Source of the DNA: Bacteroidales bacterium
Lineage (GTDB): Bacteria > Bacteroidota > Bacteroidia > Bacteroidales > UBA932
Assembly (NCBI GenBank): GCA_015060245.1
Contig: SUYU01000008.1
Span: 62,001-126,000, forward strand
Reading direction: 5' to 3'
DNA: 64,000 bases
The notes beneath the pieces are model-generated. The model was not told the DNA's origin and made no database searches. It saw only the letters and a list, made by a program, of their open reading frames with translations. The position numbers and the translations under genes were made by a program. Positions 1-64,000 of the stretch are shown in pieces (the first letter of the stretch is position 1; each line of letters opens with the position of its first letter).

Positions 1-2
1 TC

Positions 3-767
3 ACAAATAATGGTAATAAAACCGAGTATTTGGATGGTGTATGTTTTGCTCAATTGCATCCTGCAACTATATCAGGTTCATCAACTTTGCCTATTTGGCC
101 TGATGAGATTGGTGTTGACAACTATGTTTTTGGTCATGTTGTTTGGCAGTTCCCTGGTAATGGTAAAGATTATCCGTTAGAGCCGGGAGAGTCTGTTGTA
201 GTAGTACAGGAGGCAAGGGACCATAGAGAGAATAACCCAGATTCATTCGACAACTCAATGGCCAATTGGGAGTGCTGGTCTGGTAACCAGGGTAGAAATA
301 ATCCAGATGTTGCAAATATGCCTGCAATCTTTACAAGAAACTTGAACAAGATGCAATGGTTGACATCTGTATTTGGTTCAGCATTCTGTTTGTATAAACC
401 AGATGATGGAACAGTCGTAGACGCTGCTTATTATGAGAAAGATGAGAATCTTCAGACTGAGGTTAATAAGACAACCCGCTATGCAAAAATTCCTGCTTCA
501 TGGGTTTACGATGGTGTTGAACTTCTTGCTGATATGAGTCTAATGAGCAAGAAACGTATCCCAGGTTTTGTAGATGCTGGTGGTACTTCTGTTGAGCAGA
601 CATATTGTCAGAAAGTTGTTTCAAGAAAAGTTGTTGGCAAGAGAGCAGACGGTACTCCAATTTTCGCTGATACCAATAACTCTACTGAGGACTTTGAGGT
701 TATACTTTACCCTCAGATCAGAAGACATGGTACCAAAGCCCCTGCATGGGATGGTACCAATAAATAA
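3..767 (+). CDS. DUF4876-family surface protein, C-terminal part
   Basis: The reading frame is open from the left edge and ends at TAA, so the true start lies outside the window; the first in-frame initiator here (TTG at 30) is not credible. The visible part runs through a LDGVCFAQL stretch, a VWQFPGNGKDYPLEPGES segment and a SVVVVQEARDH segment, which resemble the DUF4876 family found in Bacteroidales surface loci. No catalytic motif is visible. It lies 33 bases upstream of a DUF6850 beta-barrel, and the two families are often neighbours in TonB-receptor loci, so a role as an exported partner of an outer-membrane complex is inferred. The family assignment is by recall of the pattern and the function is unknown. 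Confidence 0.7.
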   Translation, partial: TNNGNKTEYLDGVCFAQLHPATISGSSTLPIWPDEIGVDNYVFGHVVWQFPGNGKDYPLEPGESVVVVQEARDHRENNPDSFDNSMANWECWSGNQGRNNPDVANMPAIFTRNLNKMQWLTSVFGSAFCLYKPDDGTVVDAAYYEKDENLQTEVNKTTRYAKIPASWVYDGVELLADMSLMSKKRIPGFVDAGGTSVEQTYCQKVVSRKVVGKRADGTPIFADTNNSTEDFEVILYPQIRRHGTKAPAWDGTNK

Positions 768-800
768 TAACCAAGGTATTAACTTAACAGATTAATAGCA

Positions 801-2405
801 ATGATAAAAAATATATTTAAGGCTATAGGCTGCTTATCCTTGGTGGTAACTGCCTTTAATCCAGTTCTTGCTCAGGAGAATCAGACTCCTGCTTCAGTTG
901 AAAAATTGAAGATGCAGAATATTTGGATGAACAATACAACAAATGCTGCAGCAGGTGTTGTTGATGCTTCAAAAGTCTACAGCATTTCATCTTTGGGTTA
1001 TCAGATGGATAAAGGTGACTTTTCAATGACTCAGGCTGGAAAAGACAATAATCAATTCCAGTTGAAGACTGAGGGTGGTGGAGTATATGAGAAGTTGTCA
1101 AATATGTTTATGTATGGCGAGTTGTCATATACCCGTGATGTTATCAAGGAGTCGAGATTCAATCTTTTGGAGTATGATCCATTCAGAGATATTCCGTTCC
1201 TTTTGGCTGATACAAACACTTCTAAATGGATTAGACAGCAATATGATCTTAGCATGAAGATTGCAACTCCACAGTTGTTCAATTTCCTTACTTTGGGTGT
1301 TACTGGTAACTATATGACAGGTTTGTCTGCAAAACAGGATGATCCTAAAACTCAGAAAGATGTTTCAAGATTTGGTATCGGCGGTTCAATTTTAATGAGT
1401 TTTGGCAAACACCATATTGGTATGGAGTTCAACCATCAGAACAGACGTGAAGATGGTTATACAATGATTTCTAACTCCAGATTCACTTCAAGAGCATGGG
1501 ATTATGTAGCACCTGGTTTCTTTAGAGAGGCTGAGATGGGTTCGTTCAGTTCATTGGTAACTTCACGTTATAACCATTCTCATTTGATGAATGGTGCTCT
1601 TCAATATGGTTTCAAGAATGATCATTGGAACTTCTTGTTGGAGGGTAAATACCAACATCTTGTTGAAGATATTAATAATGAGAGTTTGGATTCTAGCCCA
1701 TATACCGGAAGAAAGATGATAGGTACTGTAGTTCAAGATACCTGGAGCGGTAAAGTTGTTCTAAACTATACTTTCAACAATGGTAATATGTTGGCTTTGA
1801 ATGCTTCTTATGCCGACAAACATGTAGATGGCATTGAGTATTTCCAGGAATATAACTCAGAATATGAGGTGCAGGCTTGGGAAGTTAAAGCCAAATATAT
1901 CCGTTCTACAATTGACAGAGTTCATACAGATGTAAAACTTGACTATATTGTAAATGACGGTAATGTTTACAAATGGTGGTTTGGTGTTAACTTTGCAAAC
2001 AGAACTTATGACTGGGCTTATATATTGCCTTCAGCAGGTCAAAATGTTGCCAACAGCATCTTTGGTGTACATGCATCACGTCATATCCAATTCAATGACA
2101 AAAATTCACTTACTGTAAAACTTAATGGTGCATACTCAAGCAACGGTGAGGCATCAAGTACTTATGAAGCACCTGGTACACAACCTAATAATGTTGGTTG
2201 GACTGAGTTTACTTTGAAAGACTTCAACTACTTGACTACAAATTACGTTAAGTTTGGCGGTGAGTTGTCATACTCATACTCAGGATTCAAGAGAAATGAT
2301 TCATTGTCTTTGTTCTTTACAGTTGCTTTGGATCACTATTCACCAGATTCTGACGAGTTTGACAAACGTACAATCAGCAACTTCAAGATTGGTTTGGCAT
2401 TCTAA
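801..2405 (+). CDS. DUF6850-family outer-membrane beta-barrel protein
   Basis: The 534-residue product starts with a signal peptide (MIKNIFKAIGCLSLVVTAFN, cleavage probably after VLA, just before QEN). The rest alternates aromatic and polar residues in short strands (for example GKHHIGMEFNHQNRREDG and NFLLEGKYQHL) and ends with FKIGLAF, a terminal aromatic strand typical of outer-membrane barrels. This fits the DUF6850 family that follows DUF4876 genes in Bacteroidales. It probably sits in the outer membrane as part of a surface uptake or assembly locus whose TonB receptor would be left of the window. A strong terminator follows it, separating it from the protease genes. Substrate unknown. 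Confidence 0.75.
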   Translation: MIKNIFKAIGCLSLVVTAFNPVLAQENQTPASVEKLKMQNIWMNNTTNAAAGVVDASKVYSISSLGYQMDKGDFSMTQAGKDNNQFQLKTEGGGVYEKLSNMFMYGELSYTRDVIKESRFNLLEYDPFRDIPFLLADTNTSKWIRQQYDLSMKIATPQLFNFLTLGVTGNYMTGLSAKQDDPKTQKDVSRFGIGGSILMSFGKHHIGMEFNHQNRREDGYTMISNSRFTSRAWDYVAPGFFREAEMGSFSSLVTSRYNHSHLMNGALQYGFKNDHWNFLLEGKYQHLVEDINNESLDSSPYTGRKMIGTVVQDTWSGKVVLNYTFNNGNMLALNASYADKHVDGIEYFQEYNSEYEVQAWEVKAKYIRSTIDRVHTDVKLDYIVNDGNVYKWWFGVNFANRTYDWAYILPSAGQNVANSIFGVHASRHIQFNDKNSLTVKLNGAYSSNGEASSTYEAPGTQPNNVGWTEFTLKDFNYLTTNYVKFGGELSYSYSGFKRNDSLSLFFTVALDHYSPDSDEFDKRTISNFKIGLAF

Positions 2406-2445
2406 GAATTTCAACCCAGTTGTTTGAAAAAATAATGGCGGTAAG

Positions 2446-2478
2446 AGGGTGGCTAAAGTTTGTTGGCCACCCTTTTTT
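2446..2478 (+). terminator. Rho-independent terminator after the DUF6850 gene
   Basis: Arms AGGGTGGC (2446-2453) and GCCACCCT (2466-2473) form an 8-bp GC-rich stem followed by a T run to 2478. It lies 41 bases after the beta-barrel stop codon, so it probably ends the upstream surface operon and makes the protease array a separate transcription unit. Confidence 0.85.
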
Positions 2479-2519
2479 ACCCCTATCGGAGTTAATTATA
2501 AAGTGAGAATATTCCAATT

Positions 2520-2527
2520 TATAATTG
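2520..2527 (+). promoter_or_regulatory. Possible -7 box for the protease array
   Basis: TATAATTG differs at one base from the Bacteroidales consensus TAnnTTTG and lies 19 bases before the ATG at 2547, downstream of the terminator. No good -33 TTTG is visible at the expected distance, so this is tentative. Confidence 0.3.
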
Positions 2528-2546
2528 TTAAATAAATTTTAGATAA

Positions 2547-4775
2547 ATGAAGCGTAAAACTATTTTTGCATCAATCTTCTTTGCTGCTGCTGCCTTTATG
2601 GGCATTACTGCAAATGCACAGAATATTGAGAAGCCTACAATTGAGGGCAAAACCTCTTTTGCTGTAGTTGTAGACCAGACCACACTTGAAAAGTGCAGGG
2701 CTGAAATTGATGGTTATAAAGCCGTTGTAGAGAGCGAAGGTCTTCCTACATTTATTGTGTCGGGAAACTGGTGTTGCCCTGACTGTATTAAGGCAGTTCT
2801 TAAGGATCTTTATGAGAAGAATAACCTTGAGGGTGCATTCCTTATTGGTGATATTCCAATTGCCATGGTAACAAGAGCAAACCATTTGGCTACTGCATTC
2901 AAGATGGATGAGAGAGAGTATCCAATGGGTAGAGCCTCTATTCCAACTGACAGATTCTACGATGATTTCGACTTGAAATTCAAACCTATCAAGGATTCTA
3001 CCGATGGTTTGAAACATTTTTACCAGATGGATCCGGAGTCAGCACAATATATTGAGTGTGACATTTATACCGGCCGTTTGAAACCTCTTGCCGGCAATGG
3101 CGACAAATATGCCCAGATAAGCAAATATTTGAACAAGGCAATTGCTGCACATAAAGAGCACAACCATTTTGACCAGTTTGTTTCATATACAGGTTATGGT
3201 TCATACTCTGAGTGTTTGAAGGCTTGGAGAGCAGAGCAGCAGATTTTGCATGAGCAGTTCCCTGGCGTATTTACAAAATACAATACAGCAAAATTCATCC
3301 GCTTCTCAATGGATCCTTATACAAAGGATTATCTGTTAAGGGAGATGAGACGTCCTGAGTTGGACTTTATGGTAATTCATGCCCACGGTCTTCCTCACAA
3401 ACAGGCGCTGTGTGAAATTCCTAACTTCTTGTCGAGAGATTTTGACCATACTCCATATATTGGTTATGAGGTAAGAGAGGGTTTGAGAAGTTCACGTAAA
3501 GGTGCTAATGAGCGTACCAAGGCCATAATTGAGAAATGGGGCTTGGATTCTACCTGGTATGCCGGTTTGAATACTCCTGAGGTACTTGCAAAAGACTCTA
3601 CAGAGAAGGCTCAGACAGAAATTCTTATTGATGATATCAATGATGTAAAACCTAATCCAAGATTTATTATCATGGATTGCTGTTTTAACGGTGACTACAG
3701 ATACGATGACTTTATTGCTGGTAAATATATCATGGCAGACGGTAAGACTGTTGCAGCATTTGCTAATAGTGTTAATGTGATTCAGGATGGTTCTACTTTT
3801 GATTTGATGGGTCTTCTTGGCCAGGGTATCAGATTGGGTAACTGGGCAAAATACAACAATATTCTTGAGTCTCATATTATTGGCGACCCTACATTCCACT
3901 ATACCGCTCCTCACGGTCATGGTCATGCTCATGGAGAGGGTGCCCATAACCACTCACATGAGATCAATGATATGATGGCCAACAATGATGTTGATTTCTG
4001 GTTGGCTCATATGAATGCAAAGAATCCTGAAGTTCAGAATGTTGCACTAATCAAACTTGTAGAGAACAACTATAAGGGTGCGCCTGCAATCCTTTTGGAG
4101 AGAGTAAAAAATTCAGATTATGCAATCGTAAGATACAATGCTTTGAAATTGCTTGAGAAACTTAACGGCCCTGAGTACCGTGAGGCTCTTAAGGTTGCTT
4201 CAAATGACGGCTTTGAGTTTACAAGACGTATTGCTGTGAACAGAATGGGCTTCTGCGGTGATGTAGAGTTCATTCCTTATTTGATCAATGCTTTTGTAGA
4301 GGATTACAATGCATTGCGTATCAAATTCAACATTGAAGAGGCTTTGAAATGTTTTGACAAGAATCTTGTTGTTGCTGAAATTGAGAAGTATTTTGCAGGA
4401 AGAGACAGATTCCTTACTGAAAGATTCAAGAAAGAACTTCTTAAGGTTGTTGAAGGCAACTCTGCTGCAAGGTCACTTGAGGATATGAAAAATCCTGAGG
4501 TAAGCGTTGAAGACAAGATCTACAGAGCAAAAGCATTGCGTAACCGTCCGTTCCACCAGAATATTGATGAGATGCTTGTTCTTGTTCAGGATGCAAATGC
4601 TGCACCTGAGTTCAGACAATATCTTGTTGAGTCTTTGGGTTGGTTCAGAAGATCATACAAATCAAATGAAATTCTTTCTGTAATGGAGAAAATGCTTGCA
4701 GAGAAACAATTTGTAACTCCAGAGATGGAGCAGGAGTTGAAACGTGCATGCGCAAAACTTAAATCAGAGAAATAA
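2547..4775 (+). CDS. Exported gingipain/caspase-like protease with HEAT repeats, paralog 1
   Basis: The 742-residue product begins with a Sec signal peptide (cleavage probably after TANA, residue 24). The N-terminal half carries the pattern of C25-like caspase-fold cysteine proteases: an FLIGDIPIAMV core strand, TDRFYDDFD, the candidate catalytic His in HAHG (His280) and the candidate nucleophile in DCCFNGD (Cys379), followed by DGKTVAAFANSVNVIQD and IIGDPTFHY. A histidine-rich linker with eight His (about residues 451-471) leads to alpha-helical HEAT-like repeats from about 480 to the end. It is the first of four tandem paralogs and the only one with the His-rich linker. No T9SS C-terminal domain is obvious. 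Protease activity is inferred from the dyad; the substrate is unknown. Confidence 0.75.
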   Translation: MKRKTIFASIFFAAAAFMGITANAQNIEKPTIEGKTSFAVVVDQTTLEKCRAEIDGYKAVVESEGLPTFIVSGNWCCPDCIKAVLKDLYEKNNLEGAFLIGDIPIAMVTRANHLATAFKMDEREYPMGRASIPTDRFYDDFDLKFKPIKDSTDGLKHFYQMDPESAQYIECDIYTGRLKPLAGNGDKYAQISKYLNKAIAAHKEHNHFDQFVSYTGYGSYSECLKAWRAEQQILHEQFPGVFTKYNTAKFIRFSMDPYTKDYLLREMRRPELDFMVIHAHGLPHKQALCEIPNFLSRDFDHTPYIGYEVREGLRSSRKGANERTKAIIEKWGLDSTWYAGLNTPEVLAKDSTEKAQTEILIDDINDVKPNPRFIIMDCCFNGDYRYDDFIAGKYIMADGKTVAAFANSVNVIQDGSTFDLMGLLGQGIRLGNWAKYNNILESHIIGDPTFHYTAPHGHGHAHGEGAHNHSHEINDMMANNDVDFWLAHMNAKNPEVQNVALIKLVENNYKGAPAILLERVKNSDYAIVRYNALKLLEKLNGPEYREALKVASNDGFEFTRRIAVNRMGFCGDVEFIPYLINAFVEDYNALRIKFNIEEALKCFDKNLVVAEIEKYFAGRDRFLTERFKKELLKVVEGNSAARSLEDMKNPEVSVEDKIYRAKALRNRPFHQNIDEMLVLVQDANAAPEFRQYLVESLGWFRRSYKSNEILSVMEKMLAEKQFVTPEMEQELKRACAKLKSEK

Positions 4776-4786
4776 TGGAGGTGGTT

Positions 4787-6982
4787 ATGAAAAGAATACT
4801 ATTGTTTATAGTTGCAATTGTTTGCACAGGTCAGATTTTTGCGCAGCAGGTTAAGGTTACAAAGCCTGTCACTAAATTGAACAATTCTTTTGCAATTGTT
4901 ATTGATAATGTTACTTATGAAAAGTGTGGCGATGCTGTAAGGGAGTATAGAGATGCTTTGGAGGCCGACGGTCTTGCAACCTATATCATTGCCGGTGCTT
5001 GGGAGAATCCCGATCAGGTAAAGGCCCAGATCAAGAAAGTATATGCAAAGGCAAAGAATTTTGAGGGTGTGGTATTTATTGGTGATGTTCCTTATGTAAT
5101 GGTACGTAATGCACAGCACATGACTACAGCGTTCAAAATGGATGAGAAGAAGTTCCCTATTGATGAGTCTTCTGTATGTTCAGACCGTTTCTATGATGAT
5201 TTGCACCTTGAGTTTGAGTATCTTGAAAAAGATTCTACAAACAGCAACAAATTCTGGTACAAACTTAAAGAGACATCTCCTCAACATTTGAACCCTTCAT
5301 TCTACTCTGGCCGTATTTTCTATCCTCCTATGTTGGGTGGCGACAAATATGAGGCAATCTCAAAATATTTGAGAAAAGCGGTCGAGGCTAAAAAGAATCC
5401 TGATCTTCTTGACAAGATGGTTACTTTTGCCGGACACGGTTACAATGGTGACTGTCTTTTGGTATGGCAGGATGAGAAGATTGCAATGAATGAGAACTTC
5501 CCATTCTTGGGCAAGGATCATTTGAGCGAAAAACATTTGAGTTTCAGAATGTCTCCTTATATGAAATATGAGTTGTTTGATGAGATTGAGAGACCTGACA
5601 TTGATGCATTCTTCTTCAATGAGCATGGTTCAATTGACAAACAGCACATTTCAGGTGGTCCGGAGTTTGTACACTCTCTTGAAGAGCGTTTGGCAGCATT
5701 GAGATCGCAGGTAGAAGGTGAGTTGGCCTTTGTTCCTAAAGCACAGCGCGAAGAACTTAAAAAGAAATTCTTGGCTGACTATGGTTTGAACGAGAATTTC
5801 TTTACTGCAGAGGCTAAGGATAATACTCCTGACGTCGCTGAGGCTAAAGGTGACAAGAATGTTACAATCTTCAGTTTGGATGATATCAAGAAGTTGAAAC
5901 CTACCCCAAGATTTGTAATGTTCAATGCATGCTACAACGGTTCATTCCATAGACCAGGTTATGTTTCAGGTTACTATATTTTTGGCGACGGCAGAACAGT
6001 CGTTTGTCAGGGTAATACTGTAAATGTTCTTCAAGACCGCTGGACATATGAGATGGTAGGTCTTATCTCTCATGGTGTGAGAATTGGTGAGTATAACAGA
6101 ATGATTGCCTCTTTGGAGGGCCATATCATTGGTGACCCTACTTTCCACTTCAAGGAGCAGGAGGGTAGCACTCTTAGACAAGATGCTGTTGCCAAAGCGA
6201 ATGATGCCGCTTACTGGGAGGCACTTCTTGAATCTCCATATGCTGACATCCAGTCTTTGGCTTTGAGAAGACTTACTGATATGGGAGCCATTGAGTCATT
6301 TGACATCCTTTCACACATGAAGAGATGTGAGTTCGGTTCAACCCGTATGGAGTGTATCAAATTGTTGAGCCGTTTCCGTGACGACAACTACATTGAGGCA
6401 ATCAAGACCGGTATGTATGACAGTTACGAGATTACACGTAGAAATGCAGTTGATTATGCCTGGAGGGCAGGTGATGCCAGACTTTCAGAGGCCATTATGG
6501 ATGTATTTGTAAAATATCCTGAGTCTCAGCGTGTAAACTACAACATTCAGAAAGCAATCTCATTGTATCCTGAGGCTCCTTTGAAAGAGGCTCTTCAGAA
6601 GGTTATTCCTACAATGACTGACTATAATATGGAGAAAGCGATCAAGAATGCTGAGGATATGATTGCTACACAGCAGGCTGCTAAAAACAGGGCCGCAAAG
6701 AATCTTTTCAACAAAAAGTTGCCTCTCAGTGCAAGAATTGCCGCTTCACGTGGTATGAGAAATTATACCTACCATGAGTTGATTCCTCGTGTCCTTGAAC
6801 TTGCAGCAGATAAGAGTGAGGATTTGGAGTTGAGATTGAATGTTGTTGAGATGTTGGGCTGGTTTGACAGATCAATGCACTGCAAAACTATCAGTGAGGG
6901 TTGTGCAAAGATTTTGGAGGACAAGACAATTGAGCCGGAACTTAGGGCTGAACTTATCCAGACTATCAACAGAGTAAAATAA
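4787..6982 (+). CDS. Exported gingipain/caspase-like protease with HEAT repeats, paralog 2
   Basis: An ATG at 4775 overlaps the previous stop by one base, but the start at 4787 is better: it gives a clean signal peptide (MKRILLFIVAIVCTGQIFAQ) and has GGAGG at 4777-4781, an unusually good Shine-Dalgarno for this phylum. The 731-residue protein keeps the family layout: FIGDVPYVMV, SDRFYDDLH, candidate catalytic His in NEHGS (His280), nucleophile in NACYNGSF (Cys382), then DGRTVVCQGNTVNVLQD and IIGDPTFHF, followed by HEAT-like helices with RRNAVDYAW and MLGWFDRS. Asn-Glu replaces the second-His context seen in its neighbours, which may mark a different specificity. Part of a four-gene operon-like array. 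Confidence 0.75.
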   Translation: MKRILLFIVAIVCTGQIFAQQVKVTKPVTKLNNSFAIVIDNVTYEKCGDAVREYRDALEADGLATYIIAGAWENPDQVKAQIKKVYAKAKNFEGVVFIGDVPYVMVRNAQHMTTAFKMDEKKFPIDESSVCSDRFYDDLHLEFEYLEKDSTNSNKFWYKLKETSPQHLNPSFYSGRIFYPPMLGGDKYEAISKYLRKAVEAKKNPDLLDKMVTFAGHGYNGDCLLVWQDEKIAMNENFPFLGKDHLSEKHLSFRMSPYMKYELFDEIERPDIDAFFFNEHGSIDKQHISGGPEFVHSLEERLAALRSQVEGELAFVPKAQREELKKKFLADYGLNENFFTAEAKDNTPDVAEAKGDKNVTIFSLDDIKKLKPTPRFVMFNACYNGSFHRPGYVSGYYIFGDGRTVVCQGNTVNVLQDRWTYEMVGLISHGVRIGEYNRMIASLEGHIIGDPTFHFKEQEGSTLRQDAVAKANDAAYWEALLESPYADIQSLALRRLTDMGAIESFDILSHMKRCEFGSTRMECIKLLSRFRDDNYIEAIKTGMYDSYEITRRNAVDYAWRAGDARLSEAIMDVFVKYPESQRVNYNIQKAISLYPEAPLKEALQKVIPTMTDYNMEKAIKNAEDMIATQQAAKNRAAKNLFNKKLPLSARIAASRGMRNYTYHELIPRVLELAADKSEDLELRLNVVEMLGWFDRSMHCKTISEGCAKILEDKTIEPELRAELIQTINRVK

Positions 6983-7004
6983 CTTTTGAAATCTGATATT
7001 GATA

Positions 7005-9203
7005 ATGATAAGAAAAGTTAATATTTTAGTTATTATGGCTGTGCTTTTGCCGGTGCTTGCACTGGCAAAGCCAACCATAGTGAAGCCTACAATCAAGAGT
7101 ACTACCTCTTTTGCAATCATTGTTGACAATGCCACTTACCAGGCTATCAGACCAAGTATCGAGGCATACAGAAATGCAATTGAGAAGGATGGATTGGCTA
7201 CTTACATTGTTGCCGACAACTGGACCTCTCCAGATCTTGTAAAGGCCCAACTTATGCAACTTGCAAAGGGCAAGATGCCTATTGAGGGTGCGGTTTTCTT
7301 GGGAGACATTCCTGTTGTAATGTCGCGTGATGCACAGCATATGGCTTCGGCATTCAAAGGAGACCAGGATCAGGACTGGAAAGAGTATTCTGCCGGTACT
7401 GACCGTTTCTATGATGATTTTGACCTTGAGTGGGATTTTATCAAGCAAGATGAGGATCTTCCTCATTTCTTCTACTACTCATTGAGCCACAGAGGCCCTC
7501 AAAAAGTCTCTACCGACATCTACACTGCACGTATCAGGACTACAGGTGACGACAAGTATGCAAAATATGAGAAATATCTTGCAAAAGTTGTTGCAGCGCA
7601 TGCTGAAAACAATAAACTTGATGACTTCTTCATTTTCAGAGGCAACGCATACAACTCTGAGACCAAAGAGGGCTGGGCAGGAGAGCAGATTACTCTTCGT
7701 GAGCAGATCCCTTCTCTGTTCACTTACGGCAACACCGCACGTTTCATTGATTTTGAGACCAAATATCCGATTAAACCATATCTCTTGGAGTATTTGAAAC
7801 GTCCTACTTTGGATATTGCACTTGGTCACCACCATGGTTCAGAGACAAGACAATATTTGAACGACAACCAGAATGCTGCAAAGGTTTCTGAAGCGATTGA
7901 GATGGTTAAATTGTTTTTGCGTACCAGAGTTCGCAGAGAGAAGGGTGATGTTGCTGCAGCAATGCAGAAATGGGCAGACGAGGCAGGTGTTCCTGTAAGT
8001 TGGATAGATACAACTGCTGCAACAAGAGATGCCGACAGAGCCCGTCAGAAATCTATGGATATCTATTTGGAGGATATTTATGCAAATAATCCAAATCCGA
8101 GATTCATTATGCACGATGCCTGCTACAACGGTTCATTCCATAGAGATGATTGCGTAGCAAATGCATATCTTTTCTGCGACGGCAATACAGTTGCTGCTCA
8201 TGGCAATACTTTGAACAGTATACAGGACAAGCATCCTAACGCATATTTGGGCCTTTTGGCAAGCGGCTTGCGTATTGGCCAGTGGGCACGTTATGCACAG
8301 AATTTCTTGGGGGCGCACCTTCTTGGTGACCCTACCTACAGGTTTGCCAACACTTCTACACCAGAGGTTGATATCAACGAGATTCTGGCTGTAGAGGGCA
8401 CTAACAATGAATTCTGGTTGGATATTATCAAGAACAACAAATATGCTTCAACAGGTTCTGACTGGGTTGCAATGGCTGTAAGAAAGTTGGCCGACAACAA
8501 CTATGAGAATTTTGACCAACTTGCATTGGAGGTTTATAAAACATCACCTTACGGAAGCGTAAGAATGGAGTGTCTGAAAGCACTTTATGACAAGAATGCC
8601 TCAACAAGAAACGAGATTCTTATTCTTGGTTTGAATGACAGTTATGAACTTGTCCGCCGCTTCTGTGCTGACTATATAGGTTCTTGCGGAGATTTAGAAC
8701 TTCTTCCTGCTTTGGTAAATACAGTTATCAATGACAGAATCTCCGTCAGGGTTCATTACAGGGCAGAGGACAATCTCAAGATATATCCTAAAGAATTGGC
8801 TGAGGCAGAATTGAGAAAGCAGTTTGCCCATAATCCTCATGTCATTGATGCAGACGCCCGTTTGGCTGCAATCCTTAAAGACAGGGAGTGGGTTGACAAA
8901 CGTGTAGAGGGAACGCTTGCCTCTTTGAAAGACAAGAGTGTTCCGCATGAGGAGCGTGCACATAACATATCTTCTCTAAGGAACTACAATTATCATCATA
9001 TTGTTCCTCAGATTATAGAGTTCATTGAGGATGCTTCACAACCAACCGATTTGAGAGTTGATGCAATTGAGGCTTTGGGCTGGTTCAACGCTTCATACCA
9101 GAACCCGGTGATTGCAGAGGCTTGCAAACGTATAATGAAGTCTGATGCTCCACAAGAGTTGAAGAACGAGGCAGAGAAGACATACAAACGTCTTCAAAAC
9201 TAA
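7005..9203 (+). CDS. Exported gingipain/caspase-like protease with HEAT repeats, paralog 3
   Basis: The frame opens at a TTG (6999) but the ATG at 7005 is the likely start, giving signal peptide MIRKVNILVIMAVLLPVLAL. The 732-residue product shows VFLGDIPVVMSRDAQHMASAF, TDRFYDDFD, candidate catalytic His in GHHHGS (His277) and nucleophile in DACYNGSF (Cys373), then DGNTVAAHGNTLNSIQDKH and LLGDPTYRF. HEAT-like repeats follow, including RRFCADYIG and ALGWFNAS. It is closest to paralog 4 in the catalytic blocks. It starts 22 bases after paralog 2 with no terminator between them, so co-transcription is likely. Confidence 0.75.
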   Translation: MIRKVNILVIMAVLLPVLALAKPTIVKPTIKSTTSFAIIVDNATYQAIRPSIEAYRNAIEKDGLATYIVADNWTSPDLVKAQLMQLAKGKMPIEGAVFLGDIPVVMSRDAQHMASAFKGDQDQDWKEYSAGTDRFYDDFDLEWDFIKQDEDLPHFFYYSLSHRGPQKVSTDIYTARIRTTGDDKYAKYEKYLAKVVAAHAENNKLDDFFIFRGNAYNSETKEGWAGEQITLREQIPSLFTYGNTARFIDFETKYPIKPYLLEYLKRPTLDIALGHHHGSETRQYLNDNQNAAKVSEAIEMVKLFLRTRVRREKGDVAAAMQKWADEAGVPVSWIDTTAATRDADRARQKSMDIYLEDIYANNPNPRFIMHDACYNGSFHRDDCVANAYLFCDGNTVAAHGNTLNSIQDKHPNAYLGLLASGLRIGQWARYAQNFLGAHLLGDPTYRFANTSTPEVDINEILAVEGTNNEFWLDIIKNNKYASTGSDWVAMAVRKLADNNYENFDQLALEVYKTSPYGSVRMECLKALYDKNASTRNEILILGLNDSYELVRRFCADYIGSCGDLELLPALVNTVINDRISVRVHYRAEDNLKIYPKELAEAELRKQFAHNPHVIDADARLAAILKDREWVDKRVEGTLASLKDKSVPHEERAHNISSLRNYNYHHIVPQIIEFIEDASQPTDLRVDAIEALGWFNASYQNPVIAEACKRIMKSDAPQELKNEAEKTYKRLQN

Positions 9204-9241
9204 TGTGCACTCTGTGCAACAGTATAATATTGATTTAAATT

Positions 9242-11599
9242 ATGAAAATTCTTATAAGAATTAATATTATTCTTTTAATGGTTATCCTATTGCCGGTCTT
9301 TGCACCGGCAATGGTTTCCATTGATTCAAATCCAGGTTCAAAAGCGGAGGTCTCTCCGTTGGTAATTGAGCCGTCAATAACCTCTAAAACTGCTTTTGCC
9401 ATTATCACCGACAGTTTGACCTATGCCAATGTCCGTTCAGGTATTGATGCATACAGGGCTGCTGTTGAGAGAGATGGGCTTGGAACATATATTGTTGCCG
9501 CCAACTGGGCAACTCCCGATGATGTCAAGGCTCAACTCGTTACATTGTCAAAAGGTGTTATTCCATTGGAGGGCGCTGTATTTGTAGGAGATATTCCTAT
9601 TGTGATGTCGCGTGATGCACAGCATATGGCATCTGCATTCACCGCGCGCCAAAGCGATGTGGTTACAGAGTCCACCATTGCCACAGACCGCTTTTATGAT
9701 GATTTCGATTTGAAGTGGGATTTTATCTGTCGGGATACAAACAATAAGTCACGTTTCTATTACACTTTGCGGTTTGACTCTCCCCAAACCGTAAAAACTG
9801 ATATCTATTCTGCGAGAATCCGCGCTACGGGAGAGCAAAAGTATTCCAAACTTGACAAATATTTTAAAAAGGTGGTTGCTGCCCATAATGAGAAGAATAA
9901 ATTGGATAATCTCTTTATGTTCAGGGGCACTTCCTACAATTCAGAGACTTACGATGGTTGGTCCGGCGAGCAGATTGTTATGAGGGAGCAACTTCCTCAA
10001 CTTTTTATGCCGGGTTCAACAGTCAGATTTGTAGATTTTGATACATATTATCCGGTGAAGCCTTATGTTCTTGAGTATTTGAGGCGTCCGGGACTTGATG
10101 TTGTTGTTGGGCATCACCATGGTTCAGATACGCGCCAATACCTGAATGATGACATGAAGGCACACACTGTTTCCGAGGCTATTGAACTTGTAGCCCGACA
10201 GGCACGTGCTAAAGTCTGGCGTTCAAGAGACAAGAAGGCTGCAGTAAAGAGATATGCTGCAGAGTATGGTATTCCTGAAAACTGGATTGATACCAGTGCC
10301 GCACAGCGTGCCCTTGACCAGGAGTATGCTCATGCAAAGGATATTCATATAGAGGAGATTTATGAATATAAGCCATCTGCCAGATTTGTGATGTTTGATG
10401 CCTGCGACAACGGCTCCTTCCATTTGGATGACTGTATTGCAAGTGCCTATATTTTCAGTGACGGCGGTACTGTTGTTACCCAGGGCAATTCCATTGGCAG
10501 CATTCAAGACAAACATCCCAATGCTTATATTGGATTGTTGGCTCATGGTTTGAGGGTAGGGCAGTGGTCGAGGTATGCCCAGAACTTCTTGGGGGCACAT
10601 GTCATTGGTGATCCCACATACAGGTTTGCCAACACATCTGGAATTGATAAAGATATAAACGAAACTGTTGTTCTCAACTCTTCAGACAATGATTTGTGGC
10701 TCTCTATCCTCTCTTTGCCAACATCTGACTCACATTCCGCTTTTGCAGAGGAATATGATGAAAATATCTGCGGAAGTGATCTTAAGGCTTTGGCAATAAG
10801 AATGTTGTATGAAAACAAATATTCTGGTATTGATCAACTTGCTTTTGACATTTATAAAAAATCCCCATTCGGAAACGTGAGGATGGAGTGCCTGAAAGTT
10901 CTTTATAATCTCAGATCTCCTTTGATTGTAAAGATGTTGGGCATGGCAAGGAACGATACTTATGAACTTGTAAGACGTTTTGCTACGGAGTATTCAGGCA
11001 CTTTGGGAGATCCTGAACTTTTGCCTTTACTTGTAACTACAGCATTGAATGACCGGATGTCGGCACGTATAGAATTTAATGTAGTCAACAATTTGAAATT
11101 GTATCCCAGGGAGGCAGTTGTTGCCGAACTCGACAAACAAATTGCAGAGTCTTCACATCTTCTTGCTCCCGACAAAATCAAAAATTCAATTCTTTCAGCA
11201 CGCGAATGGTCAGATGATAACCTTGCCAGGATGTTTTCACTTCTTGACTCTATGTATGTGGTAGAGAGCACTGAAGGCGGGCAGAGTGGTTTTGCAGAGG
11301 TCTTTGGCGTAACAGAAAAGGATTATGATTTTGCTTTGAGAATATTGACTCAATTAAGGAACTATAATTGCCATTTTGTTGTTCCTGATATTATTGAGTT
11401 TGTTGAAAATGGGTCAAAACCATTAGCAATAAGAGTTGCTGCACTTGAAGTGCTCGCATGGTTCAACTTGTCATACAGGAATCATGAAATTGTAGCACTA
11501 TGCAGAAGATTGCTCGATGAGTCATCTCTTCAAGTTCCTCAAAGACTCCGCGAGGAGGCGCACCGAACTCTATTGAGAATGGGTGCGTACCAAAATTAG
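9242..11599 (+). CDS. Exported gingipain/caspase-like protease with HEAT repeats, paralog 4
   Basis: The longest paralog, 785 residues, with signal peptide MKILIRINIILLMVILLPVF and extra residues after it. The catalytic blocks are GHHHGSDTRQYLND (candidate His293) and FDACDNGSF (candidate Cys388), followed by DGGTVVTQGNSIGSIQDKH and VIGDPTYRF. The usual Tyr after the nucleophile Cys is Asp here. HEAT-like repeats fill the C-terminal half; two insertions, one after the catalytic domain and one near LDSMYVVESTEGG, account for most of the extra length. It closes the array and is convergent with ybaK only 10 bases downstream. Confidence 0.75.
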   Translation: MKILIRINIILLMVILLPVFAPAMVSIDSNPGSKAEVSPLVIEPSITSKTAFAIITDSLTYANVRSGIDAYRAAVERDGLGTYIVAANWATPDDVKAQLVTLSKGVIPLEGAVFVGDIPIVMSRDAQHMASAFTARQSDVVTESTIATDRFYDDFDLKWDFICRDTNNKSRFYYTLRFDSPQTVKTDIYSARIRATGEQKYSKLDKYFKKVVAAHNEKNKLDNLFMFRGTSYNSETYDGWSGEQIVMREQLPQLFMPGSTVRFVDFDTYYPVKPYVLEYLRRPGLDVVVGHHHGSDTRQYLNDDMKAHTVSEAIELVARQARAKVWRSRDKKAAVKRYAAEYGIPENWIDTSAAQRALDQEYAHAKDIHIEEIYEYKPSARFVMFDACDNGSFHLDDCIASAYIFSDGGTVVTQGNSIGSIQDKHPNAYIGLLAHGLRVGQWSRYAQNFLGAHVIGDPTYRFANTSGIDKDINETVVLNSSDNDLWLSILSLPTSDSHSAFAEEYDENICGSDLKALAIRMLYENKYSGIDQLAFDIYKKSPFGNVRMECLKVLYNLRSPLIVKMLGMARNDTYELVRRFATEYSGTLGDPELLPLLVTTALNDRMSARIEFNVVNNLKLYPREAVVAELDKQIAESSHLLAPDKIKNSILSAREWSDDNLARMFSLLDSMYVVESTEGGQSGFAEVFGVTEKDYDFALRILTQLRNYNCHFVVPDIIEFVENGSKPLAIRVAALEVLAWFNLSYRNHEIVALCRRLLDESSLQVPQRLREEAHRTLLRMGAYQN

Positions 11600-11609
11600 T
11601 CAGCATGGA

Positions 11610-12092
11610 TTATTCTGCCGTAATATCGGCAACAGATGCACCCACAAGAGCAACCAACTCTTGTGGGTCAACTTTTATCTGCAATCCGCGTACACCTGCG
11701 CTCACGTAGATGTAAGGAAAGTTTCTGCATGTTTCGTGGAACCATGTAGGGAAAGGTTTCTTCATTCCAACAGGGCTGCAACCGCCTCTTATATAGCCTG
11801 TTACCGGTAGGAGTTCTTTCATTGGAATCATTTCTGCCTTTTTGTTTCCGCTCAATTTGGCCGCCTTCTTCAAATCAACTTCATGATTGCCGGGTATTAC
11901 GCATACAAAGTGACCGTTGCGGTCTCCTTTAAGTACAAGAGTCTTGAATACCTGGTTGATATCTTCATTGAGTTCATCTGCAATATGCTGTGCTGCCAGA
12001 TTGTTTTCATCTACAGTATATGGAATCAGTTCGTATGATATTTTCTTTGAGTCCAGTATTCTGGCTACATTGGTTTTGTTGATCTTTGCCAT
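11610..12092 (-). CDS. ybaK: Cys-tRNA(Pro)/Cys-tRNA(Cys) deacylase YbaK
   Basis: The 160-residue protein matches the YbaK/EbsC family in length and motifs: the opening helix with LDSKKISYELIPY, the KTLVLKGD strand that contains the conserved Lys of the INS-like domain, GGCSPVGMKK and FPYIYVSAGVRGLQI. The family hydrolyses Cys-tRNA(Pro), which is formed when prolyl-tRNA synthetase mischarges cysteine, in the cytoplasm. It lies 22 bases downstream of the PEP/pyruvate-binding gene on the same strand and may share its transcript. Nothing unusual is visible. Confidence 0.9.
   Translation of the reverse strand: MAKINKTNVARILDSKKISYELIPYTVDENNLAAQHIADELNEDINQVFKTLVLKGDRNGHFVCVIPGNHEVDLKKAAKLSGNKKAEMIPMKELLPVTGYIRGGCSPVGMKKPFPTWFHETCRNFPYIYVSAGVRGLQIKVDPQELVALVGASVADITAE
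11640..11668 (+). terminator. Possible terminator of the protease array inside ybaK
   Basis: ACCCACAAGAG (11640-11650) and CTCTTGTGGGT (11658-11668) form a perfect 11-bp stem with a 7-base loop, 41 bases after the last protease stop. Only CAACTTTTA follows, a weak T run, and the stem lies within the ybaK coding sequence, so it could be coincidence of codon order. Confidence 0.35.
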
Positions 12093-12114
12093 CTCCCTGC
12101 GCTATCTCTTTATC

Positions 12115-15093
12115 CTATAACGTTACAATTCCTTTGCCCTCTTTTCCATTTATGTATATCGACGGGCTCTTCTCCAGAGAGATATGCCTTATAAATGTGC
12201 TTTCGTACTCTGCCGGCAGGTTCCCGAGTAGTTCCTCTTTGAAGAAACCGTCGCCACTGAATTCATTTACAGTCATATATCCTACGCCAAGCGAAGTTAT
12301 GTTCTGGAAGAAATGTGTTCCCTGGCTCGGTTCGATCTGGAAATATTTGAGTGCAGTCTCCACTATAACTTTAGCCTCTGAGATGTCATTCCATTGCACA
12401 GGTACACCAAGCCAAGGATCGCTCGAGCCCCATCTGCCAGGGCCTATAAGGATATATGAACCTCTGCGCTCCTTAATCTTCGTATTCAACGCACTTATCT
12501 CCTTGACCATATCCTCGGTCTTTGACTTGTCAAATGAGTCACTCTTTACATATATGATGTCTGTAATGTTTTCTATATGTCCGGGGCCCAATGCAAGAGG
12601 TGTATAAATCAATGCGCTGTCAATATCTTCTTGGGTAATTTCACGAGTCTCCTTGTTCTCCTGATAATTTGTTATTGGTCTTACCTGCAATACATTGAAA
12701 ATGGCATCCTTACCATATGGGACATCAAGATTTACCGCAAATTCAATCTCTACCGGGCTGCGGAGTTCCTGTTCGCATATCTCCAATAAATCCCTGATTA
12801 TCTTTGCAACAGGATATTTGTTGAACTGGAGGATGTTGGCAAAAGTAATGATCTTGTATCCGGTATCATCAAATGAGTTATGGACAATACGGTCATTATA
12901 CATGTCCCATGATGAGGCAACATGCTTTATGTTTCTGAACTTGCTTGCCTGTGGAATTGTAAATTTCTGGATATTGATACCTTCATCAATTGAAGTCTTG
13001 AACTTCTCAGGTTCAAGGTTCAGAGCATACATTATGTTCTGCGTATCGCGCAGGGCAAGTTTTGGGGTTGAGAGTTGAAGTATCTTTGAAGGATATTTTG
13101 GTGAAAAGCGCAATCCCTGTCCGCCTTCAACAATCAGTTTGCCCAGACCGAACGCCATATTTACAATACCGTCTTCGGGCTTTTCATCGGAGATAGGGTA
13201 GTGGTTGAGTGAGCGGGCCACACCTGAAATTGTAGGGAAATAATATCCCTGGTCTTCAGTTCCACACACACCCTGAATTACAACTGCCATCTTCTCCTCT
13301 CCGAGCATATTTGCTGTAGTATGTATATATGAACGGCTTGCAGCAAAGAATACAGAAGCATATACACTCTTTATTGCCTTCTCAAGCAATCTGAGCATCT
13401 GGTCCTTGTTCTCGGTAACCGGAATCATATATGTTGAATATATGCCTGCAAATGGCTGGAAATGTGAGTCTTCAAGTTTTGAACTTGAACGTACAGCAAG
13501 AGGCTTGTCAACAGTCTCAAGGTAGGCCCTGAGTTTTATGCTCAAATCTTCAGGCAGACGTGAACTTACAAATTCTGAAAGAAGTTCGGAGTCTGAAATC
13601 TTTGAATTTATGACATACTGGAGTCCGTTGTTCTGGATGAACCAGTCAAAATAGTCTGTGGCAATTACAAGGCTGCGGGGAATCATTACCTTCATTCCCT
13701 CATATTTTGTAAGCATATCATTCTTTTGTAGAAGACTGTTTACAAATGCAAGTCCACGCGCTTTGCCGCCCAATGAACCCTCTCCAATCTTTGCATACCA
13801 TATATATTTATTGTATGTGGCAGGGTTGAATTTGGCAACAACACCTTGTCCTACAAGCATTCTGTAATCCTTGAATTTGCGGATAATGCTCTTTCTTATT
13901 TCATCAATTGAATCAAACTCCTTTGAACCAAGTCCTTTAATCTCTCGTGCCAGCATAAAGAGACCGCGTGAGAAGAGCCACTTTGAAATTCTGTTTCTTG
14001 ATGTATGGTAGTAGAGCACATCGTCCGGAATCTCGTTGAGAATGGCCTGCATGCTTTTGAGATCTTTCGCAACTCCAATAATTTCGCCAGTTGTCAAGTC
14101 CCTGAAGGTAAAGTCTCCAAATACAAACTCCTCCTTTATATATTCACTCAAATCGAGCAGCAATGTAACTGAATATTTTACCAAAAAGCCGCATCCAAGT
14201 GCCTCAGCCTTGCTTCTTAACGACTCCTGGCTTGACTGGAGCAGGATTGGAATATAAGGATTGTCCTCCTTTATCATCTGCGCAAGCATAAGACCCGCTT
14301 CGAGATTCTCGGCCGAAGAGGGTTCATTCCTTCTCATTGTAAAGCCTATGTCAGAAATCACACCCAGAATATTTTTCTTGTACTTTTCATAAAGTTCTGC
14401 TGCCTCCTCAAAATTTGTCGCAAGCAGGATCTTTGGTCTTGCCCTCTTTCGCATCTTCTGCTGCTGCTCATTGAGCGCCTCCTTCAAAAATTCTGCACTC
14501 TGCTGGAGTACAAGTTTATATATGGCTGGCAGGTATGTCGAGTAGTATCTTATGGAGTCTTCTACAAGCAGAATGCACTGCACACCGGCCGTAATAATGT
14601 CGTTGTCGGCATTCATCTTGTCTTCAATAAGTTTTATGATTGCAAGAATGAGGTCGGCATTGCCGTTCCAACTGAAGATATAGTCGATTGCTGAACGGTC
14701 TTCATTTTCAATACGTTTGAATACCTCTTTCGAAAAGTGGGTAAGGAGTACGAATGGTGTCTCAATTCCTTTTTTCTTCAAGTATCCCGACAACTGGAAA
14801 ATATTGGTGTCAGCAGTGTTGAACATACTGATAATAAGGTCAAATTCATTGCCGTTGAGCAACAGTTCCTTTGCATCATCTGCAGTGGTAACCCATGTGA
14901 ATGCCGGCGGATTGCTTATATTCAAGTCTACATACTCCCTGTACAACTGGACCTCAATCTGTCCATCTTCTTCAAGAGTATACGCATCATAACTGCTGCA
15001 AATCATAAGAACCCTTTTTATCCTCTTCTCCATAAGTATTCTGTAATTGGTCCTTTTCAAGCCAGTCAGCGGATTATATCCAATAGATTCCAT
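12115..15093 (-). CDS. Receiver-like / PEP-pyruvate-binding (PPDK_N) domain protein
   Basis: This 992-residue protein joins two receiver-like domains (about 26-160 and 172-320; the second has LLVEDS and VISDIG with a possible acceptor Asp at 248) to an ATP-grasp PEP/pyruvate-binding domain starting near 436. That domain shows the glycine loop GEGSLGGKARGL, PLAVRSSSKLEDSHFQPFAG and GLGKLIVEGGQGLRFSPKYP. I see no swivelling phosphohistidine domain and no C-terminal PEP barrel of PEP synthase or PPDK, so it is not a full enzyme of that type. It may be a phosphotransferase or sensor using the ATP-grasp module. A second possible start is at 15033 (MEKRIKRVLM). Function unknown. Confidence 0.75.
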   Translation of the reverse strand: MESIGYNPLTGLKRTNYRILMEKRIKRVLMICSSYDAYTLEEDGQIEVQLYREYVDLNISNPPAFTWVTTADDAKELLLNGNEFDLIISMFNTADTNIFQLSGYLKKKGIETPFVLLTHFSKEVFKRIENEDRSAIDYIFSWNGNADLILAIIKLIEDKMNADNDIITAGVQCILLVEDSIRYYSTYLPAIYKLVLQQSAEFLKEALNEQQQKMRKRARPKILLATNFEEAAELYEKYKKNILGVISDIGFTMRRNEPSSAENLEAGLMLAQMIKEDNPYIPILLQSSQESLRSKAEALGCGFLVKYSVTLLLDLSEYIKEEFVFGDFTFRDLTTGEIIGVAKDLKSMQAILNEIPDDVLYYHTSRNRISKWLFSRGLFMLAREIKGLGSKEFDSIDEIRKSIIRKFKDYRMLVGQGVVAKFNPATYNKYIWYAKIGEGSLGGKARGLAFVNSLLQKNDMLTKYEGMKVMIPRSLVIATDYFDWFIQNNGLQYVINSKISDSELLSEFVSSRLPEDLSIKLRAYLETVDKPLAVRSSSKLEDSHFQPFAGIYSTYMIPVTENKDQMLRLLEKAIKSVYASVFFAASRSYIHTTANMLGEEKMAVVIQGVCGTEDQGYYFPTISGVARSLNHYPISDEKPEDGIVNMAFGLGKLIVEGGQGLRFSPKYPSKILQLSTPKLALRDTQNIMYALNLEPEKFKTSIDEGINIQKFTIPQASKFRNIKHVASSWDMYNDRIVHNSFDDTGYKIITFANILQFNKYPVAKIIRDLLEICEQELRSPVEIEFAVNLDVPYGKDAIFNVLQVRPITNYQENKETREITQEDIDSALIYTPLALGPGHIENITDIIYVKSDSFDKSKTEDMVKEISALNTKIKERRGSYILIGPGRWGSSDPWLGVPVQWNDISEAKVIVETALKYFQIEPSQGTHFFQNITSLGVGYMTVNEFSGDGFFKEELLGNLPAEYESTFIRHISLEKSPSIYINGKEGKGIVTL

Positions 15094-15201
15094 CTTTAGT
15101 CAAATTAAGTACAACATTTTTTAGAATATGTCTGAGAAATCTGCTGGAATTTCTAGAACAATTCTTGACCTGTAAAGTTAATATTATTTGTAAAATTCTT
15201 G

Positions 15202-15231
15202 TTTGCACTAAACTCTTTTTTGGTAATTTTG
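15202..15231 (+). promoter_or_regulatory. Bacteroidales-type promoter of the MATE gene
   Basis: TTTG at 15202-15205 and TAATTTTG at 15224-15231, separated by 18 bases, match the -33/-7 pattern TTTG-N19-20-TAnnTTTG closely. The ATG of the MATE gene follows at 15251. Confidence 0.65.
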
Positions 15232-15250
15232 CAAAAATAAATGAAGATAT

Positions 15251-16612
15251 ATGACTGTAAAGACGGTTATTCCAACCGAATTGGGAACTGAACGCATTCC
15301 TAAACTTTTAAGGCAATATGCAATTCCTGCCATTATTGCAATGACAGCCTCCTCTCTCTACAATATGGTTGACAGCATTTTCATTGGCCATGGCGTAGGA
15401 ACTCTTGCTATAGCGGGTCTTGCCCTTACCTTTCCACTGATGAATCTTGGTGCAGCCTTCGGCTCTCTTGTAGGTGTAGGTGCTTCAACTTCAATTTCGG
15501 TTCTCCTTGGCCAGAAAAACTATGAAATGGCCCGCAATGTATTGGGAAATGTGGTTACCCTCAATACAATGATAGGTGTTGTGTATATGGTTCTGGTATA
15601 TCTGTTCCTTGATCCGATACTCTATTTCTTTGGAGCGAGTGACCAGACACTCCCTTATGCCAGAGAGTATATGGAAATAATTTTGCTGGGTAATCTCGTG
15701 ACCCACATGTATTTGGGTCTGAATGCAGTTCAAAGGGCCTCCGGCTTTCCAAAACAGGCAATGCAGGCTACTATCTTTACCGTAATAATAAATACTATTC
15801 TTGACCCCATATTCATTTACCTCTTTGACTGGGGGATAAGGGGAGCAGCCATTGCAACAATAATAGCGCAGTTCCTGGCCCTATGCTGGCTTCTAAAAAT
15901 GTTTTCAAACAAAAATAATGTGGTGCATTTTGCAAAAGGGTCATATAAACTTGTCAGACGTATAGTCAAGGATATCCTCTCTATTGGTGCTGCTCCGTTT
16001 TCAATGAATCTTGCAGCATGTCTTGTGGTAATTGTAATTAACCAGGGACTTCAGAAATATGGAGGAGACCTTGCAATAGGTGCCTATGGAATAGTAAACC
16101 GCATAGCCTTTATTTTTGTTATGATTGTGATGGGACTTAACCAGGGCATGCAGCCTATTGCAGGATACAATTTTGGAGCAAAGAAATTTGATAGGGTGCA
16201 TAAAGTGTTGATTACTACAATTATATGTGCAACCTGTGTTACAACTACAGGATTCTTGATTGCTCAGTTCATACCGGATGCATTCATTCTTTTGTTTACA
16301 TCAGATCCGGAACTTATAAATATCTGCAAAACAGGAACAAGGATTGTATTTGCGGTCTTTCCAATTGTCGGGTTCCAGATGGTAACAGGAAACTTTTTCC
16401 AGAGTGTTGGAATGGCTGGAAAGGCAATATTCCTCTCCCTTTCCCGACAACTGATCTTCCTTCTGCCATCTCTGCTGATACTTCCTACTTTCTTGGGAGT
16501 CAATGGAGTATGGTGGAGCATGCCTATTTCAGATGCAATGTCGAGCATAATTGCATCATTCCTTTTAGTTAACCAGATAAAGAAATTTAAAGCACAGGAG
16601 AATGGATTCTAA
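15251..16612 (+). CDS. MATE-family multidrug/sodium antiporter
   Basis: A 453-residue integral membrane protein with about 12 hydrophobic segments in two similar halves. It has the MATE patterns PAIIAMTASSLYNMVDSIFIGHGVG near the N-terminus, and GLNQGMQPIAGYNFGAKKFDRV at the corresponding place in the second half. The family exports cationic compounds in exchange for Na+ or H+ across the inner membrane. Its last 11 bases overlap the next gene, so the two are translationally linked. The substrate cannot be read from the sequence. Confidence 0.9.
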   Translation: MTVKTVIPTELGTERIPKLLRQYAIPAIIAMTASSLYNMVDSIFIGHGVGTLAIAGLALTFPLMNLGAAFGSLVGVGASTSISVLLGQKNYEMARNVLGNVVTLNTMIGVVYMVLVYLFLDPILYFFGASDQTLPYAREYMEIILLGNLVTHMYLGLNAVQRASGFPKQAMQATIFTVIINTILDPIFIYLFDWGIRGAAIATIIAQFLALCWLLKMFSNKNNVVHFAKGSYKLVRRIVKDILSIGAAPFSMNLAACLVVIVINQGLQKYGGDLAIGAYGIVNRIAFIFVMIVMGLNQGMQPIAGYNFGAKKFDRVHKVLITTIICATCVTTTGFLIAQFIPDAFILLFTSDPELINICKTGTRIVFAVFPIVGFQMVTGNFFQSVGMAGKAIFLSLSRQLIFLLPSLLILPTFLGVNGVWWSMPISDAMSSIIASFLLVNQIKKFKAQENGF

Positions 16613-17252
16613 ATATTACATTACAATAGGCCGCCAGTTGGGTGCCGGCGGGCTTGAAATAGCAAAAAAACTGTCGGGAATATTTGGAATTCCTATGTAT
16701 GACAAGGAGTTGATTAAAATTGCTTCCCAAGAGAGCGGCATATCTCCGGAATTTTTTGAAAAGGCTGATGAGAGCCCAAGAAAGAGCAGGGGAGGGCTGT
16801 TCGGCCTCTCTTTCTCAAATATGGCCTACAATAACTTTGGAGGCTCATCGTCTGTGCTTGACGAGTCGGAACTCTTTAAGATTCAGAGCGAAATAATTGC
16901 AGAAATTGCATCAAAAGGCCCGGCAATCTTTGTAGGAAGATGTGCCGACTACATTTTGAGGGAAGAGCCAAACTGCATGAGCATATTCATCACCGCCTCT
17001 GATTCCGACAGGATTGCACGTCTTCGCAGGAGTGTAAAGATGGATGGCTTCAAGCAGTTTTCAGATGAACAACTTGTTGAGCACATGCGCAAGGAGGACA
17101 AAAAGCGTGCAGAATACTACAACTACTACACATATAAGGAATGGGGCCACTCATCGGCATACAATCTATGCCTCGACTCAAGTTTCTATGGCACCGACAA
17201 ATGTGCCGAAATTATCGCAGGGCATATAAGGGAGAGATTTTTGGCCCTTTAA
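16602..17252 (+). CDS. Cytidylate-kinase-like protein (Cytidylate_kin_2 family)
   Basis: The 216-residue protein opens with YYITIGRQLGAGGLEIAKKL, a P-loop-like start with GRQLGAGG in place of GPSGSGKS, as in the Cytidylate_kin_2 family, and continues with MYDKELIKIASQESGISPEFF, AIFVGRCADYILRE and the KKRAEYYNYYT lid-like segment. It is a putative nucleoside or nucleotide kinase and differs from the essential Cmk. It overlaps the MATE gene by 11 bases, which suggests co-translation and perhaps a shared role. The true substrate is unknown. Confidence 0.8.
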   Translation: MDSKYYITIGRQLGAGGLEIAKKLSGIFGIPMYDKELIKIASQESGISPEFFEKADESPRKSRGGLFGLSFSNMAYNNFGGSSSVLDESELFKIQSEIIAEIASKGPAIFVGRCADYILREEPNCMSIFITASDSDRIARLRRSVKMDGFKQFSDEQLVEHMRKEDKKRAEYYNYYTYKEWGHSSAYNLCLDSSFYGTDKCAEIIAGHIRERFLAL

Positions 17253-17260
17253 AATTCTAG

Positions 17261-17301
17261 TCAGTTGGAATGGCTGTTTACCAGCATTCCAACTGATTTT
17301 T
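17261..17301 (+). terminator. Terminator shared by convergent genes
   Basis: TCAGTTGGAATG (17261-17272) pairs with CATTCCAACTGA (17285-17296) in a 12-bp stem followed by TTTTT. It terminates the MATE/kinase transcript and its second arm lies within the last codons of the convergent symporter gene. Confidence 0.8.
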
Positions 17302-18720
17302 AATCTCCGGTACAATCTCCTTGTTGAATACAGGATCTTTGCCCTCTTTAAGTTGGTTCTGGTAATCCTTAAGCAGTCTGATTGCATATTTGCCGAGCAA
17401 TACTATACCGGCCATATTGCATAGGGCCATCATTCCCATTGTGATGTCGGCAATATTCCAGGCAAGGTCAAGGCTCATTATTGCACCTGCCATAACATTT
17501 GCAGAAACAAGCACCCTGTAGAGGAAGATTATCTTTTTGCGGGTTTCAGATCCCCTGTTCTTGACAAGATATGTAACGTTGGCCTCTCCATAATAATAGT
17601 TGCCCAAAATGCTGCTGAATACAAAGAATATAAGTATAAATCCGATATAGTATGTTCCAAAACTGCCAATCTTGCTGTTAAGGGCAAATTGGGTCAATTG
17701 AACGCCATTGATTGAACCGTCAAGAGGCGAACCGCTGAAGAGAATGATGAATGCGGTACAACTGCAAATCAGGAGGGTATCTGTAAAAACACTTAAAGCC
17801 TGAATGAATCCCTGTTTAACAGGATGTGAAACATTTGCAGTTGCTGCAGCATGAGGTGCAGAACCCATACCGGCCTCATTGCTGAAAAGTCCTCTTCTGA
17901 TACCTTGCATAAGTGCGGCACCAATACCTCCGCCAACAGCCTGTTTAATACCGAACGCATTTGAAACGATGATTTTGATAACATCAGGTAATTGCGTGAT
18001 ATTCATGGCAATAATTATTAATGCAATAAGTACGTAGCCTATTGCCATTATTGGCACAATCACGCTGCTGACCTTTGCTATACTCTGTATTCCGCCAAAG
18101 ATTACAATTATTGTAAGAACGGTAGTTATTATACCTATCAGTACAGGACTCAATCCAAATGCCTGCCCCAGTGCCGCACTGAGGGTGTTGCTCTGTACTG
18201 AGTTGAATGCAAATCCGAATGTAAGGATTGTAAATATAGCAAAAGCAACAGACAACCACTTCATTTTCAATCCTATTTCAATATAGTATGCAGGTCCGCC
18301 AAGGAAAGAGTCTTTTCCCTTCAATTTGTACATTTGGGCAAGGGTAGACTCTATGAATGCGCTTGCAGAACCTATCAGTGCCATGACCCACATCCAGAAT
18401 ACTGCTCCGGGGCCGCCAATTACAATTGCAGTTGCAACTCCAGCAAGGTTTCCGGTACCCACACGACCGGCAATTGAAACGGCAAAAGCCTCAAACGATG
18501 AGATTTTTCTCTCATTATTTCCGTTGTTTAAATGCTTGTTACCTTTTACTTTATCAGCACCCGTTTCAAGTAATAGTTTAAACATGTGTCCAATCATCCT
18601 GAACTGGACAAACTTTGTCTTGAATGTAAACCACAGCCCACATGCAATAAGTGTTGCTATAAGCACATAACTCCAAAGGATGTTGTTTACAAAGGTTACA
18701 ATATCGGTAATGAATTCCAT
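17278..18720 (-). CDS. Alanine/glycine:cation symporter (AGCS family)
   Basis: The 480-residue membrane protein carries the AGCS hallmarks: SIAGRVGTGNLAGVATAIVIGGPGAVFWMW, FIESTLAQMYK, GGPAYYIE, and RGLFSNEAGMGSAPHAAATANVSHPVKQG, followed by multiple hydrophobic segments. The family imports alanine or glycine with Na+ across the inner membrane. Its 3' end is part of the terminator stem shared with the convergent kinase gene. It appears to be a single-gene unit. Confidence 0.92.
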   Translation of the reverse strand: MEFITDIVTFVNNILWSYVLIATLIACGLWFTFKTKFVQFRMIGHMFKLLLETGADKVKGNKHLNNGNNERKISSFEAFAVSIAGRVGTGNLAGVATAIVIGGPGAVFWMWVMALIGSASAFIESTLAQMYKLKGKDSFLGGPAYYIEIGLKMKWLSVAFAIFTILTFGFAFNSVQSNTLSAALGQAFGLSPVLIGIITTVLTIIVIFGGIQSIAKVSSVIVPIMAIGYVLIALIIIAMNITQLPDVIKIIVSNAFGIKQAVGGGIGAALMQGIRRGLFSNEAGMGSAPHAAATANVSHPVKQGFIQALSVFTDTLLICSCTAFIILFSGSPLDGSINGVQLTQFALNSKIGSFGTYYIGFILIFFVFSSILGNYYYGEANVTYLVKNRGSETRKKIIFLYRVLVSANVMAGAIMSLDLAWNIADITMGMMALCNMAGIVLLGKYAIRLLKDYQNQLKEGKDPVFNKEIVPEIKNQLECW

Positions 18721-18791
18721 ATCTTACTCTTTTCTTTAGGTGTTTTTCTATCTCTTCTCATAATCGTTTGGCCAAATTGCTTTATATCAAC

Positions 18792-19358
18792 CTACAGGCT
18801 GTTCAGGCATTTTCTGTTGAACTCTTCTATTTGCTTGATAACATCTTGAGGTGTGGAGCAGTTGTGCATCATCTCCCTTAGTTCTTCGGTAAGGAAACCT
18901 CTCTCTACCATTATATCAAGTTGCTGCAGCAGCGGATTATAGAAGCCTTTGTGGTTGAGTATGAATATCGGGCGATTGAGTTTGCCCAACTGGTTATTGA
19001 CGGCATATTCAAAAAGTTCATCCATTGTGCCGTAACTTCCTGGAAGGATTATAGCAGCCTGACTCAAAGACTCCATTACTTCTTTTCTCTCTTTAAGGTC
19101 TTTAGTTTTAATGCATTGGGTGACCTTATCGTTAGTAATGCTTCTACTGTCAAATGTTTGCGGAATTACCCCCGTAACTTTACCGCCGGCATTTAGTGCA
19201 CCATCGGCCATTGCGGTCATTGTACCAATGTTGGTTCCTCCGTATACAACTGCTATTCCTGCTGCGGCAAGTGCCTGCCCCATCTGTTTTGCAGTTTCTG
19301 CAAAGTCAGGTGTTATACCGCTCTTTGATCCAAGATATACTGCTGCTGTTTTTATCAT
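18792..19358 (-). CDS. LOG-family (TIGR00730) putative phosphoribohydrolase
   Basis: The frame extends to 19391, but the internal ATG at 19358 (MIKTAAVYLGSKSG) matches the family start. The 188-residue product has a Rossmann fold with VVYGGTNIGTMTAMADGAL and the active-site loop ILPGSYGTMDELFE. LOG proteins cleave nucleoside 5'-monophosphates to base and ribose 5-phosphate. The usual PGGxGTxxE loop has Ser in place of the second Gly here, so activity or specificity may differ. The neighbouring HAD phosphatase gene ends upstream on the same strand with no clear terminator between them. Confidence 0.8.
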   Translation of the reverse strand: MIKTAAVYLGSKSGITPDFAETAKQMGQALAAAGIAVVYGGTNIGTMTAMADGALNAGGKVTGVIPQTFDSRSITNDKVTQCIKTKDLKERKEVMESLSQAAIILPGSYGTMDELFEYAVNNQLGKLNRPIFILNHKGFYNPLLQQLDIMVERGFLTEELREMMHNCSTPQDVIKQIEEFNRKCLNSL

Positions 19359-19399
19359 GCGCTTTTGCTTGCTCTGTTTACACAAAACCAATGTTAGTT

Positions 19400-20260
19400 T
19401 CAGAAGTTGCTGATTTCAGATTTCCTGATCTTCAGAAGATCTTCGTCTGCTTTAATTCTTCTTATCAGAGTCTTGACAAGAGTGTCAAGTTTGCCTCCTT
19501 CTGAGTAGTCGGCAGGGCAAAGGTAGTTGACCCTGTCCTGTTTCATAAGGTTCTGGGCAATATTCAGTTTCTTTTCATTGCCCGGTTCATAGACTGCAAC
19601 AGATGTGCCTCCAAGTTGTTTTATCAGTTTCATGCATGGTACATCGGTCTCACCATCGCCGAAATAGACCATATTGTTGAACGATACGCGTTTCTCATCT
19701 TCAGGAATTGAGGAGTTTGTCATTACCGAATCCCTGATGCTGAAGATACCTTTGTTTATTTTAAAGAGAAATTGGGTCTTGTTGGTGTAATTTACTGCAG
19801 CAGCAGGCCAGATTGCATCACCGTTTTTGTCGTAATAGAAAGAGCAGGCAAAGATTGTCTTGAATTCATTGGCAATTGAAGTACCCTCTATAATCTCTTT
19901 GGTTCCGGATGAGTTGATGTAGTGCTCAACCTTTATTCCATGTTCAAGACCATACTCATTAATCCTTTTGAACCACTCCTTTACACCCTTGAAGAGTTCT
20001 ACTGACTTTCCGAACTCCCTGAAACTCTCCTCCCTGATTGGTTTGCCTGTCTGTTTGGCCTTTTCGAGCATCAGGAGCATGTATACCAGCACATTGTCAG
20101 AATCCTGATTCTCTGCCATTACTGCGGTCTCCGCCCAAAATTCCTCTTTCTCCATTCCAACTGCGCCAATAAATGAGTACTCCTGCATGTTTCCTGGCGA
20201 CAATGTGCCGTCAAAATCATAAATAAGTGCTACAATAGGCAAATTCTCTCTCTCTTCCAT
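19400..20260 (-). CDS. HAD-family phosphatase (phosphoserine-phosphatase-like)
   Basis: The 286-residue protein has the complete HAD signature: motif I YDFDGTL near residue 16, a possible motif II Ser in the INSSGTKE region, and motif IV FGDGETDVPCMKL. The helical cap insert between motifs I and II is of the type seen in phosphoserine phosphatase-like enzymes. It is cytoplasmic, with no signal peptide. A promoter box CAAAGATA (TATCTTTG on the minus strand) lies just upstream. The substrate is not evident. Because the his operon here lacks a histidinol-phosphatase domain it might be considered for that step, but there is no direct evidence. Confidence 0.8.
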   Translation of the reverse strand: MEERENLPIVALIYDFDGTLSPGNMQEYSFIGAVGMEKEEFWAETAVMAENQDSDNVLVYMLLMLEKAKQTGKPIREESFREFGKSVELFKGVKEWFKRINEYGLEHGIKVEHYINSSGTKEIIEGTSIANEFKTIFACSFYYDKNGDAIWPAAAVNYTNKTQFLFKINKGIFSIRDSVMTNSSIPEDEKRVSFNNMVYFGDGETDVPCMKLIKQLGGTSVAVYEPGNEKKLNIAQNLMKQDRVNYLCPADYSEGGKLDTLVKTLIRRIKADEDLLKIRKSEISNF

Positions 20261-20279
20261 ATATTATTCACATTTGAGG

Positions 20280-20287
20280 CAAAGATA
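20280..20287 (-). promoter_or_regulatory. -7 box of the HAD phosphatase gene
   Basis: The minus strand reads TATCTTTG, an exact match to TAnnTTTG, 19 bases upstream of the gene's ATG. No convincing -33 element is seen. Confidence 0.5.
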
Positions 20288-20573
20288 GTAAGAAAAATCA
20301 AAAGAGAGGGAAAGTCCGGGAATAATAGTTGTCTGCAAGCGATTTATAGTACATTTACAGAACTGAACGGACAAAGTATGTTGCCAACTTGTAGATTATA
20401 GTATTTTTTTACGAATTATATTATAATTTTTAATTACTTTTGTGGTATTATCGTGATAAATTTTTGATAATGTACCAAAACAATGTAGTATATAACACCG
20501 GTTTCGGGTGTGGTAATGTAAATATTACCGCAAAATATTCTATTGAAAATTTGGTAGTTACAAAAAAAGGTGT

Positions 20574-20625
<52 letters not shown>

Positions 20626-20960
20626 TCTCACCGCCCATACCTCGCGCGATAATTTATTAATTGTCAACCAATCTGCAAAGTGGTGTAAATGCTATTTTGC
20701 AAGGTTTGTCATATATGTACCCTCATTTCTAACTTTCTGAATTTTACATTATGGGGTACGATAGTTTCTATATTTCAGTATTTCGTGCATACATCTTTCA
20801 CTTGATGATGTTTACAATACCACTTTGCTCTGAACTTCAGTTCATTGTAAAGAAGATTTGTGTGGCTATCACTGATTCGGAACGTGACGTTCTTCCACAA
20901 TATAGTATAATATAATATACATGTTAACAGAAAATTTTTAATAACCTAAATATCAACAAT

Positions 20961-22301
20961 ATGCAAAAAAGACGATTGATTCCGCTATTACTGCCCGATA
21001 GGGTTAAAATAGCAAGCGTGTGTCTTGTCGCCTTGTTCTCTGTCATATTCTCTGTCACCGCTTCGGCACAGACGGATGAAAATGGCTTGCCGGACAAGAG
21101 CGAATATAATAAGGACGTGCGCACAGGAACATGGAGCATCTATGCACAAGGCGGTCTCTCATGGGCTACCGGTGTATGGTATGAGAATGTAAATGCCAAG
21201 AAGAGTTACGGTATGGCACCTGCAGTTGGTGGCGGAGTGGACTACACCATCCGTCCGTGGGTACGTGTCGGTGCAGAGTATATGTGGTCTCGCTACCGCC
21301 GTGAGCAGCGTCTGTCATCACTTGATGCAGCACAGATGCCTATCAAGGCTTATGGCAATTATCAGATGAACTACCACAATGCCAAATTGGGTGCAGGCTT
21401 CAACTTTATGGAGTTCTGGCCTCGCCGTCAGGCTCAATGGCTCAATATCTGGGTAGGTACAGGTGCTGGCTATATGATGGCAAAAGGTAATGAGTATGGT
21501 ATCTATTTCAACACTACCATTACTGAAAACGGCATATCAAAGCCGGCAACAGGTAACATCAATATTGACAACAATTCAAGTGTCAGCATTCAGGGTAATG
21601 TACGCACTACCAACGACCACTCCTCTTTCAACCGCTTCTATATCCCTGCATCACTGCATATGGAATTCGATGTCAGCCGTCAGGTAACCATAGGTTTGAA
21701 GGGTGAAATGGATTTTGTGATGAACCGTAAGGATATTGCTCCTAAAAACCTTGCATTCGGTCTTGTAACTCTTCGTTATAATTTCGTTCCTGGAAAGGCA
21801 AAGAAGATGAAGAAGCATTACGGCAGCCGTTTGGCTACGATGGATGCAAATCTCGCTGATGCTCTACGCAGAGCAGATGCCGAGAAAGCACGTGCCGACA
21901 AAGCCGAAGCAGAACGTCAGCGTTTGGCACAGGAAAATGCAGACTTACAACGTCAGTTGAACGATTGTCAGCAGAACAGGGCAACTGTTGTAGTTGAAAA
22001 ACCGGAACATACTGTTCTTTTCGACAATAACAGTTCTTATTTCACAAAGGAGCAGGCAGAGGAACTGAAAGCATTTGCACAGCAATACAAAGGAAAGAAA
22101 CTCTCTTTGCTTGCCGAAGCAAGCAGTTCGGGTTCTAAAGAATATAACCAACTATTGAGTGAACGCCGTTTGGAGAGAGTTGCCAAGGCTCTTATGAAGA
22201 TTGGATTTGCTGCTGAAGACCTCAAACCAAGCATTGCTATAGGATCACAGAGAGGCATTGATGCAGCGGAGGTACGCCGTGTTACCATCACTGTTGAATA
22301 A
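20961..22301 (+). CDS. OmpA-like outer-membrane protein
   Basis: The 446-residue protein has an extended signal peptide (cleavage probably after TASA, near residue 36), a beta-barrel of roughly 240 residues (GGGVDYTIRPWVRVGAEYMWSR is typical), a coiled coil rich in Ala, Glu, Lys and Arg (DALRRADAEKARADKAEAER), and an OmpA-type C-terminal domain with VLFDNNSSYFTKEQ and YNQLLSERRLERV. The position that holds the peptidoglycan-binding Asp in OmpA (YTDRIGS) appears to be Ser (ASSSGSK), while the Arg of the SERR motif is kept, so peptidoglycan anchoring may be altered. It is 34 bases upstream of the long lipoprotein gene and probably co-transcribed with it. Confidence 0.85.
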   Translation: MQKRRLIPLLLPDRVKIASVCLVALFSVIFSVTASAQTDENGLPDKSEYNKDVRTGTWSIYAQGGLSWATGVWYENVNAKKSYGMAPAVGGGVDYTIRPWVRVGAEYMWSRYRREQRLSSLDAAQMPIKAYGNYQMNYHNAKLGAGFNFMEFWPRRQAQWLNIWVGTGAGYMMAKGNEYGIYFNTTITENGISKPATGNINIDNNSSVSIQGNVRTTNDHSSFNRFYIPASLHMEFDVSRQVTIGLKGEMDFVMNRKDIAPKNLAFGLVTLRYNFVPGKAKKMKKHYGSRLATMDANLADALRRADAEKARADKAEAERQRLAQENADLQRQLNDCQQNRATVVVEKPEHTVLFDNNSSYFTKEQAEELKAFAQQYKGKKLSLLAEASSSGSKEYNQLLSERRLERVAKALMKIGFAAEDLKPSIAIGSQRGIDAAEVRRVTITVE

Positions 22302-22335
22302 CAAATGAATAATAATTATAAATATAATAATTGAT

Positions 22336-24924
22336 ATGAAACGTATATTTTCATTCTTGTTTGCCATCATCGCACTGGTGGGAACAATTGGTGTCTTCAC
22401 ATCATGTCAGGAAGATGCTCCCGAAATCAACTACACTATAAACATTACCGTGAACAATGATTTTACAGAAGTAGTGAACGCCATCAATAATGGCACAATG
22501 AAGCAGACCGAGGCTATTGCAGCCCTCACTGCAGCCATCGAAAAGATGAATGGTGACCAGGCTGCCAAGTTGCAGGCTATTATTGAAGCAATCAATACTT
22601 TGGCTAGTACTTTGGATGCCAAGTTGGCCATTATGGAGGCTGCTATGAAGGCACAGACATTGGCTTTGGAAACAAAACTTGATCTTTTGACTGCTGCTGT
22701 TGAAGCACAGACATTGAAGCAGGAAGAGATGGCAGAGTTGTTTGCTACTGCAATTGATAACCTCAGCGGAAGTATTGAAAATAAACTCGATGCCATCAAG
22801 TCAATCATTGAAAGCACATCTGCTACTTTGGCTGAGAAACTCGCTGCTATTGAGGCTGCTATGAAGGCACAGACTCTTTCTTTAGAGCAGAAACTCGCCT
22901 TGATTGAGGCTGCCATTAAGGCTTTGCCTGATTATACCGACGAAATCAATGCGTTAAAGGATGCTATTGTTGATGGCTACAGTGGCCTAAAGGCAATCAT
23001 CGAGAGCACATCTGCTACTTTGGCTGAGAAACTCGCTGCTATAGAGACTGCCATGAAGGCACAGACTCTCTCTATGGAGCAGAAGTTTGATCTGTTGGCT
23101 TTGGCAGTTAATAACCAGACATTGAAACAGGAAGAAATGGGCGAATTGCTTGCTACTGCCATAGACAATATCAGCGGTAGTCTTGAAGAAAAACTCGATG
23201 CCATCAAATCAATCATTGAAAGCACATCTGCTACTTTGGCTGAAAAGATTGCTGCTGTAGAGGCTGCCATGAAGGCACAAACCTTGGCTTTGGAAAACAA
23301 ACTTGCTTTGCTCGAAGCAGCCATTAAGGCTCTACCTGATTACACCGACCAGTTGAAGGCAATTGAAGCGGCTATCAAGGGTATGCCTGACTATAGCGAC
23401 AAACTTGCTGCTATAGAAACAGCAGTCAAGAACATTCCAGACTACAGCGAAAAGATGGACGCTATCGAAGCTGCCATCAAGAATGCTCCGGACTATACCA
23501 CAGCTCTCGAAGAAATCAAGGAGGCTATCGCTGCCTCTAATGAAAGTTTTGCTACCCAGATTGGCATGCTCATTACAGCCATCGAAAACTTGCCTGATTA
23601 CGGCGACCAGTTGACAGCCATCAAGGATGCCATCCCGAGCATTCCTGACTATAGTGACCAAATCATTGCTCTCGAAACCGCTCTTGAAGTCATTGCCGAC
23701 CGTCTTGGTACAGATGAAGAAACCATTGCCGACAAACTTCAAGCACTTTCTGATGAAATTGCCAAGATTACAGAAGCAGTAGAAGCCGGAAACAAGAGCC
23801 AGGAAGATGCTTTGGCAGAAATCATTGCCTTGCTGGAAAGCGGTGCACTCGCTGGTGGCGGTAGCGGTAGCGGCTCCGGTGGCGAAGGTACAACCCCATC
23901 CATTACCTTTACAACTGAGCTACTAAAAGATATTAACGTCAGTGTCATACCCTGCAAAATAAAAACTGCAGAGGGAGTCAGTCTTCAAAATGGCTATCCA
24001 AACACTAGTGGTACTATGGGCTATACACATTATGGATATGAACGAACGAATAATGATAATCCTATTAAGCTTACGTTTGATGGAAATCCGACTGTTATTG
24101 ATATATATGGAAATGAAATAATAGAAATAGACCTTAGTCAGTTAACTGCTTTGGAAGAGATTGATCTCCATGGTAATAACCTCACTAAAGTGGATTTTAG
24201 CCATAATAAAAACTTAAAGGAAATTATGCTCTATGAAAACCAAATTACTGGTGAGAATATGACTGCTCTTGTAGAAAGTTTGCCTGATAGGACAGGAAAA
24301 GAAACGGGTAAGTTATACTTAAAAATTGCTGATGAAGACGACGAAAGCGCAATTCTTCTTTCAGATATTGCTATTGCTGAAGGTAAGAATTGGGAGGTAT
24401 TATATACTACCCGCGTCAAAATTGAAAGCGGATCCATTACCTATACAACTAGCTTAGAAGTAGGCGCTGAAACTGCCTTTACAGTCCGACCTACTGACGA
24501 AATCACATCAATAGAGGGTGCCACCGAAATTAAGGAATCTTTAAGTTCGGACGGAAAAAGTAAATTTTATACCTTTAAGCTAACAAGTCAAACTGTTAAG
24601 ATTAATGGAGTAATAGAGCGTTTTAAAGCTACGTTTAAGAATATAACTTCATTGGACGTTACAAATATGTATAGTTTGAATACCTTAGACTGTACAGCTA
24701 ATGAAATCGTGACATTGGCTATTGATAAAGAAAAAAATAGAAGATTGAAGGATGTTTGGTGTGGACAAAACCTAATTGAAGGTGATAATATGACTGCCGT
24801 TGTAAATGGTTTGCATGATAGAAAATATTATTCCCAAGGTTACATTAATTTATCAACTGCTCCTAACAAATTGACTGATGAACAAAAAGCCATTGCTGAA
24901 GGTAAGAATTGGGACGTACGTTAA
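22336..24924 (+). CDS. Long coiled-coil lipoprotein with C-terminal leucine-rich repeats
   Basis: The 862-residue product is a lipoprotein: signal peptide then lipobox FTSC with the acylated Cys at 24. Residues about 40-500 form a long repetitive alpha-helical region: three copies of an IIESTSATLAEK..AAMKAQTL block, then 17-residue repeats of the form PDYxxxLxAIEaAIKx. A GSGSGSGG linker leads to a C-terminal domain with two leucine-rich-repeat blocks (LSQLTALEEIDLHGNNLTKV and LDVTNMYSLNTLDCTANEI), each followed by an AEGKNW motif. It looks like a surface stalk that presents an LRR head, possibly an adhesin. No catalytic motif is visible. The AT-richer LRR part may have a separate history. Confidence 0.7.
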   Translation: MKRIFSFLFAIIALVGTIGVFTSCQEDAPEINYTINITVNNDFTEVVNAINNGTMKQTEAIAALTAAIEKMNGDQAAKLQAIIEAINTLASTLDAKLAIMEAAMKAQTLALETKLDLLTAAVEAQTLKQEEMAELFATAIDNLSGSIENKLDAIKSIIESTSATLAEKLAAIEAAMKAQTLSLEQKLALIEAAIKALPDYTDEINALKDAIVDGYSGLKAIIESTSATLAEKLAAIETAMKAQTLSMEQKFDLLALAVNNQTLKQEEMGELLATAIDNISGSLEEKLDAIKSIIESTSATLAEKIAAVEAAMKAQTLALENKLALLEAAIKALPDYTDQLKAIEAAIKGMPDYSDKLAAIETAVKNIPDYSEKMDAIEAAIKNAPDYTTALEEIKEAIAASNESFATQIGMLITAIENLPDYGDQLTAIKDAIPSIPDYSDQIIALETALEVIADRLGTDEETIADKLQALSDEIAKITEAVEAGNKSQEDALAEIIALLESGALAGGGSGSGSGGEGTTPSITFTTELLKDINVSVIPCKIKTAEGVSLQNGYPNTSGTMGYTHYGYERTNNDNPIKLTFDGNPTVIDIYGNEIIEIDLSQLTALEEIDLHGNNLTKVDFSHNKNLKEIMLYENQITGENMTALVESLPDRTGKETGKLYLKIADEDDESAILLSDIAIAEGKNWEVLYTTRVKIESGSITYTTSLEVGAETAFTVRPTDEITSIEGATEIKESLSSDGKSKFYTFKLTSQTVKINGVIERFKATFKNITSLDVTNMYSLNTLDCTANEIVTLAIDKEKNRRLKDVWCGQNLIEGDNMTAVVNGLHDRKYYSQGYINLSTAPNKLTDEQKAIAEGKNWDVR
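22791..23290 (+). repeat. Long in-frame repeats in the lipoprotein stalk
   Basis: Near-identical DNA blocks starting about 22791, 22989 and 23199 share AGCACATCTGCTACTTTGGC and neighbouring sequence through GCACAGACT or similar, encoding the ESTSATLAEK...MKAQTL segment. The high DNA identity suggests recent duplication or ongoing recombination. Confidence 0.85.
23335..23538 (+). repeat. 51-base tandem repeat (17-residue unit)
   Basis: Pro-Asp-Tyr codons recur at 23335, 23386, 23437 and 23488, an exact 51-base period for four units, with later divergent PDY units to about 23660. Units read PDYxxxLxAIEaAIKx(x). The length of the stalk could change in whole units without a frameshift. Confidence 0.9.
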
Positions 24925-24968
24925 CTCATACCCACGCGAATAATTATTTAAAATAATACCTAATCTTT

Positions 24969-24998
24969 CCCGACAGCACGCCTCCCGTTGCTGTCGGG
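24969..24998 (+). terminator. Terminator after the lipoprotein gene
   Basis: CCCGACAGCA (24969-24978) and TGCTGTCGGG (24989-24998) form a perfect 10-bp stem with a 10-base loop, followed by ATAATTATATATG. T richness is modest, but the stem is strong and lies 44 bases after the stop; it may also serve the convergent his operon. Confidence 0.75.
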
Positions 24999-25087
24999 AT
25001 AATTATATATGTATTGAGTACCAAACAATCCAATGAAGTGCCAATTGTAGCACGTGGATTATTGTCAGGTACAAAGTAGTAAGAACA

Positions 25088-25702
25088 CTACCTGTGTCTT
25101 TTATAGAGTTCCTTTTCAATGTCAGACAAATCCATATTCTTGTGTGCAAGAAGAACCAGAAGATGATAAATCAAATCCGATGCTTCGTATATCAACCTTT
25201 CATCATTGCAGTCTATTGCCTCAATAACAGTCTCAACGGCCTCCTCGCCAACCTTCTGGGCAATTTTGTTAGTTCCTTTGTCAAAGAGATGAACTGTGTA
25301 TGACCCCTCCGGACGCTCTATTTTTCTCTCTTTCACAACACTCATCAGTTTTCTTATAAAACCTTCTGTGTCTGATGTATTGAAGCAACTGCTTGAACCT
25401 GTATGACAAGTAGGACCACAAGGCTTTGCCTTTATAAGAAGGGCATCGTTGTCGCAATCTTTTGATATATCTTCAATGTAAAGGAAGTTGCCGCTTGTCT
25501 CGCCTTTAGTCCATAATCTCTCTTTGCTTCTGCTGTAGAAGGTAACCTTTCCTTCTTCTATGGTCTTTGTAAGGGCCTCCCTGTTCATATAGCCGAGCAT
25601 CAGAACCTTGAGTGTTGAACTGTCCTGTATAATTGCCGGTACAAGTTTGTCGGCACTCTTGTCAAAATCAACTTCGTTTATGAATTGTGCATAATCTTTC
25701 AT
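25088..25702 (-). CDS. hisIE: Bifunctional phosphoribosyl-AMP cyclohydrolase / phosphoribosyl-ATP diphosphatase
   Basis: The 204-residue protein joins HisI (about 1-115: MLGYMNREAL, TKGETSGNFLYI, DCDNDALLIKAKPCGPTCHTG with metal-binding Asp and Cys) and HisE (about 116-204: KIAQKVGEEAVETVIEA and ASDLIYHLLVLL). It carries out steps 2 and 3 of histidine biosynthesis, from PR-ATP to ProFAR. It is the last gene of the minus-strand his operon and is 100 bases from hisF. The fused HisIE form is usual in this phylum. Confidence 0.95.
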   Translation of the reverse strand: MKDYAQFINEVDFDKSADKLVPAIIQDSSTLKVLMLGYMNREALTKTIEEGKVTFYSRSKERLWTKGETSGNFLYIEDISKDCDNDALLIKAKPCGPTCHTGSSSCFNTSDTEGFIRKLMSVVKERKIERPEGSYTVHLFDKGTNKIAQKVGEEAVETVIEAIDCNDERLIYEASDLIYHLLVLLAHKNMDLSDIEKELYKRHR

Positions 25703-25802
25703 GTCAATATTTGTATTTCAGTTTTGTAATAATCTGTGTTCTGTTCGATGTTCTCTATTCTCTGTTTTCTATCTGCCGTTTTCTATTTCCTAACACTTAT
25801 TT
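25703..25802. repeat. Low-complexity spacer between hisF and hisIE
   Basis: A pyrimidine-rich spacer on the plus strand with three copies of TTTATTC-like words (ATTCTTTATTCTTTATTCTC) and repeated TTCT motifs. No ORF or stable hairpin is apparent. It is unusually long for this otherwise tight operon. Confidence 0.5.
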
Positions 25803-26576
25803 TTATTCTTTATTCTTTATTCTCCTGACAGGTATTCCGCTCTTGTGCAGTTCCTCTTTCAAGGCAGGTATGCTTACCTCTCCGTAGTGGAAGATTGATG
25901 CGGCCAATGCAGCGTCGGCGCAACCAGCGCTTCCGAGTACCTCCTTAATATGCTCCCCGTTTCCTGCTCCTCCCGATGCTATTATTGGGATACCCAATAG
26001 AGAGTTGAGTCTTTTGTAGACCTCACATGCATAGCCGTTTTTTGTGCCGTCATGGTCCATTGAGGTAAAGAGTATCTCCCCGGCGCCACGCTTTTCAACC
26101 TCCACAGCCCATTCAAATAGTTCCCTCTCTGTTACCACTCTTCCCGCATGTGTAGTTACCATCCATTTGCCATTTATCTGCTTGGCATCTATTGCCGCTA
26201 CAATGAACTGGCTGCCGAATTTCTCTTTGAGACGGTCTATAAATGAGGGGTCCTTTACTGCGGCACTGTTTACTGAAATTTTGTCGGCACCGGCTTTAAG
26301 GAGCCTTTCTGCGTCTTCTACTGTAGAGATTCCACCACCAACGGTAAATGGAATATTTATATTTGCAGCAATCTTTTCTACGAGTGATGTAAATGTTTTC
26401 CTGCCCTCTACAGTTGCGCTTATGTCAAGGAATACAAGTTCATCTGCTCCATCCCTGCAATAGTTGAGTGCCATTTCTACAGGATCACCGACACTCTTAA
26501 GGTTTTCAAAATTTACTCCTTTGACGGTCTTTCCCTCCTTTATGTCAAGACATGGAATGATTCTTTTAGCCAACAT
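25803..26576 (-). CDS. hisF: Imidazole glycerol phosphate synthase, cyclase subunit
   Basis: The frame opens at 26600, but [20 protein letters not shown] at 26576 is the standard HisF start, giving 257 residues. A TIM barrel with catalytic Asp in CLDI and VAAIDAK, phosphate-binding VGGGI and IASGGAGN, and SVNSAAV are visible. With HisH it converts PRFAR to IGP and AICAR. It sits between hisA and hisIE in pathway-cluster order. Confidence 0.95.
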
Positions 26577-26621
26577 ATTGAAACGTTTAAGTTTGTACAA
26601 TTTTACTGATTCCTGCTTTTT

Positions 26622-27350
26622 CTACTTCATTGAGTTTAGTTCCCGCAATTGTGCTTTTGTTATATGCCCTTCATAAATGGCCTTTCCTGCAATTACTTCC
26701 CTTATTCCCATTTCATGCAGTTTGTGTATATCGCCAATTCCGCTGATTCCTCCACTTGCAATGAAGTTATGCCCCTTGAATTCTCCCATAAGTTTGCCGT
26801 AAAGGTCAAAGGATGGTCCGTTGAGCATGCCGTCACGTGAAATGTCAGTAACTATAGTATTCTTCAGGCCTGCTCCTATAAACTCTTCCAGAAGTGATTC
26901 AATGCTGTTTTTGCCATCCTCAAGCCACCCGTTTACGGCAGGCACACCATTCTTGAGGTCAGCACCAAATACAACCTTTTCTGCACCTGCTGACAAGAGC
27001 CACTCAATGAAGAGTTCAGGTGAGTTGCATGCAATACTTCCGCAAATTACTCTGTATGCACCTGCTGACAGAGCGTCGGAGAGTGAGTCCCAACTCTTGA
27101 TGCCGCCTCCAAATTCGCATTTGAGGGTGGTTTTTGATGCAATCTGCTCAAGAAGGGCCAGATTGACAGGAGAGGAGGCCTTTGCCCCGTCGAGATCTAC
27201 AATATGAAGCAGTTCTGTTCCGCAACCCTCAAACTCCTTTGCAATTTCAAGCGGATTGCCGGAGTATACTTTGCAGGCATTGTAATTGCCCTGGCTGAGC
27301 CTGACGCATCTTCCTTCAATTATATCTATTGCCGGTATTACTTTAATCAT
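26622..27350 (-). CDS. hisA: ProFAR isomerase (phosphoribosylformimino-AICAR isomerase)
   Basis: The 242-residue half-barrel-duplicated TIM protein begins MIKVIPAIDIIEGRCVRLSQGN, with the first catalytic Asp in AIDI, EFGGGIKS for phosphate binding, VVFGADLKNG, and TDISRDGMLNG with the second catalytic Asp. Step 4 of histidine biosynthesis, in the cytoplasm. hisH ends only three bases before its ATG, so the two are translationally coupled. Confidence 0.95.
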   Translation of the reverse strand: MIKVIPAIDIIEGRCVRLSQGNYNACKVYSGNPLEIAKEFEGCGTELLHIVDLDGAKASSPVNLALLEQIASKTTLKCEFGGGIKSWDSLSDALSAGAYRVICGSIACNSPELFIEWLLSAGAEKVVFGADLKNGVPAVNGWLEDGKNSIESLLEEFIGAGLKNTIVTDISRDGMLNGPSFDLYGKLMGEFKGHNFIASGGISGIGDIHKLHEMGIREVIAGKAIYEGHITKAQLRELNSMK

Positions 27351-27353
27351 AAT

Positions 27354-27962
27354 TTACATTTCAAGAAAATTTTTTAGAATCTGCTCTCCCACATATCCGC
27401 TCTTTTCGGGGTGAAACTGGCACCCTATAAAATTCCTGTAGCCTATTGCTGCACTGAAATCATCTCCGTAAGAGCATACGGCAATCGTCCTGTCATTTAC
27501 ATCGGCACTATATGAGTGTACAAAATAGACGAACGGCAATTCGCCAATACCTTTGAAAAGATCAATTCCAAGCGGTCTGATATTGTTCCATCCTACATGC
27601 GGTATCTTTAACCTGATGCCCGAAGCCTCATTTGCCGGAGTTCCCATTTTTCTTACAATATTGGGAAAAATGCCAAGACATTTTGTCTGTTCCTCTTCTG
27701 AATAGGAGCACATCAACTGCATTCCAAGGCAGATTCCCATTACGGGCTGGGTAAATTTTTCAATTTGACCGGCAAGGCCTGTTGCAACAAGATTCTCCAT
27801 TGCCCACCCTGCACTTCCTACCCCGGGCAATATTATGTGGCTGCACTTTTGTAATGTGTCAAAATCTGATGAAACAATATTTTCTGCACCAATCCTCCCA
27901 AGGGCATTCTGCACACTCTTGAGGTTGCCGGTTCCATAATCAACGATTCCTACCATAACCAT
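27354..27962 (-). CDS. hisH: Imidazole glycerol phosphate synthase, glutaminase subunit
   Basis: The 202-residue class I amidotransferase starts MVMVGIVDYGTGNLKSVQNAL (the ATG at 27956 is equally possible). The nucleophile elbow is GICLGMQLM, and the C-terminal part contains the catalytic His and Glu in CQFHPEKSG. It supplies ammonia to HisF. Eight bases separate it from the upstream hisC-hisB fusion gene. Confidence 0.95.
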   Translation of the reverse strand: MVMVGIVDYGTGNLKSVQNALGRIGAENIVSSDFDTLQKCSHIILPGVGSAGWAMENLVATGLAGQIEKFTQPVMGICLGMQLMCSYSEEEQTKCLGIFPNIVRKMGTPANEASGIRLKIPHVGWNNIRPLGIDLFKGIGELPFVYFVHSYSADVNDRTIAVCSYGDDFSAAIGYRNFIGCQFHPEKSGYVGEQILKNFLEM

Positions 27963-27970
27963 TCATTCAA

Positions 27971-29662
27971 TTATAATACACCTTTGCTGCTTGCCACTCC
28001 ATATGAAAACTCATCTTTCCTCACGGCGCATTTCAATGCTCTTGCAAATGCCTTAAAGACTCCCTCAATTATGTGGTGGTCATTCTCACCCTTTGCCTTT
28101 ACGTGAAGATTGCATTTAAGATTCTCTGCAAGTGATTTGAAGAAGTGTGAAAACATCTGGGTATCAATTTCTCCAACAAATTGCTCCCTGAACTCAACAT
28201 CCCATTTGAAGTCTATTCGCCCTCCAAGATCAATAAGTACCATTGCATCAGCCTCATCCATTGGAAGTGCAAAACCATACCTCTCTATTCCCTTTTTGGG
28301 GCCCAATGCCTGAGCAAGAGCCTCGCCAAGGGCAATTCCTGTATCTTCAACAGTATGGTGGCAGCCGGTAGCAATGTCACCGCAACATATTATATCAACT
28401 CCAATACCGCCATGGTAGCCTATCTGTTCGAGCATATGGTCAAAGAAAGGCAAACCGCTTCTGACATATGGCCTTGTAAAGGAATCAAGATTAATGCACA
28501 CCTGTATTGATGTCTCCCGTGTAGACCTCGATACTTTGCCAACTCTGCACTTCTTGCCTTCGGTTATGCATCCTTCTTTTTTTGATGAGGGGCCTGCTTT
28601 ACTCTCAATTTCGCCAGTTATCTCTCTTATTGCATCCAAGAGTCTTCTGTTCTCATCTTCTGTTCCCATAGTAATCCTGAGGCAATCCTTGCAGTGGAGT
28701 TGTGATGACCTGTCCCTGACTATTATTTTGCGCTCCTGGAGTTCCTTGAATACTTTTTCTCTCTCTTTGAATTTTACAAGCAGAAAATTGGCGTCCGACG
28801 GGTAGACTTTTGAAACGCACTCCATTTGTGAGAGTTCCATTGCAAGTTTAGACCTGTTCTCTTTTATTTCCCTTATCCTTTCAACTGTACCAACGCAATC
28901 CTTGAGCATTTCAATTGCCTTCTGCTGATTGATTATGCTTATGTTGTAAGGATATTTGACCTTGTTCATTGTGCCAATTGTGATTGTGTCGGCCAATGCA
29001 ATTCCAAGCCTCAAACCCGCCATTCCCCAGGCTTTTGAGAGTGTCTGGAGCACAATCAGATTTGGATAACGTCCAATCAGTTCCGAAAAACTCTGACTCT
29101 CCGCAAAGTCGATGTATGCCTCGTCAACCACAACGATACCATTGAAATTCTCAATTATCCTGATTATCTCTTCTCTATCAAGCAAGTTCCCCGACGGATT
29201 GTTGGGCGAGCAAATGAAAACCACTCTTGTGTCATCCTGAACATCTGAAAGAAGTTTTGTTGCATTGAGTTGGAATTCGCTGTCGAGTTCAGAATATATA
29301 ATCTTTACATCATTTATGTTTCCCGCAACCGAATACATGCCGTAACTTGGTGCCACAACCACTGCACTGCTCTTTCCAGGTGTGCAGAAGATTCTGTAAA
29401 TCAGATCTATGGCCTCGTCGCTTCCGTTGCCAAGGAAAATATTCTCTACCGGCACTCTTCTGATTGAAGAGACCATTCTTTTGAGTTCTTCCTGAAAGGG
29501 AGAGGGGTAGCGGTTCACTCCAGTCTCATAGGGGCTCTCATTGGCATCAAGGTAAACCTCCATGTCAATCTTGCACTCATCCCTGGCAGTGGAGTAGGGT
29601 GCAAGTGCCCTTATATTCTCCCTTATCAAACCATATATATCATCTTTCTTCATATTAGTCAT
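27971..29662 (-). CDS. HisC-HisB fusion: histidinol-phosphate aminotransferase + imidazoleglycerol-phosphate dehydratase
   Basis: One uninterrupted 563-codon frame encodes two enzymes. Residues about 1-352 are a class II aminotransferase with DANESPYE, CSPNNPSGN, VVDEAYIDF and the PLP Lys in TLSKAWGMAGLRLG (Lys210). After a short linker (SKAGPSSKKEG), residues about 372-563 are an IGP dehydratase with GLPFFDHMLEQIGYHGG, HHTVEDTGIALGEAL and NDHHIIEGVFKAFARAL metal-binding motifs. The HAD phosphatase domain often fused to HisB in Bacteroides is absent. It would perform steps 6 and 7 (dehydration and transamination), leaving histinol-phosphate hydrolysis to another gene. Lies between hisH and hisD. 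I consider the fusion real because both halves keep their motifs in one frame. Confidence 0.92.
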   Translation of the reverse strand: MTNMKKDDIYGLIRENIRALAPYSTARDECKIDMEVYLDANESPYETGVNRYPSPFQEELKRMVSSIRRVPVENIFLGNGSDEAIDLIYRIFCTPGKSSAVVVAPSYGMYSVAGNINDVKIIYSELDSEFQLNATKLLSDVQDDTRVVFICSPNNPSGNLLDREEIIRIIENFNGIVVVDEAYIDFAESQSFSELIGRYPNLIVLQTLSKAWGMAGLRLGIALADTITIGTMNKVKYPYNISIINQQKAIEMLKDCVGTVERIREIKENRSKLAMELSQMECVSKVYPSDANFLLVKFKEREKVFKELQERKIIVRDRSSQLHCKDCLRITMGTEDENRRLLDAIREITGEIESKAGPSSKKEGCITEGKKCRVGKVSRSTRETSIQVCINLDSFTRPYVRSGLPFFDHMLEQIGYHGGIGVDIICCGDIATGCHHTVEDTGIALGEALAQALGPKKGIERYGFALPMDEADAMVLIDLGGRIDFKWDVEFREQFVGEIDTQMFSHFFKSLAENLKCNLHVKAKGENDHHIIEGVFKAFARALKCAVRKDEFSYGVASSKGVL

Positions 29663-29673
29663 CTTTATGTGAA

Positions 29674-30978
29674 CTATCCTAATCTTACCTTTACAGAATT
29701 TGCATGCGCATCGAGTCCCTCTGCGTTGGCCATTGTCTCTATTACAGGGCCCAGGCCTTGAAGTCCCTCACGGGTAATCTCCTGTATTGTTATTTTTTTT
29801 GTAAAACTGCTAAGGTTAACTCCACTGAAGGATTTTGCCCAACCGCCTGTAGGGAGTGTATGGTTAGTTCCAGATGCGTAGTCTCCTGCACTTTCAGGGG
29901 TATAGTTGCCCAGGAATATGCTTCCAGCATTTGTTATCTTTTCAGCGGTCTCCCTGTAATTTTCTGTACAAATTATAAGGTGCTCCGGAGCATATTCATT
30001 TGCCATATCAACCATCTGCTCTTGAGTGTCAAGCACAACAATTACGCTTCTGCCCAATGATTCTGCTATGTACTCCTGGCGCGACAGTGTTGCCATCTGC
30101 CGGTCAAGTTCGTTGAGCGTCTCCAGGGCAAGATTTTCAGATGTTGTTACAAGCACTGCCTGACTCTCTTTTCCGTGCTCAAGTTGTGCAAGGAAGTCTG
30201 CAGTTATGAACTTGGGGTCTGCAGTTGAGTCTGCAAGTATCATCACTTCAGATGGTCCTGCAGGCATATCAATGGCGCAGATCTCTTTTGATACTATCTG
30301 TTTTGCAGTGGTAACATAACTGTTTCCCGGACCAAATATCTTATCTGCCGCAGGTATGGTTTCTGTACCGTATGCCATTGCAGCAATGGCAGCAGGTCCA
30401 CCCGCTTTGAATACTCTTGTTACTCCGCATAATTTGGCGCAATAAAGCACTTCCGGTGCAACTTTGCCGCTTTTCCCCACAGGCGTACAGAGTATAACCT
30501 CCTTGCAACCGGCAATCTGTGCAGGCACCGCCAGCATTATTACTGTTGAAAAGAGAGGTGCAGTACCTCCGGGAATGTATAGGCCAACTCTGTTGATTGG
30601 GACATTTTTCTGTCGGCAAACAACACCTGGCATGGTCTCGATGGCTATATCTTGGCTCTTTTGTGCTGCGTGGAATTTTCTCACATTTGAAATTGCACAA
30701 TCTACAGCGGCTTTCAACTCCTCTGATATTGACAATTCCGCCTCCTTGAACTCCTCAGGCTTTACCTCAAGTTCCGAAGCCTCAATATCGAGCGAATCAA
30801 ATATTTTAAGGTAAGACAGAAGTGCCTTGTCGCCGCCCTTCTCAATATTTTCTACAATCAGGCCTGTGCCGTAATCATTTTTTGAGGATTTTCTCTCCCT
30901 TTTGAGTATGTTCTGCCATTGTGACTTTTGAGGTCTGTATATGATGTTTGTTCTTTTTTCCATAATCTTCTGATCCAT
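29674..30978 (-). CDS. hisD: Histidinol dehydrogenase
   Basis: The 434-residue protein shows the family blocks AGCKEVILCTPVGKSGKVAP, FGPGNSYVTTAKQIVS, DMPAGPSEVMILAD with zinc-site neighbours, AQLEHGKESQAVLVTT and EHLIICTENY. It oxidises histidinol to histidine with two NAD+, the last two pathway steps. The ATG at 30963 (MEKRTNII) is an alternative start. hisG ends five bases before the longer start. Confidence 0.95.
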   Translation of the reverse strand: MDQKIMEKRTNIIYRPQKSQWQNILKRERKSSKNDYGTGLIVENIEKGGDKALLSYLKIFDSLDIEASELEVKPEEFKEAELSISEELKAAVDCAISNVRKFHAAQKSQDIAIETMPGVVCRQKNVPINRVGLYIPGGTAPLFSTVIMLAVPAQIAGCKEVILCTPVGKSGKVAPEVLYCAKLCGVTRVFKAGGPAAIAAMAYGTETIPAADKIFGPGNSYVTTAKQIVSKEICAIDMPAGPSEVMILADSTADPKFITADFLAQLEHGKESQAVLVTTSENLALETLNELDRQMATLSRQEYIAESLGRSVIVVLDTQEQMVDMANEYAPEHLIICTENYRETAEKITNAGSIFLGNYTPESAGDYASGTNHTLPTGGWAKSFSGVNLSSFTKKITIQEITREGLQGLGPVIETMANAEGLDAHANSVKVRLG

Positions 30979-30982
30979 GAAT

Positions 30983-31834
30983 TTATAAAATCATTTTTTC
31001 CATTGAGAGAATAAGGATATCCTCTGCGCCGATACTCTTGAGTTGTTCACTCTTTTCCCATATTTCATCCTCATCAATTACTGTGTGCATTGCACTCCAG
31101 TTCTTGTCTGCAAGCGGGAGAAGTGTAGGGCTCTTCATGCATGGCAATATTTGCAGAGCAGCCTCAATCTTGTCATTTGGAATATTTACAAGGATATATT
31201 TCTTGCCTCTGCTCCTTATGATAGATTCAAATCTGAATATAAGTTTTGAGACTATTGCCATCTTCTCCTGGGAGAGCGATTTGTTTCCAATCAGTACTGC
31301 CTGGGAATCCATAATCTTTTCTACCTCCACAAGTCCATTTGAAACAAGTGTGCCTCCGCTGCTTACTATGTCAAAGATGGCATCTGTCATTCCAATGGAG
31401 GGTGCTATCTCAACGCTGCCGGCAATCTGCTCTATCTGGCACTGAATGCCTTTTGCCTTGAAAAATTCAGAAAGTATATTGGGATATGATGTTGCTACCT
31501 TTTTCCCGTTGAAGTAGTCGAGATTATCATATTTTTCATTTTGTGGTATTGCAAGCGAGAGCCTGCATTTCCCGAACCCCAGATTATAGAGTGTATCAAC
31601 ATCAAATCCGCGTTCTGCAACCTCGTTCATTCCTACAATGCCAATATCGGCTATTCCGTTGCATACTGCATGCGGAATGTCGTCGTCTCTAAGGTATAAT
31701 ACTTCAATTGGGGAGTTGCCTGATTTTGAAAGCAGTTTCCTTTTGCTCTCTTCAATCTTGATTCCTGATTCTCTGAGCAGTGCCAAACTCTCTTCATTCA
31801 ATCTTCCTTTGGCCTGTAATGCTATACGTATCAT
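30983..31834 (-). CDS. hisG: ATP phosphoribosyltransferase, long form
   Basis: The 283-residue length and the C-terminal ACT-like regulatory region (KYILVNIPNDKIEAALQILP and TVIDEDEIWE) identify the long HisG, which needs no HisZ and is feedback-inhibited by histidine. Motifs include MIRIALQAKGRLNEESL, DIGIVGMNEV and the PRPP loop DIVSSGGTLVSNGL. First committed step of histidine biosynthesis. It is the first structural gene after the leader peptide and attenuator. Confidence 0.95.
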   Translation of the reverse strand: MIRIALQAKGRLNEESLALLRESGIKIEESKRKLLSKSGNSPIEVLYLRDDDIPHAVCNGIADIGIVGMNEVAERGFDVDTLYNLGFGKCRLSLAIPQNEKYDNLDYFNGKKVATSYPNILSEFFKAKGIQCQIEQIAGSVEIAPSIGMTDAIFDIVSSGGTLVSNGLVEVEKIMDSQAVLIGNKSLSQEKMAIVSKLIFRFESIIRSRGKKYILVNIPNDKIEAALQILPCMKSPTLLPLADKNWSAMHTVIDEDEIWEKSEQLKSIGAEDILILSMEKMIL

Positions 31835-31865
31835 GATATATAAAAATTGGTGCTTATAAATTGGT

Positions 31866-31898
31866 ACAAAAAAAGGAGACTCTATTGCAAGTCTCCTT
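31866..31898 (-). terminator. Attenuator terminator of the his operon
   Basis: On the minus strand AAGGAGACT-type arms 31890-31898 and 31873-31881 form a 9-bp stem with an 8-base loop, followed by seven U residues. It lies between the leader peptide and hisG. A second GAGACT copy (plus 31909-31914) could pair with the terminator's 3' arm as an antiterminator, giving the two alternative folds expected of attenuation. Confidence 0.88.
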
Positions 31899-31944
31899 AT
31901 ACGTATACAGTCTCAATTCTTTAACCATATGCAACAGAAACCTG

Positions 31945-31966
31945 CCATCATTGCTTTTCGTGATGG
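31945..31966 (-). promoter_or_regulatory. Possible pause hairpin over the His codons of the leader
   Basis: CCATCA and TGATGG (minus strand, 6-bp stem) enclose the end of the leader ORF including its stop codon. A ribosome stalled on His codons would block this fold, as in classic amino-acid attenuators. Inferred from sequence only. Confidence 0.5.
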
Positions 31967-32001
31967 TGGTGATGCAGATGATTGAAAGATGTAAATTGCA
32001 T
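31948..32001 (-). CDS. hisL: Histidine-rich leader peptide of the his operon
   Basis: A 17-codon ORF too short for ordinary gene calling encodes MQFTSFNHLHHHHHEKQ with six histidines, five of them consecutive. It lies between a good -7 box and an attenuator upstream of hisG, which is the arrangement of transcription attenuation by ribosome stalling. The peptide itself has no expected function; its translation senses charged tRNA-His. Six His codons in 17, plus the terminator, make chance very unlikely. Confidence 0.93.
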   Translation of the reverse strand: MQFTSFNHLHHHHHEKQ

Positions 32002-32040
32002 AATCATTAAATTATTGTGGCATTGCCACGGTTTGTTCTG

Positions 32041-32048
32041 CAAATGTA
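32041..32048 (-). promoter_or_regulatory. -7 box of the his operon
   Basis: The minus strand reads TACATTTG, an exact TAnnTTTG match, about 40 bases before the leader ATG. A short inverted repeat GTGGC-ATT-GCCAC (32017-32029) lies in the predicted 5' leader and may form a hairpin or bind a protein. No -33 TTTG is evident. Confidence 0.6.
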
Positions 32049-32051
32049 GCA

Positions 32052-32981
32052 TTAATTTTTTAATATTGATACTCTTTGCTTAAGAAATGTTATAAATTTT
32101 TCTGATTCCAGTATTTCTATATCATCCAAAAGCCCAAGTACAAATCGCCCCACTCCTTCATAATTGCATACTTTTGTTTCTAAAATGTATTGAGTATCAG
32201 ATATTTTAGTGAGGTCTTTCTCGGCAAGCGGAAACTCTTCAACCAGTAGGGAAGCGGCCTTAAGTCCAAGTTTCAATTTGATAGGGAACTGATTATGGCT
32301 GCTTATTCTGAATATATCTATATAGGCACTTTTGTGTTCAGGTTCAAACTGCCATCCGCTATCCAGCACCTCGGTATCGGAGATTCGTGATACCTTGAAC
32401 ATCTTGTTCATTCCCTTTGCATGAGGATCGGGAGAGCCGTCGGGAAGAAGGGGAATTTCATAGCCCCATACCTGTATGTAATTGGTGGTGAACTTGTATG
32501 GTTCAATTAAACGGTCTGATATGCTGTTGCTGCTTGCCGAACGGTAACCTTTGAGCCTTACCTGTTTATGGTTTTCCATAGCCTCTGCAAGATTGTTAAC
32601 ATTTTTGGCATTGCTTCCTTTTGTAACGCACTCTGCCAGAATCTTGTAGTCATATACGCTGTATAGTTTTGACTTGAGGTTCTGCTTTATGATATTGTTC
32701 TCATCTATGCTTTCAATGGCGCTTTTGAGAATATAAGCCTCTTCATCGGTAAAATGTACAAGTTCAGAGATATCCTTGAAATATTTTGACTGTTTGTCGA
32801 GCCTTATGAAGCCGTTGCTCTTCTTTACCACAAATCCTGCTTCGCGGAATGTATCAATATACCGGTATATGGTTCTTTGCGACATTTCAAGCATGTTGCC
32901 CAAATCTTCAATTGTATATCTGTTGTTGGCGGTCAGAAGTTTCATCAGTCTTAACATCCGCTCTACTTTTGGCTGGTCCAT
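32052..32981 (-). CDS. HTH/WYL-family transcriptional regulator (WYL 1)
   Basis: The 309-residue protein opens with a helix-turn-helix of the HTH_11 type (RYTIEDLGNMLEMSQRTIYRYIDTF) and continues into a WYL-like region with EPYKFTTNYIQVWGYE in place of the usual WYLxxY context. It probably senses a small ligand and binds DNA. It is the third gene of a WYL-CAT-WYL operon, nine bases after the CAT-like gene. Its end lies just before the his promoter, so its terminator is not distinct. Confidence 0.8.
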   Translation of the reverse strand: MDQPKVERMLRLMKLLTANNRYTIEDLGNMLEMSQRTIYRYIDTFREAGFVVKKSNGFIRLDKQSKYFKDISELVHFTDEEAYILKSAIESIDENNIIKQNLKSKLYSVYDYKILAECVTKGSNAKNVNNLAEAMENHKQVRLKGYRSASSNSISDRLIEPYKFTTNYIQVWGYEIPLLPDGSPDPHAKGMNKMFKVSRISDTEVLDSGWQFEPEHKSAYIDIFRISSHNQFPIKLKLGLKAASLLVEEFPLAEKDLTKISDTQYILETKVCNYEGVGRFVLGLLDDIEILESEKFITFLKQRVSILKN

Positions 32982-32990
32982 CTCTTTTAT

Positions 32991-33698
32991 TTAAAGTTCT
33001 CCAAGATATTTTTCAACAAGTCTGTAGAATTGTGTGAGGTGGTATCCGTCACATAATCCGTGATGCACGCTAATGAATACGGGAATGTGATACTTTCCCT
33101 CCCTGCATGTTGCCTTGCCTACATTTATGAGCGGTTTTCTGTTGCCTTGTACCGATGATTGTGTGCATGTCATGGAGGTGAAAGCCAACCCTGGATTTGC
33201 TGCTACAAGTACCATGTCCATATATTGATGGGGACCTGATTTTGCGCTCTTTTCGGCGGCATATGGGTTTGTTTCGCCTGAAATTTTTAAAATGATTTCG
33301 CCAGCCTTCTTGGCAAACTCATCAAATGACCTGCTGTATGGTATGTTTACAGAGTGGAATTTCCCGTTTGGCCCTACAGATATTGGAGTAATTGCCGATA
33401 CAGTTTCATACAGGACTATTACCTCTTCCTCATTCTGGCTGCCGCTTTCTTTATCTGTGACTCTTTCTCTTTCAACTCTGTACCTCAATTCAGGAATCTC
33501 GTTTACGGCTCTTAGGATTGCGTAGAGGTATTTGATGAAAAATGAGGATTTGTCTCGTTTTGAATTTTCAAAGGCGCTTGTGCACTCCACTTCACATGTA
33601 ACGGAGTAGCAGGGATTGAGGAACTCTTTGAAAAACTCATAATTCTCTCTTCTATCCCAAGTATTGTAATCTATTATGGTACGGTTATTTTTCTGCAT
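32991..33698 (-). CDS. Chloramphenicol-acetyltransferase-like acyltransferase
   Basis: The 235-residue protein has the type A CAT pattern: IDYNTWDRRENYEFF near the N-terminus, the AFTSM segment that in CAT lies near the acyl/drug site, and the catalytic HHGLCDGYH (His-x3-Asp-Gly) near the C-terminus. CATs are trimeric cytosolic O-acetyltransferases using acetyl-CoA. This one sits between two WYL regulators in a tight operon, which suggests a housekeeping or stress acyltransferase. An acquired resistance gene is less likely; the substrate is unknown. Confidence 0.8.
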   Translation of the reverse strand: MQKNNRTIIDYNTWDRRENYEFFKEFLNPCYSVTCEVECTSAFENSKRDKSSFFIKYLYAILRAVNEIPELRYRVERERVTDKESGSQNEEEVIVLYETVSAITPISVGPNGKFHSVNIPYSRSFDEFAKKAGEIILKISGETNPYAAEKSAKSGPHQYMDMVLVAANPGLAFTSMTCTQSSVQGNRKPLINVGKATCREGKYHIPVFISVHHGLCDGYHLTQFYRLVEKYLGEL

Positions 33699-33715
33699 GA
33701 CAAACCAGGTATACG

Positions 33716-34816
33716 CTATTTGTTGAGTTCAGAAAAGAGGTTGAAGCCGTCATCCCAATCATCAGGTATTGCATTTTCACCTGCAGAGCCGCTCTGTTTT
33801 GTGTAGTCCGGCAACTCTTCAATCAGATCCACGACGGTAGCATTTGCCTGCAAACCAATATCCCTTGGTGAGATAATCTGTATATATGGCTGATACTCAA
33901 AGATTGTATTGTAGAACTCCCTGTTGGGAATTATCTCCATTTCAAACTCTATGTTTCCGTTTTCATGTACACTCACAACCCTTTGGGACTGGTGCAGTGG
34001 ATTTATCTTTATAAAAGGTGCCAGTCTGTTTTTTACAAGAAACCTTATGCACCTTACCTCTCCCGACAGTTTTGTAACACCTATTATATCTTTGAAATAC
34101 TTTTCTGCGTCAAACTCAAGTTCTTCAGGGAATGGAAGTATTGCATAGGAGAAATCCCTTATCCTGTCAATCGGGAGTTTGTATACGCCTCTGAGACCAT
34201 CCTTGTATCCCAGTGCATACCACCTGCCTTTATACTCCTTCAGATACATAGGGTAAAAAATAATGGGCATTATATTGTTTGACCTTGACGAGTAGTAACC
34301 GATGCAAAGCACCTTCTTGTTGATTATAGCATCATATATGATATTGAAATACTCAAGTCCAAGGGGATTTTTCTTCTTCTCGTACGATACCGCCCTGTTG
34401 CTGCTGTTGTTTTTTGAGAGAATCTCTTCGTCAAGTACGCTTACAATCTCCTTTATCTGTTCAAAACCATTGAAACTTCCATACTCCCTCAATATATTGA
34501 CTGCCTCCTTGAGGTTATGCAGACGGTTCCTGTTCAATTCAGATCTGTTGATTGAAAATGAGGGATCTGAGTATCTGTAGTATTTGTTGTCATATACTAC
34601 AATAGGTGCCCCGTAACCGTTGTCTGGATCACGCATGAACTGTATATCCAACTGTATTGTACGGACAGAAGCCTTTTGCTCCCTGTTGTTGTATTTTATC
34701 TGAAGAGCCTTGCTGCACTCATCAATCAAATCCTTTAATGTATATTTGTTCTGAGTGTCGCGTAAACAATTGTCAATTATTTTATGTCTTAGTAGGGCGT
34801 TTGAATTGGCAGCCAT
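33716..34816 (-). CDS. WYL-domain transcriptional regulator (WYL 2)
   Basis: The 366-residue protein has an N-terminal winged-helix-like region (KASVRTIQLDIQFMRD) and a WYL domain with FYPMYLKEYKGRWYALGY, then a WCX-like C-terminal part. It begins the three-gene operon and is divergent from the thioredoxin-like gene, whose promoter overlaps its upstream region. It may repress that promoter or its own operon; this is inference. Confidence 0.85.
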   Translation of the reverse strand: MAANSNALLRHKIIDNCLRDTQNKYTLKDLIDECSKALQIKYNNREQKASVRTIQLDIQFMRDPDNGYGAPIVVYDNKYYRYSDPSFSINRSELNRNRLHNLKEAVNILREYGSFNGFEQIKEIVSVLDEEILSKNNSSNRAVSYEKKKNPLGLEYFNIIYDAIINKKVLCIGYYSSRSNNIMPIIFYPMYLKEYKGRWYALGYKDGLRGVYKLPIDRIRDFSYAILPFPEELEFDAEKYFKDIIGVTKLSGEVRCIRFLVKNRLAPFIKINPLHQSQRVVSVHENGNIEFEMEIIPNREFYNTIFEYQPYIQIISPRDIGLQANATVVDLIEELPDYTKQSGSAGENAIPDDWDDGFNLFSELNK

Positions 34817-34830
34817 ATTATTTGCTTTAA

Positions 34831-34862
34831 ATTACAAATTTAATTTATTTATCTTATCTTTA
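34831..34862 (+). promoter_or_regulatory. Promoter of the exported thioredoxin gene
   Basis: TTTG at 34831-34834 and TATCTTTA at 34855-34862, 20 bases apart, match TTTG-N19-20-TAnnTTTG with one change. It lies in the short divergent region between WYL 2 and the thioredoxin gene. Confidence 0.55.
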
Positions 34863-34894
34863 CAAAGTTTAAAACTCGTAAAAAATATAGTGTC

Positions 34895-35377
34895 ATGAAA
34901 AAAAATCTCTTGATATTCACATTCATTTCAATTTTCTCCGTGGCAATCTCTTTTGCACATGGACCCAATAACACCAATGGCAATATGGAGTCTGTTTCCG
35001 GTTCTGAACAGAACAATTCGGAGTCTGCAGTAATTGAAATTAACAAGGCACAGTTCCTTGAGAAGGTATACAACTATGAAAAGAATCCAAAAGAATGGGT
35101 ATACGAGGGGTCAATCCCTTGTATAGTTGACTTTTATGCAAACTGGTGCGGTCCATGCCGTACTCTCTCTGTTACATTGCAGAAACTTGCCGAGGAGTAT
35201 AAAGGAAAAATTATTGTATACAAGGTAAACGTAGACAAGGAGAGTGAACTCTCATCTGGCATCAGTTCTATTCCTACACTTTTGTGGTGCCCTCTTGGTT
35301 CGGAGCCGTTCTTTACCCAAGGAGCACTATCAGAGAATCTTCTAAAGGCAAGAATAGAGAGCCAACTGCTCAAGTAG
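34895..35377 (+). CDS. Exported thioredoxin-family protein
   Basis: The 160-residue protein has a signal peptide (MKKNLLIFTFISIFSVAISF, cleavage probably after AHG or nearby) and a thioredoxin fold with the redox motif ANWCGPCR (Cys85 and Cys88) and the cis-Pro segment SIPTLLW. It is likely a periplasmic disulfide reductase. A small linker of Asn, Ser and Glu separates the signal from the fold. It is followed by trkH, with a hairpin in the spacer. Confidence 0.88.
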   Translation: MKKNLLIFTFISIFSVAISFAHGPNNTNGNMESVSGSEQNNSESAVIEINKAQFLEKVYNYEKNPKEWVYEGSIPCIVDFYANWCGPCRTLSVTLQKLAEEYKGKIIVYKVNVDKESELSSGISSIPTLLWCPLGSEPFFTQGALSENLLKARIESQLLK

Positions 35378-35397
35378 CCCCATCTGCCAATAAACAA

Positions 35398-35442
35398 TTG
35401 TCCATGCAGATTGTATTATGAGGTAAAGATTCTGCATGACAA
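35398..35442 (+). promoter_or_regulatory. Hairpin covering the trkH start codon
   Basis: TTGTCCATGCAGA (35398-35410) pairs with TCTGCATGACAA (35431-35442), 12 pairs with one bulged C. The trkH ATG (35436) is inside the 3' arm, so translation could depend on opening of this stem. Confidence 0.5.
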
Positions 35443-37187
35443 TCAAGAGTGGACATACAGATAAAAGGAGGGAGACAAGGTTGACTGCCATTGCACGGGC
35501 AGTCATCTTCCTGGTCTCCCTTATTCTTTTGTGTGCGCTTGTAATTGAATATGGCTTTCAATTGGATGAGGTTGAAAAAGCGGCAATCAATGCTATCTTC
35601 ACTTTCTCGATATGGTTCTATTTTGTACTATATCTTCTTATTGTCATTTTCAGGAGAAAACAGATAGTAAAGCGCTCTATCATAATGACTGTGTCAATGG
35701 CACTGTTGCTCATTTATGCAATCATTTCCAATCATTTGACCCCTGCATTGCTTGTTTTCTCAATTGTTGAACTCTCAAGGGGAATTGTAAATTTCATTGG
35801 CAAAAAGACAAATCCTGCACTTCTTCTGTCAACAGCATTTCTGGTTATAACGGCTATAGGAACAATTATACTTCTGGTTCCCCGGTCCACACTGCCAGAT
35901 GTGAGGCTTTCAGTGGCAGATGCACTGTTTGTCTCAACAAGTGCCCTCTGTGTAACCGGACTTTCACCGGTCGACATCTCCTCAACTTTTACTGTAGCCG
36001 GACAAACAGTTATCCTTTTTCTAATTCAAATTGGGGCATTGGGGGTAATGACCATAACAAGTGCCTTTGCGCTCTTCTTTATGGGAGAAACCTCTATCAT
36101 CAACCAGTTTGCCTTACGTGATGTTGTTGGCTCTGACACCTTCTCCTCATTGATATCAACCCTTCTCTATATCCTTGGTTTTACTTTTGCAATTGAGACT
36201 GCAGGTTTTTTCTCCATATGGCTCTCAATACACAACACTTTAGGGATGAGTGTGGGAGAGGAACTCTTCTTTTCTGCTTTCCACTCAATATCTGCATTCT
36301 GTAATGCCGGTTTTTCAACTCTTGGCGGAAATTTAGGCAATCCAGCACTTATACATGGGCATAATATCTTCTATTTGACAATATCCATATTGGTCATATT
36401 TGGCGGAATAGGTTTTCCTACAATGGTCAATCTTGCCAATATAATTATGAATATCATGCGCAGAATCTTCAAATCAGCCCTCTTAAAGAGTTCAACAAGC
36501 GTGAAATTCAGTCATCTTGAAAATCTGAATACCCGCATTGTGCTTGATGCTACCCTCTTTCTGATCATTGGCGGAACAATCATCATTGCCCTTCTTGAAT
36601 GGAATGGCGCTTTTGCCGAGATGACCACCTCCGGCAAACTTGTACACTCTTTTTTCAATTCAGTGTCGCCCAGAACTGCAGGATTCAATTCAGTAGACCT
36701 CACTCTCTTTTCTCCACTTTCAATAATTTTCTATACACTTTTGATGTGGATAGGGGGTGCATCCCAATCTACAGCAGGTGGAGTAAAAGTCAATACCATA
36801 ATGGTTGCAGTTGCAAATTTCCGTTCAATCCTTAAGGGCAGGGAGAGTATTGTACTCTACAACCGTGAGATTGACGCTTACAGTGTCAAACGAGCAAGTG
36901 CAATTATCTTCGGTTCTCTTGCGACCATTTTCATCTTCTGGATTGCCCTGATTGTTGCTGAACCGCAACTACGGCCATACAAACTTTTTTTTGAGGTAGT
37001 TTCCGCAATCAGTACCGTAGGGTCTACGCTTGATGTAACTCCAATGTTAGGGACAGTTGGCAAATTGCTCATATCACTTCTCATGTTCATTGGAAGGGTT
37101 GGGCTCATGACTGTACTTATGAGTCTTATGCACAATGGCAGAAAGTTGTCATATAAATATCCTGTTGAAAAGGTTATCATAAACTGA
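35436..37187 (+). CDS. TrkH/KtrB-family potassium uptake channel subunit
   Basis: The 583-residue membrane protein has the four-fold pore-loop pattern: STSALCVTGLSPVD, FCNAGFSTLGG, SPRTAGFNSVDL and SAISTVGSTLD, each with the central Gly of the K+ filter. The first 90 residues are an N-terminal extension with three hydrophobic helices. It imports K+ in the inner membrane and works with the KtrA/TrkA-like protein encoded downstream. A TTG near 35480 with GGAGG upstream is a possible alternate start, but the ATG at 35436 is used here. Confidence 0.9.
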   Translation: MTIKSGHTDKRRETRLTAIARAVIFLVSLILLCALVIEYGFQLDEVEKAAINAIFTFSIWFYFVLYLLIVIFRRKQIVKRSIIMTVSMALLLIYAIISNHLTPALLVFSIVELSRGIVNFIGKKTNPALLLSTAFLVITAIGTIILLVPRSTLPDVRLSVADALFVSTSALCVTGLSPVDISSTFTVAGQTVILFLIQIGALGVMTITSAFALFFMGETSIINQFALRDVVGSDTFSSLISTLLYILGFTFAIETAGFFSIWLSIHNTLGMSVGEELFFSAFHSISAFCNAGFSTLGGNLGNPALIHGHNIFYLTISILVIFGGIGFPTMVNLANIIMNIMRRIFKSALLKSSTSVKFSHLENLNTRIVLDATLFLIIGGTIIIALLEWNGAFAEMTTSGKLVHSFFNSVSPRTAGFNSVDLTLFSPLSIIFYTLLMWIGGASQSTAGGVKVNTIMVAVANFRSILKGRESIVLYNREIDAYSVKRASAIIFGSLATIFIFWIALIVAEPQLRPYKLFFEVVSAISTVGSTLDVTPMLGTVGKLLISLLMFIGRVGLMTVLMSLMHNGRKLSYKYPVEKVIIN

Positions 37188-37338
37188 AGAATTGTCGAAT
37201 AGGAGAGACGTAATACTGTTTTATTGTGCTCTTTTTCATTGGTGAGCAGTTTTGCAAATCTCCAAGATGAGTTGCCCCTCTTTCCTGTAAACTTATCAAT
37301 TATGAAGGTTGTTTAACTTATAGTTGAATGTATAAAAT

Positions 37339-37749
37339 ATGAAAGTACTTGTTATAGGTTTGGGCGAGTTTGGCCGTACAATTGCCGAAGAACTTACAGA
37401 TCTCTCTGTGGAGGTAGTGGGGATAGACTATGATGAAACAGTCATAAACTCTATCAAAGAACGAATATCATTTGCCTACATCATGGATGCCACCAGGCAA
37501 GATGCCCTGCTTGAACTCCCTCTTAAAGAGATGGATTGTGCCATCGTTGCAATTGGGAGGAGCATGGAGAGTTCCCTGCGCATTGTAGCGGCACTGAAGG
37601 AGAACGGTCTTGAAAAGATTTATGCAAGGGCAATTGATTCTACACACTGCTCAATACTCAAAGCCATGAGTATTGAGAATATATTGGAGCCCGAAAAATT
37701 GGCGGCCAAGGCTTATGCCCGTGATGTAAATGTGATTCATGTTGTCTGA
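37339..37749 (+). CDS. Short KtrA/TrkA-like potassium channel regulator (RCK_N only)
   Basis: The 136-residue protein opens with a Rossmann NAD-binding fold (MKVLVIGLGEFGRTIAEEL, VVGIDYDE, DATRQDALLEL, CAIVAIGRS, RAIDSTHCSIL). The C-terminal RCK_C domain of typical KtrA (about 220 residues) is missing; the frame ends naturally with HVV-stop. It should sit on the cytoplasmic face of TrkH. Either it works as an RCK_N ring or it is a truncated remnant. Follows trkH by 151 bases. Confidence 0.8.
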   Translation: MKVLVIGLGEFGRTIAEELTDLSVEVVGIDYDETVINSIKERISFAYIMDATRQDALLELPLKEMDCAIVAIGRSMESSLRIVAALKENGLEKIYARAIDSTHCSILKAMSIENILEPEKLAAKAYARDVNVIHVV

Positions 37750-37765
37750 TATGATAAATATAGCC

Positions 37766-37773
37766 TATATTTG
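37766..37773 (+). promoter_or_regulatory. -7 box of the rhodanese gene
   Basis: TATATTTG is an exact TAnnTTTG match, 22 bases before the rhodanese ATG. TTGT at 37742-37745, 20 bases upstream, is a partial -33 element. Confidence 0.55.
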
Positions 37774-37795
37774 CAATATATAAATCATATCAATC

Positions 37796-38242
37796 ATGAA
37801 AAGAGTTTTTTCAATTCTGGCGCTTTTGCTATTTGTGTCAGCACTTTATGCTTGCGGACAGCGCTCTTCCAAGAATAACGCTCCCGTTGAGCCCGATGAG
37901 CGCATTATCTCTCTAAATTCTGATGATTTTGAGCACGCCTTGTATGCCGAAGATTCAGATGAACTTGTCATTTTACTGGATGTAAGGACTCCACAAGAGT
38001 ATGCCCAGGGCCATCTTAAAGGGGCGATAAACATAGATGTAAAGGAGAAGAAGTTCGTTGACAATGTAATTGAAACCCTCAAAATCAAGGAGGGGAGAAA
38101 TCTGCCGACCATTGCAGTATATTGCAGGAGCGGTGTCAGAAGCGTAAAGGCTGCCAACCTGTTGCTTGAAAAGAAGTGTGCCCAAAAGGTCTATAACCTT
38201 GAAAAAGGCATATTGGAATGGAGAGGGGAGATTGTGCAATAA
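37796..38242 (+). CDS. Rhodanese-domain lipoprotein
   Basis: The 148-residue protein has a lipoprotein signal (MKRVFSILALLLFVSALYACG) with the acyl Cys at about residue 20, and a single rhodanese domain with LLDVRTPQEYAQGHLKGAINID and the active-site loop YCRSGVRS (catalytic Cys). It probably transfers sulfane sulfur at the inner face of the outer membrane or in the periplasm. The gene is monocistronic with its own promoter and is convergent with the RSH gene. Confidence 0.88.
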   Translation: MKRVFSILALLLFVSALYACGQRSSKNNAPVEPDERIISLNSDDFEHALYAEDSDELVILLDVRTPQEYAQGHLKGAINIDVKEKKFVDNVIETLKIKEGRNLPTIAVYCRSGVRSVKAANLLLEKKCAQKVYNLEKGILEWRGEIVQ

Positions 38243-38260
38243 CTCCCCTCAAAGCATTAT

Positions 38261-38280
38261 TCTATTCTATTCTATTCTAT
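38261..38280. repeat. (TCTAT)4 pentanucleotide repeat over the RSH stop codon
   Basis: Four TCTAT units, continuing into ATATC. The RSH stop codon (minus strand TAG at 38272-38274) lies inside the tract, so slippage would change the C-terminal end of the protein. Confidence 0.85.
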
Positions 38281-40146
38281 ATCAATTCTTTGTACTTCTT
38301 CCACTCCCTCAATGGCAGAGATACTCTCGATTGTTGATGTGAGTTCATTCTGTGAATGGATGTTGAAGTCAATTGTGCATGTGACTATATGGTCTTCACA
38401 TTCGGTTGTCAGTTTGTACATTGAGAGGTGTTGCTGTTCGGTAATGCAGTAAATAAGGTCACTCAACAAGTGGTACCTGTCAATTGAGATTATTCTTATT
38501 CTTACCGGATACATGAGGTGTTCATTCTCTTTAAAATCTACTGCAACAATTGAATCTCCAAGTTGGGATGCAAGCCTGATTGCAACAGGGCAGTTTCTGC
38601 GGTGAATCGTAATTGATTCGTCCTGAGCCTTGAATCCAATCACCTCATCTCCAGGAATAGGGTGGCATTTGTCACATCTTTTATATCCTATCCTCTCTTT
38701 TGCCGACAGGTAGTGTCTGATGCTCTTTATGGCTTTATATGTAGATACCGATTTAAGCCAATGCTCTTCGGGCTCAACATTTTGATTTGTGATTACCTCT
38801 ATGCAGTCTCCTCTTTTCAGTACAGTCTTGATTGAGGCAAGACGCCCATTTATTCTGGCATATTGCGCGTGGTCGCCGATTTCGCTGTGTATATCATATG
38901 CAAAGTCAAGCACTGTGGCATTCTTTGGAAGTATTATACCCTTTCCGTTAGGTGTAAATACCATTATGTCATCGTTGTAGAATGAGGTTGTTACCCCTTC
39001 CATGAACTCTACATCCTTTGTGTGGTCTGCAGCATCCTTAAGTATTGACTTGAATTTCTCAAGCCAGTGCCTTACGTTCTGTTCAGTTCTTTCGGCTGCA
39101 CATCCCAGCCTTGAATTCCTCAACATCCTTTCAGAAGAGATATGGAACTCTTCCCACTCTCCAAAATCACTCAGAAGTTTTACATGAAAACTCTGATAGC
39201 CGTTCTCCTTTGGCGCATTGATGTAGTTTGATACGCTTCCGGGGCGCTCCTTGAAGGTATCGGTAAGAATTGAGTATATGCGGAGGCTCATGTCCTTTTC
39301 AGAAAGCGGTGCATCATTCGGATAGATGATACGGATGTAGTGTTTGCCTCCCACATGATAATAGTCGCTGTTTGTAGAGTGCATCTTCCTCCAGATATTG
39401 TACGGCATTCTGTAACGCACCTCTGTACGTACTTTTATGTCGTGGCTTGCAAGGAGTGAAGTAATTTTCTGGGTAAATGATTCTATGTATTCCGAGTTGT
39501 TGAGCCTCTCCTCATTGAGGAGTTTCTCGAGTTCTGAATACTCTCTGGGACACCTGTATCTGAAGGAGAGGTTTTCCAGTTCAAGTTTTACATGGTAAAG
39601 GCCAAGCCTGTTTGCCAGTGGTGCATAGAAGTAGTCAGTCTCACCGGCAATCTTCATCTGTTTGTCGGCCCTCATGCTGCTCAGTGTACGCATATTGTGC
39701 ATGCGGTCAGCAAGTTTGATGAGCATTGCCCGTATGTCGTAGTGCACAGATGCAAGCATCTGCCTGTAATTGGCTATCTGCTTGGATTGTTCACTCTTTT
39801 GCTTCTTGTTCTTTGTAACAACACCAACAAGGAATGCCACATCATCTCCGAATCTCTTTTTTATCTCCTCTATTGTGCAGTCTGTGTCCTCCACAACATC
39901 ATGCAAAAATGCCGCAATTACCGGATTTGCACCAAGTTCAAGTTCCTCTGCTATGATGGTTGCCACCGAAATAGGATGAATGATATAGGGATCTCCAGTC
40001 TTACGCTTCTGGCCCTTGTGTGCCTCTGCTGCAAATTCATAAGCACTTCTGATGCGCATCAAGTCTTCTGTACTTACGCGGTTGCGCATTACATCAAAAA
40101 GGTGCTCAACACTCCGGTTTATGCTGTTATAAATGTCATTTTCCAT
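38272..40146 (-). CDS. RelA/SpoT homolog, hydrolase-type with degenerate synthetase domain
   Basis: The frame opens at 40179, but the ATG at 40146 (MENDIYNS) gives a typical start and 624 residues. Order: HD hydrolase (His43, His57, HD at 82-83, KLADRMHNMRTL), synthetase-like region (about 240-350), TGS (about 395-460), zinc-finger-like CxxC (491-494) and ACT. The HD site is intact. In the synthetase region the YDLxAxRI motif has become GGKHYIRI, losing the catalytic Asp, and EVQIRT has become EFHISS, so (p)ppGpp synthesis is probably lost. Likely a SpoT-like hydrolase. Confidence 0.88.
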   Translation of the reverse strand: MENDIYNSINRSVEHLFDVMRNRVSTEDLMRIRSAYEFAAEAHKGQKRKTGDPYIIHPISVATIIAEELELGANPVIAAFLHDVVEDTDCTIEEIKKRFGDDVAFLVGVVTKNKKQKSEQSKQIANYRQMLASVHYDIRAMLIKLADRMHNMRTLSSMRADKQMKIAGETDYFYAPLANRLGLYHVKLELENLSFRYRCPREYSELEKLLNEERLNNSEYIESFTQKITSLLASHDIKVRTEVRYRMPYNIWRKMHSTNSDYYHVGGKHYIRIIYPNDAPLSEKDMSLRIYSILTDTFKERPGSVSNYINAPKENGYQSFHVKLLSDFGEWEEFHISSERMLRNSRLGCAAERTEQNVRHWLEKFKSILKDAADHTKDVEFMEGVTTSFYNDDIMVFTPNGKGIILPKNATVLDFAYDIHSEIGDHAQYARINGRLASIKTVLKRGDCIEVITNQNVEPEEHWLKSVSTYKAIKSIRHYLSAKERIGYKRCDKCHPIPGDEVIGFKAQDESITIHRRNCPVAIRLASQLGDSIVAVDFKENEHLMYPVRIRIISIDRYHLLSDLIYCITEQQHLSMYKLTTECEDHIVTCTIDFNIHSQNELTSTIESISAIEGVEEVQRIDIE

Positions 40147-40198
40147 AGAACAAGTGTAAAAATAGGTCACGAGCCACAAATTTATTAAAAAAAAACTT

Positions 40199-40206
40199 TA
40201 AATTTG
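40199..40206 (+). promoter_or_regulatory. -7 box of the lysA gene
   Basis: TAAATTTG matches TAnnTTTG exactly, 25 bases before the lysA ATG, within an A-rich stretch. Confidence 0.6.
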
Positions 40207-40231
40207 CGCATTAATATTTAAACTAAGGATT

Positions 40232-41395
40232 ATGATTACAAAAAGTGCAATTTCTGCTTTCGAAAGCATTCAAACTCCGTTTTACTATTACGATATTGAT
40301 TTGCTCAACAAAACTTTGGATGAGTATACTTCTTTGATAAAAAAATATAATTATCATGCGCACTATGCTTTGAAGGCTAATGCCGACAGCCGCATTTTGT
40401 CAATCATTCAAAAGGCCGGTTTGGGTGCAGACTGTGTGAGCGGTAATGAGGTTGCATTGGCAATCAAATCCGGTTTCTCTCCAGACAAAGTGGTTTATGC
40501 GGGAGTAGGAAAATCTGACAAGGAGATCAAGACTGCCCTTAAAGCAGGCATCTTCAGTTTCAACTGTGAGTCTGTTCCTGAGATTAAGATCATCAATGAT
40601 TTTGCCGCTTCAATGGGCAAGACTGCAAGAATATCACTAAGGGTAAATCCTGATATTGATGCACATACTCACAAGTATATCAGCACAGGAAGAAAAGAGG
40701 ACAAGTTCGGTATCAGCCCATGGATGTTTGAGAGTGTTGCAGAGTTGTTCAAGTCTTGCAAGAACATTGAGTTGGTTGGACTTCACTTCCATGTAGGTTC
40801 ACAGATTACAGACTTGGGCGTATTCAAACTTCTTTGCGAGAAGGTAGCCGAGTTGCAGCAGTGGTTCACAGACAGAGATTTCTTCATTCCTAACTTGAAC
40901 CTTGGTGGAGGTCTTGGTGTTGATTACCAGAACCCTAATGAAAACCCTATTGCCAACTTCAAGGATTACTTTGAAGTAATCAACAAGAACCTTGTTGTAA
41001 AACCTGGACAGAATGTTCACTTTGAACCGGGCAGAGCGATTGTTGCCCAGTGTGGTCACCTTATCTCAAGAGTATTGTATGTGAAGATTGGCCAGCGCAA
41101 GAAATTTGCCATTTTGGATGCAGGTATGAATGACCTTATCCGTCCTGCTTTGTATCAGGCACACCATGCAATTGAGAACCTCACTTCAGAGAAACGCAGG
41201 ATGAGATATGACGTTGTTGGTCCTGTTTGCGAGTCAAGTGACAAGTTCGGAACAAACATCATGTTGCCGCAGACACAACGCGGTGACATCATCGCTATCC
41301 ATACAGCAGGTGCATATGGTCAGGTTATGGGTATGAAGTATAACCAGAGGGATTTGGCTAAAGCTTATTATTCTGACGAAATATGCCAAGGTTAA
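40232..41395 (+). CDS. lysA: Diaminopimelate decarboxylase
   Basis: The 387-residue fold III PLP enzyme has HYALKAN with the PLP Lys at 48, GLHFHVGSQ, NLGGGLGVDY, FEPGRAIVA and a C-terminal CESSDKFG and GAYGQVMGMKYN active-site Cys/Tyr segment. It makes lysine from meso-diaminopimelate. Its last 13 bases overlap the TetR-like gene, so the two are translationally coupled. Confidence 0.95.
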   Translation: MITKSAISAFESIQTPFYYYDIDLLNKTLDEYTSLIKKYNYHAHYALKANADSRILSIIQKAGLGADCVSGNEVALAIKSGFSPDKVVYAGVGKSDKEIKTALKAGIFSFNCESVPEIKIINDFAASMGKTARISLRVNPDIDAHTHKYISTGRKEDKFGISPWMFESVAELFKSCKNIELVGLHFHVGSQITDLGVFKLLCEKVAELQQWFTDRDFFIPNLNLGGGLGVDYQNPNENPIANFKDYFEVINKNLVVKPGQNVHFEPGRAIVAQCGHLISRVLYVKIGQRKKFAILDAGMNDLIRPALYQAHHAIENLTSEKRRMRYDVVGPVCESSDKFGTNIMLPQTQRGDIIAIHTAGAYGQVMGMKYNQRDLAKAYYSDEICQG

Positions 41396-41982
41396 GTTCT
41401 AAAGACAAATACATAAGAGAGATACTGAATCTGTATAAAGAGAAAGGCTTGCGCCTTAATATGGAACAAATTGCAGATTATCTGCATATTACCAAAAAAA
41501 CTCTTTATAACAACTTTGAGAACAAGGAAGATATGATCACTACAGTAGTGGATCATTTCTTCTTTGGTCTTGAAAGGAAGATATTGGACTCTGTTGAAAC
41601 AAGTGAGAATGCCATTGATTCTTTGATCAAGATTGTTGAGATAATAAGGTCGGAGATTGACAACTTGGGGCGTGCACTCATTGATGACATTTCCAGTGAG
41701 AGCATAGACATGTTTGAACACAGCAACCGCTCAAGTTTTTATTTCAAGGTAATAAAGGATAATCTGGTCAGAGGAATTGAAGAGGGTTTTTACAGAACCG
41801 ATATAGATATTGAATATTGTACAATTTTCTACACCTCAGCAATTGAACTTTTCTACAAGAAAGGTCATACACAGAGGTTTATAAAAAACTCCAGCAAATA
41901 CCACTCGGAATTGGTAAGGCATCATCTCTATTCCATTGTGCGGTCAGATAAGTTGGATATATTGGAATCATATTTAAAGTAA
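41383..41982 (+). CDS. TetR-family transcriptional regulator
   Basis: The 199-residue protein has a TetR HTH (RLNMEQIADYLHITKKTLYNNFENKEDMI) and an all-helical ligand-binding domain. It overlaps lysA by 13 bases and is followed by ffh after three bases, so it shares a transcript with them. Its target cannot be inferred. Confidence 0.85.
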   Translation: MPRLSSKDKYIREILNLYKEKGLRLNMEQIADYLHITKKTLYNNFENKEDMITTVVDHFFFGLERKILDSVETSENAIDSLIKIVEIIRSEIDNLGRALIDDISSESIDMFEHSNRSSFYFKVIKDNLVRGIEEGFYRTDIDIEYCTIFYTSAIELFYKKGHTQRFIKNSSKYHSELVRHHLYSIVRSDKLDILESYLK

Positions 41983-41985
41983 TAT

Positions 41986-43323
41986 ATGTTTGAGAATTTA
42001 ATTGATAAGTTAGAGAGTTCGTTCAAACTTCTCAAGGGAGAGGGTAAGATTACGGAAATTAATGTAGCGGAGACTCTTAAAGATATAAGAAAGGCTCTTC
42101 TTGATGCCGATGTCAGTTACAAGATTGCCAAAAAGTTCTGTGACGATGTAAAACAGATTGCAATGGGCCAGGATGTGCTCAAATCTGTCAAGCCAAGCCA
42201 GATGATGGTCAAGATAGTTCATGACGAGTTGACTAAACTGATGGGTTCCGAGGCTACCGACATCAATATAAAAGGTACACCGGGCATTGTGCTTGTAGCA
42301 GGTCTTCAGGGTTCCGGTAAAACTACTTTCTCCGGTAAACTCGCATTGAACTGCAAGTCAAAGAGAGGGCTGAAGGTAATGTTGGTTGCAGGTGACGTAT
42401 ATCGTCCTGCGGCTATTGAGCAGTTGAAGGTGCTAGGTTCACAGATTGGTGTTACTGTTTATACTGAAGAGGGGTCAATGGATCCTGTGTCAATTGCCAA
42501 CAATGCTATAAAGGTAGCAAAGAATGAGGGATACTCACTTGTCATCATAGATACAGCAGGACGTCTTGCCGTTGATGAGCAGATGATGAATGAGATTGAG
42601 GCAATCAAGAAAAGCGTAAACCCTACAGAGACACTTTTTGTAGTTGACTCAATGACTGGTCAGGACGCAGTTGAGACTGCAAAGGCTTTCAATGATAGAT
42701 TGGACTTTGATGGCGTAGTACTTACCAAACTTGACGGTGATACCAGAGGCGGTGCGGCACTCTCAATCAGGGCGGTTGTGAACAAGCCTATCAAGTTTGC
42801 AAGTTCCGGTGAAAAGATGGAGGCTTTGGATGTATTCCATCCAAAACGTATTGCTGACCGTATCTTGGGTATGGGTGACGTTGTTTCACTCGTAGAAAAG
42901 GCACAGGAGCAGTTTAATGAGGAGGAGGCAAGAAAACTCCAGAAAAAACTCATTAAGGACCAGTTTACTCTCTCTGATTTCTATGACCAGATTCAGCAGA
43001 TCAAGAAGATGGGTAATATCAAGGATCTTGCCTCAATGTTGCCAGGTATGGGCAAGATGCTTAAGGATGTTGATATAGACAACTCTGCTTTCAAGGGCAT
43101 TGAGGCAATCATTCTTTCAATGACTCCTTATGAGAGAAACAATCCTTCAATCATTAACGGCAGCAGACGCAGACGTATTGCAGAGGGTAGTGGTACAACT
43201 GTAGTTGAGGTAAACAGGCTGCTCAAACAGTTTGAGGATACCCGCAAAATAATGAAGACCATGGCAGGAGGCGGGGCGCAGAAAGCAATGCGTGCCATGG
43301 GTGCATTTAAAAGGAGAAGGTAA
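41986..43323 (+). CDS. ffh: Signal recognition particle protein Ffh
   Basis: The 445-residue GTPase has N, G and M domains: P-loop GLQGSGKTTFSGKLA, IDTAGRL, TKLDGDTRGG and a C-terminal M domain ending KAMRAMGAFKRRR. It binds 4.5S RNA and signal sequences for co-translational membrane targeting. It is downstream of a TetR gene in a lysA-tetR-ffh-folD run. Confidence 0.95.
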   Translation: MFENLIDKLESSFKLLKGEGKITEINVAETLKDIRKALLDADVSYKIAKKFCDDVKQIAMGQDVLKSVKPSQMMVKIVHDELTKLMGSEATDINIKGTPGIVLVAGLQGSGKTTFSGKLALNCKSKRGLKVMLVAGDVYRPAAIEQLKVLGSQIGVTVYTEEGSMDPVSIANNAIKVAKNEGYSLVIIDTAGRLAVDEQMMNEIEAIKKSVNPTETLFVVDSMTGQDAVETAKAFNDRLDFDGVVLTKLDGDTRGGAALSIRAVVNKPIKFASSGEKMEALDVFHPKRIADRILGMGDVVSLVEKAQEQFNEEEARKLQKKLIKDQFTLSDFYDQIQQIKKMGNIKDLASMLPGMGKMLKDVDIDNSAFKGIEAIILSMTPYERNNPSIINGSRRRRIAEGSGTTVVEVNRLLKQFEDTRKIMKTMAGGGAQKAMRAMGAFKRRR

Positions 43324-43335
43324 AATTATCATACA

Positions 43336-44214
43336 ATGACAACACGTATTTTAGACGGCAAGTTTGCATCAGAAAAGATCAAACAGGAGATAGCAAAAGA
43401 AGTTCAGTCCATTAAGGATAATGGAGGCAAGTGTCCACATTTGGCTGCTATACTTGTAGGCAATGATGGAGCAAGCCAGACGTATGTTGGTAATAAGGAG
43501 CGTTCTTGTCATCAGGTCGGGTTTGATTCGACCGTACTCAAATTTGAGGATACAATTACTGAGAGTGAGTTGCTTGAGGTAATTGACAACTTGAACAATG
43601 ATGCCAATATTGATGGCATTATTGTGCAACTTCCTCTTCCGTCTCACATAAATGAGAACAAGATTATTTGGGCAATAGATCCAAAGAAGGATGTAGACGG
43701 TTTTCATCCGGCAAATGTCGGTAAAATGACTTTGGGCTTGCCATCTCTTTTACCTGCTACTCCGTCTGGAATAATAAAGTTGCTTGAGATATACGGCATA
43801 GAAACAGCAGGAAAAAATTGTGTAATTATCGGTAGAAGCAATATTGTGGGCAGGCCATTGGCAAACCTCTTGTCGCATAAGGGCAAATATGCAGATTGTA
43901 CTGTTACATTGTGCCACAGCCAGACCAAAAATATTGAAGAGTATACCCGTAATGCCGATATTGTTGTTGCTGCGCTTGGAAGCCCAGGATTCCTTAAGGC
44001 TGACATGATAAAGGTGGGTGCTATAGTTATAGATGTGGGAATTACAAGAATTCCTGATCCAACTAAAAAGAGTGGCTACAGACTTTCAGGTGATGCAGAT
44101 TATGAGAGCGTTGCTCCTAAATGCTCCTGGATAACACCCGTTCCGGGCGGTGTCGGTCCAATGACAATTGTCTCACTCCTGAGCAATACACTCCAAAGTG
44201 CTAAAGAAAAATAG
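43336..44214 (+). CDS. folD: Methylenetetrahydrofolate dehydrogenase / methenyl-THF cyclohydrolase
   Basis: The 292-residue protein has the FolD motifs: ILVGNDGASQTYVGNKERSC, with the active-site Lys in GNKE, IIVQLPLP, DPKKDVDGFHP and the NADP loop IGRSNIVGRPLA, ending TPVPGGVGPMT. It interconverts 5,10-methylene- and 10-formyl-THF in one-carbon metabolism. A strong terminator follows. Confidence 0.95.
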   Translation: MTTRILDGKFASEKIKQEIAKEVQSIKDNGGKCPHLAAILVGNDGASQTYVGNKERSCHQVGFDSTVLKFEDTITESELLEVIDNLNNDANIDGIIVQLPLPSHINENKIIWAIDPKKDVDGFHPANVGKMTLGLPSLLPATPSGIIKLLEIYGIETAGKNCVIIGRSNIVGRPLANLLSHKGKYADCTVTLCHSQTKNIEEYTRNADIVVAALGSPGFLKADMIKVGAIVIDVGITRIPDPTKKSGYRLSGDADYESVAPKCSWITPVPGGVGPMTIVSLLSNTLQSAKEK

Positions 44215-44227
44215 AGCAAATCTTCTG

Positions 44228-44254
44228 AAGGGCGTCATTTTGACGCCCTTTTTT
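44228..44254 (+). terminator. Terminator after folD
   Basis: AAGGGCGTCA (44228-44237) and TGACGCCCTT (44241-44250), a perfect 10-bp stem with a TTT loop, followed by T residues to 44254. Confidence 0.9.
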
Positions 44255-44278
44255 CTATTATTTTCTCTGAAAATTTGG

Positions 44279-44286
44279 TATATTTG
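44279..44286 (+). promoter_or_regulatory. -7 box of the DUF4492-cydAB unit
   Basis: TATATTTG matches TAnnTTTG exactly, immediately after the folD terminator and 43 bases before the DUF4492 ATG. A -33 TTTG is not apparent. Confidence 0.6.
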
Positions 44287-44328
44287 CGCATAAGCCGTTC
44301 TATTTTGTTACATCATAAAACTCCTGCC

Positions 44329-44532
44329 ATGAATATTTTCAGACGTATATACAATTTTTACTATGAGGGTTTCAGGGATATGACTGTGGGCAAAACCCTT
44401 TGGCTTCTTATTATTGTAAAACTGTTTGTAATGTTTGTAATTCTCAAACTCTTTTTCTTCCAGAGTCAACTGGGAAAATATGAGACTCAGCAGGAGAAGA
44501 GCGGCGCAGTAATTGAAAATCTTCTAAAATAA
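44329..44532 (+). CDS. DUF4492 small membrane protein
   Basis: The frame opens at 44275, but the ATG at 44329 gives the family start MNIFRRIYNFYYEGFRDMTVG. The 67-residue product has one hydrophobic helix (LWLLIIVKLFVMFVILKLFF) and a charged C-terminal tail. The family characteristically precedes cydA in Bacteroidales; here it is six bases upstream of it. It may be an accessory of cytochrome bd oxidase. Confidence 0.85.
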   Translation: MNIFRRIYNFYYEGFRDMTVGKTLWLLIIVKLFVMFVILKLFFFQSQLGKYETQQEKSGAVIENLLK

Positions 44533-44538
44533 TAGACT

Positions 44539-46134
44539 ATGATACTAGAAATGAGTGCAATCGGATTGTCAAGACTGCAGTTTGCAGTTACTGCAATGTT
44601 CCATTGGATATTTGTTCCTCTTACTTTGGGCCTTGCAGTAATAATTGGCATTATGGAAACAAAGTATTTTCTTGAGAGCAAGAAGCCGGGCAATGAAGTC
44701 AATACAGAATTCTGGAAAAAGACCACCAGATTCTGGAGCAGAATCTTTGCCATCAATTTTGCCATAGGTGTCGCTACCGGAATTATTCTTGAGTTCCAGT
44801 TCGGTACCAATTGGAGCAATTATTCATGGTTCGTTGGTGATATTTTTGGAGCCCCTCTGGCAATTGAGGGTATTTTTGCATTTTTCATGGAGAGTACCTT
44901 TTTTGCTGTAATGTACTTTGGATGGGATAAAGTGAGCAAAAAATTCCACCTTGCCTCAACATGGCTGACTGCAATAGGTGCAAACCTCTCTGCTGTATGG
45001 ATTCTTATAGCAAATGCCTGGATGCAGAATCCTGTAGGAATGGTTTTCAATCCAGATACTGCGCGTAACGAGATGGTTGATTTCTGGGAAGTGGTTTTCT
45101 CTCCTGTTGCGTTAAACAAACTTATGCACACCTCAACAAGCGGTTTCATGTTGGGCGCAGTGGTTGTAATAGGTATAAGTGCATGGTATCTGCTAAAACG
45201 ACGTGATGTGGAGTTTGCAATCAAGTCTATGAAAATAGCGGCAATTTTCGGTCTTGTATCTGCACTTGTCCTTGCCTATTCGGGCGACGGTTCTGCATAC
45301 CTTGTGGCAAAACACCAGCCCATGAAACTTGCCGCAATGGAGGGCCTCTACAAAGGTGAAAACAAGGCACCTCTTGTTGGAATGGCAATACTTAATCCAC
45401 AAAAGGAGATAACCAATGATGAAGACCCATATCTGTTTGACATATCAATACCAGGAGCATTGTCGTTATTGGCCAACAGGTCATTTGATTCATTTGTGCC
45501 GGGTATAGAGGATATAATAAATGGAGGCTATGATGTTACTGATGAAAATGGCATTACATCAAAAGCCCTCTCTTTTGAGCAGAAGAGGGAGAGAGGAAAA
45601 TTGGCGGTTGATGGATTGAGGGAGTATCAGCAATCCTTGAAAACAGGTAATGATTCGCTGAAAGCGGCATCTTATTCGCAACTTCAGGAGAATTTCAAAT
45701 ACTTTGGCTACAGTTTCCTCGATTCTCCACAGCAAGCAATTCCACCTGTTGCACTTACTTTCTATGCTTTCAGAATAATGGTCATACTCGGTGGCTACTT
45801 CATACTTTTCTTCATTGCTGTTCTTGTTCTCACTTCTAAGGGGAGAATTATCTCAATGAAGGAGTCTTATAGCAAGATCATATACTGGATACTCATTTTG
45901 AGCATACCGTTGGTATATATCTGTTCGCAGTCGGGTTGGATTGTCGCAGAAGTTGGCCGACAGCCTTGGACAATCCAGGATCTTTTGCCGGTACAGGCGG
46001 CAGTATCGGCTGTTGCTCCGGGCAACATCTATGCTACCCTTACAATATTCTTCGTGTTGTTTACTGTTCTTCTTATTGCTGAGTTGAAGATAATGTTCAA
46101 TCAGATTAAGAGAGGCCCAGAAAATTTGTCTTAA
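44539..46134 (+). CDS. cydA: Cytochrome bd quinol oxidase subunit I
   Basis: The 531-residue membrane protein has the CydA hallmarks: LSRLQFAVTAMFHWIFVPLTLG with the heme-ligand His, LMHTSTSGFMLGA with the second heme ligand His, and the quinol-site motif GRQPW. It binds heme b558, b595 and d and reduces O2 to water with quinol, which in a Bacteroidales anaerobe serves nanaerobic respiration and O2 scavenging. cydB follows 13 bases after the stop (TTG at 46148, better ATG at 46157). Confidence 0.95.
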   Translation: MILEMSAIGLSRLQFAVTAMFHWIFVPLTLGLAVIIGIMETKYFLESKKPGNEVNTEFWKKTTRFWSRIFAINFAIGVATGIILEFQFGTNWSNYSWFVGDIFGAPLAIEGIFAFFMESTFFAVMYFGWDKVSKKFHLASTWLTAIGANLSAVWILIANAWMQNPVGMVFNPDTARNEMVDFWEVVFSPVALNKLMHTSTSGFMLGAVVVIGISAWYLLKRRDVEFAIKSMKIAAIFGLVSALVLAYSGDGSAYLVAKHQPMKLAAMEGLYKGENKAPLVGMAILNPQKEITNDEDPYLFDISIPGALSLLANRSFDSFVPGIEDIINGGYDVTDENGITSKALSFEQKRERGKLAVDGLREYQQSLKTGNDSLKAASYSQLQENFKYFGYSFLDSPQQAIPPVALTFYAFRIMVILGGYFILFFIAVLVLTSKGRIISMKESYSKIIYWILILSIPLVYICSQSGWIVAEVGRQPWTIQDLLPVQAAVSAVAPGNIYATLTIFFVLFTVLLIAELKIMFNQIKRGPENLS

Positions 46135-46156
46135 TATTAACCTCAAATTGATAGTT

Positions 46157-47302
46157 ATGGATACTCTATATTTCTTGCAGCATTACTGGTGGGCACTGAT
46201 TTCGCTATTGGGTGCATTGTTGGTTTTTATGATGTTTGTACAAGGAGGTGAAACCCTGATATTTGGAGTTGCCAGGACCGATCAGGAAAGGGAGCGGATC
46301 ATTGGTTCCCTCGGTCACAAATGGGAGATAACATTCACCACTCTGGTTACTTTTGGAGGTGCAGCCTTTGCATCATTCCCGCTTTTCTATTCTACCAGTT
46401 TTGGTGGAGCATACTGGCTATGGATGTCAATTCTCTTCCTGTTTGTAATACAGGCTGTCTCCTTTGAATTCAGGAATAAGGCGGGAAATCTTCTTGGCCA
46501 GAGAGGATATGACATATTCCTCTTCCTTAATGGATCTTTGGGTACTTTCCTATTGGGCGTTGCTGTGGCTACTCTCTTCTCCGGCGGCTCGTACTTTATG
46601 GATAAAATCAACATAACTAACGGAGCCTCCAACGTCATCTCTACCTGGTCAAACAGTTGGATGGGACTTGAGTCCATTGCAGTACCGTTCAATGTGGTTC
46701 TCGGGTTGGTGCTTCTCTTTGCAGCGAGGACATTGGGACTTCTCTTCACAATTGAAGATATGCGCCATGAATCCTCAAAGTTTTCACTCGCCCTTCAACG
46801 TTGCAAAAAATCCTTGACTCTCAGCGGTCTCCTTTTTGTATTGTTGTTTGTCTTGTTTCTTGTGATGCTGTTTCTCAGGACCGGATACTCTGTAGACCAG
46901 GCCACAGGCTATATTGCACCGGTAAAATATAAGTATCTTCTGAATATGCTGCAATTGGTATGGCCTGCAGCCATGCTTCTTGTTGGAGTGGTGCTTGTGC
47001 TTGCCGGTCTGGCAGGAGCAATTCTGCTAAATGAATCCAAACCTTTGAACAGATACGCATTCTACATTACCGGGGCCGGTACTGTACTGGCTGTATGGTC
47101 ACTGCTGATATGTGCAGCCTACAATAATACCGCATATTTTCCATCTCTGGTATCGGTGCAGGATTCATTGACATTATTCAACAGTTCATCGAGCAAATTT
47201 ACCCTTACAGTGATGTCATTTGCCTCACTGGCAATCCCATTTGTATTGGCATATATAATCGTTGTCTGGAGAAAAATGTCACATAACGGCAAATCATACT
47301 AA
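46157..47302 (+). CDS. cydB: Cytochrome bd quinol oxidase subunit II
   Basis: The frame opens at a TTG (46148), but the ATG at 46157 (MDTLYFLQHYWW) matches the CydB start and gives 381 residues. Several hydrophobic segments, including LLGALLVFMMFVQGGETLIF and a late AWSLLICAAYNN-like helix region, fit subunit II. It stabilises the CydA heme sites in the inner membrane. Confidence 0.93.
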   Translation: MDTLYFLQHYWWALISLLGALLVFMMFVQGGETLIFGVARTDQERERIIGSLGHKWEITFTTLVTFGGAAFASFPLFYSTSFGGAYWLWMSILFLFVIQAVSFEFRNKAGNLLGQRGYDIFLFLNGSLGTFLLGVAVATLFSGGSYFMDKINITNGASNVISTWSNSWMGLESIAVPFNVVLGLVLLFAARTLGLLFTIEDMRHESSKFSLALQRCKKSLTLSGLLFVLLFVLFLVMLFLRTGYSVDQATGYIAPVKYKYLLNMLQLVWPAAMLLVGVVLVLAGLAGAILLNESKPLNRYAFYITGAGTVLAVWSLLICAAYNNTAYFPSLVSVQDSLTLFNSSSSKFTLTVMSFASLAIPFVLAYIIVVWRKMSHNGKSY

Positions 47303-47325
47303 CTTAAACTGCTGTAATCAACCTC

Positions 47326-48492
47326 ATGAAAAAGAGTTTCAAATTGGGACTTTTGCCCAAAATTCTTATAGCAATTGTACTTGGTATTGTATGTTCTACA
47401 TTTTTTCCGGAATTTCTTACCAGGGCATTTGTTACAATCAATGGCATATTCGGCAACTTCCTCACTTTTGTAATACCCCTGATTATACTTGGACTGGTTG
47501 CACCGGGTATTGCAGAACTTGGAAAGGGTGCGGGTAAACTTTTGGGTATAACTGCGCTGATTGCATATCTCTCCACACTCATTTCTGGTTTCTTCTCCTA
47601 TTTTACATGCCGGTGGAGTTATCCTATGGTGCTCGACAGGGACCCTTCCTTCGGTCAGGGATCGGCATTGGATGCTCTCTCAATAGAGCCATACATGTCA
47701 ATCGATATGCCTCCATTGATGGATGTTACAACCTCTCTCATTCTGTCGTTTATACTTGGATTGGGTTTGGCGGTTATTAACGGAACATATTTCAAGAGTG
47801 TGCTCATTGAGTTCAGGGATCTTGTTACAAAATTGATTTCCAATGCAATAATACCATTTTTGCCATTGTATATTTTTGGCATATTCCTAAAAATGGGTGT
47901 AGAGGGGCAGGTTGCTTCTGTGCTTCAGGTCTTTATAAAAGTGATAGCAATCATTTTTGTGATGCATGTTTTATTGTTGCTATTCCAGTTTTGCATTGCC
48001 GGAGCAGTCTCACGCAAAAATCCAATCAAGGCATTGATAACAATGTTGCCTGCTTACATGACTGCGCTTGGAACCCAGTCATCTGCCGCTACAATACCGG
48101 TTACTCTTGAACAGGCAAAGAAAAATGGTGTTAACCATGATATAGCAGGATTTGTCATTCCGCTATGTGCTACTGTACATCTTGCAGGAAGTATACTCAA
48201 GATAGTTGCGTGTGCATACGCAATAATTTGGATGTTGGGTCTTCCGGGTGATTTTTCTCTATTTGCCGGATTTATCTGCATGTTGGGTATAACTATGGTA
48301 GCGGCTCCTGGTGTTCCTGGCGGTGCTATCATGGCCGCTTTGGGACTCCTTGCATCAATGCTTGGTTTTGACGAGAATACTCAAGGACTTATGATTGCAC
48401 TGTATATTGCAATGGACAGTTTTGGCACTGCATGCAATGTTACCGGAGATGGTGCAATTGCGTTGATTGTTGATAAAATATACAAAAAATAG
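47326..48492 (+). CDS. Dicarboxylate/amino acid:cation symporter (DAACS family)
   Basis: The 388-residue membrane protein has the DAACS patterns: PLIILGLVAPGIAELGKGAGK, AYMTALGTQSSAATIPVTLEQAKKNGV (serine-rich re-entrant loop) and GVPGGAIMAALGLL. It imports C4-dicarboxylates or amino acids with Na+ or H+. The gene starts 23 bases after cydB and ends four bases before the omega-amidase gene, so it belongs to this operon. Confidence 0.9.
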   Translation: MKKSFKLGLLPKILIAIVLGIVCSTFFPEFLTRAFVTINGIFGNFLTFVIPLIILGLVAPGIAELGKGAGKLLGITALIAYLSTLISGFFSYFTCRWSYPMVLDRDPSFGQGSALDALSIEPYMSIDMPPLMDVTTSLILSFILGLGLAVINGTYFKSVLIEFRDLVTKLISNAIIPFLPLYIFGIFLKMGVEGQVASVLQVFIKVIAIIFVMHVLLLLFQFCIAGAVSRKNPIKALITMLPAYMTALGTQSSAATIPVTLEQAKKNGVNHDIAGFVIPLCATVHLAGSILKIVACAYAIIWMLGLPGDFSLFAGFICMLGITMVAAPGVPGGAIMAALGLLASMLGFDENTQGLMIALYIAMDSFGTACNVTGDGAIALIVDKIYKK

Positions 48493-48496
48493 CATA

Positions 48497-49288
48497 ATGG
48501 TTGCAACGTTATGTTCTACAGGTATCATTTGGGAAGATAAAGACTCCAATTTTTTGAATCTGGAGTCACTCTTCTCAAGTTTCTCATTTGATACAGATCT
48601 TGTCATTCTTCCGGAGATGTTTTCTACAGGCTTTACCATGAATCACTCCATGTCCGAGAGCATTCAGGACTCCCGCACTCTCAAATGGATGCAGGATATG
48701 GCCTTAAGGCACAATTTTGCCCTCGTAGGCTCATTCCCGGTATCAATTAAGGATAATATTTCAGAGGTTAATTATATTGTAAACAGGGCCTTTTTTGTTC
48801 TTCCCGACGGCTCTTTCAAGTTTTATGACAAGAGACATCTCTTCAGGATGGGAGAGGAGAATACCCACTATAGCCCCGGCCAGGAGAAGTGTATTGTCGA
48901 GTACAAGGGGGTGAGATTTGCGCTTAATATATGTTATGATCTTCGATTCCCTGTCTGGAGCAGGAATATATCCAATGAGTATGATGTTCTGATCAATGTG
49001 GCCAATTTCCCTGCCTCAAGAGTAAAGGTCATTGAACCGTTGTGCAAGGCAAGGGCAATTGAAAATCTCTCGTACATGCTATTTGTAAACAGGACTGGAA
49101 CTGATCCGCAATGCAGTTACGTTGAGAGTTCTTTTGCCGTAGATTTCAAAGGGGAGAATATTGGGGATGTACAGAATTGTTCGGGTGTGAGCGTTAAAAA
49201 TGCAGATATTGATATTGTCGCATTAAGAAGTTTCAGAGAAAAGTTCCCTGCCTGGATGGATGCCGACAAATTTGGCATTATGCTTTAG
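48497..49288 (+). CDS. Omega-amidase / nitrilase-family hydrolase (YafV-like)
   Basis: The frame opens at 48467 within the symporter gene, but the ATG at 48497 gives MVATLCSTGIIWED and 263 residues. The catalytic triad Glu-Lys-Cys is visible: LPEMFSTGF (Glu40), FYDKRHLF (Lys112) and NICYDLRFPVW (Cys146). The family hydrolyses amides such as 2-oxoglutaramate or succinamate; coupling to a transporter that takes dicarboxylates or amino acids is consistent. Cytoplasmic. Confidence 0.88.
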   Translation: MVATLCSTGIIWEDKDSNFLNLESLFSSFSFDTDLVILPEMFSTGFTMNHSMSESIQDSRTLKWMQDMALRHNFALVGSFPVSIKDNISEVNYIVNRAFFVLPDGSFKFYDKRHLFRMGEENTHYSPGQEKCIVEYKGVRFALNICYDLRFPVWSRNISNEYDVLINVANFPASRVKVIEPLCKARAIENLSYMLFVNRTGTDPQCSYVESSFAVDFKGENIGDVQNCSGVSVKNADIDIVALRSFREKFPAWMDADKFGIML

Positions 49289-49322
49289 ATTTAACTGAAT
49301 TTATAGAAAATTATATTGAGAA

Positions 49323-51065
49323 ATGTTAAAGAATAGTTTTAAGACTCTTTTTGCAGTTGCTGTCTTGATCTTTACAGCCTTTTCCTGCACCACCAAAGAT
49401 GGAATTTACAAAGTTGAAATCTATGCTCTCAATGATGTTCATGGCAAATTTTTTGACAGTTTATATGTAGAAGGCAAAGCAAACAGCCACTCGCTTGCCA
49501 ATGTAAGCGAATACCTGAAAAACAGAAGATCTCAGATAGGTTCAGATGCAGTTGCCATGGTGGATCTGGGCGATGCCCTTCAGGGTGACAATTCTGTTTT
49601 CTATGCCAATTATATTGATACTGCAACTGCTCAAAAACACCTCTTTACCCGTGTTGCGGAGTATTTGGGATACGATGCCATGGTGGTAGGAAACCATGAT
49701 ATTGAGGCGGGACATCCTGTATATGACAAAATTATGGCTGAGACACAAATCCCTTATCTTGCAGCCAATGCAATTGATATCAAGAGTGGAAACTCCTACT
49801 TCAAACCCTATGCAATATTTGAAAAGAATGGTCTTGAAATTGCAGTTATAGGAATGACTAATCCTAATATAAAGAAGTGGTTGGGCGAAGAACTTTGGTC
49901 GGGCATGGAGTTCCTTCCTATTGATGCATTGGCAGACTCTTTGGTTGAAGAGGTGCATTCAAAATACTCTCCAGATATAGTAATACTTGCCATTCATGCC
50001 GGTTTGGGCGACGGCACATCAGAAGATATTGAGAATCCTGCAAGGTATCTTGCTGCAAATACCAAGGGAATAGACATTCTATTCTCTTCACATGACCACC
50101 AGACTGCATGCGAAAAAATCTGGAATGGTAAGGATTCAGTCCTTCTTATGGAGGGTGGCTCAAGGGTAAAATACCTCATTAAGGTTGATGCCGCCTTAAA
50201 ATTCAATAAAGGTGAACTCGTTTCAAAATCTTTTGACGGCCAACTTCTTCCAATGGACTCCATTGCTGTTGATAAAGATTATGTAAATAATTTTAGGGCA
50301 GATTACCTAAAGACCAAATCATTTACCAATCAGGAAATAGGAATATTGAACAATGATATCAATACTACTGATGCCTTTTTCGGGCCAAGTGCGTATATCA
50401 ACCTCATTCATTCAGTCCAGTTGGCGCAATCTGGTGCAGATATCTCTATGGCTGCACCTTTGACATATAATGGCCACATTGATGCCGGAAAACTTATATA
50501 CCACGATCTCTTTACAATTTATCCGTTTGAGAACCAGTTGTATGTATTAAAACTGACAGGAAAGCAAATTCTTGATTGTCTTGAATACTCATACGACACA
50601 TGGATCAATACAATGACATCACAAAGTGACCATCTTATGCGAATAAAATTTGATTCCAAAAGAGGCAATTACTCTTTTGTATTTCCTGCTTACAATTTTG
50701 ATTCGGCAGCAGGCATAATTTATGATGTTGACGTAAGGGAGCCTTTCGGCAAACGAGTAAAGATCAAGTCAATGTCTGATGGTACCAAGTTTGACCTTGA
50801 GCGCACATACAGTGTTGCGATGTCTTCCTACAGGGCCAATGGAGGCGGTGATCTTTTGACAAAAGGTGCCGGTATCCCTAAAGAGCAACTCCCTGCAATC
50901 ATTACAAACAAGATGGATGATATCAGAGGTATGATATTTGATTTTTACAGGAGCGGCCAACAGAGTAATAAGATGATTTCTGCCCAATGGAAATTTGTAC
51001 CTGAACCGTTTGTTGCAAGTGCTGCAAAGCGCGACAGGGCTCTCCTGTTTGGTGAATCAAGATAA
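49323..51065 (+). CDS. Lipoprotein 5'-nucleotidase / UshA-like metallophosphoesterase
   Basis: The 580-residue lipoprotein (signal peptide, lipobox FSC with the Cys near 22) has the metallophosphoesterase motifs ALNDVHGKFF, VDLGDALQGD, VGNHDIE, AIHAG and SSHDHQ, followed by a 5'-nucleotidase C-terminal domain with the NGGGDLL segment. It probably removes phosphate from nucleotides or UDP-sugars in the periplasm. It ends the operon and is followed by a bidirectional terminator. Confidence 0.9.
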   Translation: MLKNSFKTLFAVAVLIFTAFSCTTKDGIYKVEIYALNDVHGKFFDSLYVEGKANSHSLANVSEYLKNRRSQIGSDAVAMVDLGDALQGDNSVFYANYIDTATAQKHLFTRVAEYLGYDAMVVGNHDIEAGHPVYDKIMAETQIPYLAANAIDIKSGNSYFKPYAIFEKNGLEIAVIGMTNPNIKKWLGEELWSGMEFLPIDALADSLVEEVHSKYSPDIVILAIHAGLGDGTSEDIENPARYLAANTKGIDILFSSHDHQTACEKIWNGKDSVLLMEGGSRVKYLIKVDAALKFNKGELVSKSFDGQLLPMDSIAVDKDYVNNFRADYLKTKSFTNQEIGILNNDINTTDAFFGPSAYINLIHSVQLAQSGADISMAAPLTYNGHIDAGKLIYHDLFTIYPFENQLYVLKLTGKQILDCLEYSYDTWINTMTSQSDHLMRIKFDSKRGNYSFVFPAYNFDSAAGIIYDVDVREPFGKRVKIKSMSDGTKFDLERTYSVAMSSYRANGGGDLLTKGAGIPKEQLPAIITNKMDDIRGMIFDFYRSGQQSNKMISAQWKFVPEPFVASAAKRDRALLFGESR

Positions 51066-51186
51066 TGCCACACATTACTATACTATAATAAGTATGTGCA
51101 TACTATCTGCATATTACATACGTGCATTATTATGGCTACTCACATACGTATGCTAATCTATGCTTGTTCTCCAGTTCATTATAAAT
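51066..51186. other. Intergenic stretch with CATAC/GTATG palindromes
   Basis: Between the 5'-nucleotidase stop and the terminator. It holds AGTATG-TG-CATACT (51091-51104), CATACGTATG (51143-51152) and other CATAC/ACATACGTG words. It may be a protein-binding cluster; no ORF is visible. A short terminator hairpin follows. Confidence 0.4.
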
Positions 51187-51220
51187 AAAGAACAGCGGAC
51201 CGCAGGGCCCGCTGTTCTTT
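51187..51220. terminator. Bidirectional terminator between the 5'-nucleotidase and rny
   Basis: AAAGAACAGCGG (51187-51198) pairs with CCGCTGTTCTTT (51209-51220), a 12-bp perfect stem with a 10-base loop; T-rich sequence follows on the plus strand. Convergent genes flank it, so it probably acts in both directions. Confidence 0.85.
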
Positions 51221-51303
51221 ATTTTCGGGGTTTGTATACCCTATACATTGCTTATCTGTTTTGTGGCCATCTGGACCAGAAACAGGATGATTTTTGCATA
51301 TTA

Positions 51304-52848
51304 TTATTTTGCAAAACTTACTGAACGTGTCTCCCTGATTACAGTAATTTTTACCTGACCTGGATAAACCATCTCGTCCTGAATCTTCTTTGCAATCTCT
51401 ACTGAAAGGTTCTCTGCCTCCTGATCGGAAACCTGCTCACTTCCTACAATAACACGAAGTTCGCGTCCTGCCTGAATTGCGTAAGTTTTTGTAACTCCAG
51501 GATATGAAAGTGCTATGTTCTCCATGTCTTTCAATCTCTTGATGTATGACTCAATCACCTCACGTCTTGCACCAGGGCGTGCACCAGAAATGGCATCACC
51601 TACCAATACAAGCGGTGATAGGAGGGAGGTCATCTCAATCTCCTCGTGGTGGGCACCTATTGCATTGCAAATCTCCGGTTTCTCTTTATATTTTTCTGCG
51701 AGTTTCATACCCAAAATTGCATGTGGCAACTCCGGATCCTCATCAGAAACCTTTCCAATATCGTGTAAAAGACCTGCTCTTTTTGCCGCTTTAGGGTTAA
51801 GCCCCAACTCAGATGCCATTGTAGCACAGATGTTGGCAACCTCCCTCGAGTGCTGCAAAAGGTTCTGGCCGTACGATGAACGGTATTTCATTCTACCGAT
51901 CAATTTTATAAGTTCTATATGAAGGCCATGTATACCAAGATCAATACATGTACGTTTACCGGTCTCCATGATCTCATCCTCAAGTTGCTTCTGAACTTTG
52001 GCAACAACCTCCTCAATACGTGCAGGGTGTATTCTGCCGTCAGTAACAAGTTGGTGAAGGGCAAGTCGTGCAACCTCACGGCGTACAGGATCAAATGCAG
52101 AGAGAAGAATTGCCTCCGGGGTATCATCAACAACAATCTCAACACCTGTAGCGGCCTCAAGAGCCCTGATGTTTCTACCCTCCCTGCCAATGATTCTGCC
52201 TTTGATTTCGTCGCTCTCAATATTGAAAACTGTAACGGCATTCTCAATTGCGGTCTCAGGTGCAGTTCTCTGAATTGTGTTGATTACTATACGTTTAGCC
52301 TCTTTTGATGCTGTAAGACGCGCCTCATCCATTACATCATTTATATAGGACATTGCCTCGGTTTTTGCCTCATCCTTCATTGTCTGTACCAATTGGGCCT
52401 TGGCCTCGGCAGCAGTCATGCCAGCAATGCTCTCAATCTTCTCAATAGCCTGCTGTTTGAGTTTGTCGTACTCTTCAGACTTTTTGTTCACAATTGACAA
52501 CTGATGATTGAGGTTATCCTTGATCTTGTCAATCTCTGACTGTTTCTTGTTCAAATCTGCATTCTGTTGGCTGACAATAAGTTCTTTCTGTTTTACCTTA
52601 TTCTCTATCTGCTGGATCTGATTGTTCTTTTCATTGATGAACTGCTCATGCTCAGTTTTTAGTTGCAAAAACTTCTCTTTAGCCTGAAATATCTTCTCCT
52701 TCTTGATATTTTCACCCTCAAGAGCAGCATCCTTCAAAACCTGTTCTTTCTTCTTCTTCAGTACCACGCTGTTTACAACATAGTACCCCACAGCGAATCC
52801 TGCTATTGCTCCAAGCAATGACAAAATTATAATTGTTAGCGTTCCCAT
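51304..52848 (-). CDS. rny: Ribonuclease Y
   Basis: The frame opens at 52992, but the ATG at 52848 ([18 protein letters not shown]) gives the usual single N-terminal membrane helix and 514 residues. Order: membrane helix, long coiled coil (Lys/Glu/Gln-rich), KH domain ([10 protein letters not shown] at 217-226) and HD domain (His333, LLHDIGK with HD at 362-363). It is the endoribonuclease that starts mRNA decay at the membrane. The upstream region holds a probable structured RNA. Confidence 0.95.
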
Positions 52849-52879
52849 TTTGTAATATATATATAGTGTTAGTTCATAA

Positions 52880-53018
52880 AAAAGACCGCCAGACAATGCT
52901 GTTTTCTGAAAAACCTTATAAAATAAGATTTGGGCTCCGGTTAAAGACGCAAACTTCCAACGTCCCATAAATGGAATCCCCCGAAGGGTCACCTAGGCCT
53001 GTTTTTGTCAGCCGGTTC
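52880..53018 (-). ncRNA. Probable structured ncRNA, candidate 6S RNA (SsrS)
   Basis: Between rny and zapA on the minus strand, a closing stem of ACCGGCTGACAA (plus 53005-53016) with TTGTCTGGCGGT (plus 52885-52896) pairs at 10 of 12 positions, enclosing about 108 bases with internal hairpins (GACG...CGTC, CCAT...ATGG), and is followed by a T run on the minus strand. The gene order zapA-RNA-rny and the long closing stem fit 6S RNA as I recall it in Bacteroidales; sequence identity to known 6S RNA could not be checked. The boundaries are approximate. Confidence 0.55.
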
Positions 53019-53062
53019 ACCCGGTATTGTTAAAAATGTTGATTTTCGCAAAGAGCAACTGT

Positions 53063-53353
53063 CTAGCGGCCAGACGACTGAATGTAATCTTCCAACTGTT
53101 TGTTCAAAGCGCTGAGTTCATTCACGACAGAACCGATTTCATCTTTCTGCTCTATCTCTACAAGACTCATGGCATATTGCAATATTACCATAGACAAGGC
53201 ATCAACTTCGTCAATGTTTGACATTCTTGACTTGTATTTGCTGATGGCCTCATTGATATTCTTCACTGCCTTACGCATGGCCTCCTCACGGGCTGCCTCA
53301 ATTGTAAGAGTGTAAATTCTATCAGCAATATTTATTTTTATTTTTTGCTTCAT
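53063..53353 (-). CDS. zapA: Cell division protein ZapA
   Basis: The 96-residue protein begins MKQKIKINIADRIYTLTI, then a conserved helix (REEAMRKAVKNINEAI) and a C-terminal coiled coil, the layout of ZapA, which cross-links FtsZ filaments. It follows the coiled-coil ORF by two bases, and the probable ncRNA lies immediately downstream. Confidence 0.85.
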   Translation of the reverse strand: MKQKIKINIADRIYTLTIEAAREEAMRKAVKNINEAISKYKSRMSNIDEVDALSMVILQYAMSLVEIEQKDEIGSVVNELSALNKQLEDYIQSSGR

Positions 53354-53355
53354 TA

Positions 53356-53670
53356 TCAGTCATTTAATAGAGAGATGCACTTGTCTATCTCCCTAACGAG
53401 CCTGGCAATTCTCTGCTTGGCCTCCTTTACATCCTGCGACGAACCCCTGAAGGCATTCGTCAACTGTAACATATCTATCTTCTCTCTTAACTCCTTAACT
53501 GTCCTTTTACTTGTTTCTAACTCCTGTTGTGCTGCAGCAAGCCTCTCTTTTGTGTCATTCAATTTGCCCTCAAGTTCCCTCTTCTCGAACACAGCAACCT
53601 CATAAGAGGAAATAATCGTCTCTATATGCCCCTTAAGTCTGTTGATTACTATTTGGCTCTGCTCATTCAT
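53356..53670 (-). CDS. Coiled-coil protein upstream of ZapA (ZapB-like position)
   Basis: The 104-residue protein is mostly a coiled coil (RELEGKLNDTKERLAAAQQE and on). It has no other domain. It is next to zapA with two bases between them and a shared promoter box, so a role with ZapA at the division site is inferred; a ZapB-like function is only a guess. Confidence 0.65.
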   Translation of the reverse strand: MNEQSQIVINRLKGHIETIISSYEVAVFEKRELEGKLNDTKERLAAAQQELETSKRTVKELREKIDMLQLTNAFRGSSQDVKEAKQRIARLVREIDKCISLLND

Positions 53671-53688
53671 ATTAATGAATTATCTTCG

Positions 53689-53696
53689 CAAAGATA
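53689..53696 (-). promoter_or_regulatory. -7 box of the zapA unit
   Basis: The minus strand reads TATCTTTG, an exact TAnnTTTG match, 18 bases upstream of the coiled-coil gene's ATG. Confidence 0.55.
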
Positions 53697-53731
53697 ATAG
53701 ATATTTTAAATTCTGCAATAATCTAAGCAAC

Positions 53732-53758
53732 AAAAAAGGGGAGTTAATCTCCCCTTTT
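53732..53758 (-). terminator. Terminator of the vor operon
   Basis: On the minus strand AAAAGGGGAG...CTCCCCTTTT forms a 10-bp stem with a 5-base loop followed by T residues (plus AAAAAA at 53732-53737). It lies 24 bases after the end of the gamma-subunit gene. Confidence 0.88.
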
Positions 53759-53781
53759 GCTATCAGATAATGTCATTACAA

Positions 53782-54333
53782 TTACACAGACTGCACATCC
53801 TTGACCTTCTCCATACCGAGATTTATTGCCTGCTCATTCATCGGAATGAGATGGTGATGTCTTTCAGGAATTGATTTTTTTATTCCTTTGACCACATTCT
53901 CCATGGTAAGGATAGGCTTTTTCTTAAGGAATGCTCCAAATACTATCATGTTGAATGCTTTGGTATTACCCATGATAGCACTCTCTTCTGCAGCCTCAAT
54001 TGTACAAATGTTTATATCCTTTCTCTGTGGATGGCGTGTAATTCCGTTAGGGTCATATATAAGCAGACCTCCAGGTTTGACCATATTCTCAAATTTGTCC
54101 ATTGACTGCTGGTTGAGAATAATTGCAGTATCGCATTTGCTCAATATAGGTGAACTGATTTTGTTCTCACTTACAATTACTGTAACATTTGCAGTACCGC
54201 CTCTCATTTCAGGTCCGTAAGATGGCATCCAGGTAACCTCCATATCCTGCATAATGCCGGAATATGCAATGATCTTACCCATTGACAACACTCCTTGACC
54301 GCCGAATCCCGCTATAATTATTTCTTCTTTCAT
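53782..54333 (-). CDS. 2-oxoacid:acceptor oxidoreductase, gamma subunit
   Basis: The 183-residue protein begins with GFGGQGVLSMGKIIAYSGI and WMPSYGPEMRGG, the family signature of the gamma domain of 2-oxoacid:ferredoxin oxidoreductases. It is the last gene of the operon, 26 bases after the beta subunit. With alpha, beta and delta it converts a 2-oxoacid and CoA to acyl-CoA, CO2 and reduced ferredoxin. Confidence 0.9.
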   Translation of the reverse strand: MKEEIIIAGFGGQGVLSMGKIIAYSGIMQDMEVTWMPSYGPEMRGGTANVTVIVSENKISSPILSKCDTAIILNQQSMDKFENMVKPGGLLIYDPNGITRHPQRKDINICTIEAAEESAIMGNTKAFNMIVFGAFLKKKPILTMENVVKGIKKSIPERHHHLIPMNEQAINLGMEKVKDVQSV

Positions 54334-54359
54334 TGCTGTAATATTTAAAGGTTAACTGA

Positions 54360-55121
54360 TTATCTGTCTTTTATGTCTCCTAACTGATAGAATGGGAACA
54401 TATTCTCCTCCATCCATTTGTTTGCCTTGACAGGTGTAAGTTTCCAGCCTGAATTACAAGTACCCACAATCTCAACGAATGAGGTTCCCTTATTCATCAT
54501 TGAATTCTCAAAAGCCTTGCGGATAGCCTTTTTAGCCTTTCTTACAGCGGCAGGGTTCTGGGCTGACTGTCTGGTAACATAGCATGTGCCCTCCAATTGT
54601 GCTACAATTTCGGTAATCTTCATAGGATAGCCGTTCAAATCGGCCCTTCTTCCGTAAGGGGTGGTTGCTGTAACCTGACCAAGCAGTGTGGTAGGCGCCA
54701 TCTGGCCTCCGGTCATACCGTAGATTGCATTGTTGATGAAGATGATTACAATGTTCTCACCTCTGTTGCAGGCATGCATTACCTCTCCACAGCCGATTGA
54801 TGCCAAATCTCCGTCTCCCTGATATGTGAAGACATATTTGTCTGGGTTAAGTCTTTTTGTTGCTGTGGCAAGTGCAGGAGCCCTTCCATGTGCCGACTGC
54901 TCCCAGTCAATATCAATATAGTTATAGGCCAGTACAGCACAACCAACCGGAGATATTCCGATTGTCTTGTCCTGAATTCCCATTTCCTCAATAACCTCTG
55001 CTATAATTTTATGGACTACACCGTGGGTACATCCTGGGCAATAGTGCATGACTGCATCGGTAAGCAACGGAGACTTTCCGTATACTTTGTTCTCGGGTTT
55101 AATTATATCTTTTATCTCCAT
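54360..55121 (-). CDS. 2-oxoacid:acceptor oxidoreductase, beta (thiamine-pyrophosphate) subunit
   Basis: The frame opens at 55190 in the alpha gene, but the ATG at 55121 (MEIKDIIKPENKVYG) is the likely start, giving 253 residues. Motifs: HYCPGCTHGVVHKI, SPVGCAVLAYN, GDGDLASIGCGEVMHA and NNAIYGMTGGQMAPTT with the TPP Mg site (GDGD..NNxxYGM). It is the catalytic TPP-binding subunit. Overlaps are small and the operon is tight. Confidence 0.9.
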   Translation of the reverse strand: MEIKDIIKPENKVYGKSPLLTDAVMHYCPGCTHGVVHKIIAEVIEEMGIQDKTIGISPVGCAVLAYNYIDIDWEQSAHGRAPALATATKRLNPDKYVFTYQGDGDLASIGCGEVMHACNRGENIVIIFINNAIYGMTGGQMAPTTLLGQVTATTPYGRRADLNGYPMKITEIVAQLEGTCYVTRQSAQNPAAVRKAKKAIRKAFENSMMNKGTSFVEIVGTCNSGWKLTPVKANKWMEENMFPFYQLGDIKDR

Positions 55122-55128
55122 AACCTGC

Positions 55129-56208
55129 TTATTTAATATAGTTTTCCAACGCTTCAAGAATCTCCTCCGGCGACGGAATGCTTCCGCCATAACGTCCGTA
55201 GAAATTAACAGGCACTCTGCCTGCCGCTATACGTCTTACATCTTCAACCATCTGACCGGCACTCATTTCAACTGTAAGGATGCTCTTCATTTGAGGAATA
55301 AGTGCATCAAGTTCCTTTTCAGGGTATGGATAGAGTGTGATAGGGCGGATGATACCTACTTTGATTCCCTTTTCACGTGCCATGTCCACAACACTTTCAC
55401 AAATTCTGTATACACTTCCATAGGCTACAATAAGATGTTCCGCATCTTCTGCCTTATAGGTGCTGTATCTTACCTCATTTGCCTCAATTTCCCTGTACTT
55501 GGCCTGAAGTTTATTGTTGTGCGCCTCCATTACATGAGGCTCAAGAGCCAATGATGTGATGAGATTTCTTTTTCTGTCAGGTGTTCTGCCTGTAAGAGCC
55601 CATGAACCGCACTCTGCAAGAAGTTCTTCATTTGTTCTTCTTGGTTTCATAGGACGCATCTCAACCTTCTCCATCATCTGGCCAATTACACCGTCAGAGA
55701 GAATCATGGCAGGTATCCTGTATTTGAATGCAAGATTGAATGCCTCATCAACAAAGTCATACATATCCTGTGCCGACGCCGGAGCAAGTACGATCATGTG
55801 GTAATCTCCGTGTCCACCTCCCTTTACGCATTGGAAATAGTCAGATTGAGACGGTTGGATTGTACCAAGGCCAGGACCGCCGCGCATTACGTTTACCACA
55901 AGGCAAGGCAACTCTGCACCGGCAAGATAGGTCAGACCTTCACACATAAGGCTGATTCCCGGGCTGCTTGACGATGTCATTACCTTCTTTCCTGTGCATG
56001 CACCTCCGTACAGCATGTTGATGGATGATGTCTCGCTCTCAGCCTGGAGAACAACCATTCCTGTAGTCTCCCATGGTTTCTCCATCATCAAAGTCTCCAT
56101 AACCTCCGACTGTGGAGTAATAGGGTAGCCAAAGTATCCGTCACAACCGCATCTGATTGCACCGTATGCTATGGCTTCGTTTCCTTTCATCAATATTTTT
56201 TCGGCCAT
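55129..56208 (-). CDS. vorB: 2-oxoacid:acceptor oxidoreductase, alpha subunit (VorB-type)
   Basis: The frame opens at 56283, but the ATG at 56208 (MAEKILMKGNEAIAYGAIRCGCDG) is the family start, giving 359 residues. It has GYPITPQSEVMETL, SEVSSSSPGIS-like MTSSSSPGISLM, NVMRGGPGLGTIQPSQSDYF and a C-terminal transketolase-like fold. This pattern is that of VorB, the 2-ketoisovalerate subunit, so the branched-chain 2-oxoacid is the likely substrate; 2-oxoglutarate is possible. Confidence 0.8.
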   Translation of the reverse strand: MAEKILMKGNEAIAYGAIRCGCDGYFGYPITPQSEVMETLMMEKPWETTGMVVLQAESETSSINMLYGGACTGKKVMTSSSSPGISLMCEGLTYLAGAELPCLVVNVMRGGPGLGTIQPSQSDYFQCVKGGGHGDYHMIVLAPASAQDMYDFVDEAFNLAFKYRIPAMILSDGVIGQMMEKVEMRPMKPRRTNEELLAECGSWALTGRTPDRKRNLITSLALEPHVMEAHNNKLQAKYREIEANEVRYSTYKAEDAEHLIVAYGSVYRICESVVDMAREKGIKVGIIRPITLYPYPEKELDALIPQMKSILTVEMSAGQMVEDVRRIAAGRVPVNFYGRYGGSIPSPEEILEALENYIK

Positions 56209-56219
56209 TTTATATCTTT

Positions 56220-56441
56220 TTAAATTTTTACTCTGTAAACTGTTATAACTGCATCGGGACAAACTGTTGCACAATTTGTACAACCTGTACAGTTGTCGGG
56301 ATTAGCCATTATGGCAAAATTGAATCCTTTACCATTAACTTCATGTGAAAGCGCAATTGTGTTTGTGGGACAGTTTGCAATGCAAACGCTGCATCCCTTG
56401 CACTTCTCTATATCTACTACTATTGCTCCTTTTACTGCCAT
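56220..56441 (-). CDS. Ferredoxin (2 x 4Fe-4S), delta subunit
   Basis: The 73-residue protein has two 4Fe-4S motifs, CKGCSVCIANCP and CTGCTNCATVCP. It is the electron-transfer subunit of the 2-oxoacid oxidoreductase, encoded just before alpha and after the small membrane protein. Confidence 0.92.
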   Translation of the reverse strand: MAVKGAIVVDIEKCKGCSVCIANCPTNTIALSHEVNGKGFNFAIMANPDNCTGCTNCATVCPDAVITVYRVKI

Positions 56442-56460
56442 TTTCTATATCAATTTATAA

Positions 56461-56628
56461 TTAATTACCACTGAAAAAACCGAACCCTCTCTTGACCTCT
56501 TCAAGAATATAGTCCCATCTGAGGATTATGCCTATAACAAGCACAATCCCAAGAACAATCATTCCCTGGGCGGTTGGAGAGAGATTGTTGAAGCCTTCGG
56601 AAATTTTTTTGAACTTGTCTTTTAACAT
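56461..56628 (-). CDS. Small single-helix membrane protein between acs and vor genes
   Basis: A 55-residue ORF that starts MLKDKFKKISEGFNNLSP and has one hydrophobic helix (GMIVLGIVLVIGIILR). It lies 16 bases after the ADP-forming synthetase gene and 19 bases before the ferredoxin gene, with the same orientation. Its position between energy-metabolism genes suggests a role in tethering or regulating the complex; the function is unknown. It is short but tightly spaced, and the frame looks coding. Confidence 0.7.
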   Translation of the reverse strand: MLKDKFKKISEGFNNLSPTAQGMIVLGIVLVIGIILRWDYILEEVKRGFGFFSGN

Positions 56629-56644
56629 ATTTGCGTAAAAATAG

Positions 56645-58699
56645 TTATTTTTTCTCTATTCTGATTCTTGCATCAACTGCTATAACACCATTTTTGTTTC
56701 CCAAAAGCGGATTCAAGTCCATTTCTGAAATTTCAGGTGCAATGCAGCATAGCGCGGCCACTCTTCTTACCGCCTCATTGAATGCCTCTTCATTTACACC
56801 CTCCTGACCTCTGACACCCTTGATTATCTTATATCCGTTGAGTGATCTGATCATATTTTCAGCCTCAGCCTTTGAAACAGGTGCAATTGCTGTCTGTACA
56901 TCTTTGAGCGCTTCAATGAAAATTCCGCCAAGTCCGCACATTACAAGAGTGCCGAAATTGCCCTCTTTTTTTGCTCCTATGAACACCTCTGTTCCGCTGA
57001 GCATAGGTTGGATAAGTACTCCTGTGGCATCTTTTATTGCCATAAGTCTGTCAAACTCCGTGCGTAGGGTTGCTTCATCCCTTACATTAAGCACAACACC
57101 TCCTACATCAGTTTTGTGAAGAGGACCAATGACTTTCATTACTACAGGATACGATATCTCATTCATTGCTGCGCATGCCTGCCCGATTGAATTTACCACA
57201 AACTCCCTGACTCTTGAGATCTTTGCTGCATCCAGCAGAGTCTGGATTTTGTCAGGAGAGATGTATCCGTCATTGCTTGAGTCAATTACAGAACGAATTG
57301 CGTCAGTGTCAATGTCATCAAACTCTTCTGCCTGAGGGAATGTAAGGTTGTTTGCCACTTTTACAAACGCCTTGCCGAATGATACTTCATCATTGAATGA
57401 TACTCCACCCTTTTTCTGGAACTTGTCAATTGCTTCACCAGCATTTATAACCGACGGCAATACCGGATAAATAGGTTTCTTTGATTGTTTCATTCTCTTC
57501 TGCAGTACCTCGTATGCAGGGTAAACATCTGTGAGTCCGGGACTTCCGAAAATAACAACCGAAGCGTCTACATCAAACTCGTTTTCACAGGCATCAAGAA
57601 TATGGTCAAGTTGCTCTGGTGTTCCTGTTGCAAGGAAATCAATTGGATTGCTTACCGATGATCCCTTGAAGAGTTTCTGAAGCAGTTCATCCGCCTTCTC
57701 TCCGGATATATGAGGTATGTCAACGCCATTTGTGTTCAATACGTCTGTAAGCATTACCGCAGGGCCGCCGGCGTGAGTTACTATTGCCACTTTCTTGCCC
57801 TTAAGAGCAGGAAGGGAGAGTACAGAAGCAATATTTACAAGTTCTTCTCTTCCGTATGCCCTGATTATTCCCGCTTTTTTGAAGAGTGCATTCACTGCAA
57901 CATCAGGTGTTGCCAATGCTCCTGTATGTGAAGATGCCGCCCTGCTGCCTGCCTCACTGTAACCTGCCTTGATTGCAGCAATGCGTGCTCCCTTTGAAAT
58001 GAGTGACTGTGCATGTTTGAGAAGTTTCTGTGGATTTGAAACATTCTCAATGTACAGCAGTTTTACCGGAGAACTTGTCCCATGAACATAAGTGTTGTCA
58101 AAATACTCAAGAATATCCTCAACACCAAGTTGGGCACTGTTTCCTACTGAAAAGACATTGGCAAATTTGAGCCCCATCTTTATTGCAGCCTCCATAATGA
58201 AGACAACTGTTGCTCCGGAGCCTGAAATGATGTCAACTCCGTCGGGAGATATATTTGAAGTGGGCTGGGTGAATACACCGGAATATCTGCCGGTAATTAC
58301 ACCTATACAGTTAGGCCCTATGAGAGATGCTCCATGTTTGTTTACAATTGAAACAATCTCCTTCTCCAATGCTGCGCCCTCCGGACCGTCCTCTCCAAAA
58401 CCTGCCGAGAAGATTATAATTGCCTTGCATCCCTTGTTCTCGCACAACTCCTTTACGGCATGTACACACATTGCTGCAGGAATTGCCAGAATTGCACAAT
58501 CGACCTGCGGAAGATCTTCAACAGATTTGTATGTTTTTTGCCACTGAACGTTTTCCGCTTTCGGGTTGACTACATATAATTTGCCTGTATATTTATTGTT
58601 TATAAGATTTTTAAGAGCACTGCCACCTGGCTTTGTCGTATCTTCAGAACCACCTACTACAACAATGCTTTTGGGAGAAATCAATTGTTCTGTTACCAT
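56645..58699 (-). CDS. Acyl-CoA synthetase (ADP-forming), fused alpha-beta
   Basis: The 684-residue protein joins a CoA-binding domain (about 1-125, VVGGSEDTTKPGG), a ligase domain with the phospho-His loop SHTGALATP (His258) and a C-terminal ATP-grasp domain (from about 470, KISRVREFVVNS, YPVVMKVIGP). It makes ATP or GTP from acyl-CoA, releasing the acid. It is followed by the vor genes, so acyl-CoA from 2-oxoacids could be turned into a branched acid and ATP. Confidence 0.9.
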   Translation of the reverse strand: MVTEQLISPKSIVVVGGSEDTTKPGGSALKNLINNKYTGKLYVVNPKAENVQWQKTYKSVEDLPQVDCAILAIPAAMCVHAVKELCENKGCKAIIIFSAGFGEDGPEGAALEKEIVSIVNKHGASLIGPNCIGVITGRYSGVFTQPTSNISPDGVDIISGSGATVVFIMEAAIKMGLKFANVFSVGNSAQLGVEDILEYFDNTYVHGTSSPVKLLYIENVSNPQKLLKHAQSLISKGARIAAIKAGYSEAGSRAASSHTGALATPDVAVNALFKKAGIIRAYGREELVNIASVLSLPALKGKKVAIVTHAGGPAVMLTDVLNTNGVDIPHISGEKADELLQKLFKGSSVSNPIDFLATGTPEQLDHILDACENEFDVDASVVIFGSPGLTDVYPAYEVLQKRMKQSKKPIYPVLPSVINAGEAIDKFQKKGGVSFNDEVSFGKAFVKVANNLTFPQAEEFDDIDTDAIRSVIDSSNDGYISPDKIQTLLDAAKISRVREFVVNSIGQACAAMNEISYPVVMKVIGPLHKTDVGGVVLNVRDEATLRTEFDRLMAIKDATGVLIQPMLSGTEVFIGAKKEGNFGTLVMCGLGGIFIEALKDVQTAIAPVSKAEAENMIRSLNGYKIIKGVRGQEGVNEEAFNEAVRRVAALCCIAPEISEMDLNPLLGNKNGVIAVDARIRIEKK

Positions 58700-58728
58700 A
58701 ATACCATTAATATTAGTTTAGAGCACAA

Positions 58729-58736
58729 CAAAGGTA
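58729..58736 (-). promoter_or_regulatory. -7 box of the acs-vor operon
   Basis: The minus strand reads TACCTTTG, an exact TAnnTTTG match, 29 bases upstream of the synthetase ATG; TTGG at plus 58756-58759 is a partial -33 element 19 bases farther. Confidence 0.6.
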
Positions 58737-58783
58737 AAGAAATGATTGTAATATTCCAATAATAATTACAATAATTAATAAAA

Positions 58784-60457
58784 TTAAAAACTATGGTTAC
58801 AATTTTTTAATATTTGAGTAGCATGTGCTATTGGTTTGCACCTATCTTTGTTTTTGTTGAATGCAAACCAGTACCTTACATTTTGTGAATCATAGTAATA
58901 GTATGAATTTGTGAACTCTTGAGGATCAAAAATCGGGTTATTGACCATCTCTTTGTCTTTTATGTTCCAATGCACGACACCCGATGCGGGCTCTTTTTTG
59001 AGTGAGAGGCCGCTCTTTATCCACGCCAGAATCACAAGGTCGAGGTGTTCAGGTCTTTTCATTTGGCAGAAGTTGTAGAGCAGCAATGATTTTGATTCAT
59101 GGCTATATAGTTTTTCATAGAACGATGTGCTGCAGAGCCACAATATAAAATCATTCAAGAAATTCATGTCATTCATTACAATTTGCCTGAATGTCTCCCT
59201 CCAGTTAGGATCATTGTACCAATACTCTAGAATTTTTGACAGGACTTTGCTCAAGAATGTCTCTGAATAGGAGATGGAATCTGTTGACAACACTTCATAT
59301 GGAGGTTCGGGAGAGTAGCGTATTCCATACTCATCTGAATATTTTTTCAAATGTGTGCCCGACAGCAGTTTGAGCGACTCCAACTGTATTTCATGCGGTC
59401 CGATTGCAATCATTGCCTTTACATCTTCGAGCAACATTTCAAGGGTATATCCGGGTAAACCCGCAATAAAATCGGTATGTACTTCAAACTTTCCTGTAGA
59501 AAGCAGAAATTTGATACCTTCAATCGCTTTGCTGCATGATCCTTTCCTGTCGCAGGCCTCTATAACCTCATCTCTGAGGCTCTGTATTCCTGCCTCAATG
59601 TGCAGAAGCCCTTCCGGCAGTGTCAAAATCCTCTCCTTTACTGCAGGGGAGAGCAAAGCAGGATGCACTTCAAGATGGAATTTCAGCCTGCCGGCAAACT
59701 CTTCAAAGATCGAAAGCATCTCTACAGCCCTCTTGCTGTTGGCATTGAATGTACGGTCAAGAATACGGATCTCCCTTATACCCCTTGAAGATATATTCTG
59801 CAACCTTTCTCTTATTGTGCTGACAGAAAGGTCCTGGATCTTTGCAGCCCCTATACCGCTTACACAAAATCTGCATCTGTTGAAGCATCCCCGCGATGTT
59901 TCAAGTTGTACAAATGCCTTGTCCCATCTGAAAAACTGGGAATCTTCGGGAGGTGCAAGTTTACTGAAGCAGTTGACTGCAACAGGTTCCGAAGTGTGGT
60001 AGATATTATCTGCAATATATTCAAAGCCATTTAATCTGAGCCAGTGGAGATTGTCGGGGTCTTTTGATGCAAGTTCAATGAAATCATTGAACACCTCCTC
60101 TGCTTCCCCTTTGAAAACTGCCGTCACAAATCTGTGTTTCAAGAGAAATTCCTGATTGTCGCCCAGAAATTCAGGGCCGCCCAATACAATTTTTATGCTC
60201 TTGTTAATGGAGTGTATTCTGGAAAGTACAGAGAGAAGGCAATTGATATTGAAGAGCCATGCCGTTGCCAATATATAGTCAGGGTTGGAATCAATGATTT
60301 CGATTATTGTCTTTTCAATTGGGGTCTTTATTGTTCCCGATACTACATTGATTGCACATTTTTTCCTCGTTTGTGGCTCAAGTTGCGCTTCCAGCGCGGG
60401 AAGTGCAAGTGATGAGTGTGAGTAGGATGCGTTTATATCCAGCCAAGTAATATTCAT
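58784..60457 (-). CDS. B12-binding radical SAM protein with DUF4080
   Basis: The 557-residue protein has an N-terminal B12-binding-like domain (about 1-135), a radical SAM core with CFNRCRFC (Cys191, Cys195, Cys198) and a C-terminal DUF4080 region from about 400. It presumably carries out a methylation or radical rearrangement; the substrate is unknown. It is on the minus strand, divergent from the amidohydrolase gene with a shared intergenic region. Confidence 0.88.
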   Translation of the reverse strand: MNITWLDINASYSHSSLALPALEAQLEPQTRKKCAINVVSGTIKTPIEKTIIEIIDSNPDYILATAWLFNINCLLSVLSRIHSINKSIKIVLGGPEFLGDNQEFLLKHRFVTAVFKGEAEEVFNDFIELASKDPDNLHWLRLNGFEYIADNIYHTSEPVAVNCFSKLAPPEDSQFFRWDKAFVQLETSRGCFNRCRFCVSGIGAAKIQDLSVSTIRERLQNISSRGIREIRILDRTFNANSKRAVEMLSIFEEFAGRLKFHLEVHPALLSPAVKERILTLPEGLLHIEAGIQSLRDEVIEACDRKGSCSKAIEGIKFLLSTGKFEVHTDFIAGLPGYTLEMLLEDVKAMIAIGPHEIQLESLKLLSGTHLKKYSDEYGIRYSPEPPYEVLSTDSISYSETFLSKVLSKILEYWYNDPNWRETFRQIVMNDMNFLNDFILWLCSTSFYEKLYSHESKSLLLYNFCQMKRPEHLDLVILAWIKSGLSLKKEPASGVVHWNIKDKEMVNNPIFDPQEFTNSYYYYDSQNVRYWFAFNKNKDRCKPIAHATQILKNCNHSF

Positions 60458-60535
60458 TGTGTAAAATTTATTGTAAAAATAGCATTAAATTTTTGTCGGG
60501 AGCAATATATGGTCAATTTTTACAAATTAATTGAG

Positions 60536-60543
60536 TATCTTTG
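60536..60543 (+). promoter_or_regulatory. -7 box of the purine-salvage operon
   Basis: TATCTTTG matches TAnnTTTG exactly, 19 bases before the amidohydrolase ATG at 60563. Confidence 0.6.
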
Positions 60544-60562
60544 AAAAATATATTTTTGAGTT

Positions 60563-61834
60563 ATGGAAAGGATACTTATCAAGAATGTTCTTTGCAACGG
60601 AGTAGAGAGAGATATTTTGATTGAAGATAATCTTATATCAAGAATTGAAGATAATATAGATTTGTCTGATTTTGAGGGAGAGGGCTCCTTGAGAATCATT
60701 GACGGAACAAAGAAAGCAATTATCCCCGGGCTCATAAACATGCATACCCACAGCGCCATGACTCTCATGAGAGGCGTAAATGAGGATTCCCAACTCAAAG
60801 AGTGGCTTGACATGATTTGGAAAATTGAACCGCGTCTCGACGAGGAGATGATTTATTGGGGAACTAAACTGGCATGTCTTGAGATGCTTAAGACCGGAAC
60901 TACCTGCTTCAACGACCAGTACTGGATGATTGATACAGCAGTAAAGGCCACAGAAGAGATGGGATTGCGTTCTCTTAATCCTTATGTGATTCTTGATCTG
61001 CATGACAGTGCCAAGGCTGCTGCCCTAAAGACGGAGTGTGAAAAGATTTACCGTTTGAGTGAGAGTTGGAGCAGTCTCAACAGGTTTGCCATAGCAATAC
61101 ATGCCCCATACAGTGTAAGCAAGGAGAGCATGAAATGGGCAAGTGATTTTGCACGTGAGCATAATCTGCTCGTTCATATGCACCTTTCCGAGACCCAACA
61201 GGAGAACCAGGATTCCATTGAACTCCACGGCATGACTCCAACGAGATATTGTGAGAAACTTGGCATTTTAGGACCTGAAATGATTGCTGCGCATTGTGTT
61301 TGGATTGATGATGAGGATATCAAGATTCTTGCCGACCATGATGTAAAACTTGTCCACAACGTAAATTCTAATCTAAAACTTGCTTCGGGCTATAATTTCA
61401 AATATCGCAAGTTACATGATGCCGGATTGACCGTATGCCTGGGTACCGACGGTTGTGCCTCTTCAAACAATCTCGATATGCTTGAGGCCATGAAGACAAC
61501 TGCTCTCCTCCAGAAGGGTGTAAATTATGACCCTACAGCGATGCCGCTTGACCAACTTATGGATTGTGCTACAGTCAATGGCGCAAAGGCCCTTGGACTG
61601 AATACCGGTAAGATTGAGGCGGGGGCTTTGGCAGACCTTTGTATTATTGATATTGATAACTACGCATTTACACCAAATATCAATTTCCTTGCAAATCTTA
61701 TCTATTCTGCAAACAGTTCATGTGTTGATACTGTTATCTGTAACGGCAAAATTGTGATGGAGAAGAGAAGAGTTGCTGGTGAGGCTGAAATTCTTGAAAA
61801 TGTAAACAGGTTATATAAAAAACTGATTAGTTAA
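60563..61834 (+). CDS. Amidohydrolase, likely 5'-methylthioadenosine/S-adenosylhomocysteine deaminase
   Basis: The 423-residue amidohydrolase has metal His61 and His63 in NMHTHSAMT, VHMHLSETQQE, AAHCVW and LGTDGCASSNNLD with the catalytic Asp. This is the MtaD/ATZ-TRZ-like pattern. It would deaminate MTA or SAH to the inosine analogue. The next gene is a purine nucleoside phosphorylase, which fits. Confidence 0.88.
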   Translation: MERILIKNVLCNGVERDILIEDNLISRIEDNIDLSDFEGEGSLRIIDGTKKAIIPGLINMHTHSAMTLMRGVNEDSQLKEWLDMIWKIEPRLDEEMIYWGTKLACLEMLKTGTTCFNDQYWMIDTAVKATEEMGLRSLNPYVILDLHDSAKAAALKTECEKIYRLSESWSSLNRFAIAIHAPYSVSKESMKWASDFAREHNLLVHMHLSETQQENQDSIELHGMTPTRYCEKLGILGPEMIAAHCVWIDDEDIKILADHDVKLVHNVNSNLKLASGYNFKYRKLHDAGLTVCLGTDGCASSNNLDMLEAMKTTALLQKGVNYDPTAMPLDQLMDCATVNGAKALGLNTGKIEAGALADLCIIDIDNYAFTPNINFLANLIYSANSSCVDTVICNGKIVMEKRRVAGEAEILENVNRLYKKLIS

Positions 61835-61846
61835 ATTGTCGGAAAT

Positions 61847-62683
61847 ATGGAAAATAGAGAGAGATTGCAACGTATATATGATTCAACTGAATATATAAAG
61901 GAGAGATTGGGCGGGAATGTTCCTTTTGCAGGTATTGTACTCGGAAGCGGACTTGGCAAATTGGCCGATTGCATTGAGAATCCTGTAACAATTCCCTATA
62001 AGGAGATACCAAATTTTGCAGTATCTACTGCTGCTGGTCATAAAGGCAATATAATAGCCGGTACTCTTGGCGGCAAATATGTGGTTGCCATGCAGGGCAG
62101 GTTCCATTACTATGAGGGGTATCCTATGGAGCAGGTTACTCTGCCTATAAGGGTCATGAAACTGCTGGGTATAAAGTATCTTTTTGTCTCAAATGCAGCC
62201 GGTGGGGTCAATTTTGATTTTCACGTAGGTGATCTGATGATTATCAAAGATCATATCAATCTGCTGCCCAATCCTCTGATTGGCAAAAACCTTGATGAGT
62301 TCGGACCAAGGTTCCCTGATATGACCCGACCATATGAGCCTGCCATCATAAGACTTGCCAAGGAGATTTCTGCCTTTGAAGGAATTGAACTCAAGGAGGG
62401 TGTTTATCTTGCAAGCACAGGCCCTACATATGAGACTCCTTCTGAATATAAATTTTTCAGGACAATAGGTGCTGATGCTGTTGGAATGTCAACTATTCCT
62501 GAAGTGATTGTTGCAAGACACTCATCAATTCCAGTATTTGGAATGTCTGTAATTACAAATGAGGCACATGATGATTATGCCGAGGACTTTTTCAATGACG
62601 GGGATGATGTTGTAAAAGCGGCTGATGCGGCTGCCGATAAAATGACACGACTCTTCACAGAACTTATTTCACGACTCTATTAA
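61847..62683 (+). CDS. Purine nucleoside phosphorylase (PNP-I)
   Basis: The 278-residue protein has the PNP-I motifs: [61 protein letters not shown] and [14 protein letters not shown]. It cleaves inosine or guanosine-type nucleosides with phosphate. It follows the deaminase gene by 12 bases, so a salvage path from MTA/SAH to base is likely. Confidence 0.92.
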
Positions 62684-62694
62684 ACTTTTGTACC

Positions 62695-63330
62695 ATGATC
62701 AGGAACTTGATATTTGATTGGGGAGGAGTAATTCTTACACTTGATAAGGAGAAGTGTCTCAATGCATTTGATGTTGTGGCCGGCGTGCCCAATTTCAGCG
62801 AATATCTTACACCATATCTTCAGAAAGGATTTTTTGCTGCATATGAAAATGGAGATATTGATGATGCGGAGTTCTGCCGATGTGTAAGGAAACTCTCTGT
62901 GAAGGAGAATGTGACAGATGATGATGTAAAGAATGCACTTTATCAGTTTCTTGAAGAGATACCTCAATATAAAGTCAATATGTTGCTCACGCTTAAGGAA
63001 AAGTACAATCTTTATGTGTTGAGCAACAATAATAATATCTGTTGGGAGAGATCTGCCCAGATGTTTGAGAAGATTTGCGGCAAGAGTGTAGATGAGGTTT
63101 TTGATTACTGTTTCCTCTCTTTCAGACTTAACAGGATGAAGCCAGGAAGAGAGATCTATGAGGAGGTAATCAGAAGGGGAGGACTGGTTCCGCAGGAGAG
63201 CCTCTTCATTGATGATGCACCTGCAAACATTGAGGCGGCTGAAAAATTGGGTTTCAAGACACTTTATTACAATATAAACAAAAACCTTGAGGAGGAACTC
63301 TTAAATTATTTGGATAAGGAAAATGGTTAG
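62695..63330 (+). CDS. HAD-family hydrolase (subfamily IA)
   Basis: The 211-residue protein has the motif I variant IFDWGGVIL, as in DxGGV-type HAD phosphatases like YihX, motif II VLSNNNN, and motif IV FIDDAPANIEAAEKLGF. It begins 11 bases after pnp and overlaps the next gene by eight bases. The substrate is unknown; nucleotide or sugar phosphate is possible. Confidence 0.85.
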   Translation: MIRNLIFDWGGVILTLDKEKCLNAFDVVAGVPNFSEYLTPYLQKGFFAAYENGDIDDAEFCRCVRKLSVKENVTDDDVKNALYQFLEEIPQYKVNMLLTLKEKYNLYVLSNNNNICWERSAQMFEKICGKSVDEVFDYCFLSFRLNRMKPGREIYEEVIRRGGLVPQESLFIDDAPANIEAAEKLGFKTLYYNINKNLEEELLNYLDKENG

Positions 63331-64000
63331 ATTCGTGAGTCTGTCAAGCGGAAGCAACGGCAACTGCTATTACATAGGAAATGAATATACCGGCCTGCTC
63401 ATTGATGCCGGTATAGGTCCAAGAACCATCAAGAAGAGGTTGTTGGAGCGAGGGATTCCTATGGATACAGTTAAGTTTGTCCTTGTTACCCATGACCATA
63501 TAGACCACATAAAGAGTCTTGGTATTCTGGCCGACAGGGTCAATATTCCGGTTTATGCCTCTGCAAAACTCCATACAGCGTTGAGCAACCATTTCTGCAC
63601 ACGTGGAAAACTGAGCGGTTGTGCAAAAAAGACCCTCCTTGACCAATTTAATGTTTATGACGAAAATATCAGGTTCATTCCATTTGTTGTTCCGCATGAT
63701 GCCACACAGACTGTAGGCTACTACATAGAATTCTACGGCGTAAAATTCACTTTCATTACAGATGCAGGCAATATTACAGATGACATAGTAAAATATTCAT
63801 CTATGTGCCATGCATTGATCATTGAGAGCAACTATGACCTTGACATGCTCCTTGGTGGCGGGTACACTCCTGAACTCAAGTTGAGAATTACAAAGGGGAA
63901 CGGTCACTTGAGCAACGAACAGACATGCTCAATAATTAAAAGAGCATGGCATAACAACATGAGCCATATATTTCTGTGCCATTTGAGCGAGAATAACAAC
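63323..64000 (+). CDS. YycJ-like metallo-beta-lactamase-fold protein (3' end outside window)
   Basis: The ATG at 63323 overlaps the HAD stop by eight bases. The 226 visible codons encode MVRFVSLSSGSNGNCYYIGN, the family start, and the metal motif VTHDHIDHIKSLG (HxHxDH) followed by ITDAGNI and GNGHLSNEQT. It resembles the YycJ/WalJ phosphodiesterase or nuclease family. The frame stays open to the right edge, so the C-terminus is missing. It shares the operon with the purine-salvage genes. Confidence 0.88.
   Translation, partial: MVRFVSLSSGSNGNCYYIGNEYTGLLIDAGIGPRTIKKRLLERGIPMDTVKFVLVTHDHIDHIKSLGILADRVNIPVYASAKLHTALSNHFCTRGKLSGCAKKTLLDQFNVYDENIRFIPFVVPHDATQTVGYYIEFYGVKFTFITDAGNITDDIVKYSSMCHALIIESNYDLDMLLGGGYTPELKLRITKGNGHLSNEQTCSIIKRAWHNNMSHIFLCHLSENNN

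Follow-up and report, generated by a model that had tools for sequence, protein, structure and literature searches.

Predicted gingipain-fold proteases with HEAT repeats at the end of a TonB receptor operon in a Bacteroidales genome

Genes of the receptor operon

The window analyzed here (G000:C30:62001-126000) is a stretch of 64,000 nucleotides from a Bacteroidales genome of 2.2 Mb that is distributed over 39 contigs and is 92% complete. Close to its start it encodes four predicted proteases, belonging to three subfamilies in the order A, B, C, C (Table 1). The original prediction of four adjacent same-strand paralogs was borne out, as the genes lie on the forward strand with gaps of at most 38 bp and their products share 30-54% pairwise identity. 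The predicted His-Gly and C-x-N-G pair was likewise found in its expected place in all four copies, and the cysteine numbers then given (379, 382, 373, and 388) agree with the start codons chosen at the time. Each protein begins with a Sec-like signal, as judged by eye. The C-terminal HEAT-like repeats also held up, since the Pfam model HEAT_2 scored 38.3 bits in the first copy (cut-off 27.7) and fell just under the cut-off in the other three (26.5, 24.9, and 27.6 bits). No Pfam peptidase model matched any of the four copies, Peptidase_C25 remaining unmatched at E<=10, and NCBIfam returned weak matches only, far under their cut-offs. A type IX secretion system (T9SS) sorting-tail model was not detected on them (NCBIfam, E<=1), and TIGR04183 had no match in the 92% complete genome, in line with the absence of a T9SS C-terminal domain noted at the outset.

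These proteases are not a free-standing secreted set: their genes are the last ones of a TonB receptor-DUF4876-DUF6850-protease operon with the order T-4-6-A-B-C-C (T, TonB receptor; 4, DUF4876; 6, DUF6850; the first three are hereafter called the cassette). The initial interpretation as exported gingipain/caspase-like proteases was thus partly supported. The DUF4876 gene begins 17 bp after the receptor gene, upstream of the window edge, and its product has a solved relative (4q1z, E 4.6e-62). Beta strands dominate the AlphaFold2 model of the DUF6850 protein (pLDDT 88.8), whose structural matches were generic outer-membrane barrels, namely TonB receptors with Foldseek and CymA, FhaC, and porins with VIA; no specific function could be read from either search. 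When the TonB receptor was compared with PDB sequences by phmmer, only ferric-enterobactin receptors matched, over the plug region alone, and FusA and YddB did not. Between the DUF6850 gene and protease A lies a terminator-like hairpin (-21.4 kcal/mol, z -3.94; 1/200 shuffles folds as well), which was absent from the output of a consensus scan. The gap at this place measures 141 bp against a median of 28 bp among 73 such gaps. A gene of the PDDEXK_2 transposase family is located directly 5' of the operon.

Table 1. Positions of the features discussed (coordinates without a prefix are those of the window; a prefix names the locus)
Feature	Position	Strand	Description
PDDEXK_2 transposase-family gene	L002:14530-15558		directly 5' of receptor operon
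TonB receptor	L002:16518-19466		upstream of window; first gene of operon
DUF4876 lipoprotein gene, 3' part	1..767	+	begins at L002:19484; 427 aa in full; PF16215 6.8e-44; lipobox-like signal
DUF6850 outer-membrane beta-barrel	801..2405	+	534 aa; PF21012 5.7e-69
Terminator-like hairpin with terminal T run	2443..2476	+	between DUF6850 gene and protease A
Protease A	2547-4775	+	742 aa; predicted gingipain-fold domain ~33-467, HEAT solenoid ~466-742; His280, Cys379
Protease B	4775-6982	+	735 aa from first ATG, 731 from next ATG; Cys386 in 735-aa numbering
Protease C, first copy	6999-9203	+	734 aa from TTG, 732 from ATG; Cys375 in 734-aa numbering
Protease C, second copy	9242-11599	+	785 aa; Cys388; 54% identity to first C copy
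A-type copy with Gly for catalytic Cys	L014:10001-11872		623 aa
Fused ORF A-B	L080:9896-14203		1435 aa
Fused ORF C-A	L089:2433-6692		1419 aa
Fused ORF C-A	L092:7814-12151		1445 aa
Cassette missing from contig C17	L062:4055-9764		between C and A copies
M16, 4Fe-4S membrane protein, S46 dipeptidyl peptidase	L122:6717-13957		consecutive after cassette; genome G303, window's family
Predicted lipoprotein-like slot protein	L167, L175, L178: ~2350-4050		after DUF6850
S9 prolyl-oligopeptidase-like gene in fetched region	L040, L050, L054, L057, L063, L064, L067, L068, L069, L071, L079, L081, L083, L087, L088		15/80 best loci

Catalytic domain, subfamilies, and gene order

His280, Gly281, Cys379, Asn381, and Gly382 were invariant in 75/75 aligned relatives, an alignment of complete ORFs with rows of less than 62% identity. 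Judged from this alignment, the conservation of the motif is not due to chance. The catalytic His was kept in 214/214 copies of the family and the Cys in 213/214, and since all three subfamilies keep the pair none of them is a general dead partner. Only the A copy of L014 lacks the Cys; it has Gly at the Cys379 position and a shorter ORF and is possibly inactive. We predict the four window proteins to be proteolytic.

A comparison of the predicted structure with the gingipain fold, suggested along with the original prediction, gave a gingipain match when Foldseek candidates were rescored with VIA-align; with plain Foldseek, HEAT and alphaRep proteins ranked first. Against PDB sequences, phmmer with the first window copy returned HEAT matches and no C25, and the catalytic profile A4 missed the gingipain chains even at E<=10. 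It is the comparison of predicted structures, not sequence search, that reveals the kinship with gingipains. Elsewhere in the family, Pfam Peptidase_C25 matched 12/75 catalytic domains at E<=0.05 (best 1.9e-7), and the window proteases are C25-like without being filed as C25. With the gingipains RgpB and Kgp (MEROPS C25, PF01364) they share the predicted fold of the catalytic domain and the conserved His and Cys, yet the set falls outside the Pfam and T9SS definitions of these enzymes: PF01364 misses all four copies, no T9SS tail was detected, a C-terminal HEAT solenoid is present, and the genes are part of a receptor operon. Four helices lie between His and Cys in the predicted model, and the distance between the two residues is ~66 residues longer than in gingipains.

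Gingipains themselves feed heme and peptide uptake, and the shared fold would suit secreted or surface-bound proteases that break down host or dietary proteins extracellularly while the receptor takes up the released peptides or heme. A lipobox-like motif, found with a simple pattern in 17/211 N-termini (several clearly spurious), and C copies such as C17_2 and C17_3 of a second array in the same genome, which look like true lipoproteins, would also fit. On the other hand, secretion by T9SS was set aside on the missing sorting tail and the missing TIGR04183, the one tail type sought genome-wide, the four window copies carry plain Sec-like signals, and the M16 peptidases that occupy the same slot in related genomes resemble PqqL, a periplasmic protein in E. 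coli (PMC6793856). We consider this extracellular reading decidedly unlikely.

Scanning of GTDB genome contigs for the same array, another check proposed at the start, recovered at least 481 relatives, from which the best 80 loci were kept. They were ranked by their similarity to the first window copy, which favored A-type loci near that copy. The TonB receptor, DUF4876, and DUF6850 were all encoded on the protease strand in 67 of these 80. The other 13 comprised loci that are short or start near a contig end (L017, L019, L022, L024, L038, L046, L053, and L060) and loci that lacked one or two cassette ORFs under the overlap filter (L028, L037, L054, L055, and L086). The commonest orders among the best 80 were T-4-6-A-B (23), C-T-4-6-A-B (19), and T-4-6-A-B-C (17).

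A FastTree tree of 214 copies, in which three fused ORFs were split at their midpoint and the copies on the genome's own contig C17 were included, separated the subfamilies. Subfamily A (82 rows, support 100) took 74/74 first-downstream copies, and subfamily C (51 rows, support 95) took 23/26 third-downstream and 21/23 upstream copies, so the upstream and third positions mostly hold the same protein in two places. The remaining 81 rows make up subfamily B, and the branch separating A plus C from them has support 100. A recent tandem expansion of all four window copies was rejected, since copies group by position across species; the exceptions are the C/C pair in the window and a C/C/C run in the C17 array. 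The fusions cross subfamily borders (A-B once, C-A twice) and showed no signal peptide at the junction; as the two C-A loci are close relatives, they represent about two events. They suggest a common compartment for A, B, and C and probable contact between them, and the three may form a physical complex.

The second array consists of five further tandem protease copies on contig C17, 3' of an S9 peptidase gene. One of these matches Pfam Peptidase_C25 (3.8e-4, 18.9 bits), and the score of its frame including neighboring matches reaches 23.2 bits against a cut-off of 23. Comparison of this array (L011) with L062 gave 88-91% identity on both flanks of a 5.7 kb stretch that is missing from C17, and that stretch holds the receptor, DUF4876, and DUF6850 genes of the cassette. 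The C17 proteases thus have no cassette of their own, through either loss or an assembly fault, and could rely on the genome's other cassette. An S9 prolyl-oligopeptidase-like gene, as found beside this array, also occurred in the fetched region of 15/80 best loci.

Contents of the slot after the cassette

Among 198 genomes of the order, DUF6850 exceeded its cut-off in 32 and DUF4876 in 34, and the protease family was found in 8 (E<=1e-20, at most five candidates scored per genome), 8/8 of which hold both DUFs. A survey of the phylum, with at most three candidates scored per genome, detected the family in 7/296 genomes, 5 of these labelled only as same phylum. We then have 28 cassettes sampled from the order. 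An ABC ATPase, a permease, and DUF4857 come next in 15, M16 in 1 (L122, from the window's family), the gingipain-fold set in 1 (L127, which entered the sample on account of its proteases), and other genes or nothing in 11. Since 15/28 carry ABC/DUF4857 genes instead, the cassette does not need a peptidase. None of the 27 cassettes besides L122 was followed by M16 or S46; 26 of these come from other families or from unrelated places, and one had been included because of its proteases. Peptidase exchange is therefore so far seen in one GTDB family.

Within that family, DUF6850 exceeded its cut-off in 84/149 genomes. Forty loci were hand-picked from coordinates with their neighbors unseen, and the co-directional run after DUF6850 was read. 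It held the gingipain-fold set in 13, M16 in 7, M16 with S46 in 2, S46 in 4, ABC/DUF4857 in 1, other genes in 8, and none in 5. M16 and/or S46 thus occurred in 13/40 cassettes and M16 in 9/40, counts that favor nearer homologues because the probes were taken from L122, a locus whose own peptidases lie in such a slot. The draw was uneven: nine loci from L122's genus (g141) give 5/13 M16/S46 cases, the remaining 8 come from 31 loci of genera g297, g301, g1, g308, and g298, and 13/40 loci belong to the window's genus (g1) and give 8/13 gingipain-fold cases, while 7/13 gingipain-fold cases are the same loci as in the best-80 set. M16/S46 matches accounted for 15/83 ORFs inside the runs and 0/210 elsewhere in the same 40 regions (Fisher p 2e-9, kinship among loci ignored). 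All M16 matches (9/9) keep H-x-x-E-H, and all S46 matches (6/6) keep GNSGSP. For comparison, the Pfam M16 profile had four matches, spread over three frames, across the window's entire genome.

The 951-aa M16 protein of L122 matched 9ldy ('Peptidase, M16 family', 3.5e-105) and PqqL (6ofs, 9.4e-61) nearly end to end in the PDB. It also matched nearly end to end the 'putative zinc protease' chains 6b03, 6b05, and 6brs, which we take to be FusC. In L122 itself, the M16 gene is followed by genes for a 4Fe-4S membrane protein and an S46 dipeptidyl peptidase, and a Fer4 gene again adjoins S46 in L171, L189, and L199.

The diversity of the slot bears on two further readings. The proteases might be maturation enzymes whose target is not imported cargo but a surface protein such as the DUF4876 lipoprotein or the receptor, as their tight genetic linkage to outer-membrane proteins would allow. 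This is very improbable in our view, given that the cassette is often found without proteases and that unrelated peptidase families in the slot of sister cassettes suit degradation better than one specific cleavage. Alternatively, the imported cargo would be small, a peptide-like metallophore or cofactor rather than a protein, and trimming by the peptidases in the periplasm would free the metal or cofactor. S46 dipeptidyl peptidases and S9 peptidases favor short peptides, many cassettes have no endopeptidase beside them, and iron regulation of a related operon (see below) would fit as well. Yet three endopeptidase-sized gingipain-fold/HEAT subunits exceed what a short peptide needs, as does an M16 protease whose named relatives of solved structure come from a family proposed to import proteins, and we regard this reading as unlikely.

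Iron regulation and the proposed import system

In B. thetaiotaomicron, BT1933-39 is up 3.5-7.4x under iron depletion and is annotated as a transposase, hypothetical proteins, a HEAT-repeat protein, DUF4876, and a TonB receptor (PMC10434189, in part). By gene counting and synteny with B. xylanisolvens L051 (T-4-6-A-B-C), BT1934-36 should be three proteases. Like the window, BT1933-39 and BT3625-33 contain TonB-dependent receptor-DUF4876 cassettes, and both are induced by iron depletion. In BT1933-39 the HEAT-repeat protein is shared as well, but the accessible part of that source neither calls it a protease nor offers a mechanism for the locus, whereas BT3625-33 carries ABC, DUF4857, and PepSY genes instead of proteases (PMC10434189). 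Likewise, P. gingivalis PG1019-22 (DUF4876, receptor, and hypothetical proteins) appears in an iron-stimulon table of the same source, and a P. gingivalis DUF4876 gene is among regulated genes near heme genes in the accessible parts of PMC10101095 and PMC10470040.

Import followed by digestion has been described for Fus and proposed for YddB/PqqL, according to parts of PMC6793856. The operon resembles these systems (FusA/FusC and YddB/PqqL) in combining a TonB-dependent receptor with proteases that are predicted to be exported. Its syntenic relative BT1933-39 is reported as iron-regulated (PMC10434189), and in sister genomes an M16 of the PqqL kind takes the same slot. The operon differs from them in using three kinds of clan CD cysteine proteases rather than one M16, and in a cassette that adds the DUF4876 lipoprotein and the DUF6850 barrel. 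The window belongs to Bacteroidota, while Proteobacteria are named for Fus and YddB/PqqL in the accessible text of PMC6793856. The protease set thus appears to work like a protease-associated import system, yet its slot holds C25-like proteins where Fus/PqqL systems have M16, and by phmmer its receptor matched only ferric-enterobactin receptors. In the literature searched, with subscription papers and preprints mostly outside its reach, we found no account of this protease set within an import system or of exchangeable peptidases next to this cassette.

The layout of receptor and predicted exported proteases, the iron link, and the occurrence of a PqqL/FusC-type M16 in this slot speak for uptake with subsequent digestion. 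With confidence a little above even, we therefore favor a protease-associated import system of Bacteroidales, in which a protein or large peptide would be imported and digested in the periplasm by the gingipain-fold/HEAT set. With the DUF4876 surface lipoprotein and the DUF6850 barrel as helpers, the TonB receptor would take the cargo, probably an iron- or heme-bearing one, through the outer membrane. Periplasmic A-B-C cysteine proteases would then cut it, and their HEAT solenoids may hold substrate or partner subunits. Several observations count against this proposal, namely the C17 array without its own cassette, the terminator-like hairpin between cassette and proteases, the restriction of the receptor's closest solved relatives to ferric-enterobactin types over the plug, and the lack of M16/S46 in 27 order-sample cassettes besides L122. 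Furthermore, according to a section heading of PMC6793856, PqqL and YddB give no support to growth in iron-limited LB, which leaves even the model system partly unsettled.

In Pectobacterium, the Fus system is described as taking up whole proteins for their iron, and the same has been proposed for related systems that have M16 proteases. Three unrelated peptidase families in one slot of a Bacteroidales family would extend this idea to gut bacteria. Import and digestion as proposed here would also assign a function to DUF4876 and DUF6850, hint at what the iron-induced B. thetaiotaomicron operon does, and show gingipain-fold proteases at work inside the cell envelope.

A bolder version, which we hold to be possible but doubtful, is a modular machine for protein piracy in Bacteroidales, with one outer-membrane cassette feeding an exchangeable periplasmic digester (M16, S46, or an A-B-C heteromer acting as a digestion chamber) and some genomes holding several side by side. 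If so, the gingipain fold would have, next to the secreted branch that serves virulence, a second one that digests imports in the periplasm. Genome G518 has two cassettes with different digesters (M16 in L163, the gingipain-fold set in L164), and in G528 (L191, L192) and G618 (L188, L189) the gingipain-fold set lies by one cassette and M16 and/or S46 by the other. Since these three genomes hold different digesters beside different cassettes, the arrangements look like parallel machines rather than replacement.

In the sampled cassettes L167, L175, and L178, the place of a protease behind DUF6850 is taken by a predicted lipoprotein-like protein, and the three have the motif W-H-(I/V)-P-(T/A)-(R/K) in common.
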